Below, piece after piece: positions 1-34,720 of a stretch of 34,720 bases of DNA (positions are counted from its first letter, which is position 1; the number at the start of each line of letters is the position of its first letter). The stretch is from Bdellovibrionales bacterium (GTDB lineage Bacteria > Bdellovibrionota > FAC87 > UBA2466). The position numbers and the translations under genes are program-made. Location of the stretch: contig SXPJ01000096.1 in the NCBI GenBank assembly GCA_005776395.1, positions 1 to 34,720 of the forward strand, in the 5' to 3' direction. The notes below the pieces were generated by a model. That model had not been told where the DNA came from and made no database searches. It worked only from the letters and a program-made list of their open reading frames with translations.

Positions 1-217
1 AGTTATTTTGATTTCTATACCCGTAACCCATCTTTTTTAAAAGCTTTGCTTTACTATTGAAGCCCTCCGTCATGGCGTTGGTTAATCCTGAGTCGAAATA
101 ATTGAGGATTTCGTTTTTCCAGCGGCTAAAGGTGTACTGTAGGGTTTTTAGTTCTGGAATATGAACACACTCTTTAAGTTGAGTCATCAATAGAGGAGCC
201 TTGCGTCTAGTTATTGA
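1..217 (-). mobile_element. ISL3-family transposase, C-terminal fragment (5'-truncated, runs off the window start)
   Basis: Reading the minus strand from about 217 to 1 gives an open frame without a stop. It holds the C-terminal signature of ISL3-type DDE transposases: a segment like LQYTFSRWKNEILNYFDSG, then LTNAMTEGFNSKAKLLKK and MGYGYRN. In the family this TNxxTEGFNxKxKLLKKxxYGYRN block follows the last catalytic residues. A stop codon (218-220) lies just upstream in the same frame, so the N-terminal zinc finger and most of the DDE domain are absent here. The gene is therefore a remnant or has been frameshifted; its 3' end lies outside the window. The first in-frame ATG is at 187. Family assignment comes from motif recognition only. 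Confidence 0.7.
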
Positions 218-320
218 TTATACGTGGTTTTATGCCTGTTTGCCCACTTATTCGCAGCGTATTGATTCTAAAAGTCTTACAGAAATTATTGAGGAATTCC
301 GAAACGAGAAGATATGAGCT

Positions 321-1340
321 ATGTTAGAGAAGAAAAAGAGAAGAATTCGCGGGCAAACCCTTATCGGTGTTGTTATTACCGCTACGATTATGGCAGTGAT
401 GAGCATGGGCTTCATGTCCATGTTCCGCTCGCAGAGCAGAGCAACTCGCAGAATCGCGGCCCGGGGAGGGGCGACCGATCTTTCCCATGGGCTCGACGCT
501 CTCTTTGGTAGCCCGCAATGCGCAACGACTGGAAGTAGCAATTATCTTTTTGGAGGCGTTAGCCCAGTCACCCTCTCTGTGACTCCGGGTCCGCCCCCTT
601 CCTACTCCGTGTCGATTGACACTCTCAATTTCGCAAATGGTACATTTGCCATCACTTCAGATTCTAACGCCACCATCTCGAGTCTGATTCACCCGTATTC
701 GATTTCCAGTATCAGCTTTTCCCCCCTCGGTGGTAACAGCGCCACTATGTATCCTTTTAAATTGACCGTCAGCTTTACCGATCCCAATGGCGGTTTACCA
801 GCACTCCCCTTAATTAAGTTCATTACGCTTTTTACCGATGCTACCAACAAAGTCGTGGGGGCTTGTTATAATGGTGGTAATTCAAATTCAAATCCCAATA
901 TCATCACCCGCTCCACTGGGTATTCGAATAATCACTCGGATCTCCAAGATATTGATGATGGGATCGTACCTAATCGGACCCTGACCTTTAACAAAAGCCA
1001 ACAAGCAACTTCTTTACGTATCGAATACACGGACAATTTCGGTGGGATGATTCAACATCCAAATCCATTATATTTTTCTGGAATCGCTTGCAATTGGGAG
1101 ATTTTAATAGATGGTGCTTCCTGTCCAGGGGGAGTTCTCTTATTCACTATGCAGGAATCAGGAAGTTTTAATGTGGGCCAGCCACACATTCTTCGGAGTT
1201 CCACAGTGGTTGGTTACTGCGATAGTGTATCGACCGGCCTTCACACTCTTACAGTCAGAGTATCTCGTAACCCGAGTTACGCTAATTGTAAGACAGGATA
1301 TAATGGGCGCTGGACAATCGCTGTCCAGGAAGTAAATTGA
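321..1340 (+). CDS. Type IV prepilin-like / pseudopilin protein lacking Glu5
   Basis: The 339-residue product starts with a short basic leader (MLEKKKRRIRG) followed by QTLIGVVITATIMAVMSMGF, the layout of a class III signal peptide: prepilin peptidase would cut after Gly11 and leave a hydrophobic N-terminal helix. Mature residues 1-5 read Q-T-L-I-G, so the usual Glu5 is replaced by Gly. In type II secretion and minor-pilin systems this loss is typical of tip subunits such as GspK. The rest is a large Ser/Thr/Asn/Pro-rich domain with paired cysteines, plausibly extracellular beta structure. The ATG at 321 has a purine-rich GAGAAG about nine bases upstream; an ATG at 314 is out of frame. The exact pilin class and binding role are not recognisable. 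Confidence 0.7.
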   Translation: MLEKKKRRIRGQTLIGVVITATIMAVMSMGFMSMFRSQSRATRRIAARGGATDLSHGLDALFGSPQCATTGSSNYLFGGVSPVTLSVTPGPPPSYSVSIDTLNFANGTFAITSDSNATISSLIHPYSISSISFSPLGGNSATMYPFKLTVSFTDPNGGLPALPLIKFITLFTDATNKVVGACYNGGNSNSNPNIITRSTGYSNNHSDLQDIDDGIVPNRTLTFNKSQQATSLRIEYTDNFGGMIQHPNPLYFSGIACNWEILIDGASCPGGVLLFTMQESGSFNVGQPHILRSSTVVGYCDSVSTGLHTLTVRVSRNPSYANCKTGYNGRWTIAVQEVN

Positions 1341-1342
1341 AA

Positions 1343-1525
1343 ATGCTCACGAAATTACGGGGAAAGATCAGTGAGCGTGTTCTCCGATTGTTTCGGAGTG
1401 TGTGTTCCACAATTGAGTCGATTTATTTAAGAGGGAAAAGGGATCGAGAGCGGGGCGGGATGTATCGAGATAGTAGTCCTTTTGAGTACAAAAAACTCAA
1501 AATTCGATTTGAACCCCCTGGGTAG
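1343..1525 (+). CDS. Small basic hypothetical protein, possibly coupled to the prepilin gene
   Basis: A 60-residue ORF starts just after the stop of the prepilin-like gene (ATG 1343; an in-frame TTG at 1337 overlaps the stop). An AGGAAG about ten bases upstream of the ATG could serve as ribosome binding site, suggesting translational coupling. The product is rich in Arg and Lys, has no clear membrane segment and is not recognised. Its last ten codons overlap the 3' end of the convergent GHMP kinase gene, and that end is part of a repeated sequence, so the natural C-terminus is doubtful. It may be a real small gene or chance. Confidence 0.35.
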   Translation: MLTKLRGKISERVLRLFRSVCSTIESIYLRGKRDRERGGMYRDSSPFEYKKLKIRFEPPG

Positions 1526-2549
1526 AGACATTCGCAGGTAATACTTGAATACCTTGAGATTGACAGGCTTCAGCAATCTGTTTTTTGGCTTGAGGATCCA
1601 CTAGCACCAACAAACTTCCCCCTTGTGCAGCCCCACAAACCTTCACCCCGTTGATCTTTTGTGAAATTAAAAATTTAATAATGTGATCAAGTCGCTCAGT
1701 ATTTACTCCTAAAGTCTCTTTTCTAGTTCTCCACTCTTCGCTTAAAAGTTCACCCACTCTTTTCCAATCGACTTGAGGCTTTAAAAATTCCTCGTGAAGT
1801 GTCTCTGTAATATCGTGAATCGCTTTGAGACCCGAACAAACTTTTTGATCCCCCTCCATCGCCTTTTTGAACACTTCCCAATTGCTAAGTCCACTGTGGT
1901 GCATCTCTCCAGAAAATAGCACAAGCATTCTAGAGTTAAGCTCATCAACAACCTTAGCCGAGTAACTATGCCGGCTTATTTTTCCAGCTTCAAAATAGAA
2001 GCAACTTAAACTTCCCCACAGTGCTCCAAGATAGTCTTGAGTTCCGGTCGGTGTTTTTAAGTATTCAGCTTCAACATCTCTTGCCCACTCCATCATCTTC
2101 CACTGCCAGCCTTCACCCTGAAACTGATCGGTCAAATAACCGAGCCCCTTGATAAGAGCTACACATAAAGTCGAAGATCCCCCCAAACCACTTCCTATAG
2201 GGGCTTGAGTTTCAATTTTAATTTTTAAATGGAAATTTTCCTTAATGATATTTTGAGAAAAAAATCGACTTACGACCGCAACGGGAAACTTTACCTCTTT
2301 AGGAACTGTTTCGAGAAGAAGGCCCAATTGAGGATCCGTAAAGACAAATCTTACTCCCTTGGAATTTTCAATCTCGATGTGTTGAGTTGAGCTGGGTTTA
2401 CAATCGAAGAGGCAAAAAGTTTTTACATTAATCGCAACATTAATAGTTCGGCTTGAACCCAAAAGACAATAGAGAGGCCAAAGATCTAAAGTGCCACCGG
2501 CTAAATCGACTCGAGTAGGCGCTGAAACTAAAAACTTTTCATGTTTCAT
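1497..2549 (-). CDS. GHMP-family sugar kinase (galactokinase/heptose-kinase-like)
   Basis: The 350-residue length and motif order fit the GHMP kinase superfamily (galactose, homoserine, mevalonate, phosphomevalonate kinases). Motif 1 is APTRVDLAGGTLDLW at residues 10-24. The phosphate-binding loop APIGSGLGGSS spans 116-126. Asp172 in TPTGTQDYLGAL is the likely catalytic-base region. Motif 3 (VCGAAQGGSLLVL) is at 304-316. The LAGGTLDLWP start resembles the D-glycero-D-manno-heptose 7-phosphate kinase and fucokinase-like branch, so a sugar or heptose substrate is likelier than mevalonate; this is inference. The gene follows the ftsB-like gene by 15 bases and probably shares its promoter. Partial copies of its 3' half lie at 7367-7638 and 14827-15030. 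Confidence 0.85.
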   Translation of the reverse strand: MKHEKFLVSAPTRVDLAGGTLDLWPLYCLLGSSRTINVAINVKTFCLFDCKPSSTQHIEIENSKGVRFVFTDPQLGLLLETVPKEVKFPVAVVSRFFSQNIIKENFHLKIKIETQAPIGSGLGGSSTLCVALIKGLGYLTDQFQGEGWQWKMMEWARDVEAEYLKTPTGTQDYLGALWGSLSCFYFEAGKISRHSYSAKVVDELNSRMLVLFSGEMHHSGLSNWEVFKKAMEGDQKVCSGLKAIHDITETLHEEFLKPQVDWKRVGELLSEEWRTRKETLGVNTERLDHIIKFLISQKINGVKVCGAAQGGSLLVLVDPQAKKQIAEACQSQGIQVLPANVSTQGVQIEF

Positions 2550-2564
2550 GTGAACGCCAATGGT

Positions 2565-2846
2565 TTAAGGAATCTCAATGACCTTTTCATTGGGCTTAAT
2601 ATACCCTAAAACTTGGCGAACGACTCGTTCTTGTTCTTCCGAGCTTTTTTGAAATTGTTCGATCTGTTTTTCTAGGGCTATTTTTTGTTCGTGAATTAAG
2701 ACAATCTTCTGTCCTAATTTCTCATTTTGCTGAACCATTCGAAGCCAATCTAATAATCCACGCTTCGAAAAGGTGCCCATAAAACAAAGCAAAGCAATAG
2801 AAAGCAAAAGAGGCAAACGCACAAAGAGGCGATACTGTTGTGGCAT
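2565..2846 (-). CDS. ftsB: FtsB/DivIC-type septum formation initiator
   Basis: This 93-residue protein has the FtsB/DivIC architecture. A short cytoplasmic N-terminus is followed by one membrane segment (about residues 11-25), then a coiled coil (about 36-75) rich in Gln, Glu and Lys, and a short C-terminal tail with Y-I-K-P-N-E-K. FtsB forms a complex with FtsL and FtsQ at the division septum and helps activate septal peptidoglycan synthesis. It lies downstream of pyk and 15 bases upstream of the GHMP kinase gene. It has its own strong promoter (2926-2954) and a leader of about 75 bases. The promoter, leader and first 46 codons are duplicated in inverted orientation at 7106-7366. Confidence 0.75.
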   Translation of the reverse strand: MPQQYRLFVRLPLLLSIALLCFMGTFSKRGLLDWLRMVQQNEKLGQKIVLIHEQKIALEKQIEQFQKSSEEQERVVRQVLGYIKPNEKVIEIP

Positions 2847-2925
2847 GGGTGTAAACTTTAATTTTTAGTGATTAAAAAAAGGAAACCGAAACAGATTCAG
2901 ATAGGACAACTCTGACCTATATTTA

Positions 2926-2954
2926 ATTATAACTGGATTTAAATAGGGGCTCAA
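2926..2954 (-). promoter_or_regulatory. Sigma70-type promoter of the ftsB-GHMP kinase unit
   Basis: On the minus strand TTGAGC (2949-2954) is separated by exactly 17 bases from a consensus TATAAT (2926-2931). The ftsB start codon lies about 80 bases downstream. The same promoter is preserved base for base in the inverted copy at 7122-7150. Confidence 0.7.
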
Positions 2955-2969
2955 TGGTCGACTAAAAAA

Positions 2970-3014
2970 GACAGCGATTCTCGGTGAGCCACAGCGCAGA
3001 ATAAAAAGTGGAGT
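2970..3014 (+). repeat. 45-bp direct repeat, copy A, at the 3' edge of pyk
   Basis: Bases 2970-3014 match 4521-4565 in the same orientation at 38 of 45 positions without gaps. The shared core is TTCTCGGTGAGCCACAG. Copy A ends on the pyk stop codon and copy B lies just beyond the pyk 5' end, so the gene is bracketed by the pair. The ftsB-GHMP duplication at 7106 begins precisely where copy A ends on its ftsB side. Confidence 0.7.
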
Positions 3015-4480
3015 TATATCTGATGAACCTTGATTGTATTTGTGGAGCCAGGCACCGCATTTGGAAGCCCTGCAGTAATTACAATTTTATCACCTGTGTT
3101 ACAAAGTCCCATCGCTAGTAATCTTTGACCAATGGCTTCAAACATTGAAGTTTGACTCATTAAGCTATTCATATCCTCCATATAGAGCCCCTCAACTCCC
3201 CACTTGAGAGAGAGTTGTCGGTAGGTCTCCTTATTTCCAGTGATTGCTAACAGACGATTATTGGGGCGACATTTCGAAGTTAACAGCGCCGATTGACCCG
3301 ATTGAGTCATTACCACAATAAGTTTAGCTTTAACGATAGAGGCAAGTCTTACTGCGCTTTGTAAAAGTGCAACTGCTAGCTGTCCCTGGGGTGGAAGTAA
3401 CCATTCGTTATAAAGAATAGGTTGAGGAAAAGGTTCACTTTCTACCTCTTCAATAATCCGTTTCATCATATGAACCGACTCAACTGGATATTTACCCACG
3501 GCAGTTTCGTTAGAAAGCATGAGGGCATCTGTCTCATCAACAATTCCATTCGCGACGTCGGAAGCCTCGGCACGAGTCGGTCGTGGATTATCCACCATCG
3601 ACATAAGCATTTGAGTCGCGATAATGACCGATTTTCCTCTCAAATTACATCTGCGCACAATTTTCTTCTGCAAAACAGGAACTCTTTCGTTCCCTATTTC
3701 AACTGCCAAATCCCCACGAGCCACTAAAATACCGTCTGAGGCATCGATAATCTCATCTAGGTTAGCCAAAGCTTCTCTTTTTTCAATTTTAGAAATTACA
3801 AGAATTTTTTTTCCGCGTTCATCAATGAATTTTTTTAAATGGCGAACCTCTTGAGCTGTTCTCACGAATGAAAGAGCAATAAAATCAACTCCGCGATCCA
3901 CGCAGAAAAGAATATCTTCATAGTCTTTTTCAGTAATAGCTCTTGCAGAAAAAGAGGCCTCTGGAGCATTGATCCCTTTATTCTGTTTTAAAATTCCTCC
4001 ATCAACGACCCAACAAAGCAGCCCTTTGGGCGTACGTTCCAAAGCCTTTAGAGTCATGAGCCCATCATCAAGTAAAATCGTATGGCCAGGAGCCACATCT
4101 CTCGTAAACTCTTTATAACTTGTAGGGATCATCGCTATCCCAGTGATTGGATCAATCGAGCCTGTAATATTTTCGGCAGTGATAATGACTTGAGCCCCCT
4201 CTTTAAGCTCAACTTCACCATTCTGTAACTTTCCAATTCTTAATTTAGGCCCTTGAATATCGGCCATGATTCCAATGGGACGTCCCAATTTAGTTTCAAG
4301 ATCTCTAATATCACTGATGATTCTAGAAAATTCATTGTGGTTTCCATGAGAGAAATTAAGACGAACAATATCCATCCCTTCACGTATGAGTTTTTCCAAC
4401 CATTCTTTAGTACTGACAGTAGGACCGACGGTCCCCACAATTTTTGTTCTTCGAGGTAAGCCTGACATAGAACAAATCAT
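3014..4480 (-). CDS. pyk: Pyruvate kinase
   Basis: Pyruvate kinase converts phosphoenolpyruvate and ADP to pyruvate and ATP, the last glycolytic step. The protein shows the family landmarks in order: RRTKIVGTVGPTVS near the N-terminus, GMDIVRLNFSHG, ADIQGPKLRIG, the catalytic-lysine segment VISKIEKREAL, ILVARGDLAVEIG, and NPRPTRAEASDVANGIVDET before the C-terminal allosteric domain. Length is about 488 residues from the ATG at 4480, normal for the family. The frame stays open to a GTG at 4543, but that would add 21 residues encoded by repeat B, with no ribosome site. An ATG at 4468 is also possible. fliL lies upstream, beyond a palindromic element; ftsB follows. Confidence 0.93.
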   Translation of the reverse strand: MICSMSGLPRRTKIVGTVGPTVSTKEWLEKLIREGMDIVRLNFSHGNHNEFSRIISDIRDLETKLGRPIGIMADIQGPKLRIGKLQNGEVELKEGAQVIITAENITGSIDPITGIAMIPTSYKEFTRDVAPGHTILLDDGLMTLKALERTPKGLLCWVVDGGILKQNKGINAPEASFSARAITEKDYEDILFCVDRGVDFIALSFVRTAQEVRHLKKFIDERGKKILVISKIEKREALANLDEIIDASDGILVARGDLAVEIGNERVPVLQKKIVRRCNLRGKSVIIATQMLMSMVDNPRPTRAEASDVANGIVDETDALMLSNETAVGKYPVESVHMMKRIIEEVESEPFPQPILYNEWLLPPQGQLAVALLQSAVRLASIVKAKLIVVMTQSGQSALLTSKCRPNNRLLAITGNKETYRQLSLKWGVEGLYMEDMNSLMSQTSMFEAIGQRLLAMGLCNTGDKIVITAGLPNAVPGSTNTIKVHQI

Positions 4481-4520
4481 ACTCTCTGACCCATCATTAC
4501 GGCAATAAGTACCTACTATT

Positions 4521-4755
4521 GACAGCAGTTCTCGGTGAGCCACAGTGCATATTAGAAAGCGGAGTCATTCAAGAATTTGGATATAAAAGTGGGGCTATCA
4601 GCTCCAAGGAAAGTCGCTGTACGCCCTACTTTCATATCTAAATTCTTGAATGAGTCCATCATAAAATTACCCCAATGGCACACCGAGACTTTGCAAAAAT
4701 ATTTTTCTAGCGCTCCTCAATTAGCCTCAAAATTTATTCACCGAGAACTGCTGTA
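4521..4755. repeat. MITE-like palindromic element between pyk and fliL
   Basis: A roughly 235-bp noncoding block is bounded by perfect 16-bp inverted repeats, CAGCAGTTCTCGGTGA at 4523-4538 and its complement at 4738-4753. Its left 45 bp equal copy B of the direct repeat flanking pyk. Inside, 30-bp arms at 4565-4594 and 4624-4653 are complementary at 27 of 30 positions with a 29-base loop; in a plus-strand transcript two of the three mismatches become G-U pairs. A further inverted piece of the terminal motif (12 of 13) is at 4676-4688. The right end abuts the fliL stop codon. No transposase is encoded and no convincing target duplication was seen. A 61-codon plus-strand ORF across it is probably an artefact of the palindrome. 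Confidence 0.6.
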
Positions 4756-5349
4756 TTATTGAAGATAGAGAGAACTAATATGGGCGTTTTTAATTATGGC
4801 TTGTCCAAAAAATTCATTTAAAGTTCCAACGATGGTTTCCTTAAAATAGAGTTTACCGCCTAATGTGTTGAGTTTAGCGTAATCAAAACCTCTAGAGATT
4901 TCGATGATTCTATCTCTGATTCCAGAATGACGAGATTTAACTAGATCTCTTTTCTCTTCATCGAAGAGTTCTAATTCGAGTTTTAACCCCATCACGTGAG
5001 CCCCTTTATCCGAGTTTACATTTACATAAAGTTCATCAACGCTAAAAAGTAGAACTCCTTTTGAAACCACACTCGCAGGGGCTCGACCTTCATCTGATCC
5101 TCCGTGGCCGTCTTCGGCTTTTGGAGCCCCCCCATGACTGCTCTCCCCAGCTTTAGCCACTTCACCATGCCCTTCCGATCTCTTAGTCGAAGACTCTGAA
5201 CTCTTTTCAGTATGTCCCGAACTGTAAACCTCAGGAAGTCCGCGCAAATCATCCACCGACCTCTTAATTTTCCATAAATAGATACTTCCTATACCAATAC
5301 TGGAAAGCGAGAAAACCAAGACACCCACTTTTAAAATTCTGTTTTTCAT
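4756..5349 (-). CDS. fliL: FliL-domain protein (flagellar basal body-associated)
   Basis: From the ATG at 5349 the product is 197 residues. One membrane segment (about 8-26) is followed by a low-complexity periplasmic linker rich in Ser, Gly, His, Glu and Lys (about 45-95), and a C-terminal domain. That domain contains LYVNVNSDKGAHVMGLKLEL, RHSGIRDRIIEISRGFDY, and a segment ending in LNEFFGQAIIKNAHISSLYL, matching FliL. FliL sits in the inner membrane around the stator and supports torque or stator stability. The frame extends upstream to 5457, but that adds 36 residues without flagellar similarity before the natural membrane anchor. No other flagellar genes are present. A TATAAT lies six bases upstream of the chosen ATG. 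Confidence 0.7.
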   Translation of the reverse strand: MKNRILKVGVLVFSLSSIGIGSIYLWKIKRSVDDLRGLPEVYSSGHTEKSSESSTKRSEGHGEVAKAGESSHGGAPKAEDGHGGSDEGRAPASVVSKGVLLFSVDELYVNVNSDKGAHVMGLKLELELFDEEKRDLVKSRHSGIRDRIIEISRGFDYAKLNTLGGKLYFKETIVGTLNEFFGQAIIKNAHISSLYLQ

Positions 5350-5477
5350 ATCTTGATTATACCCCAGAATAATGCATCGCATTCTATCGTGTCTAAATTT
5401 CCCAAATTTGAAAGGGAACCTAAGAAGCAACCGTGCTAAAATAAAAAACAAATCCAATAACTAACGGTTCTTCAACT

Positions 5478-6941
5478 GTGTCCAAAAAACATGCACTTTT
5501 CATCATAATTGCTCTTCTTACGGCCTCCGTTCATTCAGAAAAGCCAACTTCAAAGAAAAAAACCAACCCCAAGAAAGAAATTGAAGCTGTTGAGAAATCA
5601 ACAACGCCTGACTTAGATGCCCTACAAAAACAACCCAGGCCGGAAGAGAAACCCATTGAAGTTCTAACCACAGAAGAGGGGGGGGCTGAAAACACAACGG
5701 TTGAAACGCTAAGAAGATCCGATTTTATCTATCCCTCCAATTGGGGGCAGGCTGGATTATTTCGAGTTAGATCCGCGGAAAGTTTGCCTGAAGGGGCTTT
5801 AGCCTTTGGAATTGGAGGAGAATTTTATTCCATCTCTGATGCTCCTGACTTTGGATATGGAAATAGAAAAGCCAATTCGATTGCTGAGAGTTTATTTGTG
5901 GGCTATGCTCCAACCCCCAAATTAACTCTTTCAGTTCAGCGCAGAAACTCTTCAACCACCTTCGGAGAGCCCCAAAGACTCATCTCATCACTAGGGGATT
6001 TTAATTTTTCAGCTCTTTACTCATTTCAAGTGGGACCGTCGCTCACCCTATCCCCCATCGCAAATTTTTTAATTGCTTCAAATTTTAACGAATTGGCTCC
6101 CTCAGGAACCACTCTCAGTGGGGGCGTGGGAGTGGCTTCAACCTTTAGCCTCTTTCACTCTTCGAACTTACCTCTCTTTTTACATGCTAACTTGCTCTAT
6201 CACACACCTCAGTTAAGAACGACCAAGATAGGTCCCTTGGATCCTGAGGCCTATTTTAATTTTAGTCGGTACCACACAATGACGATTGGCCTTGGAGTTG
6301 AATTTAAAATTCATAATTTTATTCCTTTTATGGAATATGTGCATACAACTCATACCAATTCTATTTTGGGGTTTGGCAAATCTCCTTCTAAAATCACATT
6401 AGGGGCTCGAATAACCCCTCTTAACAACAAGAGCTTAGCTATTCTCCTGGGGGGAGATATTGGGGTTAATCGTTCGGTGACCTCAGGAGTTGCTTTCTCT
6501 CCCGGTTATCAAATTATCGGACAGGTTAGTTATACCTTTGGACTCCACACCACCGAACGAAAACATTACTTCACAACTAAAGATGTCAATATAGTCGATA
6601 GAAAGTTTGTTATAAAAAAACGGATCAACTTTAAAGTTGGGAAAGCAGATCTCCTGGCCTCAAGCTTCTCGCTTTTAGATGAAATTGCCCAAGTTATTCA
6701 GCAGAATGAGGTCAAGAAGCTGCTCATTGCTGGACACACAGACTCCACACATAATGAAGATTATAATTTGAGACTTTCTTTAGCTCGTGCCAACTCAGTT
6801 AAAAACTACTTAGTCTCTAAAGGTATCAGTGAAGATATTTTAACCACCCAAGGTTTCGGAAAACGCAAACCCATGGCATCTAACGCCACCGAAGCTGGTC
6901 GACGAGAAAATCGTCGTGTCGAGTTCTTTATTTTAGAATAG
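5478..6941 (+). CDS. OmpA-family outer-membrane protein with N-terminal signal peptide
   Basis: The 487-residue protein starts at GTG 5478; no in-frame ATG lies nearby. A signal peptide (about 1-20, ending ASVHS) is followed by a Lys/Glu/Pro-rich stretch to about residue 70. The central part (about 80-360) is rich in alternating hydrophobic strands such as SLTLSPIANFLIASNF, consistent with an outer-membrane beta barrel. The C-terminal OmpA domain (about 375-487) carries INFKVGKADLLASSFSLLDE, IAGHTDSTHNEDYNLRLSLA and GRRENRRVEFFI. This domain binds peptidoglycan and tethers the outer membrane. It is divergent from fliL. A hairpin terminator overlaps the stop codon. Substrate or adhesive role is unknown. 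Confidence 0.85.
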   Translation: MSKKHALFIIIALLTASVHSEKPTSKKKTNPKKEIEAVEKSTTPDLDALQKQPRPEEKPIEVLTTEEGGAENTTVETLRRSDFIYPSNWGQAGLFRVRSAESLPEGALAFGIGGEFYSISDAPDFGYGNRKANSIAESLFVGYAPTPKLTLSVQRRNSSTTFGEPQRLISSLGDFNFSALYSFQVGPSLTLSPIANFLIASNFNELAPSGTTLSGGVGVASTFSLFHSSNLPLFLHANLLYHTPQLRTTKIGPLDPEAYFNFSRYHTMTIGLGVEFKIHNFIPFMEYVHTTHTNSILGFGKSPSKITLGARITPLNNKSLAILLGGDIGVNRSVTSGVAFSPGYQIIGQVSYTFGLHTTERKHYFTTKDVNIVDRKFVIKKRINFKVGKADLLASSFSLLDEIAQVIQQNEVKKLLIAGHTDSTHNEDYNLRLSLARANSVKNYLVSKGISEDILTTQGFGKRKPMASNATEAGRRENRRVEFFILE

Positions 6942-6961
6942 GTCAAACCTATTCCATTTTT
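6936..6961 (+). terminator. Rho-independent terminator overlapping the OmpA-family stop codon
   Basis: A perfect 7-bp stem GAATAGG/CCTATTC (6936-6942 with 6948-6954), loop TCAAA, is followed by ATTTTT. The TAG stop (6939-6941) lies inside the left arm. Confidence 0.6.
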
Positions 6962-7121
6962 AGAAAATTATAGTGGGGCATTTGCGAACTGAGAGGAAAA
7001 AACAAGAAAATTTTTTACCAGATCTCGGCTTCTGATCCCCGTTTACCCTGATCCCGGCCTCCTGCCCCTCGACTCATTATCCCAATTCATGCGGTGGCCC
7101 TGAATCTTTTTTAGTCGACCA

Positions 7122-7150
7122 TTGAGCCCCTATTTAAATCCAGTTATAAT
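7122..7150 (+). promoter_or_regulatory. Duplicated ftsB promoter copy
   Basis: TTGAGC (7122-7127), a 17-base spacer and TATAAT (7145-7150) are identical to the parental ftsB promoter. The copy would drive transcription rightward through the pseudogenes and antisense into the 3' end of phoR. Confidence 0.6.
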
Positions 7151-7229
7151 TAAATATAGGTCAGAGTTGTCCTATCTGAATCTGTTTCAGTTTCCATTTT
7201 TAAATCACTAAAAATTAAAGTTTACACCC

Positions 7230-7385
7230 ATGCCACAACAGTATCGTCTCTTTGTGCGTTTGCCTCTTTTGCTTTCTATTGCTTTGCTTTGTTTTATGGG
7301 CACCTTTTCGAAGCGTGGATTATTAGATTGGCTTCGAATGGTTCAGCAAAATGAGAAATTAGGACAATTGGAAAAGAGTAGGTGA
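7230..7385 (+). pseudogene. Truncated ftsB copy (first 46 codons plus a 5-residue foreign tail)
   Basis: The ATG at 7230 begins a 51-codon frame whose first 46 residues equal the FtsB-like protein. It then breaks at the deletion junction (about 7366) and ends LEKSR followed by TGA. The membrane segment and the start of the coiled coil survive, but most of the coiled coil and the C-terminal tail are lost, so FtsB function is not expected. Because the promoter and leader are intact, a short membrane peptide could still be made. Confidence 0.75.
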
Positions 7386-7638
7386 ACTTTTAAGCGAAGA
7401 GTGGAGAACTAGAAAAGAGACTTCAGGAGTAAATACTGAGCGACTTGATCACATTATTAAATTTTTAACTTCACAAAAGATCAACGGTGTGAAGGTTTAT
7501 GGGGCTGCACAAGGGGGAAGTTTGTTGGTGCTAGTGGATCCTCAAGCCAAAAAACAGATTGCTGAAGCCTGTCAATCTCAAGGTATTCAAGTATTACCTG
7601 CGAATGTCTCTACTCAGGGTGTTCAAATCGAGTTTTGA
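7367..7638 (+). pseudogene. GHMP kinase 3' fragment (last ~90 codons)
   Basis: The frame from 7367 to TGA 7638 encodes the last ~90 residues of the GHMP kinase, including motif 3 and the C-terminal ATNVSTQGV-type end, with about three amino-acid changes. One replaces the Cys before Gly-Ala-Ala with Tyr. There is no start codon for this frame, and the upstream ftsB fragment is in another frame, so this is a remnant. Its 3' hairpin lies just beyond the phoR stop codon and might act as terminator for the Pho operon. Confidence 0.8.
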
Positions 7639-7661
7639 GTTTTTTTATTCAAAAGTACTTC

Positions 7662-9440
7662 CTATCCCGGAAAGCGACAGACAAACGTAGACCCCTTATT
7701 TACTTCACTTTCCACCCAAATTACGCCCTCATGTCTCTGCATGATGTGCTTTACAATGGCAAGGCCTAGCCCGGTTCCCCCTTGTTCCCGAGAACGAGCT
7801 TTGTCGACTCGATAGAATCTTTCAAATAATCTACTTTGGTGATCCACTGATATGCCAGGGCCAGAATCCTGCACCTTTAAGAACACATCCCGTCCTCCCT
7901 TTCGATCCCCTTCCCATTTTAAACAAATTGATTCTCCTTCCGGAGTGTACTTATTAGCATTATCCAAAAGATTTATTAAAATCTGCTCGAGTCGATTTGA
8001 ATCCGCCGCCACAATTGGAGCTTCAAAAAAGAGGTCCACCTTCTGCTTTTTATTTTCAAATCGCGAAGCCAACTGCTTTAGCACTCGTTCGGTAATTTCT
8101 TGAGTGCTTAATGACTCCTTTTGGATCACGACAGTGGACTCAATCGCTGAAAGGTCTAACAAGTCCTGCATTAGATTCATTAAGCGATTTGAATTTCTTT
8201 GTATAATTGCCAAAAAATCCTTTGAGGACTCATCTAACTTTCCCAGATTTAAATCTTCAATCATCGTTTCCGTATAGCCCTTAATGGCTGTGAGTGGAGT
8301 CCTTAATTCATGGGATACATTAGCCACAAAATCGATTCTCATTTGCTCGGCAGCTTTTAATTCCGTTACATCATGAAAGATTCCAAGTGCCCCATAGATT
8401 GAATTTCCAAGCCTTATTAAAGGCGAGACAGACAATGAAAAATACCGCTTGGGCTGATGGGGTGCCTCAAGTAAAAAAACTTTAGTATCACTCGCCCTTC
8501 CTTCTTTTAGGGCCGTTTTATATGCCTTTAATACTTCTGGATCTCGTAAAATCTCCCAAAGCTTAATATTTCTTCGAACGCCCCCGGAGCCAAATATGAC
8601 CTCGAATCGACTATTATAGAAAATCGGAACCTCTTCTTGATCGACGGCTAAGATAGCATCCGAAATAGAACCCATAATCGTGTCTAACTCACCTTGCTCC
8701 ATAGAAAGGCTCTGGACTGTTTTCTCAAGATTTTTCCCTAAATCGTCAATACTTGATTCTAATTCAGACCACTCTCCAAACGACTCTTCCTCAAGGTCTT
8801 CTTTAGTCAGAACTTTGGATTGATGATGAATTAAACCCTGAGTCTTTACGATCAATCTCCCAAGTGGGAAGACAAGTTTCTTTGCCAACCAAAGAGCAAC
8901 AACTAACAGGCTACTCATCAACACAGCTAAAAAGAGACCTAACGAAGTGTTAAAAACCCGAATGACAATTGATAAGCTGCTCAGTGAAATTCCGCCACGA
9001 ATAACAAGATGATAGGCTGGTACGGCTAATGTTTCATATACCATTTCTCCATCAATCGATGAAAAAAACTTTTCTTCCTTATTTTTTAAATTTTTAAGTG
9101 AGTTAATAATTTCCGGTCTTGAAAAGTATTCATTCATGAGATTGGGCTTTTCCCATGAATCACAGATTACTTTTCCATCTTCATTCGAAATGGTAAGCCG
9201 TGTACTACTGCCCGACTCAAACCCGATACAAAGAGCTGGACCTGATCGAAGGTCCAAGTCTCTGGAAAGCACCTGCACCATATCCTGGAGCTGACTTTGA
9301 ACCTGTTGAATAAAATATTTTTTAAAATAATAACGGGCTGCAAGCCCTGATGCAACAATGGCACAAATGACTAATGCTGCATGAATAAATGCAACTTGGT
9401 AAAAGGTTCGCCATGGGAAATGTTTTGACCTGGAATTCAC
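7662..9440 (-). CDS. phoR: PhoR-type phosphate sensor histidine kinase
   Basis: The 592-residue protein has membrane segments at about 13-38 and 163-187, enclosing a periplasmic sensor of about 125 residues. A HAMP-like linker and a PAS domain (about 250-360) follow. The HisKA phosphoacceptor is His377 in VSHELRTPLTAIKGY. The ATPase domain shows the N box LLDNANKYTP (491-500), DSGPGIS, ERFYRVD and GGTGLGLAIV. In the Pho system PhoR reads phosphate supply through PhoU and the Pst transporter and controls PhoB. E. coli PhoR has only a minimal periplasmic part; the large sensor here resembles Gram-positive PhoR, so an additional ligand is possible. It starts three bases after phoB and is last in the operon. 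Confidence 0.9.
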   Translation of the reverse strand: MNSRSKHFPWRTFYQVAFIHAALVICAIVASGLAARYYFKKYFIQQVQSQLQDMVQVLSRDLDLRSGPALCIGFESGSSTRLTISNEDGKVICDSWEKPNLMNEYFSRPEIINSLKNLKNKEEKFFSSIDGEMVYETLAVPAYHLVIRGGISLSSLSIVIRVFNTSLGLFLAVLMSSLLVVALWLAKKLVFPLGRLIVKTQGLIHHQSKVLTKEDLEEESFGEWSELESSIDDLGKNLEKTVQSLSMEQGELDTIMGSISDAILAVDQEEVPIFYNSRFEVIFGSGGVRRNIKLWEILRDPEVLKAYKTALKEGRASDTKVFLLEAPHQPKRYFSLSVSPLIRLGNSIYGALGIFHDVTELKAAEQMRIDFVANVSHELRTPLTAIKGYTETMIEDLNLGKLDESSKDFLAIIQRNSNRLMNLMQDLLDLSAIESTVVIQKESLSTQEITERVLKQLASRFENKKQKVDLFFEAPIVAADSNRLEQILINLLDNANKYTPEGESICLKWEGDRKGGRDVFLKVQDSGPGISVDHQSRLFERFYRVDKARSREQGGTGLGLAIVKHIMQRHEGVIWVESEVNKGSTFVCRFPG

Positions 9441-9443
9441 GAA

Positions 9444-10139
9444 TTAAAGGGCATCATTCATACGATAGCCCACTCCTCGAATTGTCTCTACTAAAGTTGA
9501 GCAATTTCCCAACTTCTTTCTCAACCCAAAGACATGGGTATCGATAGCACGATCGATAACAGCTACCCCTTCTCCCTGTACCAATTCTATCAGACGATCT
9601 CTAGTTAAAACTCTTCCTCTGTTTTTTATAAGAGCCCACAAAAGTTTAAACTCCGAAGGTGTCAAATTCAGATCTTGATTGTCACACTTCACAAAATGCT
9701 TTTCGATATCCATCAGCAATTCGCCCACTTGAATTTTAGACTCATTCGCTTCCTCATTATTGCGATTTGCTCGCCTCAGTAAGGCACGAACACGGGCCAG
9801 AAAGACTGGGATATCAAAGGGTTTAGTTATATAATCATCAGCTCCCATTTCTAGTCCCAATACAATATCCGTTGTTTGAGCTCTGGCGGTAACAATTAGG
9901 ATGGGGATCTTGCCCTTTGCAAAAGTCTTAGCCCTTACTTTTTTACAGACATCAAGTCCAGAAATTCCAGGTAACATCCAATCTAAAACCAGGAGCTGAT
10001 AGTTGTTTTTTTCAACTAACCTGACGGCGTCTTCTCCATTTTCCACCAATTCAATCTCAACCCCTTCTCGCTTAAGGTGAAGTGCCATTAATTCAGCAAT
10101 ATCCTTCTCATCTTCAACGATAAGAACCTTGCTTTTCAT
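9444..10139 (-). CDS. phoB: PhoB-type response regulator
   Basis: A 231-residue OmpR/PhoB-family regulator. The receiver domain (1-120) has the acidic pair Glu9-Asp10, phosphoacceptor Asp53 in VLDWMLPGISG, Thr84 and Lys106 in DDYITKPFD. The winged-helix DNA-binding domain (about 135-228) has LTPSEFKLLWALIKNRGRVL and ends with the typical VETIRGVGYRM. Phosphorylated PhoB binds Pho boxes made of two direct repeats spaced by 11 bp; a matching candidate precedes pstS at 14562-14583. Its start overlaps the phoU stop by four bases (ATGA), indicating translational coupling, and phoR follows directly, so the pair is produced with the transporter it controls. Confidence 0.93.
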   Translation of the reverse strand: MKSKVLIVEDEKDIAELMALHLKREGVEIELVENGEDAVRLVEKNNYQLLVLDWMLPGISGLDVCKKVRAKTFAKGKIPILIVTARAQTTDIVLGLEMGADDYITKPFDIPVFLARVRALLRRANRNNEEANESKIQVGELLMDIEKHFVKCDNQDLNLTPSEFKLLWALIKNRGRVLTRDRLIELVQGEGVAVIDRAIDTHVFGLRKKLGNCSTLVETIRGVGYRMNDAL

Positions 10140-10822
10140 TTTTTATTCTCCTGAAAACGTTGTCCAAGGGACTTATGTCTAATATCTTTTCCAGAAATTG
10201 AAAAAATTACATCTTCAGCAATATTAGTAGAGTGGTCTCCAATTCTTTCTAAATTCCGAGCAATTAGGATTACATTGAGGCCTTGTTCAATATCTTCTGA
10301 GTGTCCCTTCATCCATGCTAACGCATCCTTAAACACTTTGTCTTTTAGTCTATCTACTTTATCATCTGCCTCAAGCACCCCCCTCGCTAAATTCACATCA
10401 GACTTTACAAACGCATCAATCGCATTTTTAACCATTTGGCGAACATGGTCCGACATTAAAGAAAGATCCGAGGTATCAAAAAAAGGAGGGTGTTTTAAAT
10501 AATATTCTGAGTTTCTCGTAATGTTTACTGTTTGGTCTACCATTCTTTCGATATCTGTATTGGTTTTTATCACCGAAAGTATAAAGCGCAGGTCGAAGGC
10601 AAGGGGCTGTTGAGTTGCTAATAATTTTAAACAAGTGGCATCCACTTCTAAATGGGCGCGATTTACCTTATCCTCGATCTGATAGACGCTAGAAGCAATC
10701 GAAGCATCTTGATTTTTCCAAGCTTGAGTACAATAAACCACCGCCAGCTCTAAATACCCAGCCATCGTGATCAACTGTTCTTTTAGATCATTTAAGCCAA
10801 TATCTAACGTTCTTTGCATCAA
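10136..10822 (-). CDS. phoU: Phosphate transport regulator PhoU
   Basis: The 228-residue length fits PhoU, a protein of two similar three-helix bundles. Segments diagnostic of the family are visible in both halves: [20 protein letters not shown] with the following NITRNSEYY, and [20 protein letters not shown] near the C-terminus. The paired Asp/Glu clusters bind metal. PhoU links Pst transporter state to the PhoR kinase and represses the regulon when phosphate is plentiful. The gene overlaps pstB and phoB by four bases each. No truncation or missing motif is seen. Confidence 0.93.
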
Positions 10823-11574
10823 CCGAATTTCCCTGTAATGTACTCTTCTGTTTTCTTTTCTTTAGGGACTGTAAAAATTTGGGAAGTGTCACCAAATTCA
10901 ATTAATTCACCCAATAAAAAAAAGGCCGTCTTATCCGAAACCCTAGCCGCTTGTTGCATATTATGGGTAACTATAATGATTGTAATCTCCTTTTTTAATG
11001 AAAGGACAAGCTCTTCAATTTTGGCAGTTGAGATAGGATCCAAAGCGCTCGTGGGTTCATCCATGAGTAATACGGGAGGTTCTACGGCCAATGCTCTGGC
11101 AATACAAAGTCTCTGTTGCTGCCCTCCTGAAAGACTCGTTCCAGGTTGGTTTAGCTTGTCTTTTACCTCATCCCAAAGCGCTGCCAGTTTCAGACTCTTC
11201 TCTGCTACGTCACGCAGAATACTTTTTCTACCAATACCTGCCAAGCGAAGGCCCGCCACAACATTATCAAAAACTGAAAGCGCAGGAAATGGGTTTGGCT
11301 TTTGAAAAACCATTCCCACTTTTCTTCGAATTCTTACCGGATCTACTCCTGCCACATAGATATTTTCTCCCTGAAGAATCACTTGTCCAGATGCGCTTGC
11401 CCCAGGAGTTTCTTCATGCAATCGATTGAGGCAGCGAATAAAAGTCGATTTTCCACATCCCGAAGGACCAATCAAGGCTGTCACTTTATTGGAATCAAAA
11501 CTCAACTTAATATTATTTAGCGCTCGGTGTTCTCCGAACCAGGCATTTAAGTTATTCACTTTCAAAATTGACAT
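10819..11574 (-). CDS. pstB: Phosphate ABC transporter ATP-binding protein PstB
   Basis: The 251-residue ABC ATPase has Walker [10 protein letters not shown], the Q-loop in [12 protein letters not shown] (the KPNPFP form is specific to PstB), signature [17 protein letters not shown], Walker [13 protein letters not shown] and the switch histidine in [13 protein letters not shown]. Two copies would power the PstC-PstA channel on the cytoplasmic side. The gene lies four bases after pstA and overlaps phoU by four bases. Confidence 0.96.
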
Positions 11575-11578
11575 AATA

Positions 11579-12457
11579 TTAATTCAACCCCTTAACAGTA
11601 GGTTTGAAAATCACACGAGTTATTAAATTAATTAAAAATACAAAAACAATCAACGCATAGGCCCCTGCCCAAGCTTGACGATTCCAATCATCAAATGGAG
11701 AGATCGCATAGGTATAAATCTGAACTGGTAAGGAAGAAATGGGTTGGTCCAATCTAAATTGCAGAAATTGATTGTTCAAAGCTGTAAACAAAAGGGGGGC
11801 CGTCTCACCAGAAACTCTTGCGACTGCCAGCATGACTCCGGTAATAATAGCACTAAAAGAACCCCTTAGAACAATCCTCAGCGTTACTTTCCACCGTGGC
11901 AATCCAAGAGCCAACCCAGCCTCTCGAATATGGTTGGGAACCAGCTTTAATAATTCTTCAGTAATTCTAGCAATCGTGGGAATCATAATGATAGCCAGGG
12001 TTAATGAACCTGACAGTGCAGAAAATCGGTGCATAGGTTTTACTAAAATAACGTAAACAAAAAGTCCTAATATAATGGAAGGAACGGACGACAGCATATT
12101 TGCAGAAAATCGGACAGTGCTTGCAAATTTTCCTCTTCCATATTCAGAAAGATAGACACCAGTAAGTATTCCCCATGGGACTCCAATTAAACCTCCCAAT
12201 GAAACCATGATCAAAGAACCCACAATGGCGTTCAACATGCCACCGCCTACCTCTCCTACGGGTTTTGGCAAAGAGGTAAAAAATGGCCAATTAAAAGCGG
12301 GAAGTCCTTTGTATAGTACATAACCAAAGACCGCTCCAAGCGCCAAGACAACAATTAAAGTAGATACCACCATCAAGCTACAAAATAAAATATTCGTAGC
12401 CTTTCGTCGTTTATAATGAAGTCGGGTAAAATCTCCAAGCGGGTTCAAACTCATCAA
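11579..12457 (-). CDS. pstA: Phosphate ABC transporter permease PstA
   Basis: The 292-residue protein has about six hydrophobic segments. It also has the binding-protein-dependent transport loop [20 protein letters not shown], the EAA motif that docks on Pst[12 protein letters not shown]-like and [11 protein letters not shown] segments are typical of PstA. With PstC it forms the inner-membrane phosphate channel. It overlaps pstC by four bases (12454-12457), so the two permease subunits are translationally coupled. Length is normal. Confidence 0.95.
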
Positions 12458-13479
12458 AAGGTTCCAGTATGTTTTTTTGTTATCTTTGAAATAATTAAAT
12501 GCGCTATTGAATTAACTAAAAAGGTCACCATAAATAATAAGAGCCCAACAAAAGCCAATGTCGATAAATGAATCTCACTGGTTGCTTCTGTGTATTCATT
12601 TGCAATCACACTTGCCATAGTTTGCGCGGGCGCAAAGAGTGACGCTACAATTTCTGCTCTGTTGCCAATAACCATCGTTACAGCCATCGTTTCCCCTAAC
12701 GCTCGACCTAGACCCAAAATTATCGCTCCAAATACACCTGCTTTTGCGCTCTTAAGAACTGATAACCTCATCATCTCCCATCGGGTGGCCCCCAATGCTA
12801 AAGCCGCTTCCCGCTGAGAGTGCGGTATAGCGCGAAAGACTTCTCGAGAAATGGAAGAAATAGTAGGGGTGATCATCAAAGCCAAGATGAGTCCCGAGGT
12901 AAACATGCCCACACCATATGCCGGGCCTGTAAAAATAGGAAGAAATCCAAGGTTCTCAATAAGAAAGGGTTGAATACTACCCCTAAGAAGAGGAACGAGT
13001 ACAAAGATTCCCCAAAGCCCGTACACTACACTTGGAATAGCTGCCAACAGCTCTACCAAAAAGCCAACAATAGTTGCCAGTTTTTTAGGCGCTAATTCAT
13101 TAGTAAAGAGTGCAATTCCCAAGCTTAACGGTACCGCAAAAATTACCCCCAATAAGGAGGAAACCAATGTTCCATAAAGAACCGGTAGCACCCCATACAC
13201 ATCTCGTACTGGATCCCACAGGCTTCGAAAAATAATTTGCCAACCTGAAGCAGCAATAGCCTTCTCTGATGCCAAATAAAGAAATAATCCAATGGAGGCT
13301 AGAAGGATAACAGTTAAAAAAGAAGTAAACAAAAGCCCTAGAAAAAAGATTTTATCAGCAAGATGCACATCGCGCTTTAATGTAAAGTTGCGAATGAGTT
13401 TAGTTGCTTTTTTTGTCGAATTTATCAGTGTTCCAGAACTCAAGGATCTAACGTCTCCTATCGGAACGCTTGGACTCAT
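12454..13479 (-). CDS. pstC: Phosphate ABC transporter permease PstC
   Basis: The 341-residue permease has a basic cytoplasmic N-terminus of about 40 residues, then around six membrane segments. Family markers are LAAIPSVVYGLWGIFVLVP, the EAA loop REAALALGATRWEMMRLSVL and GRALGETMAVTMVIGN. PstC pairs with PstA. The gene starts ten bases after pstS ends and overlaps pstA by four bases. The N-terminal extension is slightly long but within family range. Confidence 0.95.
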   Translation of the reverse strand: MSPSVPIGDVRSLSSGTLINSTKKATKLIRNFTLKRDVHLADKIFFLGLLFTSFLTVILLASIGLFLYLASEKAIAASGWQIIFRSLWDPVRDVYGVLPVLYGTLVSSLLGVIFAVPLSLGIALFTNELAPKKLATIVGFLVELLAAIPSVVYGLWGIFVLVPLLRGSIQPFLIENLGFLPIFTGPAYGVGMFTSGLILALMITPTISSISREVFRAIPHSQREAALALGATRWEMMRLSVLKSAKAGVFGAIILGLGRALGETMAVTMVIGNRAEIVASLFAPAQTMASVIANEYTEATSEIHLSTLAFVGLLLFMVTFLVNSIAHLIISKITKKHTGTF

Positions 13480-13489
13480 TTAACTCCTA

Positions 13490-14509
13490 TTAGCCTTTTT
13501 GTTTGCCAAACGTAAGAGTTTTAATCTTAGCTTCAATTTTAGCTACAAGCGACTTTGGAAGTGGAGAATACTTTAACTCACTAGCGAGCTTCTGCCCATC
13601 CTTAATTGCCCAATTTAAAAACTTAACGAGCTGACCGCCCTTTTCGGCGTCTGGAGTATCCCTCCATACCAAGAGATAGGTGAAACTTGATAAGGGATAA
13701 GCCCCTGGGCCTTCGGCATTAGTAATAGAAATCCTAAAGTCTTCCGGCATGGCCTTAATGGATGCAGTTGCGGCGGATGTAACAGAAGCTAAAGAAGGGG
13801 TAACAAACTTTCCGGTTTTGTTTTTTAGGTTTGCGTAACTTAGGTTATTGAATTCTGCATAAACAAACTCCACATAACCAATACTGCCGGGCGTTTGTTT
13901 AACAAGTCCGGCAACACCCTCATTTCCTTTGCCGCCAAGTCCTACAGGCCAATTCACTGCTGTTCCCTGACCCACCTTCTCTTTCCATGCTGGACTTACT
14001 TTTGAGAGATAATCGGTAAATACAGCAGAGGTCCCACTTCCATCTGACCGATGAACGACAATAATATCGCCTGTCAATTTCAATTCTGGGTTTAATTTAG
14101 TGAGACGAGGATCTTCCCATTTTTTAATCTCCCCCAAAAATATTGCCGAAAGAGCCTCAGGGGTTAACTTTAAACCAGATTGAACTCCAGAAATATTGTA
14201 AACTGCGACCACCGCTCCCAGAACGGTAGGAATGTGCACGACAGGAGCCCCTGCTTTTTGCATTTGTTCATCTGTCATTGGAGCATCTGAGGCACCAAAA
14301 TCCACTGTCTTATCAGAAAACTGACGAATTCCGCCGCCACTTCCTATGGATTGGTAGTTAATTTGAACCTCAGAATTTATCTTTTGGTATTCAGAAAACC
14401 ATTTTGAATAAAGTGGAAATGGAAAAGTTGCACCCGCTCCATTAATCAGCGTAGCTGCAAATGAAATCTGGGTACAGAGACTTAAAAGAATCAAACTAAA
14501 CAGCTTCAT
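13490..14509 (-). CDS. pstS: Periplasmic phosphate-binding protein PstS
   Basis: The 339-residue protein has a Sec signal peptide (about 1-18, ending QISFA) followed by TLINGAGATFPFPLYSKW, the standard PstS N-terminus. Phosphate-binding segments are GSGGGIRQFSDKTVDFGASD and HRSDGSGTSAVFTDYL. It captures phosphate in the periplasm and delivers it to PstCA. The ATG at 14509 has an AAGGAG about six bases upstream, the clearest ribosome site in the window. It is first in the pst-pho operon, behind a candidate Pho box and a -10 element. The signal peptide ends in Ala, with no lipobox cysteine. Confidence 0.96.
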   Translation of the reverse strand: MKLFSLILLSLCTQISFAATLINGAGATFPFPLYSKWFSEYQKINSEVQINYQSIGSGGGIRQFSDKTVDFGASDAPMTDEQMQKAGAPVVHIPTVLGAVVAVYNISGVQSGLKLTPEALSAIFLGEIKKWEDPRLTKLNPELKLTGDIIVVHRSDGSGTSAVFTDYLSKVSPAWKEKVGQGTAVNWPVGLGGKGNEGVAGLVKQTPGSIGYVEFVYAEFNNLSYANLKNKTGKFVTPSLASVTSAATASIKAMPEDFRISITNAEGPGAYPLSSFTYLLVWRDTPDAEKGGQLVKFLNWAIKDGQKLASELKYSPLPKSLVAKIEAKIKTLTFGKQKG

Positions 14510-14540
14510 GTCAACTCCTTGGCAAAATAAATGGCCCCTA

Positions 14541-14583
14541 TTTATAAGTGTTTTTTGGCCTCTTTTTGTTAGAATTTGGTTAG
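14541..14583 (-). promoter_or_regulatory. Candidate Pho box and -10 element of the pst-pho operon
   Basis: On the minus strand CTAACCA (14577-14583) and CTAACAA (14566-14572) begin exactly 11 bases apart with an AATT spacer and an A-rich tail. This is the geometry of PhoB/PhoP direct repeats, which replace a -35 element. A TATAAA (14541-14546) follows about 15 bases downstream, and the pstS ATG is 32 bases further. The repeat sequence resembles the TTAACA repeats known for Bacillus PhoP as much as E. coli CTGTCAT. Assignment rests on spacing and position. Confidence 0.5.
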
Positions 14584-14826
14584 GATATAATCCTCACCCC
14601 TCATCAAACCTTGTTAATACCTTGCTACTGGGGGGAATTCCGAACTGATGGTGTGCTTCAATTATCTTTGAATAGATATCTGCAGAGGCTCTTTTTTTTC
14701 GATGCAATGTAGAATGAATGTGAAAGTCTCCCCTGTACATTTACTTTAAAGTTAATTGCCTAAGGTTACGCTAAGATTTTTATTCTGTTAGTGTTTCGTT
14801 AAGAGGATATCGGCACAAATGGCAGC

Positions 14827-15030
14827 CATTCGTAGGTAACACTTGAATACCTTGAGATTGACAAGCTTCAGCAATCTGTTTTTTGACTTGAGGATCCAAA
14901 AGTTCTTCATGAAGCCTTTCTGCAATGTCGTGAATCACTTTGAGCACCGAACGAACTTTTTGATTCCCCACGCTACGTAAGAAGCCTCTACCCAGGGTGT
15001 TCAAATCGAATTTTGAGTTTTTTCATTCAA
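14827..15030. pseudogene. Scrambled GHMP kinase remnant (internal deletion plus local inversion)
   Basis: Bases 14827-14970 read on the minus strand as a diverged GHMP kinase fragment: residues about 235-259 (QKVRSVLKVIHDIAERLHEE) joined to residues about 320-340 (KKQIAEACQSQGIQVLP). About 180 bp are lost between two CTTGAGG repeats of the parent. Bases 14986-15030 match the last ~45 bases of the gene in the opposite, plus orientation. The two pieces meet at neighbouring points of the parental sequence (1529 and about 1527). Hence turning 14827-14985 around in place would restore one plus-strand remnant. Nothing functional is expected; the 74-codon minus-strand ORF over it is not a gene. Confidence 0.7.
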
Positions 15031-15088
15031 GAGAAATGGGAAGTAATCCCAACTCGACTTTTGTAAGATCGAGGCCTATTTTTAGAAG

Positions 15089-15556
15089 ATGATAAATGAA
15101 CTCTGCCTCCAAGAAAAATATGCCCCTCACAACACCTGCTTTGGCTGTGGCCCCTCTAATGTCAAAGGGCTTAAGATTAGAAGCTTTCCGAAAGGAGATG
15201 AGGTCGTTGCTGAATGGACACCTGAAGCTCACCATGAAGCTTTTCCTGGCGTATTAAATGGCGGAATTATCGGCGCTCTATTGGATTGCCACTCCAACTG
15301 GACCTCGGCTTGGGCTTTAATGGAAAAAAATAAAGAGGCGATCCCCCCTTGCACTGTCACAGCTGACTATGCCATTAAACTTCTTCGTCCTACTCCGTCC
15401 AATACACAAATTTTTCTATCAGCTAAAGTAGCTGAACTTAAAGAGGACCGAGCTGTCATTGAAGCAATTCTTATGGCCAATGGTAAAACCTGTGCTACTT
15501 GCCGCGGAACTTTCGTTGCAGTCAAACCCGGTCATCCCGCTTACCACCGTTGGTAG
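15089..15556 (+). CDS. Hot-dog fold thioesterase (PaaI-like family)
   Basis: The 155-residue single-domain protein has the layout of hot-dog thioesterases that hydrolyse acyl-CoA-type thioesters. An N-terminal CFGCGPSNVKGLKIRSF segment is followed by FPGVLNGGIIGALLDCHSNW, which lies on the hot-dog helix and carries the usual substrate-cleft residues. Then come TADYAIKLLRPTP and a strand pair ending in GTFVAVKPGHPAYH. The CFGCG start occurs in a PaaI-like subgroup. The physiological substrate cannot be deduced. The gene stands alone, 95 bases ahead of the next plus-strand gene and just after the GHMP kinase remnant. No strong ribosome site precedes the ATG. Confidence 0.8.
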   Translation: MINELCLQEKYAPHNTCFGCGPSNVKGLKIRSFPKGDEVVAEWTPEAHHEAFPGVLNGGIIGALLDCHSNWTSAWALMEKNKEAIPPCTVTADYAIKLLRPTPSNTQIFLSAKVAELKEDRAVIEAILMANGKTCATCRGTFVAVKPGHPAYHRW

Positions 15557-15651
15557 ATTGATACTCTGCCGTGTTCTTTGAATGATATAATAAACGGATT
15601 GTTAAGTTTCGTTCTGAATCTGAAAAGGTTTAAAAGACAAACGAGAATTAT

Positions 15652-17514
15652 GTGGAAAAATCGGGCTTAAAAAAAACATACAAGCTCTCCAAGGAAAACA
15701 AACCTTTAGAAGACTCAATCGCCTCTAAGCTGCCAAATTGGATACCTAATCTATTGCTGATTTGCCTTATCCTGATGTTGGGATACCTTCATTTTCCCAC
15801 AGGGTTCAATCTCCAACGCAAACTTATAGATTATGATGACCTAGAAGTGGTCGCAAAAATGATGAATCTTGATTTGAGCAGCTATTTCAATGAATGGCTA
15901 CCCAATCGTATACACTACGCTTTTCCTGTAAGAGATATCACCATTTTTTTTGATAAGTGGCTCTCCCCTCAAACTGAAGGGCAATTTTGGATCAGTAATT
16001 TTGTGCTCTTCTCGCTCTGTATTTTTCTGTTTTCTCTCATTCTCAAGATGATCTTTTCTAACTATGGGCCTCTTAACTTAGCTCTTCTCACGCTTTATGC
16101 GCTTCATCCCATCCAAACTGAAGTAGTTCAATGGATCACTTGTCGGAAATATCTTGTGGGTCTTCCCCCCATTCTTCTAGGAACTTGGATGGTTATCCGA
16201 TGGAAGGGGCAGGAACTAACCCCACGGCGTATTGCGGGGCTCACTGTAGTGTGGCTACTATCACTAGCCTCTTATCCGACCGCTGCTTTTTGGATACTTT
16301 GGGCCCTCTTTTTTATTCAGCGAAAAAACCCTCTTAAAAATAGATTACCCTTGTATGTTCTCTTTTTTGCAATCACTGCTCTGTATCTTTTTTTAGTAGG
16401 CCATGGAACTCTCGAAGTAAACTCAAGCTTAACCAACATTATTTCTAACTACAAAAAGAGTTTTCATTTTGGCTATAACGCTTTGGGGAGAGGGTTTTTT
16501 AACCTTGTTTTACCCTTTTGGACATTTTCTTATTACCGTGAAAATCATCCCTTCACTTTCATCGGATTAACTCTCTTAGTAGTTTTTCTTCTTTTTATTA
16601 AAACGGTAAGTCACCGAGTCTTGTCATTGAGTTACGAATCAAATTGTCGCCAACATCTCATTGAGGCAGGAGTATGGTTATTGGGGGGAGTGAGTTTTTT
16701 GATTCCAATCTCTAATACCATTTTGGGATTTTTTGATTTTATGCTTGCCGACCGGCACCTCTTTTTTTCAATGCCGTTTTTTATTATTGCGACAGGTTAT
16801 TTTTTTCTCTTTTTAAAAGAACTATTCGAATTTAATAAACCTGAATGGAAAATTGGAGTGCCGGTCATTTTTACAATCTGGATTGGTATCAGCCTATTCT
16901 CGATTGCAAGTAAAGTTCCGCTTTGGAAAGACGACTTCGAACTCATGAAAAATTGTGCAATCAAAGAGGGTTCTGCCCGATGTATGTCACAAACCGTTCG
17001 TCGTCGTTTTTTCAAGAGCGACTGTGCGAGTATAAACGACACGCTCTTGCAAGCGGCTGATTTTTACAAGCAAAAGCCTCCCTTTTCCTTTGAGTTCAGT
17101 TCAGAGATCCCTTTCTATCACGCTGCTTGTATCTCATTAAACAGTAGTATTCCTCGTGAAAAGAAAGAGGCCATTATAGAATCTCTCGAAAGATTCTATG
17201 ATTCATCTCCAGAAATCATTTTTGGGTTGGTTCTCTCGAGCCTTGAAAATGGCAATATGAGTAGAGCCATGGATTTAGCTTCTCAATATTATTTAGGCGA
17301 CCTCTCACTGGGACCAATTTCAGCCACTAGAACTCTACAGGCTGTTTATGCCGGTCAACTCACTGTTCTTTGTCAGCTTAATCCTTCTCCTCTCTGCTCC
17401 TCCCGACTGAATCATTTTTTATTACTTCATCCAGAAGCCATTATTAACTCCGGAGCCGGTTCATGGGGGCGGGAGGCTACCCTTATTATGGCCAAGCGTG
17501 GCGGGCTTAAATAG
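15652..17514 (+). CDS. TMTC-like integral membrane glycosyltransferase (GT-C fold)
   Basis: The 620-residue product starts at GTG 15652; the overlapping ATG at 15650 is in another frame and stops at once. About ten hydrophobic segments follow a cytoplasmic N-terminus. The first loop carries an acidic motif (YDDLEVVAKM). Later, ALHPIQTEVVQWITCRKYLV matches the LHPxHTExVxWISxR signature of TMTC-type O-mannosyltransferases, which transfer mannose from a polyprenyl-phosphate donor. The C-terminal ~170 residues are soluble and helical with several cysteines, replacing the usual TPR array. Donor and acceptor are unknown. Two GT-C enzymes occur in this window (see 26502). Confidence 0.6.
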   Translation: MEKSGLKKTYKLSKENKPLEDSIASKLPNWIPNLLLICLILMLGYLHFPTGFNLQRKLIDYDDLEVVAKMMNLDLSSYFNEWLPNRIHYAFPVRDITIFFDKWLSPQTEGQFWISNFVLFSLCIFLFSLILKMIFSNYGPLNLALLTLYALHPIQTEVVQWITCRKYLVGLPPILLGTWMVIRWKGQELTPRRIAGLTVVWLLSLASYPTAAFWILWALFFIQRKNPLKNRLPLYVLFFAITALYLFLVGHGTLEVNSSLTNIISNYKKSFHFGYNALGRGFFNLVLPFWTFSYYRENHPFTFIGLTLLVVFLLFIKTVSHRVLSLSYESNCRQHLIEAGVWLLGGVSFLIPISNTILGFFDFMLADRHLFFSMPFFIIATGYFFLFLKELFEFNKPEWKIGVPVIFTIWIGISLFSIASKVPLWKDDFELMKNCAIKEGSARCMSQTVRRRFFKSDCASINDTLLQAADFYKQKPPFSFEFSSEIPFYHAACISLNSSIPREKKEAIIESLERFYDSSPEIIFGLVLSSLENGNMSRAMDLASQYYLGDLSLGPISATRTLQAVYAGQLTVLCQLNPSPLCSSRLNHFLLLHPEAIINSGAGSWGREATLIMAKRGGLK

Positions 17515-17753
17515 GGCTTGTTAGTTCGCAGATTTTCATCAAACTTATTAACTACATGTTGAACTCATGCCCAGGAACCCACTTGATTATTTGCTTAAAT
17601 ACGTTATTTTGTGACACGGGCTTAAATCTTTCGCTTAGGTTTTTCTTGGATGAAAAGCTGTAATGCCTTGGTTTTAGCCCCTTTTCAATTTTTACTTATT
17701 GTGTCGAACCGGACAGCAATGAAAGCCGTGTTTTTGGGGTGTTGGGAGGTTGA
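17515..17753. other. Intergenic stretch before nfo
   Basis: About 240 bases without a credible coding frame. I see no convincing hairpin terminator or promoter. A GGGAGG four bases before the nfo ATG is its ribosome binding site. Confidence 0.5.
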
Positions 17754-18605
17754 ATGGGTTTTTTGGGCGCGCACATGTCGATTGCAGGAGGTCTTGAAAA
17801 GGCCATTGAACGTGGTGATGAGGTAGGCTGTGAATCGATCCAAATTTTCACTCAAAGCAGTCGAACTTGGAAAGTTTTTCCCCTTCTCGATGAAGAGATT
17901 CGGGTCTTTAAGACCGCTCTAAAAAAAGCTAAAACAGTAAAAAGAGTAATTGCCCACAATAGTTATTTAATCAATCTATCGACTGATAAAACAGAGGTTA
18001 GAAAAAAATCGGTCGAGTTTTTTGTGGCAATGATGGAACGCTGTGAATCCTTAGGAATCGAGTCACTCATCACTCATCCAGGAAGCCATTTAGGTGCAGG
18101 CGAGGATGTGGGCTTAAAAAAAACAAGCCAGAGTTTAAATGAAGTTATGAAGGCTTGTTCTGGTTTTAAAACTCAAATACTTCTCGAAAACACGGCCGGC
18201 CAGGGGGACTGTGTGGGCCATAGCTTTGAACAGCTTTCGCAGATTGTAGAGGGCTCTAAGCATCCAGAGAAGATCTTTTTCTGTTTTGATACTCAACATG
18301 CTTTTGCTGCGGGCTACGATCTAAGAACAGAGGCGGGTTACAAAAAGACCTTTCACGATTTTGATAAACTTCTCTCCCTACAAAAACTCAAGGCGTTCCA
18401 CTTAAATGATGCTCTAAAAGAGATGGGTTGTCGGGTCGATCGACATGCTAATCTTGGTACCGGTTTCTTAGGAATTGAGGCCTTTAGACCTTTAATGAAT
18501 GATAAGCGCTTTAAAGATCTCCCTATGTGTCTTGAGACCGCTCCCGGTGAAGAGATGGAAAATTATCGCAGCGAGCTTGCAAGTTTAAGATTGCTTCAAA
18601 AATAA
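17754..18605 (+). CDS. nfo: Endonuclease IV (AP endonuclease)
   Basis: The 283-residue length matches Nfo. All nine zinc ligands of the E. coli enzyme are present at almost identical positions: His68, His108, Glu145, Asp179, His182, His216, Asp229, His231 and Glu261. They lie in AHNSYLINLS, THPGSH, LLENTAGQG, FDTQHAFAAGYD, FHLND, DRHANLGTG and LETAPGE. The enzyme cuts the backbone 5' to abasic sites and removes damaged 3' ends in base excision repair. The ATG has a strong GGGAGG ribosome site. The gene is monocistronic and convergent with mtaD, with a tandem repeat between them. Confidence 0.97.
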   Translation: MGFLGAHMSIAGGLEKAIERGDEVGCESIQIFTQSSRTWKVFPLLDEEIRVFKTALKKAKTVKRVIAHNSYLINLSTDKTEVRKKSVEFFVAMMERCESLGIESLITHPGSHLGAGEDVGLKKTSQSLNEVMKACSGFKTQILLENTAGQGDCVGHSFEQLSQIVEGSKHPEKIFFCFDTQHAFAAGYDLRTEAGYKKTFHDFDKLLSLQKLKAFHLNDALKEMGCRVDRHANLGTGFLGIEAFRPLMNDKRFKDLPMCLETAPGEEMENYRSELASLRLLQK

Positions 18606-18614
18606 ACCCACCCA

Positions 18615-18668
18615 AAGTAAAGCCATACCTTTTGGTTGCCTAAGTAAAGCCATACCTTTTGGTTGCCT
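18615..18668. repeat. Two perfect tandem copies of a 27-bp unit between nfo and mtaD
   Basis: The unit starting AAGTAAAGCCATACCTTTTG and ending GTTGCCT occurs at 18615-18641 and again at 18642-18668 without mismatch. A third partial TTTTGGTTA continues into the mtaD stop codon region. The repeats fill nearly all of the convergent intergenic gap. Confidence 0.85.
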
Positions 18669-18673
18669 TTTGG

Positions 18674-19999
18674 TTACTGGGCGATGCGCCGTCCCCAGGC
18701 TCTAGCCTCTTCTAAAATAGAGGCCTCATCTAAAGTTAGAACTTTTCGGTTTTCCATTAGAACGGAACCCCCCACAACACTGTGTTTTACATCACAGCCT
18801 GAAGCACTGTAGGCCAAATGGGAAAAGGGGTTGTAGAGCGGCGTAGCATGGGGCGCCTCTACACTCACCGCAATCAAATCGGCCGATTTACCCACCTCAA
18901 GTGAACCCATCTCATGATCCAATTTAAAGGCTTGAGCTGCTTCAATCGTCAATATTTTGACGATATCCTCGGCCTTTAATTTACCTATGCCGCTCTGAAG
19001 TACTTGAAGCTTTAAAGCAGTATCAGCCTCTTGTAAGAGGTCTAAATTATTATTACTAGCGGCACCGTCGGTTCCCAGGGCAATTTTGACCCCCTCTTGG
19101 CGCAATTTCACAATTGGAGCGATGCCAGCCCCCAACTTCAAATTGGACTCAGGATTATGAACCACCCCTACCTGATAACGATTTAAGATTTCAATATCTG
19201 TATCTTCTAAACAAACACAATGGGCCGCTATCGAACGATTTCTCCACAAACCTATTTTCTCGAAAAATGCAGTTGGAGTCATTTTTCTTTTCTGACGACA
19301 CTCTTCTACTTCGGCCTGGGTCTCCTGCAAATGTAAATGAACTCTGAGATTTCTCTGATGCGCATACTCCGAAACCTTTTTCCAAACAGGGTCACTTACT
19401 CCATAAATTGAATGGGGAGCTATGGCCGGAAGAACTCTAGGATAATTTTGAATTTGGGATAGATACTCATCAAACTGAGCAAAGATCTTTTGGGCCTCTT
19501 CAACGCCACTAATTTCAATAAGGGTTTGTCCACAAATGGCCCTTAAACCACTTTCGTGAACAGCTCGAGCCGCCGACTCTTCAAAGTAATACATGTCATT
19601 AAATAGCGTCGTTCCTGAACGGATCATTTCAAGACTAGCTAATAATGTTCCTAAATAGACAAATTCCTTACTTCCCCACTTTTTCTCTAGAGGAAAAATT
19701 TTTTCATGCAACCATTCATGTAAGGGCTTATCGTCAGCAATACCTCTTAGCAAGGTCATTCCGGTGTGCGTGTGCCCATTAATAAAGCCAGGAAGAACAA
19801 GACAGTTTCTCGCATCAATAACTTTATTTGCAGTAAGCTCACTAGGTTTATCGACCGATTTAATAGCTATGATTCTTCCATGCCGAATATCAATCTGAGC
19901 GTTAGCAATGATCTCGTTTTTTTTATTAAGTGTAAGGGCAACTCCTCCCCAAATAGTTAAATCAGGAATAATCTTGGGTGGTTTATCAGGGCTATTCAT
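18674..19999 (-). CDS. mtaD: 5-methylthioadenosine/S-adenosylhomocysteine deaminase
   Basis: The 441-residue amidohydrolase deaminates methylthioadenosine and S-adenosylhomocysteine, or related adenosine compounds, to inosine forms. Metal ligands are His76 and His78 in GFINGHTHTGMTLLRG, His221/His223 region with Glu226 (HLHLQET), His260 and Asp311 in ALGTDGAASNNNLDLL. HNPESNLKLGAGIAPI and WLHEKIFPLEKKW are typical of the MtaD subgroup. The last gene of the salvage operon, it overlaps cdd by four bases. In this context a nucleoside-salvage deaminase role is consistent, although guanine/cytosine-type deaminases are distant alternatives. Confidence 0.88.
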   Translation of the reverse strand: MNSPDKPPKIIPDLTIWGGVALTLNKKNEIIANAQIDIRHGRIIAIKSVDKPSELTANKVIDARNCLVLPGFINGHTHTGMTLLRGIADDKPLHEWLHEKIFPLEKKWGSKEFVYLGTLLASLEMIRSGTTLFNDMYYFEESAARAVHESGLRAICGQTLIEISGVEEAQKIFAQFDEYLSQIQNYPRVLPAIAPHSIYGVSDPVWKKVSEYAHQRNLRVHLHLQETQAEVEECRQKRKMTPTAFFEKIGLWRNRSIAAHCVCLEDTDIEILNRYQVGVVHNPESNLKLGAGIAPIVKLRQEGVKIALGTDGAASNNNLDLLQEADTALKLQVLQSGIGKLKAEDIVKILTIEAAQAFKLDHEMGSLEVGKSADLIAVSVEAPHATPLYNPFSHLAYSASGCDVKHSVVGGSVLMENRKVLTLDEASILEEARAWGRRIAQ

Positions 20000-20427
20000 T
20001 TATTAAGTTTCTCAGGATCAAACGCAAAGGGAAAGAGGGTTCGAGTCAAAGCCCTTTGAAAGAGCTTACCTGGGTTATTAACTGCAATAACTTCAGAATC
20101 TGCCCCAAACTCCTGAATTACCTGTAAACACATTCCACAAGGGAAAACGGGCTCTTCAGAAGAGGCCGCGACAACAATCGATTTAATTTTTTTTCCACCC
20201 TCTGAGATCATTTTTACAATGGCCGTTCGCTCCGCACACAATCCAGCTGGATAAGAAGCATTTTCAACATTACATCCGGTAAAAATCTTCCCTTCTTCAT
20301 CAGTAAGGGCACACCCTACAGAGTAATTAGAATAGGGGGCATAGGCTCTTTTTTTAACTTCTAAGGCCTTTTTAACCAATTCTTTTTCTTTCGTCGTAAG
20401 CTTTGAAATGGGTTTTATCGTTTTCAT
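19996..20427 (-). CDS. cdd: Cytidine deaminase
   Basis: The 143-residue protein has the homotetrameric cytidine deaminase layout. AYAPYSNYSVGCAL near the N-terminus forms the substrate pocket. The zinc site is Cys64-Ala-Glu66 (Glu66 being the proton shuttle) with Pro96-Cys97-Gly-Met-Cys100. It converts cytidine and deoxycytidine to uridine and deoxyuridine, feeding the pyrimidine phosphorylase encoded two genes upstream. It overlaps punA and mtaD by four bases at each end, so it is tightly coupled. Confidence 0.96.
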   Translation of the reverse strand: MKTIKPISKLTTKEKELVKKALEVKKRAYAPYSNYSVGCALTDEEGKIFTGCNVENASYPAGLCAERTAIVKMISEGGKKIKSIVVAASSEEPVFPCGMCLQVIQEFGADSEVIAVNNPGKLFQRALTRTLFPFAFDPEKLNK

Positions 20428-21257
20428 ACAAGTTTTTCCATGGCTTTAATAGACTCTTTTACCAATGAACAGAAAGGCACCTGAACTTTCTTCGCAATCT
20501 CTAAAACCTCTGAATGTTCTATAGGGGTTGAGCCAACTCCCGCAGCTAAATTGGTAACACAGGATACGGCAACTACCCTCTTTCCCATGTGATGAAGAGC
20601 GATAGCCTCAGGGACGGTTGACATTCCCACTACATCTCCACCTAGCCCTCGATACATTTTAATTTCGGCTGGAGTTTCATAGGAAGGCCCATGCAGTCCC
20701 ACATAAATTCCCTGTCTTAGATTAATATTTAATTTCTTAGCTGCATCCAAAACGATTTCTCTTAATTCCGGATCATAAAGATGAGTCATATCTGGGAAGC
20801 GAGGTCCTAGCTCATCCAAGTTCTTTCCTATGAGAGGATTAGTTCCCATAAGATTTAAGTGGTCCTGGATCAGTACTAAATCCGCAGGGTTCATCTCGGG
20901 ATGAAGTCCCCCAGCCGCATTGGTTAGGAAAAATACCTTGGCCCCACAGAGAGCAAAAGTTCGAAATGGAAAGACAACATCATCCATTTTAAGCCCTTCA
21001 TAATAATGAAGTCTTCCCTGCATGCAGGCGACACGAACTCCTCCCAATTTTCCCACAAGTAATCTGGAAACATGGCCCTGAACAGTAGATTGCGAAAGAT
21101 GTGGAATATCAGAATATGAAACTTCAGTCTCAACTTCGAGTTCATTTAAAATAGTGGCAAGTCCACTGCCAAGAACGATTAAAAAACCAGGAAATTTTTG
21201 AACCTTGCTACTAACGTAATTTCTAGCCTCCTGTATTTTTTCTAAGGTGGTTTTCAC
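20424..21257 (-). CDS. punA: Purine nucleoside phosphorylase (trimeric class)
   Basis: The 277-residue enzyme shows the signatures of trimeric PNP: IVLGSGLA near residue 28, the phosphate-binding GHVSRLLVG and GRLHYYEGL, FLTNAAGGLHPEMNPADLVL, GPSYETPAEIKMYR and VVGMSTVPEAIALHHMG, and SCVTNLAAG close to the C-terminus. It splits purine (deoxy)nucleosides with phosphate into free base and (deoxy)ribose 1-phosphate, which DeoB and DeoC then process. It overlaps deoA and cdd by four bases each. Confidence 0.95.
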   Translation of the reverse strand: MKTTLEKIQEARNYVSSKVQKFPGFLIVLGSGLATILNELEVETEVSYSDIPHLSQSTVQGHVSRLLVGKLGGVRVACMQGRLHYYEGLKMDDVVFPFRTFALCGAKVFFLTNAAGGLHPEMNPADLVLIQDHLNLMGTNPLIGKNLDELGPRFPDMTHLYDPELREIVLDAAKKLNINLRQGIYVGLHGPSYETPAEIKMYRGLGGDVVGMSTVPEAIALHHMGKRVVAVSCVTNLAAGVGSTPIEHSEVLEIAKKVQVPFCSLVKESIKAMEKLV

Positions 21258-22615
21258 AAAATAATCTCCTCTACTATAGATGCACTGTCAGATTGACTCA
21301 TTTTTTCTTCTGATATTTTAATGGCCAAAGGCAATAACTTTTTAAGTTTTTCTAAATCTTCTGCCTTACGATAATAAGCTCTCAAGATCGTATCTCCGGT
21401 ATGGACAGAGTGCCCCACCTTTTTGTAAAACTCGAAACCTGCTTTGTTATCAATAGTAGACTCCTTGGTGAGCCTTCCCCCACCTATTTCAACTAGAAGG
21501 ACCCCCATTTGTCTTGCGTGAATTAAAGAAATAACACCGGACTGTTCCGCCTTATACTCGAAACAGAAAGAGTGTTTCCGAAACAACTCTCGCTCATTCT
21601 CAAAAACATTAAAGTCTCCTCCCTGAGATTCAAACATCATACGAAACAGGGGATAGGCCTCTCGTTTTTCAATAATATCTAGACACATACTCTTAGCTTC
21701 TACCACCGATATCTTCCTCTTAGATGCCATAGTTAGCATCCAGGCCGCACTTTCTAAGATAAGCTCTTCGAGATGTTTTTCCCTGGGTTGTCCATTCAAA
21801 AAGTCGGCACACTCCTCAACCTCTAAAAAATGGCCCGTTTTCCATCCTAAAGGCTCATCCATTTTAGTAATAAGCCCTACCGCATCTAACCCCTGACTTT
21901 TTGCAACCGATATTAATCCTTGAGCCAACTCTCTTGCTTGCTCGGAGCTAGTCATAAAGGCTCCGATTCCGGTTTTTATATCAAATAAAATACCGTTCAA
22001 ATTTTCAGCAAGTTTTTTACTCATGATACTTGAAACAATCAAAGGAATACTTTCAATAGTTCCAGTGACATCACGTAGAGAATAAAGCAGGCGATCAGCT
22101 GGAGCGATGGCATCGGTTTGTCCCGCCATAAAAAAGCCCTGAGAATTTATCAGTTCCATCGCCTTCTGAATTTCGAGTTGGGTTTTAAATCCAGAAACAG
22201 ACTCTAACTTATCCAGAGTTCCACCGGTATGTCCTAGCCCCCTGCCAGAGATCATTGGGATCCGCATTGAAATATTTTTTAGATACTTCTCCGAAACCGT
22301 TTTAACTAAAGGAACTAATACTAGAGAGGTTTTATCTCCAACTCCTCCCGTACTGTGTTTATCGATCCAGTATTGATTTCCAATCCTTGAAGCCTCTTCG
22401 GAACGTTCCAAAGTAATCCCTGAATGCCACATGAGCTCAGTCCAATAAGAGAGTTCTCTTGAAGTCATTCCCTGGAAAAAGACTGCCATCAACCAAGCTG
22501 ATAACTGATACTCTTTTATCTCTCCACTCAAAAAACCCTTAAGCAGAAACTCTAATTCATCTTTGGAGTTTTCCTCTCCTAATCTTTTTTTTGTAATTAT
22601 TTCTTTGGCTTGCAT
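21254..22615 (-). CDS. deoA: Thymidine/pyrimidine-nucleoside phosphorylase
   Basis: The 453-residue protein has the glycosyltransferase-family-3 layout: an N-terminal helical domain with LSAWLMAVFFQGMTSREL, then WIDKHSTGGVGDKTSLVLVP for phosphate binding, and MISGRGLGHTGGTLDKLES. These are followed by DVTGTIESIPLIVSSIMSKK and the pyrimidine-phosphorylase C-terminal domain with EIGGGRLTKES. It converts thymidine or deoxyuridine/uridine plus phosphate to base and sugar 1-phosphate. The start at 22615 overlaps the end of deoB by 19 bases. DeoA and Pdp cannot be separated by eye. Confidence 0.94.
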   Translation of the reverse strand: MQAKEIITKKRLGEENSKDELEFLLKGFLSGEIKEYQLSAWLMAVFFQGMTSRELSYWTELMWHSGITLERSEEASRIGNQYWIDKHSTGGVGDKTSLVLVPLVKTVSEKYLKNISMRIPMISGRGLGHTGGTLDKLESVSGFKTQLEIQKAMELINSQGFFMAGQTDAIAPADRLLYSLRDVTGTIESIPLIVSSIMSKKLAENLNGILFDIKTGIGAFMTSSEQARELAQGLISVAKSQGLDAVGLITKMDEPLGWKTGHFLEVEECADFLNGQPREKHLEELILESAAWMLTMASKRKISVVEAKSMCLDIIEKREAYPLFRMMFESQGGDFNVFENERELFRKHSFCFEYKAEQSGVISLIHARQMGVLLVEIGGGRLTKESTIDNKAGFEFYKKVGHSVHTGDTILRAYYRKAEDLEKLKKLLPLAIKISEEKMSQSDSASIVEEIIL

Positions 22616-23793
22616 AAAAAACTCTGACCTTGAAGTTTGAGGTTAGTATCAGAAATTTGATAAGCCGCTAAAACTGAAGCTGAGACATCGGCAAATGAAT
22701 TGCGATCTGCTAAAGTTTGTCCTTCAAACCTAGGTGAGTAAGCGATCAAAGGAACAAACTCTCTTGTGTGGTCTGACCCTTTAAAAGTGGGATCACAGCC
22801 ATGGTCAGAGGTAAGAATAACGCAATCATCTTCGGTGAGTTCATTTAATATTTTCGGAAAAAAGTTATCCATCTCCAATAGAGAATTAGCATAGCCCTTG
22901 GGATCTCGACGGTGACCATAGAGTTGATCGAAATCAACTAAATTGGTAAAAATAAAGGCCTGCTCCCCCCTGTTTTTTTGCATAAAATCTAGAGTCACTT
23001 TTAGACTGTCTCTATTATTTCCGGTGTGATTCCCTGCTGTAATTCCACGATGAGCAAAGATGTCATCAATTTTCCCAACGCTTAAAACTTTTATCCCATT
23101 ATTTTGTAGGACATCTAAACAATTAAGTGGGGGATTGATCGAATAGTCTTTTCTATGTTCTGTACGTTTAAATTGATCTGCGCCTTGACCGATAAAGGGA
23201 CGAGCAATCACTCTGCCAATCTGGTAGGGAATCGTAAGCCTTCTGGCGACTTCACAAACTTCATAGAGTTTTTTAAGAGCCAAAACCTCTTCATGAGCCG
23301 CAATCTGAAAAACACTGTCGCCCGAGGTATAAACTATTACTTTTCCCGTTCTTAAATGTTCTTCGCCGAGCTCTTTAAGAATTTCAGTGCCGCTAGCCGG
23401 CCTATTTCCCAGAACTCCGGGAACTTTTGCCTCTTTGATAAAGAGCTGGAGCAACTCATCGGGAAATCCTTCGGGAAAGAGTTGAAACGGAGTCTCAGTC
23501 ACAAGTCCTGCCAGTTCCCAATGGCCCGTTGTAGTATCTTTACCTTTGCTCTTCTCTGCCATTCTGGCCACAATAGCTTTAGGATTTTTGTTAGGAGTGA
23601 GCCCTAAAAAGGGGCCCAAATTTCCAATTCCCAGTTTTTCTAAGTTTGGAAGACTCATTCCTCCAACACTTTTTGCGACATGGGCCAAAGTGTTAGAACC
23701 CTCATCTCCATAGAGCTTGGCATCTGGAGCTGCCCCCACTCCAAATCCATCTGCAACTAGGATTACAATCCTTTTAAAAGGGGACGGTTTCAA
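22597..23793 (-). CDS. deoB: Phosphopentomutase
   Basis: The 398-residue alkaline-phosphatase-superfamily mutase begins with metal-site Asp15 in ILVADGFGVGAAPDA. It carries the phosphothreonine loop KGKDTTTGHWELAGL, the cap domain, and the second metal-site cluster in FTNLVDFDQLYGHRRD and TSDHGCDPTFKGSDHTRE. It interconverts ribose or deoxyribose 1-phosphate and 5-phosphate, linking the phosphorylases to DeoC. The start codon immediately follows the deoC stop, and the 3' end overlaps deoA by 19 bases. Confidence 0.96.
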   Translation of the reverse strand: MKPSPFKRIVILVADGFGVGAAPDAKLYGDEGSNTLAHVAKSVGGMSLPNLEKLGIGNLGPFLGLTPNKNPKAIVARMAEKSKGKDTTTGHWELAGLVTETPFQLFPEGFPDELLQLFIKEAKVPGVLGNRPASGTEILKELGEEHLRTGKVIVYTSGDSVFQIAAHEEVLALKKLYEVCEVARRLTIPYQIGRVIARPFIGQGADQFKRTEHRKDYSINPPLNCLDVLQNNGIKVLSVGKIDDIFAHRGITAGNHTGNNRDSLKVTLDFMQKNRGEQAFIFTNLVDFDQLYGHRRDPKGYANSLLEMDNFFPKILNELTEDDCVILTSDHGCDPTFKGSDHTREFVPLIAYSPRFEGQTLADRNSFADVSASVLAAYQISDTNLKLQGQSFLCKPKK

Positions 23794-24483
23794 TTAATAG
23801 GCTCCTGATTGACTACAAGCCCCTTGCACAATGGCAACCGAAGCTGACGTTCCCAATCGAGTGGCTCCTGCATTGATCATCTTAACGGCATCTTCATAGG
23901 AGCGAACTCCGCCACTTGCTTTAACTCCAAACCCTTCACCCACCGTCTCTCTCATTAACTTGATGTCCGATTCAGTGGCTCCTGACTTAGAAAAACCGGT
24001 AGAGGTTTTAACAAAATGGGCTCCCGCGGCTTTAACTAAGGCACAGGCAATTCTCTTTTCATTTTCAGTTAACTCACTTGTTTCTAGAATAACTTTGACT
24101 GGTACTTTATCTGCGGCAACCACTACCTGATGAAGGTCATTATAAACAGCTGCATAATCTTTTTTTGCGAGCAAATGACGATTTAAAACTACATCAATTT
24201 CCTGAGCTCCTGCACGAACTGCAGCCAAAGTATCTTGATGTTTCTTTTCGGTGGAGTCAGCGCCATGAGGAAATGAAATCACTGTGATGGAAAGAACTTT
24301 GGAGCCCTTTAACCTGGTTGAAACTGTAGCAAGCCATTTAGCCTCCACACAGACGGTTTTAAAATTATGGGTAAGAGCCTCATCGCAAACTTTTAAAATT
24401 TCAGATTCGTTCGCCTCTGGACGAAGTATCGTATGATCGATATATTGGGCCAGAAGTTTTGAATCAAGTTTATTTTTTGTCAT
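23794..24483 (-). CDS. deoC: Deoxyribose-phosphate aldolase
   Basis: From the ATG at 24483 the protein is 229 residues, beginning TKNKLDSKLLAQYIDHTILRP as in the short bacterial DeoC group. The Schiff-base lysine lies in HFVKTSTGF, the partner lysine in GVKASGGVRS and the catalytic Asp in EIDVVLN. It splits deoxyribose 5-phosphate into acetaldehyde and glyceraldehyde 3-phosphate. The frame extends to an ATG at 24546, but that would add 21 unrelated residues and overlap the acylphosphatase start. A good promoter lies between the two ATGs, which favours 24483. First gene of the operon. Confidence 0.93.
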   Translation of the reverse strand: MTKNKLDSKLLAQYIDHTILRPEANESEILKVCDEALTHNFKTVCVEAKWLATVSTRLKGSKVLSITVISFPHGADSTEKKHQDTLAAVRAGAQEIDVVLNRHLLAKKDYAAVYNDLHQVVVAADKVPVKVILETSELTENEKRIACALVKAAGAHFVKTSTGFSKSGATESDIKLMRETVGEGFGVKASGGVRSYEDAVKMINAGATRLGTSASVAIVQGACSQSGAY

Positions 24484-24494
24484 AAGATTCCAAG

Positions 24495-24522
24495 GGTATA
24501 CCTGGGTTTGATGGCGCGTCAA
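24495..24522 (-). promoter_or_regulatory. Candidate promoter of the nucleoside-salvage operon
   Basis: On the minus strand TTGACG (24517-24522) is followed after 16 bases by TATACC (24495-24500). The deoC ATG begins only 11 bases beyond the -10, implying a very short leader. The -10 lies in the perfect palindrome GGTATACC, which could also be an operator half. No CytR- or DeoR-type operator was recognised. Confidence 0.45.
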
Positions 24523-24538
24523 ATGGAAGTCTTCACAT

Positions 24539-24829
24539 ATGACCATTGTTCATAAACATCTAAAAATACTAGGCAAAGTGCAGGGAGTAGGGTTTAGACA
24601 TAACGCTTTTATCTTAGCTCAGAAATTGGGTGTGACAGGATGGGTGAAAAATACCGCGGAGGGGGCTGTTGAGGTTGTTGTCGAGGGAAACTCATCAAGC
24701 GTAAATCTTTTCGTGGAATGGTGCCATGAGGGGCCTATGCACTCAGCGGTAACCTCAGTTACAGTCTTAGAATCTCGGGACCAAGATATCGCAGACTTTT
24801 CAGTCTTCACGATAAAAAAAACAACTTAA
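24539..24829 (+). CDS. acyP: Acylphosphatase
   Basis: The 96-residue protein carries the two acylphosphatase signatures: GKVQGVGFRHNAF with catalytic Arg20 and GVTGWVKNTAEGAVEVVVEG with catalytic Asn38. It hydrolyses carboxyl-phosphate bonds in small acyl phosphates. Length is normal. It is divergent from deoC with 55 bases between the start codons, and its stop is one base from the convergent pilT stop. Confidence 0.95.
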   Translation: MTIVHKHLKILGKVQGVGFRHNAFILAQKLGVTGWVKNTAEGAVEVVVEGNSSSVNLFVEWCHEGPMHSAVTSVTVLESRDQDIADFSVFTIKKTT

Positions 24830-24830
24830 C

Positions 24831-26267
24831 TCAACCTGTTTTTTTATTTTCATCTGTAATAATTTCCATATCCGAAAGAAGATCATCATTAGAGTCATCT
24901 TCCATCAAGCTTTTGAAACTATCTTGAAGACTGACTTTAGATATAGTTAAGGGAGGCATCGATTTAGGAAAAGAAACCTCTGCAACATTGGGTTTCGGTG
25001 CTGAAGGAACTTTTGGAGCCATAGGGATCTTGGGAGGAACTGTAGTAATCTTGGGCGGAGCCACAACGATTTTTTGAAGAGTCTCAACAGGAATGGATGG
25101 AGCCGTAGGTTTAGGTTCAGAAACTCCAGATGAAGGGATGGGGGTTGAAGGGAATTGAGCTTGAGCTACTTTAGGAAGAGGTTTAGCAGGAGGCTTACTT
25201 CCTTTGGCCATATTTCTAATTACAGAATCTATCAAGTTGGGATTTTCCATCAAGGGGGTGACCTCTTCAGGTTTTACCTCTTGTCTTCCCACAAGTTCTA
25301 CCATCGACTGATCCATAGTTATCATGCCCGATTTTCTCCCCACTTGAATTGCGCTTGGAATTTGGAATGTCTTACCCTCTCTGATTAAATTAGAAATAGC
25401 AGTGTTAACGACCATAATTTCATAAGCAGCCACGCGCCCACTTCCCGAAGCCTTTTTTAAAAGTGTTTGGCTCACAACCGCTTTAAGCGATTCTGCTAGC
25501 ATCGTTCTGATCATGGCTTGTTGATTAGCTGGAAATGAATCGATAATTCGATCTACAGATGATCCAGCTCCACGAGTATGAAGTGTTCCAAAAACCAAGT
25601 GCCCAGTTTCGGCTGCCGTTAGCGCTAAGGCGATTGTTTCCAAATCCCGCATCTCTCCAATTAAAATAACATCAGGATCTTCACGGAGGGCATTCTTCAA
25701 GGCATCTGCAAAAGACTTGCAGGATCCTCCAATCTCTCTCTGATTAACTAAGCTTTTTTTGCTGGTATGAATAAATTCCACAGGATCTTCAATTGTTAAG
25801 ATATGACTTTTATTTTGGGTATTAATCTGATTCACCATCGCTGCTAATGTGGTGGATTTTCCTGAGCCGGTAGGACCTGTGATTAGAACCAATCCCTTAT
25901 CAAGATTACAGAGATCGATAATCACCGGAGGAAGACCTAAATCCTCAAGTGTTGGGATCTTAACGGGTATCGTTCTTAAAACTGCAGAAATTCCTTTTCG
26001 GGTAAAGAGGATATTCAATCGAAAGTTACCGATACCTGGAACGGAGATGCTTTTATCTAGGTTTCGCTGAGACAGAAGCTTTTCTTTTTCGTCCTCTGAA
26101 ATTAACTCAAACAACATTTCAGAAATAACTTCATTATCGATTGAATTCTCATCGATAATTTCCAACTCGCCATCAATTCTTAATCGAGGAGGTTCTCCAG
26201 AAGAGAAATGAAGATCAGAAGCCCGTCTTTCAATAGAGGCTTTTAAAAAAAAATCTATTTTGGCCAT
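24831..26267 (-). CDS. pilT: PilT-type twitching ATPase with a long proline-rich C-terminal tail
   Basis: Residues 1-350 are a complete PilT-like retraction ATPase. They show the N-terminal ASDLHFSSGEPPRLRIDGEL domain, Walker A GPTGSGKST (131-139), Asp box LTIEDPVEFIH, Walker B DVILIGEMRD (about 199-208) and His box TGHLVFGTLHTRGAGSSVDR. Such hexamers drive disassembly of type IV pili. PilT normally ends near residue 345-370. Here a further ~120 residues follow: Pro, Lys, Ala and Val-rich repeats such as APPKITTVPPKIPMAPKV, then an acidic end (MEDDSNDDLLSDMEI). The ATG at 26267 has an AAGGGAG about nine bases upstream. A PilU-like paralogue is possible. Confidence 0.88.
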   Translation of the reverse strand: MAKIDFFLKASIERRASDLHFSSGEPPRLRIDGELEIIDENSIDNEVISEMLFELISEDEKEKLLSQRNLDKSISVPGIGNFRLNILFTRKGISAVLRTIPVKIPTLEDLGLPPVIIDLCNLDKGLVLITGPTGSGKSTTLAAMVNQINTQNKSHILTIEDPVEFIHTSKKSLVNQREIGGSCKSFADALKNALREDPDVILIGEMRDLETIALALTAAETGHLVFGTLHTRGAGSSVDRIIDSFPANQQAMIRTMLAESLKAVVSQTLLKKASGSGRVAAYEIMVVNTAISNLIREGKTFQIPSAIQVGRKSGMITMDQSMVELVGRQEVKPEEVTPLMENPNLIDSVIRNMAKGSKPPAKPLPKVAQAQFPSTPIPSSGVSEPKPTAPSIPVETLQKIVVAPPKITTVPPKIPMAPKVPSAPKPNVAEVSFPKSMPPLTISKVSLQDSFKSLMEDDSNDDLLSDMEIITDENKKTG

Positions 26268-26347
26268 AGCTAAAACTCCCTTAAAATTCCCATTTAGGTT
26301 AAAGGGCCCCAGATTCTTATCGGTATAAACTTCTAAATTCTTGTATT

Positions 26348-26368
26348 AAAAAGCGTTAGTCGTAACGC
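26348..26368 (-). terminator. Hairpin followed by a T-run, upstream of pilT
   Basis: On the minus strand GCGTTA-CGAC-TAACGC (26353-26368) is followed directly by five T (26348-26352), an intrinsic terminator or attenuator shape. It lies about 80 bases ahead of the pilT start codon. The stem is only six pairs. The remaining part of the 26268-26501 gap shows no other clear element. Confidence 0.4.
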
Positions 26369-26501
26369 ACGGCATCCGGTATCCATTCACAAAGAAAATC
26401 TTTTCCGACTTAAATCCCAACTACTTTTTTTCGCTTATCAAAGATAAAATTAAGCCTCTTTAATTTCTACTAAGCAGTTCATAAGTAAGCAGCTAAAAGT
26501 T

Positions 26502-28391
26502 ATGATTAAACAATTTCTTCTTTACCAAATACCAACGCCTGCTCCTAGTGTCTTCGATCAATTCTTAGGCGGGCTCTATTTAATTAAAGGGGTTCCCCTC
26601 TTTATACAACTCGCAGTTCTAATTTTATATCCTCTAGCTCTAGGTTTGCTTCTCACAGTTCGTGATACCGAAGACTCTAAAAAACAGGCGCAGACTTTGA
26701 GGCTCTCTAAGCTTTGTTCTCTCACTGCCTTTTCTCTAACCTCTTTACTTTTATTTACCCCTTGGGATGAAAGTTTTATTAACTTAAGACACTCGCTCAA
26801 CTTAACGCAAAACAATGTTTTTTCATTTAACCTATCGACACCTTCTGAGGGGACTGTTGATTTTCTAGTTTTTGCAATTTTAGGACTTGTTGGGAAACTT
26901 AAATTGCCTCTTTTGGAACTCCTTCTTTTTCAGAGCTGGCTAGGGGGACTTTTATGTATTTTAGCTATTCAATCAATAGCTAAGGCTTTAGATATACCTG
27001 GGGCTAAAAAATGGAGCATATTCATCGCCACTTTATTTCCCCCCTTAATGCTAAACTCATCTCATGGCTTTGCGACCTCAATTTTTGCAGCCGCTATTTT
27101 ATGGGCTCTTTACTTTACTTTTATTAATAGAAAATTCATCCAAGCATTTCTGGTTTTGTCTCTAATTCCTATTATTAGATGGGAGGGATTCTGGTTTTTA
27201 GCACTCAGTTATGCCTGTTTATTTCGGGATATAAATTTACTTAAAAACAGATTCCGTTCTTTAGTTCCCCTATCCATTCTAGCTCTATTGCCCACCCTGG
27301 CTTTAATGCTTTATCGAAGAGATCATTTTCAATCGTGGATTCCAGTTCCTGTTATTTACAAAAGCAGCCTAGGAAATATCTTTTACTTTATATTGGGAAT
27401 GAGAAATTTTTTTTTAGATCTCATCTCGACCTTCGGAATCGCCTTTTTAATTCCATGGATCATGACTTTGGCAGGAGAAAAGGGTTCCTTTTCAAAATTA
27501 AAAACTCTCTCTTCCCCTTTGATAATTTTAGTTTTGTTCTCCATCCCTTATTACCTCTCAGGTGGGGATTGGTTTCCTCCCGCATGGGGAAGATACCTTC
27601 TTCCTGCAATTCTATTTTTACTTGTCTCAACCTGGAAACTTTTATCTGTATTACGAATAGAACAACTTCGACTTTTCATTATAAGCTTCATCTTTAGTTT
27701 GATAATCTGCGCGGCAGCCCCGACCTCTTCATTTATCCGACTTTATCAACTCACCTTCTCTCATGGCTCAGCTCTGCTTTCCCTTAATCTAAAAAAGCGC
27801 ATAGACAACCCTATCTATCGCCCTCATTATCTCTCTCAACTGGGATTTCACTTAAAAAAAACCACAGAAATCACCGACCGAATCGGAAGTTCGGAACTAG
27901 CCACGCTGATGTATTTCTCCGAGCGGGATGCGGTTGATTTTTTGGGTCTTACCGACTTAGAACTGGCTCGTCTTCCGTTAAGACAATCCCCATCGTTTAT
28001 TCGGCAAAATCCTAAAGCGGCTGAATTACCCCTGTTGATTTTTAAGCGACTAGCACCTGAAAGGCTAATGAGTTCCCAACCTGAATATTTGTATTTATTT
28101 GATTTTATGATTGAGATTTTAATGGATCAAAAAAATACGGAGGACTGGAGCGATAACGATTATTTTAAGGCTCTACATCGGTGGGAGTCAAAATTTAAAG
28201 GGTTAGTTGACCCCTTATATGGAGGAGTAAAAAATATTTTATCCCTAGGCTATCTTCCTATTATTGTTTCGTATGACAATGATTTTTGTGCGCTCTATTT
28301 TGTTCATCGAAATAAATTAAATGAACACAAACAAAAGCTAACTCACTTGGGTTTTACTGGAAGAACTATCGAAGGAGATTTCACAAAGTAA
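26502..28391 (+). CDS. GT-C family membrane glycosyltransferase (AftB/LA_3751-like)
   Basis: The 629-residue protein has about ten to eleven membrane helices. The acidic motif W88-D89-E90 in LLFTPWDESFINLRHSLNL sits in the first large loop, as in GT-C transferases where the pattern is DDAFISFRYARNL. The following SEGTVDFLVF matches VEGYTNFLW. IIRWEGFWFL (about 224-232) and SGGDWFPPAWGRYLLP (353-368) match the RPEG and GGDW...RFLVP motifs. The family uses polyprenyl-phosphate sugars on the periplasmic side. The C-terminal ~190 residues form a soluble domain. Acceptor and sugar are not known. The stop abuts that of the convergent polymerase gene. Confidence 0.6.
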   Translation: MIKQFLLYQIPTPAPSVFDQFLGGLYLIKGVPLFIQLAVLILYPLALGLLLTVRDTEDSKKQAQTLRLSKLCSLTAFSLTSLLLFTPWDESFINLRHSLNLTQNNVFSFNLSTPSEGTVDFLVFAILGLVGKLKLPLLELLLFQSWLGGLLCILAIQSIAKALDIPGAKKWSIFIATLFPPLMLNSSHGFATSIFAAAILWALYFTFINRKFIQAFLVLSLIPIIRWEGFWFLALSYACLFRDINLLKNRFRSLVPLSILALLPTLALMLYRRDHFQSWIPVPVIYKSSLGNIFYFILGMRNFFLDLISTFGIAFLIPWIMTLAGEKGSFSKLKTLSSPLIILVLFSIPYYLSGGDWFPPAWGRYLLPAILFLLVSTWKLLSVLRIEQLRLFIISFIFSLIICAAAPTSSFIRLYQLTFSHGSALLSLNLKKRIDNPIYRPHYLSQLGFHLKKTTEITDRIGSSELATLMYFSERDAVDFLGLTDLELARLPLRQSPSFIRQNPKAAELPLLIFKRLAPERLMSSQPEYLYLFDFMIEILMDQKNTEDWSDNDYFKALHRWESKFKGLVDPLYGGVKNILSLGYLPIIVSYDNDFCALYFVHRNKLNEHKQKLTHLGFTGRTIEGDFTK

Positions 28392-29810
28392 TTAGGTGTA
28401 GTCGTCAGCTCTAGCCATCTTCATAAATTGAGTTCTGAAAATAATTAATACAGCTGATACCACAAATATACTATTGATAATACTTGTAAGATCAGAGCCA
28501 TACGTCATTACCGGCATAAGAAAACACATAAAAGTAAAATAGTAATAGCCGTTTAAAAAATAGTAGGAGAGTCGTTCTACAAATGCGATCATTAACCCCA
28601 TGAAAAACGCTACTGCGTACATTCCGAGGTAACCGTAATTCATGAATGCCTCTGCAATAAAGCTTACCCCCACACTTGTCTGATAATCATCTTGCCCAAT
28701 AATTCCATAGGTGCGCCCAAATTTATTCCAAATATGACGAGAGGGCTTATCAGACCAAAGAGCCCTTGGAACAAAAATAAAGGGAAGGGCAGAGTAGCTT
28801 TCCCCCCCCCAAAAAGGGACCTCTTTCGGTGTTTTTTCTAGAACGAACTCAAGAGAATCATCACCCGCTCTAGCAAAACCTTTCGACATATTCGAACCTA
28901 ATTTTTCCTCTTCACCTTCTTCAGCTACATCTGTATCGAGATCAACCTCTTCAATGTATTTTATATGAAGCAAAGTTCCCAGAAGATCCAAACGATCACC
29001 CACTGACATGCTTGGGTTTTCATAAATGGTTTTTCTGTAATCCACCTTCACGTTTTGTATTAGACATGCAACCACCCCTAAGAAGAATGGAAAAAATAAT
29101 CGGTTGTATTTTCTCTGAAGACAGGAGGCAATGAAAATATATCCCGCCAGATTTCCAACCATAGTAAGAAAACCGGTCGATAAAAAATACCAAACGGTTG
29201 AGAATGCAACTCCAAATCTCAGATAGAATGCTAACCTTTCATGCCCTGGTGAATTAGAGCAGAGTAAAAGCACCATGTCTGCGGCCATAGTGGCAAAGTG
29301 AAGAGTAATAAGCCAAGAAGGGAGGTTCTTAAGAAAGAGAGGAACACAGATTACATAGGTTGCAACTAGAATTAATTGAATTCTACTTAGGGAGAGTAAT
29401 TGGAATTTTTCTTTTTCAATAAACCGATAAAAAATAAATTGCCTAGAAAAGTAATAACTAACCATTATTATAGCGGTACAAAGTGTCAACTCATCTACAG
29501 ATTGAGCCGCCACTGGATATAATTCATCTAATTTTAAATTGAGCTTAATTTGATTTATTTTTCCCACTGAAAAAGTAAAAAAATGGTTAAACATTACAAA
29601 GGCGAGATAGTTAAAGTGCTGTCTTGTAAGACATATAATAAAAGGAGTTAGTTGAAGGGTCATCAATAGGTACAACTTACTGAGACTTGTCTTGGAATTC
29701 CAACTGTCATAAATCAAATAATTAAGAATCCCAGTGATAATAAGGATAGCAAAAAGAGTATAGGGATTCGCAAAAGCAATCACATTAGTTTTTTTAACTA
29801 AAGTACTCAA
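28392..29810 (-). CDS. Wzy-like O-antigen/exopolysaccharide polymerase
   Basis: The 472-residue protein has about ten membrane helices. A large loop (about 290-370) contains FIFVPRALWSDKPSRHIWNK and GVSFIAEAFMNYGYLGMYAV, matching the PRxLWxxKP and GEAYxNFGxxG motifs of Wzy-type polymerases. These join lipid-linked oligosaccharide units in the periplasm. The start is a TTG at 29810, preceded by AGAGG about five bases upstream; no ATG lies near. A TATAAT sits just upstream of this site at about 29818-29823, but without a good -35. An acidic stretch (DTDVAEEGEEEK) lies in the loop. Sequences of this family are very variable, so substrate is unknown. Confidence 0.65.
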   Translation of the reverse strand: MSTLVKKTNVIAFANPYTLFAILIITGILNYLIYDSWNSKTSLSKLYLLMTLQLTPFIICLTRQHFNYLAFVMFNHFFTFSVGKINQIKLNLKLDELYPVAAQSVDELTLCTAIIMVSYYFSRQFIFYRFIEKEKFQLLSLSRIQLILVATYVICVPLFLKNLPSWLITLHFATMAADMVLLLCSNSPGHERLAFYLRFGVAFSTVWYFLSTGFLTMVGNLAGYIFIASCLQRKYNRLFFPFFLGVVACLIQNVKVDYRKTIYENPSMSVGDRLDLLGTLLHIKYIEEVDLDTDVAEEGEEEKLGSNMSKGFARAGDDSLEFVLEKTPKEVPFWGGESYSALPFIFVPRALWSDKPSRHIWNKFGRTYGIIGQDDYQTSVGVSFIAEAFMNYGYLGMYAVAFFMGLMIAFVERLSYYFLNGYYYFTFMCFLMPVMTYGSDLTSIINSIFVVSAVLIIFRTQFMKMARADDYT

Positions 29811-29902
29811 GTTGCCTCTAATTATAGGGGAATTAAGAAAAGGGTTGTTCGAATTCCTTATCGGTAAAAACCCATAAAAACTTAAACCATTTTTTATGAA
29901 AA

Positions 29903-31345
29903 TTAAATTGCTAATAAGACAATGGAAATAATAACCACTGTCACACCCCAGGTCGTTTTGTCTTTAAGTGCAAAAATTAGGGGGTCTTCAGTGACCTGCC
30001 CTCTAGCCCCTAAAATCCACAGGCGATTAATCCAATATAATAGACAGGGGGTTACAAACCATAAAAGACTCGGACTCTGATACAACCGCTTAACCTCTCC
30101 AGTGCTTAGGTACAAAGCCAAAATTAAAATCGATAATATGGAGGTTGAAATACCAGAGACAAGAACTGTTAATAAATCCTGAGGGTCATAGGAACGCCGC
30201 CCCACAGGTCCTTTTACTAAACTTAAGGATTGAATCTTTAACTCGGAGTATCGTTTAACCATTGCTAATCCAAAAAAGAAAAAAACTGAAAAACTCAAAA
30301 GCCACTCAGAAACCATAGTGTCAGAAGCAGCCCCCCCAGCAAAAATTCTCAACGTATAAAACCCCGCTAGAAAAACCACATCCATTACCAAACTTTTCTT
30401 AACCCAAAAAGAGTAAATGATATTCATTAATAAGTATGACCCCAAAACTAAAAAAATTTCTCGGCCTAGCCCCCAACAAACTGAAAATGAAACAAACAAA
30501 CAGGCCGGCATCAAAAACAAAGCCGTTCTCAAAGAAAGGTTGCCTGAAGCGAGTGGTCGATGTTTTTTAGATCCCTGTTTTCTGTCAGATGATAAATCAC
30601 AGATGTCATTGAATACATAAACCGTCGAGGCTAAAAAAGAGAAGGCTACAAAGGCTCTAAGAGAATTAATCCAAGGTAGAATTTCAACAAATCGATGAGC
30701 GGCAAATACAGGAAGAAGAACCAATATATTTTTGGTCCATTGATAGACTCGAATCTGTTTTGTGATTAGAGCTAAAAAATTATTTTCATCAAAAATGTAC
30801 TCAGTATATTTATTAAGCTTATTAATTTGACTAACTAAAATTGACGAGGGATTAATCGCGATTACCTTATTGCATTCAGACCAAACCTTTAGATCGCTAA
30901 AACTATCTCCAATATATGTCATGGAGCTACTAGAGTAGTTTTCTTTTAAGTAATTTATTTTTTTCTGCCCTTTTAGATTCTCTTTCTGACTTCCAATGGA
31001 ATCATCAAAAACTCTTAAAAGGTCCGAAACTTTATTAACATCTTCTTGTAGGGCAGCAGAGAGTAGAATGGTTCTTTCACCTCTCTCCTTAGCGCTTCTT
31101 GCTCTACTCAATACTTCAGATCGATAGGGTAAAGCTGAATAATCCAGTTCCACATTTTCATTAAGCCATTTTTTAAAGGCTAGTTTGCCTCGAAACAGAA
31201 AAAAAGGAGCTTTGAGTAACCTCAATGGGGATTCAATTCCTAACTTCACAAGCTTCTCTAATAGTAGGTCTGTTTTGAGCAGGGAGTCATCCATGTCTAC
31301 AACAAAAATAGGCTGTGACTCATTTGTGAGAGATTGAACTTTCAT
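29903..31345 (-). CDS. HAD-UbiA fusion: putative polyprenyl-phosphate phosphoribosyltransferase with N-terminal HAD phosphatase-like domain
   Basis: From ATG 31345 the protein has 480 residues (an in-frame TTG at 31357 would add four). Residues 10-160 are a HAD domain: nucleophile Asp17 and Asp19 in IFVVDMDDSLL, Ser96 in TILLSAAL, a Lys near 125-129, and Asp147/Asp151 in YIGDSFSDLKVW. Residues 195-480 are UbiA-like with about eight helices. NDICDLSSDRKQ (246-257) and KHRPLASG supply the metal-diphosphate site, MDVVFLAGFYTLRIFAGGAA the second acidic region, and VTEDPLIFAL a C-terminal motif. These features resemble 5-phosphoribosyl-1-pyrophosphate:decaprenyl-phosphate synthases of arabinan pathways. 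The HAD part might remove the 5'-phosphate (inference). Confidence 0.75.
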   Translation of the reverse strand: MKVQSLTNESQPIFVVDMDDSLLKTDLLLEKLVKLGIESPLRLLKAPFFLFRGKLAFKKWLNENVELDYSALPYRSEVLSRARSAKERGERTILLSAALQEDVNKVSDLLRVFDDSIGSQKENLKGQKKINYLKENYSSSSMTYIGDSFSDLKVWSECNKVIAINPSSILVSQINKLNKYTEYIFDENNFLALITKQIRVYQWTKNILVLLPVFAAHRFVEILPWINSLRAFVAFSFLASTVYVFNDICDLSSDRKQGSKKHRPLASGNLSLRTALFLMPACLFVSFSVCWGLGREIFLVLGSYLLMNIIYSFWVKKSLVMDVVFLAGFYTLRIFAGGAASDTMVSEWLLSFSVFFFFGLAMVKRYSELKIQSLSLVKGPVGRRSYDPQDLLTVLVSGISTSILSILILALYLSTGEVKRLYQSPSLLWFVTPCLLYWINRLWILGARGQVTEDPLIFALKDKTTWGVTVVIISIVLLAI

Positions 31346-31357
31346 GAATAGTCCCAA

Positions 31358-31410
31358 AAAAGAGAGAAAAAAAGGAAAGGAAAAAAGACCTTATAGATCT
31401 ATTCTATAAG
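31358..31410 (-). promoter_or_regulatory. Palindrome and pyrimidine-rich leader upstream of the HAD-UbiA gene
   Basis: A perfect 7-bp inverted repeat CTTATAG/CTATAAG (31390-31396 and 31404-31410, loop 7) overlaps a possible -10 (TATAAG). On the minus strand it is followed by about 30 bases that are almost entirely T and C before the gene. It could be a promoter/operator or a weak terminator. No decision is possible from sequence. Confidence 0.3.
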
Positions 31411-31540
31411 TAACTACAAAGTAATCAATGGCTAGATAGTGGGCAGTGCATTATCTAGAGAGCCAGATTTGTGAGTCCCATTTTCCAATTATTGTTTTGG
31501 CTAATTGGGTTCTTTCTAAATAACGCTAGAGGACTAGTCG

Positions 31541-31828
31541 TCACTCTAGGGCTTTGCATAGTTTGTAAAGGTGACGAGCGAGTTTGTCCGTGATTTCACT
31601 CAATTCAGCGTTATGAATCTCAAGTAATTGAAGAGCTGCTACGCTTTCACGAAAACTGCCAAGAGCAATACGGTAAAATCTTGCTCTGTCTTTAGGACTG
31701 GGTTTAGCCGAACCCTCTGCGAGATTTAAAGCCACACTTGAAGCTGCTCGTTGCAATTGCCCCTTCAGATGACAGGGCACTTTAAATTTCGAAACCAAGC
31801 GATAAAATTGAACGGCCAATTCATACAT
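31541..31828 (-). CDS. Four-helix-bundle protein (S23/23S rRNA intervening-sequence family)
   Basis: The 95-residue protein matches the small four-helix-bundle family first found inside 23S rRNA intervening sequences. Signature segments are QLQRAASSVALNLAEGSAK (about 25-43) and DRARFYRIALGSFRESVAAL, followed by a C-terminal helix. Typical members have 110-125 residues, so the N-terminal helix here is somewhat short. No rRNA gene is nearby, so this is a free-standing copy, as is common in many genomes. Molecular function is unknown; related proteins assemble into pentamers. It interrupts the glycan block between the HAD-UbiA and carbamoyltransferase genes. Confidence 0.8.
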   Translation of the reverse strand: MYELAVQFYRLVSKFKVPCHLKGQLQRAASSVALNLAEGSAKPSPKDRARFYRIALGSFRESVAALQLLEIHNAELSEITDKLARHLYKLCKALE

Positions 31829-32083
31829 TCATTCAGTCCATTTGACCGCGCCAGTCTATCTTTATTCGAACGGCAGGGGCTTCCTCCCTTTTCAACCCCT
31901 TCTGCCGCTTATGAGAATCATGGGGATCAGAATGTCTCTTTGGGGAGTAATTTCGTTACAAGATCGGGAGATTTTTTGCTGCGGGCAATACCTAGCCGCC
32001 GATCCGAAACCGTGACTACGCGGGATAAAATTATTAGAGAAGAAACCCACAATGATAATGGCTATTATCCGTATAGACGCTAA
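31829..32083 (+). pseudogene. Possible 3' remnant of an unrecognised gene
   Basis: A plus-strand frame stays open across the whole gap and stops at 32083, directly against the stop codon of the convergent carbamoyltransferase gene. Its translation contains SLGSNFVTRSGDFLLRAIPS and DNGYYPYRR at the end. There is no credible start inside the gap; the first ATG (31751) lies antisense within the four-helix-bundle gene. The stretch looks more GC-rich, with CGG/CGC codons, than its surroundings. It may be the tail of a gene lost on its 5' side, or chance. Confidence 0.25.
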
Positions 32084-33826
32084 TCACCCAGCCATTTCTA
32101 GTTCAGCACTCTTTTTTGAAATCGCTTTATTTCCAATAATAAGATGGTCCATTTCACTATTTAGAAAACAGCGAATAGCATCTTCGGGAGTGCAGACAAT
32201 AGGTTCGCAATCGTTAAATGAAGTATTAATCAGCATAGGGACTCCGGTTTTTTGACGGAAAATATCAATGAGGCGCCAATAGAAAGGCTGATTATTCTGG
32301 GTGACCGATTGAATTCTACACGAATTATCTGCATGAACGACTGAGGGAATTTTTTTGTGTTTTTCTGGTTTGACTTGGAAAACCGCTTCCATTGTGGGGC
32401 TATAAAAAACATTTTCAAACCATTCATTCTGATATTCTTCGAGCACTGAGGCTGCAAAGGGACGAAAATTTTCTCTGTGCTTTACTCGAGCATTCAACTT
32501 GTCCTTCATTTTAGGGTGTCTTGGATCTGCTAAAATACTTCTGTTGCCTAGGGCTCTAGGACCAAACTCCATTCTTCCATGGAAGAGCCCTAAAATTTTT
32601 CCGCCTTTTAATTCATCTGTAACCCAATCAATAAGGGCCTCTTCATTTTCGAAAGCTTTTTCAGAAAGTTGTTCTGAATTAGTTGAGGTCGAAAACTCTT
32701 CCTTGGGAGCGGGCCCCAAAAGTCCCCAATGCCCCCCTTCTGGAGTGATCTCTCTCTCTGCAAATGCAATAGCAGCGCCTACGGCAATTCCCGCATCATG
32801 CGAAGCTGGAGCCACTAAAACACTTTTGAAAGGAGTATTTTTTGGAATTTGTCCTACCCAAACACTATTATGGGCACATCCTCCAGATAGGGCGATAGTT
32901 TCTAGAGGAACTCTATTATAGAGTTGATAAAGCAAATGATTTGCAATCTCTTCAAAACAAACCTGGGCTGATTTAGCCAAGTCTTTGTGACATTGAAGAA
33001 TCGGTTCATTGGGTTTTCTGGGTTTGAAACCTATGAGCTGAGTCATGTAGTTTAAATTGAAAAATGGAAGAAGTTTAGGCTGTGAGTTTTCAATAAAAAA
33101 CGTCAGAGGATGTTTGAGAATTGGAAAGGCTTCAAGGTTTAACTCACATCCGAATTTTTCTTTTTTTCGGATTAAATTTCGCATCTCGGCCAAATATTTT
33201 GGAGTCCCAAAACTGGAAAGGCCCATAACTTTAAATTCATCGCCATAATACGGAAAACCTAGGTATTGGGTTATGGCCGTATAGAAAAAACCTACCGAAT
33301 GGGGAAAGATCATTCGATCTAGAATTGTAATTTTGTGCCCTTCAGTTTTTCCAATACTTGCTGAAACAAAATCACCCAATCCATCAAAGGACAGATAAGC
33401 TGCTTCTCTTTTAGGATCTAGGTATCGGCAACTGTAAAGATGGGCTAAGTGATGTTCTACTCGCTTAATCTTTGCTTTATTTAATTTAAGTTGTTTGAGG
33501 TTTTTTGAAAGCGATATTTTTGGATCTGCAGTTTTTGATTTGAGCTTTCGAAGTAATTGAGGATGTTTTAATACCAATGCAATCTTTTTTTGAATTTGAT
33601 TCCATGGTTTTTTTGCAATGGCTACTATTTCCACCTGTTCTGGAGAAATCCCAGCATGTTCTAAACAATATTTTATAGCTAACTCAGGAAAGCCTGCAAA
33701 ATGTTTAATTCGATTGAACCGCTCCTCTTCAGCCGCAGCAGATAACCTGTTTTCTATAATAAGCGCAGCTGAGGAATCCCCATGGCCGTAACTTATTCCG
33801 AGAATTATTTTGGGTTGAGGTGCCAT
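32084..33826 (-). CDS. NodU/CmcH-family O-carbamoyltransferase
   Basis: The 580-residue enzyme has both domains of the family. The N-terminal Kae1/YrdC-like ASKHA domain begins ILGISYGHGDSSAALI. Metal-binding histidines lie in VEHHLAHLYS (His125, His126, His129), followed by YLSFDGLGDF and the nucleotide segment LSGGCAHNSVW (313-323). The C-terminal domain (about 405-570) has GRMEFGPRALGNRSILADPR, RENFRPFAASVL and LINTSFNDCEPIVCTPEDA. Members move a carbamoyl group from carbamoyl phosphate via carbamoyl-AMP to a hydroxyl of a sugar or antibiotic. In this neighbourhood, decoration of a surface glycan is likely (inference). It is divergent from the WecA-like gene. Confidence 0.9.
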   Translation of the reverse strand: MAPQPKIILGISYGHGDSSAALIIENRLSAAAEEERFNRIKHFAGFPELAIKYCLEHAGISPEQVEIVAIAKKPWNQIQKKIALVLKHPQLLRKLKSKTADPKISLSKNLKQLKLNKAKIKRVEHHLAHLYSCRYLDPKREAAYLSFDGLGDFVSASIGKTEGHKITILDRMIFPHSVGFFYTAITQYLGFPYYGDEFKVMGLSSFGTPKYLAEMRNLIRKKEKFGCELNLEAFPILKHPLTFFIENSQPKLLPFFNLNYMTQLIGFKPRKPNEPILQCHKDLAKSAQVCFEEIANHLLYQLYNRVPLETIALSGGCAHNSVWVGQIPKNTPFKSVLVAPASHDAGIAVGAAIAFAEREITPEGGHWGLLGPAPKEEFSTSTNSEQLSEKAFENEEALIDWVTDELKGGKILGLFHGRMEFGPRALGNRSILADPRHPKMKDKLNARVKHRENFRPFAASVLEEYQNEWFENVFYSPTMEAVFQVKPEKHKKIPSVVHADNSCRIQSVTQNNQPFYWRLIDIFRQKTGVPMLINTSFNDCEPIVCTPEDAIRCFLNSEMDHLIIGNKAISKKSAELEMAG

Positions 33827-34093
33827 AATTTTAATTGGGTTAATGAATTATTTTATCTTGTTTAAAGTTGTATTTCATCTAATCCTCTAAAGAAAGAAGT
33901 GGTAAGCCAGGCTGGTTGCGGCGCGGCCAAGAGCTTTTTTTGAGATCTTCTTACAGAAAAACAACCCAAGTTAAGAATTCTTATGAGCAGAATTTAAAAA
34001 AACCAGTAAACTAATATTATACGTCTTTTTTAGTATAGCACTAACCAGTTAACCCTAAATGGAATACGCAAGCCGTCTTTAACAGGCAATCTC
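33827..34093. promoter_or_regulatory. Divergent intergenic region with a GC-rich, JUMPstart-like element
   Basis: This 267-bp AT-rich gap separates the divergent carbamoyltransferase and WecA-like genes, so both promoters should lie here, but no clean -35/-10 pair stands out. At 33902-33929 an unusually GC-rich block, GTAAGCCAGGCTGGTTGCGG and following, resembles the right half of the JUMPstart/ops element (TTAAGCCAGGGGCGGTAGCG) found before polysaccharide operons. It points toward the WecA-like gene. Confidence 0.3.
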
Positions 34094-34720
34094 ATGCAAA
34101 TTACTGTTCAAGAATTAACAGAATTTTTCATGCTTTTGATCGGTTCTATATTTATTTCCTATCCTCTTTTAGTGCTTAACAATCGTTTGGCACCTCGATT
34201 GGGTTTAATTGATTGGCCTAAAGCTAGAGGGTTAACTGAACATCAAATTCCCATTATTGGTCATAGTCTAGTCTTAATCTCAATTTTATTTTTTAGTATT
34301 GCGAAACTATTTAATTTTCCAATTAGTGGCTGGTTCTTGAGCACTGCAGTCGTAATTGCAATTATGGGAATGCTGGATGATCGTCAGCCGCTTCCTGCGA
34401 TCGATAAAATGTTTGTTCAAATTGTGTTTGTTGTTTGCTTGGTCCTCTTTGACCCCAATTTAAGAAATGGAATTAGTGAACAATATGGACCGGGAGCCAC
34501 GTTCTTATCTATCTTTTTTATTTTAGGTTTAATGAACGCGGTTAATTTTATTGATGGCATCGATGGTTTAGCTGGATTGGTGCTGCTACTAGGAAGTGTT
34601 GGATTTTATGCAATTGCCCACACAAATTCAGATCTCAATGTTTTTGTAGTGTATTCGCCTGTATTAATCGGTTCTTTGATTCCGTTTCTGTTTCTTAATG
34701 TTGTAAAGAGAAAAGGATTC
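34094..34720 (+). CDS. WecA/MraY-family polyprenyl-phosphate sugar-1-phosphate transferase (3' end outside the window)
   Basis: The first 209 codons of a gene running off the window. After one membrane helix the protein has PRLGLIDWPKARGLTEHQIP, the N-terminal cytoplasmic loop of WecA-like enzymes. The metal-binding MGMLDDRQPLPAIDKM with Asp-Asp comes next, then MNAVNFIDGIDGLAG, the hallmark NxxNFxDGxDGLA motif. These integral membrane enzymes attach a sugar 1-phosphate from a UDP-sugar to undecaprenyl phosphate, starting a lipid-linked glycan. The usual PxxGG motif of the first loop reads IPIIGH here. ATG 34094 was chosen because the membrane topology fits; the ribosome site is weak. The sugar cannot be told without the C-terminal part. 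Confidence 0.85.
   Translation, partial: MQITVQELTEFFMLLIGSIFISYPLLVLNNRLAPRLGLIDWPKARGLTEHQIPIIGHSLVLISILFFSIAKLFNFPISGWFLSTAVVIAIMGMLDDRQPLPAIDKMFVQIVFVVCLVLFDPNLRNGISEQYGPGATFLSIFFILGLMNAVNFIDGIDGLAGLVLLLGSVGFYAIAHTNSDLNVFVVYSPVLIGSLIPFLFLNVVKRKGF

Follow-up and report, generated by a model that had tools for sequence, protein, structure and literature searches.

DNA duplication associated with inversion (DDAI) is known in Helicobacter pylori and others, according to two papers (PMC4671568, PMC8963470) citing Furuta et al. (2011, PNAS 108:1501); as outlined there, an end segment of a block is found also at the other end of the block in inverted orientation, and one set of genes survives while the other decays. 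Staggered-break inversions of Drosophila (e.g., PMC4965816, PMC5080602) similarly leave inverted duplications at both breakpoints, one copy of which usually turns into a pseudogene. Ordinary partial gene duplications and pseudogenes of bacteria also consist of truncated, frame-broken gene parts lying close to the parent. The ftsB–GHMP kinase locus analyzed here, in a window that comprises the whole 34,720-nucleotide stretch of one contig from a Bdellovibrionales bacterium, resembles all three in these respects. It differs from DDAI in that the inversion step has no reference, the un-inverted order having been found in no genome, in that the two arms of the duplication have been cut further by deletions, and in the presence of an unrelated pst-pho operon, a third kinase piece, and a MITE end at one edge. 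The Drosophila inversions are eukaryotic events with sequenced ancestral arrangements, whereas the history of the present locus is deduced from one genome. Unlike an ordinary partial duplication, the copy carries a full promoter and leader, and both arms appear to share a former neighbor.

Results

The initial annotation described a recent inverted duplication of the ftsB–kinase locus with an internal deletion, and alignment of 1497-2971 with the complement of the copy gave the high identities it had claimed, about 98% and 97%. Positions 7105-7366 are an inverted match of 2971-2710 (258 of 262 bases identical, 98.5%), and 7367-7645 are an inverted match of 1768-1490 (271 of 279, 97%), with BLAST E-values of 1e-130 or lower that exclude a chance origin. 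The copy holds 46 codons of ftsB and the last ~90 codons of the kinase, as had been stated; the intervening 941 bp of the parent (1769-2709) are missing through an internal loss, and the resulting junction, GGACA/ATTGG, is nearly blunt, its two sides sharing no more than 1 nt. Coding and noncoding parts are about equally conserved, again in agreement with the earlier reading (spacer, 122/125; ftsB codons, 136/137; kinase codons, 264/272). Identity between the arms changes abruptly at both ends: at the kinase stop codon it falls from 97% to ~75%, and past the edge 2971/7105, where it had been 98%, no similarity remains. Across the complete assembly (2.76 Mb, 106 contigs), a search returned, beyond the copy, only the parent and a third, decayed piece (14824-14898 and 14986-15033), all on the same contig. 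For the junction stretches 6942-7104, 14510-14823, and 15034-15088, the fetched relatives yielded no related sequence, and the rest of this genome yielded one weak 31-nt match, on another contig.

Table 1. Features of the duplicated ftsB–kinase locus and its surroundings
Feature	Position	Strand	Basis or remark
Decayed phoR 3'-end remnant, 3' of the intact kinase	1415..1489	+	DNA match to phoR
Intact GHMP-family sugar kinase gene, 350 aa, arm 1	1497..2549	-	Pfam GHMP_kinases_N 2e-10, _C 2e-6
Intact ftsB/DivIC-family gene, 93 aa, arm 1	2565..2846	-	Pfam DivIC 4e-10; congener synteny
ftsB promoter (TTGAGC-17-TATAAT at 2954-2926) and leader	2847..2970	-	Conserved leader GGTCAGAGTTNTCCTATCTGAATCT at 2917-2893
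Truncated MITE end between pyk and ftsB	2971..3015	+	83% over 48 nt (2970-3017) to 4521-4568
Full-length MITE, ~232 bp, between pyk and fliL	4521..4756	+	TIR NCAGCAGTTCTCGGTGA; 7-bp target duplication
Arm 2, block 1: ftsB promoter, leader, and 46 codons	7105..7366	+	BLAST to 2971-2710
Sole frame open from the copied ftsB start, 51 residues, MPQQYRLFVRLPLLLSIALLCFMGTFSKRGLLDWLRMVQQNEKLGQLEKSR	7230..7385	+	
Arm 2, block 2: last ~90 kinase codons, out of frame with ftsB	7367..7645	+	97% to 1768-1490
Intact phoR, convergent with arm 2	7662..9440	-	Pfam HisKA/HATPase_c
phoR-phoB-phoU-pstB-pstA-pstC-pstS block between kinase pieces 2 and 3	7662..14509	-	
Third piece, part a: parent 1526-1600 joined to ~1786-1854	14824..14970	-	185 bp missing; 81-93% identical
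Third piece, part b: kinase end and ~18 nt of 3' flank	14986..15033	+	92% to 7608-7655, 97% to 1490-1527

The copied ftsB frame comprises its 46 codons and five more past the junction before a stop codon is reached; the kinase tail is in a different frame. No single open frame therefore crosses the junction, as it would in a functional fusion gene, and the word "fused" in the initial annotation holds for the DNA and not for a product; judged from the reading frames, the 51-residue FtsB stub would be at most what the copy could make. Orthologues of the kinase stand beside ftsB in five congeners and are 67-74% identical. Against these, the replacements L280S and C305Y occur in the copy only and at positions conserved in the congeners, C305 lying inside GVKVCGAAQGGSLL, which suggests relaxed constraint on the copy; I295T is a change on the intact kinase gene and not on the copy.

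The ftsB promoter was said to have been carried over intact, and indeed the promoter-like site of the copy, a 10/12 match, and the leader are unchanged. The leader contains a 25-nt element, GGTCAGAGTTNTNCNATCTGAATCT, just downstream of the ftsB −10 box (2893-2917 on the minus strand and 7159-7183 on the plus strand). It occurs once in each of the five congener genomes, always at ftsB, and twice in this genome; two sister-genus genomes lack it. The element can form a hairpin, for which covariation is uninformative because the core pairs never vary, and to our knowledge no function has been assigned to it. A search of the window against Rfam gave no match, and the hairpin between copy 2 and phoR is weak as a terminator (z −0.68).

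Two further remnants went unreported in the initial annotation, leaving its account of parent and copy incomplete. One is the third kinase piece, at 14824-15033, the two parts of which lie on opposite strands and are split exactly at parent position 1526/1527, so that a single small inversion would rejoin them into an uninterrupted kinase end. This piece holds sequence that is absent from copy 2 and lacks sequence that copy 2 retains, which indicates that the two decayed independently. The phoR-phoB-phoU-pstBACS block lies between copies 2 and 3, and the third piece is older than the arms, scrambled, and more decayed.

The other is a remnant of the phoR 3' end beside the intact kinase, in which 1415-1463 matches phoR 7934-7885 at 39 of 50 positions (78%) with one frame-shifting gap, and 1466-1489 matches 7669-7646; 215 bp between the halves are missing. 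Its order and orientation beyond the intact kinase are those of phoR beyond copy 2. The match scores 38.3 bits, against a best score of 27.4 among 9,814 unrelated tiles taken from this genome after removal of histidine-kinase stretches (0/9,814 as high). The remnant is visible as DNA only: the small frame 1343-1525 gave no match to PhoR above shuffles at the protein level. Since a colinear phoR 3' end lies beyond each arm, both arms probably once ran from ftsB through the kinase into phoR, and given the tile control, "parent" and "copy" are better viewed as two arms of one former unit. The duplicated unit was larger than had been claimed, extending into phoR.

The order kinase-ftsB-pyk-fliL-ompA is the same in all five congeners (split over two contigs in one of them) and in sister genera, and is ancestral in the genus. 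Genes past ompA and past the kinase differ in every congener, and these variable flanks point to breakpoints. The near-identical arms had been thought able to invert pyk-fliL-ompA; such an inversion is possible, but none is fixed relative to ftsB in the assembly, because order and strands are those of the congeners. None of the five congeners has the inverted copy, a check that the initial annotation had proposed, and a scan of named genomes found one close relative only, Bdellovibrionaceae bacterium UBA2466.

A PstC search at an E-value of 1e-20 gave no match in four of the five congeners and a distant match only in the fifth, while the sister genera carry the whole pst-pho block at other loci. 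A short, genus-type PhoR also exists in this genome on another contig, so that the phoR of the window is additional. The thioesterase gene that follows the third piece has other neighbors in relatives, adjoining nfo in most. Kinase pieces thus stand at both junctions of a pst-pho block that is itself out of place, or extra, in this species. Identities of the block to the sister genera are roughly 55-83%, a range that includes that of pyk (69%) and thus does not separate horizontal gain from ancestral retention; the block was either gained from outside the genus or retained with losses elsewhere.

As to other genes of the window, a 620-residue membrane protein with no Pfam family is encoded at 15652-17514, between the thioesterase gene and nfo. 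A fragment of an ISL3-family transposase (1-240, minus strand; Pfam DDE_Tnp_ISL3, 7e-18) lies at the contig edge, followed by a species-specific ORF (321-1340, 339 residues) with, in our reading, a pseudopilin-like start, and a subthreshold match to CTHRC1_C; none of the fetched loci contains a relative of it.

The outer end of the truncated MITE meets the edge of the duplicated block within ~5 nt, in arm 1, and the pyk-ftsB spacers of the congeners lack this MITE end. The full-length element contains an internal self-complementary stretch, and relatives of it occupy ~45 distinct places in this genome. Elsewhere in the bacterial genus and family, the sampled genomes have almost nothing of this element, with only fragments of it in three other members of the family. 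No MITE or other element end was found at the remaining copy edges (7655, 14824, and 15033).

Discussion

We consider it reasonably probable that 7105-7655 arose from a DDAI-like, breakpoint-associated inverted duplication at the junction where the pst-pho block was relocated or gained, and that it decayed thereafter. The phoR-pst block of this lineage would have come to lie next to the 3' end of the kinase, convergent with it and bordered on each side by kinase pieces. A long-staggered break, or an equivalent template switch, might have started at or within a few nucleotides of the pyk-ftsB spacer, the present site of the MITE end, and stopped within phoR, which would make phoR the 3' neighbor of both arms in the ancestral state. 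The redundant halves would then have decayed, arm 1 losing phoR and arm 2 losing 941 bp of ftsB and kinase, including most of the latter. We infer this order of events, the inversion itself, and any role of the MITE from the present arrangement. Two features expected of DDAI and of staggered-break inversions were found, namely segments in opposite orientation at both ends of a block, as the arms bracket pyk-fliL-ompA, and the same outer neighbor on both arms, the phoR 3' end, decayed on arm 1. A single age for the arms and the outer remnants was not found (97-98% versus 78%), and with the inverted state being without a reference, the locus is DDAI-like and not a proven member. Because part b of the third piece is on the strand opposite to part a, the pst-pho block may be flanked by direct or by inverted repeats.

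The unequal ages, 78% for the phoR remnant, 81-93% for the third piece, and 97-98% for the two arms, are the weakest point of a single-event model. They imply either gene conversion between the arms, which could keep the two arms young, or more than one event; absent such conversion, one event of one age does not fit, and separate events fit equally well. The description of the duplication as recent accordingly applies to the two main arms, while the third piece and the phoR remnant represent older layers. One scheme of this kind is a simple recent inverted duplication of ftsB and the kinase by fold-back or template switch, followed by the 941-bp deletion, with the phoR flank and the third piece as older, separate events. 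The abrupt loss of identity at the kinase stop codon and at 2971/7105, together with the far greater divergence of the older pieces, argues for it, but it leaves unexplained why both arms have the same gene ends and the same neighbor, phoR, in colinear order, and we regard it as rather unlikely.

Another possibility is that the MITE drove the event, a transposase cleaving at its outer end beside pyk and the broken end being copied or joined next to ompA. That the edge falls within ~5 nt of the outer TIR base of the truncated MITE, that the congeners lack this element, and that its family is abundant in this genome alone among those sampled, fragments aside, is consistent with such an origin. 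In the congeners, however, only ~4 nt separate the pyk stop from this position, and the pyk stop itself could just as well be the edge, with the MITE inserted later into the A-rich stretch; moreover, the other edges are without a MITE end and no active transposase was identified. A break at the MITE end is a plausible trigger, a later insertion of the MITE also fits, and the MITE-driven scheme as a whole seems doubtful to us. Still less likely is a broader version, in which a lineage-specific burst of the MITE caused the breaks behind DDAI-type rearrangements; one of these would have inserted the pst-pho block, lacking in the sampled congeners, between kinase pieces, leaving behind a second working ftsB promoter and leader directed toward phoR.

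The copy is very likely non-functional and probably has no selected function. Arm 2 may still give rise to a short RNA with the 51-residue FtsB stub, as its sequence predicts, and one could imagine that the RNA or the stub titrates a regulator, disturbs the divisome, or serves as antisense to phoR, the last having been suggested by the direction of the copied promoter. The unchanged promoter and leader would suit such a role, as would the invariance of the single-copy leader at ftsB across the genus, which suggests that something may bind or act there, and the stub retains the start, the hydrophobic helix, and part of the coiled coil. Nevertheless, the copy is present in one genome only, its kinase part has replacements at conserved sites, most of the coiled coil is gone, and an overlap with phoR would require read-through past 7655, all of which makes a function improbable. 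That the copy is an artefact or a strain chimera of a draft assembly of 106 contigs, in which inverted repeats can mislead assemblers and the window is one whole contig, is very improbable, because 12 substitutions and independent deletions, different in each copy, separate the copies, each lies in a different unique context, a third decayed piece exists, and the gene order between the arms is ancestral.

The stretch 7105-7655 is most probably a pseudogene scar, mostly noncoding, beside a phosphate-uptake operon, a real but fairly ordinary result of genome reshuffling. Its value lies in recording a stepwise bacterial rearrangement within one contig through reciprocal decay, in which each inverted arm preserves what the other has lost, and this record borders an operon that is missing from the sampled congeners. 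If the link to the MITE is true, it would tie the activity of the element to DDAI-type duplications; otherwise, the locus is an instance of routine genome evolution.

Follow-up and report, generated by a model that had tools for sequence, protein, structure and literature searches.

An apparent remnant of a GHMP kinase gene carrying a short local inversion beside a pst-pho operon in a Bdellovibrionales genome

The window, by which we mean the whole 34,720-nt stretch of DNA analyzed here, is one contig (C93) of a draft Bdellovibrionales genome (GCA_005776395.1; 106 contigs, 98% complete). Its minus strand carries an intact gene for a 350-residue GHMP kinase (ghmp, 1497-2549; PF00288 at 2.1e-10 and PF08544 at 2.1e-6), an intact divIC-like septum formation initiator gene recognized by family scan (2565-2846) and a seven-gene pst-pho operon comprising pstS, pstC, pstA, pstB, phoU, phoB and phoR (7662-14509). 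The block ompA-fliL-pyk-divIC-ghmp, with the intact kinase gene, is kept in the four congeners that have contigs long enough. In three congeners inspected further along (G001, G004 and G005), the genes that come after ghmp are an oxidase-like gene, a DUF47/PhoU-like gene and a Pit transporter (PF01384), the first two labeled by sequence reading without a family search; in G002 a helicase-like gene, again so labeled by sequence reading, takes that place. In the window, positions 1-1480 downstream of ghmp hold an unrelated open reading frame (321-1340) in place of the three congener genes, and a search run without a positive control found no relative of the oxidase-like protein in this genome. 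The ghmp gene of G003 (L047 1762-2804) reads as two overlapping frames covering residues 1-285 and 285-348, reflecting either a frameshift or an assembly error. Upstream of pstS, two similar 22-nt stretches (14564-14585 and 14783-14804; 77%) bear some resemblance to Pho boxes. Further on, a 620-aa open reading frame without a Pfam match (15652-17514) separates a thioesterase-like gene (15089) from an AP_endonuc_2 gene (17754); in four congeners these two genes are immediate neighbors. Two stretches of ghmp-like sequence, designated r2 and r3, flank the operon.

By homology, the sequence at 14824-15023, between pstS and the gene at 15089, is a ghmp remnant, r3, derived from the 3' end of that gene. 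Using blastn within the window and taking the parent region as the query, we observed two minus-strand pieces, 14824-14898 (70/75 identical, E 5e-27) and 14885-14969 (69/85, E 8e-18), and one plus-strand piece, 14986-15023 (37/38, E 2e-12). As in a gene remnant, r3 combines clear homology to a parent (81-97% identity to pieces of 1497-2549) with loss of most of the coding region, keeping 171 aligned coding bases of the parent's 1050. The initial annotation had proposed that the minus- and plus-strand pieces meet at adjacent points of the parent and that flipping 14827-14985 in place recreates a single plus-strand remnant that aligns continuously. The pieces do abut, meeting at positions 1335 and 1334 of the parent query, and a flip does restore one continuous plus-strand remnant; it is the exact end that shifts, given that 14827-14985 aligns to the parent over 105 of 111 columns with one gap. 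When we scanned 21 x 24 pairs of breakpoints, the best ungapped score of 104/111 was tied among five flips, with starts at 14824-14828 and start and end summing to 29811. Flipping 14827-14984 gave this gapless alignment and ran in frame to the parent stop codon (reading ...QVLPTNASTQGVQIEF, then stop / ...KKQIAEACQSQGIQVLPTNASTQGVQIEF). The inverted segment is accordingly given as the 158 bp at 14827-14984 (minus strand), with 5 nt of uncertainty at the breakpoints (starts 14824-14828, ends 14983-14987), followed by an uninverted plus-strand tail placed by blastn at 14985-15023, which comprises the last ghmp codons, the stop codon and a T-rich tail. Reversal in place thus restores collinearity with the parent, as it does for a microinversion, and these observations support the reading that r3 would once have been a single remnant on the plus strand, which a local inversion then broke up.

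The same remnant carries the scar of a deletion (14885-14898, minus strand; blastn and alignment). Predicted at about 180 bp between CTTGAGG repeats, the deletion proved to span 183 bp, exactly 61 codons and in frame, between two CCTCAAG repeats (CTTGAGG on the other strand). Before the scar, 16 of 84 sites depart from the parent (81% identical), against 5 of 87 after it (94% identical), a contrast with a Fisher p of 0.0099 in one nominal test. Compared with the parent, none of congeners G001, G002, G004 and G005 showed the same contrast (4/4 absent, p 0.41-0.87); G003, in which ghmp is split in the assembly, was left out. At the 16 differing sites of the first part, the congener majority state is found in r3 at 4, in the parent at 6 and in neither at 3, with the congeners disagreeing among themselves at 3. 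Such unequal halves are not predicted by one copy simply decaying, and gene conversion or two sources are possible. Although the inequality would also suit two independent ghmp fragments that landed adjacent in opposite orientations, we consider such an origin quite improbable: the junction of the pieces is exact to the base and keeps the frame, random pieces of these lengths abut within 2 nt with a simulated probability of 0.004, and the step in divergence sits at the deletion scar rather than at the inversion edge. An assembly or binning artefact might be suspected from the fragmented draft, of which the window is one contig, and from gene-end copies lying within 14 kb of one another, but this too is unlikely to account for the inverted arrangement. 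The flip is frame-exact and, with 21 of 171 aligned coding sites in r3 and 8 sites in r2 differing from the parent, the remnants are not the same reads misjoined.

To characterize the breakpoints, we aligned 50 nt from each edge, one of them reversed, and compared the local alignment scores with up to 2000 random pairs from the same region under two scoring schemes. No inverted repeat above background was found at the r3 breakpoints, with 28% and 45% of random pairs scoring as high; when the edges are read base by base, complementarity in register extends to 3 of 4 positions, 2 of them contiguous. Because only these 3 of 4 bases are complementary, a homology-poor mechanism is favored, and the flip was most likely produced by template switching or by break repair that needed hardly any homology, rather than by a recombinase. 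A site-specific invertase that flips the segment as a switch might be imagined for so compact a segment, with pstS and 15089 diverging on either side of it; it is exceedingly improbable, since the edges lack the bounding inverted repeat above background, and a Pfam scan found no recombinase among the 27 window proteins, three of which had no family at E 0.001. From the observed homology, abutting ends, frame-restoring flip and deletion repeats, we infer both an order of events and a flip mechanism. The 3' end of ghmp would have been partially copied onto the plus strand next to the pst-pho operon, giving an r3 that decayed; r3 would have lost 61 codons through slippage or recombination between the two 7-bp direct repeats; and about 158 bp would have flipped in place through template switching at the fork or break repair almost free of homology.

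We searched for further copies in this genome and its relatives. A DNA search with the parent gene returned no ghmp fragments in this genome outside the window, and the whole spacer between pstS and 15089, used as a genome query, matched only pieces within the window. Each of the five congeners gave one ghmp DNA match, the intact gene, and none (0/5) carries r3 at all. Protein searches added distant paralogues, comprising an intact GHMP kinase on C38 in this genome (28%) and others in the family. The initial annotation had suggested looking for additional fragments and for the uninverted state in relatives; these DNA searches found neither, and the direction of the inversion is read from the restored frame and the gapless alignment to the parent gene.

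The second remnant, r2, spans 7105-7661 and is a divIC-ghmp copy that lacks 941 bp of the parent sequence. Its first part (7105-7366, plus strand) comprises the pyk-divIC spacer and the divIC start and matches 2710-2971, taken in reverse complement, at 98.5% identity; its second part (7367-7661, plus strand) is the ghmp 3' end, joined to divIC after the 941-bp loss and about 95% identical to the parent, with 8 sites differing. The BLAST match itself runs from 7367 to 7669 against 1466-1768 (95%) and passes over the phoR stop codon (7662-7664), where its final bases may match by chance. A sister remnant previously placed at 7367-7638 thus exists in the plus orientation claimed for it, with its extent now widened to include the divIC start and the spacer upstream. 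The ghmp end is common to r2 and flipped r3, which differ there at 6 of 87 coding sites and are unequal in extent; weaker similarity to r2 continues along the r3 tail to 15033. With r2 some 95-98% identical to the parent versus 81% and 94% for the two halves of r3, the remnants apparently differ in age; r3 looks the older, and its end may have been converted later or its history may have been uneven.

Closer inspection of the r2 boundary revealed that its start at 7105 corresponds to parent position 2971, the first base outside a 42-bp MITE end fragment (2972-3013, minus strand) that borders the r2-like sequence immediately beyond its left edge. The remnant r2 opens with TCTTTTTTA, the 9 bases that adjoin this fragment on its outer side. 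A full copy of the element occupies the fliL-pyk spacer (4523-4753, minus strand), with 9-bp flanks TCAATAATA / TCAATAGTA that agree at 8 of 9 positions. The element is about 230 bp long, with terminal repeats of 16-17 nt (CAGCAGTTCTCGGTGA), an internal imperfect palindrome and 9-bp target duplications. It occupies at least 40 places in this genome (76 match rows, merged by eye), a lower bound in that 40 of 79 candidates were scored, and in 11/11 full copies inspected the 9-bp flanks differed at no more than one position. By its terminal inverted repeats, constant-length target duplications and many copies, the element at 4523-4753 is a MITE; no copies were found in the congener and family stretches searched by BLAST. 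On C38 (L033, G000:C38), another full copy is located some 330 bp away from the distant GHMP kinase paralogue. Judging from the one coincidence of boundaries, r2 was likeliest begun by a break at the MITE outer edge, and it would represent a younger divIC-ghmp copy carrying an internal deletion.

As far as the sequences go, r2 and r3 probably have no function at present. One could argue that the copies were kept since the ghmp tail ends transcripts, given that the stop codon and the TTTTGAG-T-run tail persist in all three copies and that a short stem can be seen by eye ahead of the T run. Folding of these tails was no better than that of shuffled sequences (z -0.19, -0.49 and +0.81), and a scan of 6900-7700 and 14500-15100 marked no terminator at r2 or r3, leaving such reuse very improbable. 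Most likely r3 is ordinary rearrangement debris, namely a gene remnant that underwent a short homology-poor inversion.

The pst-pho operon lies between the two plus-oriented remnants, as had been claimed from the letters alone. The accompanying suggestion of repeated seeding near the operon ends is sustained only in part: two copies, apparently of different age, are present, and we found no evidence of a process aimed at the operon ends. PstS was absent from all five congeners (four of which reach 90% completeness or more) and matched in 8/8 family genomes of other genera and in 0/1 genome from another family of the order. The seven-gene order is kept in all eight of those other-genus genomes, with pstS partial in G010. 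The r2/r3 bracket is therefore a mark of the edges of something missing from the sampled congeners. In a tree of ghmp, divIC and pyk from 13 genomes (G010 lacks these genes in the stretches used, and G008 and G006 are 17% and 46% filled), this genome nested within its genus beside G001 (85/95), with G002 and G003 branching first (85/97); adding four genes with fewer genomes weakened the pairing with G001 (74/83). Pure descent of the operon needs three losses on this topology, versus one loss and one gain in the alternative. A tree of the seven pst-pho proteins from 9 genomes placed the operon sister to that of genus g7 (100/100), a grouping that received 63/80 with PstS only.

These observations bear on whether r2 and r3 could be the footprint of the operon's arrival, in which pst-pho came in on a segment that also bore a ghmp 3' end, and recombination of this segment at a native ghmp copy left the operon between direct repeats of the ghmp end. 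This scenario, which is compatible with the r3 flip itself, draws on the distribution of PstS, on the nested position of the genome with its smaller count of events, and on the fact that r2 and pre-flip r3 are direct repeats, with the end of r2 adjoining the phoR stop codon. We nevertheless regard it as doubtful, because the sister placement with g7 could also come from vertical descent, the GC and GC3 of pst-pho match those of its neighbors with no foreign composition, and r2 and r3 are unlike in age and extent. Nor are three losses implausible, a Pit transporter being present in all six genus members; none was found in g7 (3/3). Like a genomic island, the segment is absent from close relatives, judged by PstS only, but no integrase or mobility gene was found among the 27 window proteins scanned. 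No tRNAs or RNA families, sought as targets, were found in the window, and synteny did not reveal an ancestral site for pst-pho. A plsY-like gene, so labeled by sequence reading, is the immediate upstream neighbor of the 15089 homologue in G001 and is two open reading frames further away in G003; in this genome C106 carries Pit and C41 the plsY-like gene, indicating that the region has been rearranged. The plsY-like frame on C41 (L085, G000:C41:23944-24591) contains one internal TAG.

Collectively, we put the probability at roughly three in four that r3 is a decayed copy of the ghmp 3' end, deleted and then flipped, that r2 is a younger divIC-ghmp copy arising from a break at a MITE edge, and that neither is functional now. 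On this account, r3 offers a clear, frame-checkable bacterial case of a short homology-poor inversion, and together the remnants record small, well-preserved rearrangements around an operon absent from the sampled congeners. The interesting parts, which we put forward as hypotheses, are the bracketing of the operon and the start of r2 at a MITE edge. Hypothetically, the remnants took part in bringing pst-pho here; if the bracketing is an arrival footprint, MITE breakage, gene-end copies and operon gain would be linked. The fullest version, in which a lineage-specific pst-pho operon was inserted or moved here by recombination at native copies of the 3' end of ghmp, a housekeeping gene, these copies themselves having been begun by MITE-edge breaks, is a speculation to which we give only a slim chance; were it true, MITE excision breaks would give rise to gene-end copies, which would later provide the homology by which operons are taken up.

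Our literature searches turned up no description of this case, and its components can be set beside known systems. The human-chimpanzee microinversions of PMC8755829 are, like that of r3, short in-place inversions with exact edges, and template switching or microhomology-mediated break repair are discussed as mechanisms. The microinversions described there measure 17-33 nt and each has flanking inverted repeats of at least 3 nt, whereas the r3 inversion is about 158 bp, bacterial and has 3 of 4 complementary edge bases. Bacterial pseudogenes and gene remnants, such as those of PMC2916853, resemble r3 in being partial, decaying copies of a still-intact gene; unlike those remnants, r3 kept its frame through a deletion and carries a local inversion. 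As for the element at the r2 boundary, MITEAba12 (PMC6382973) shares with the element at 4523-4753 terminal inverted repeats of about 16 nt, 9-bp duplications and the lack of a coding region. MITEAba12 is 113 bp long and the element described here is 230 bp and present at no fewer than 40 places, a distinction drawn from description rather than from sequence.
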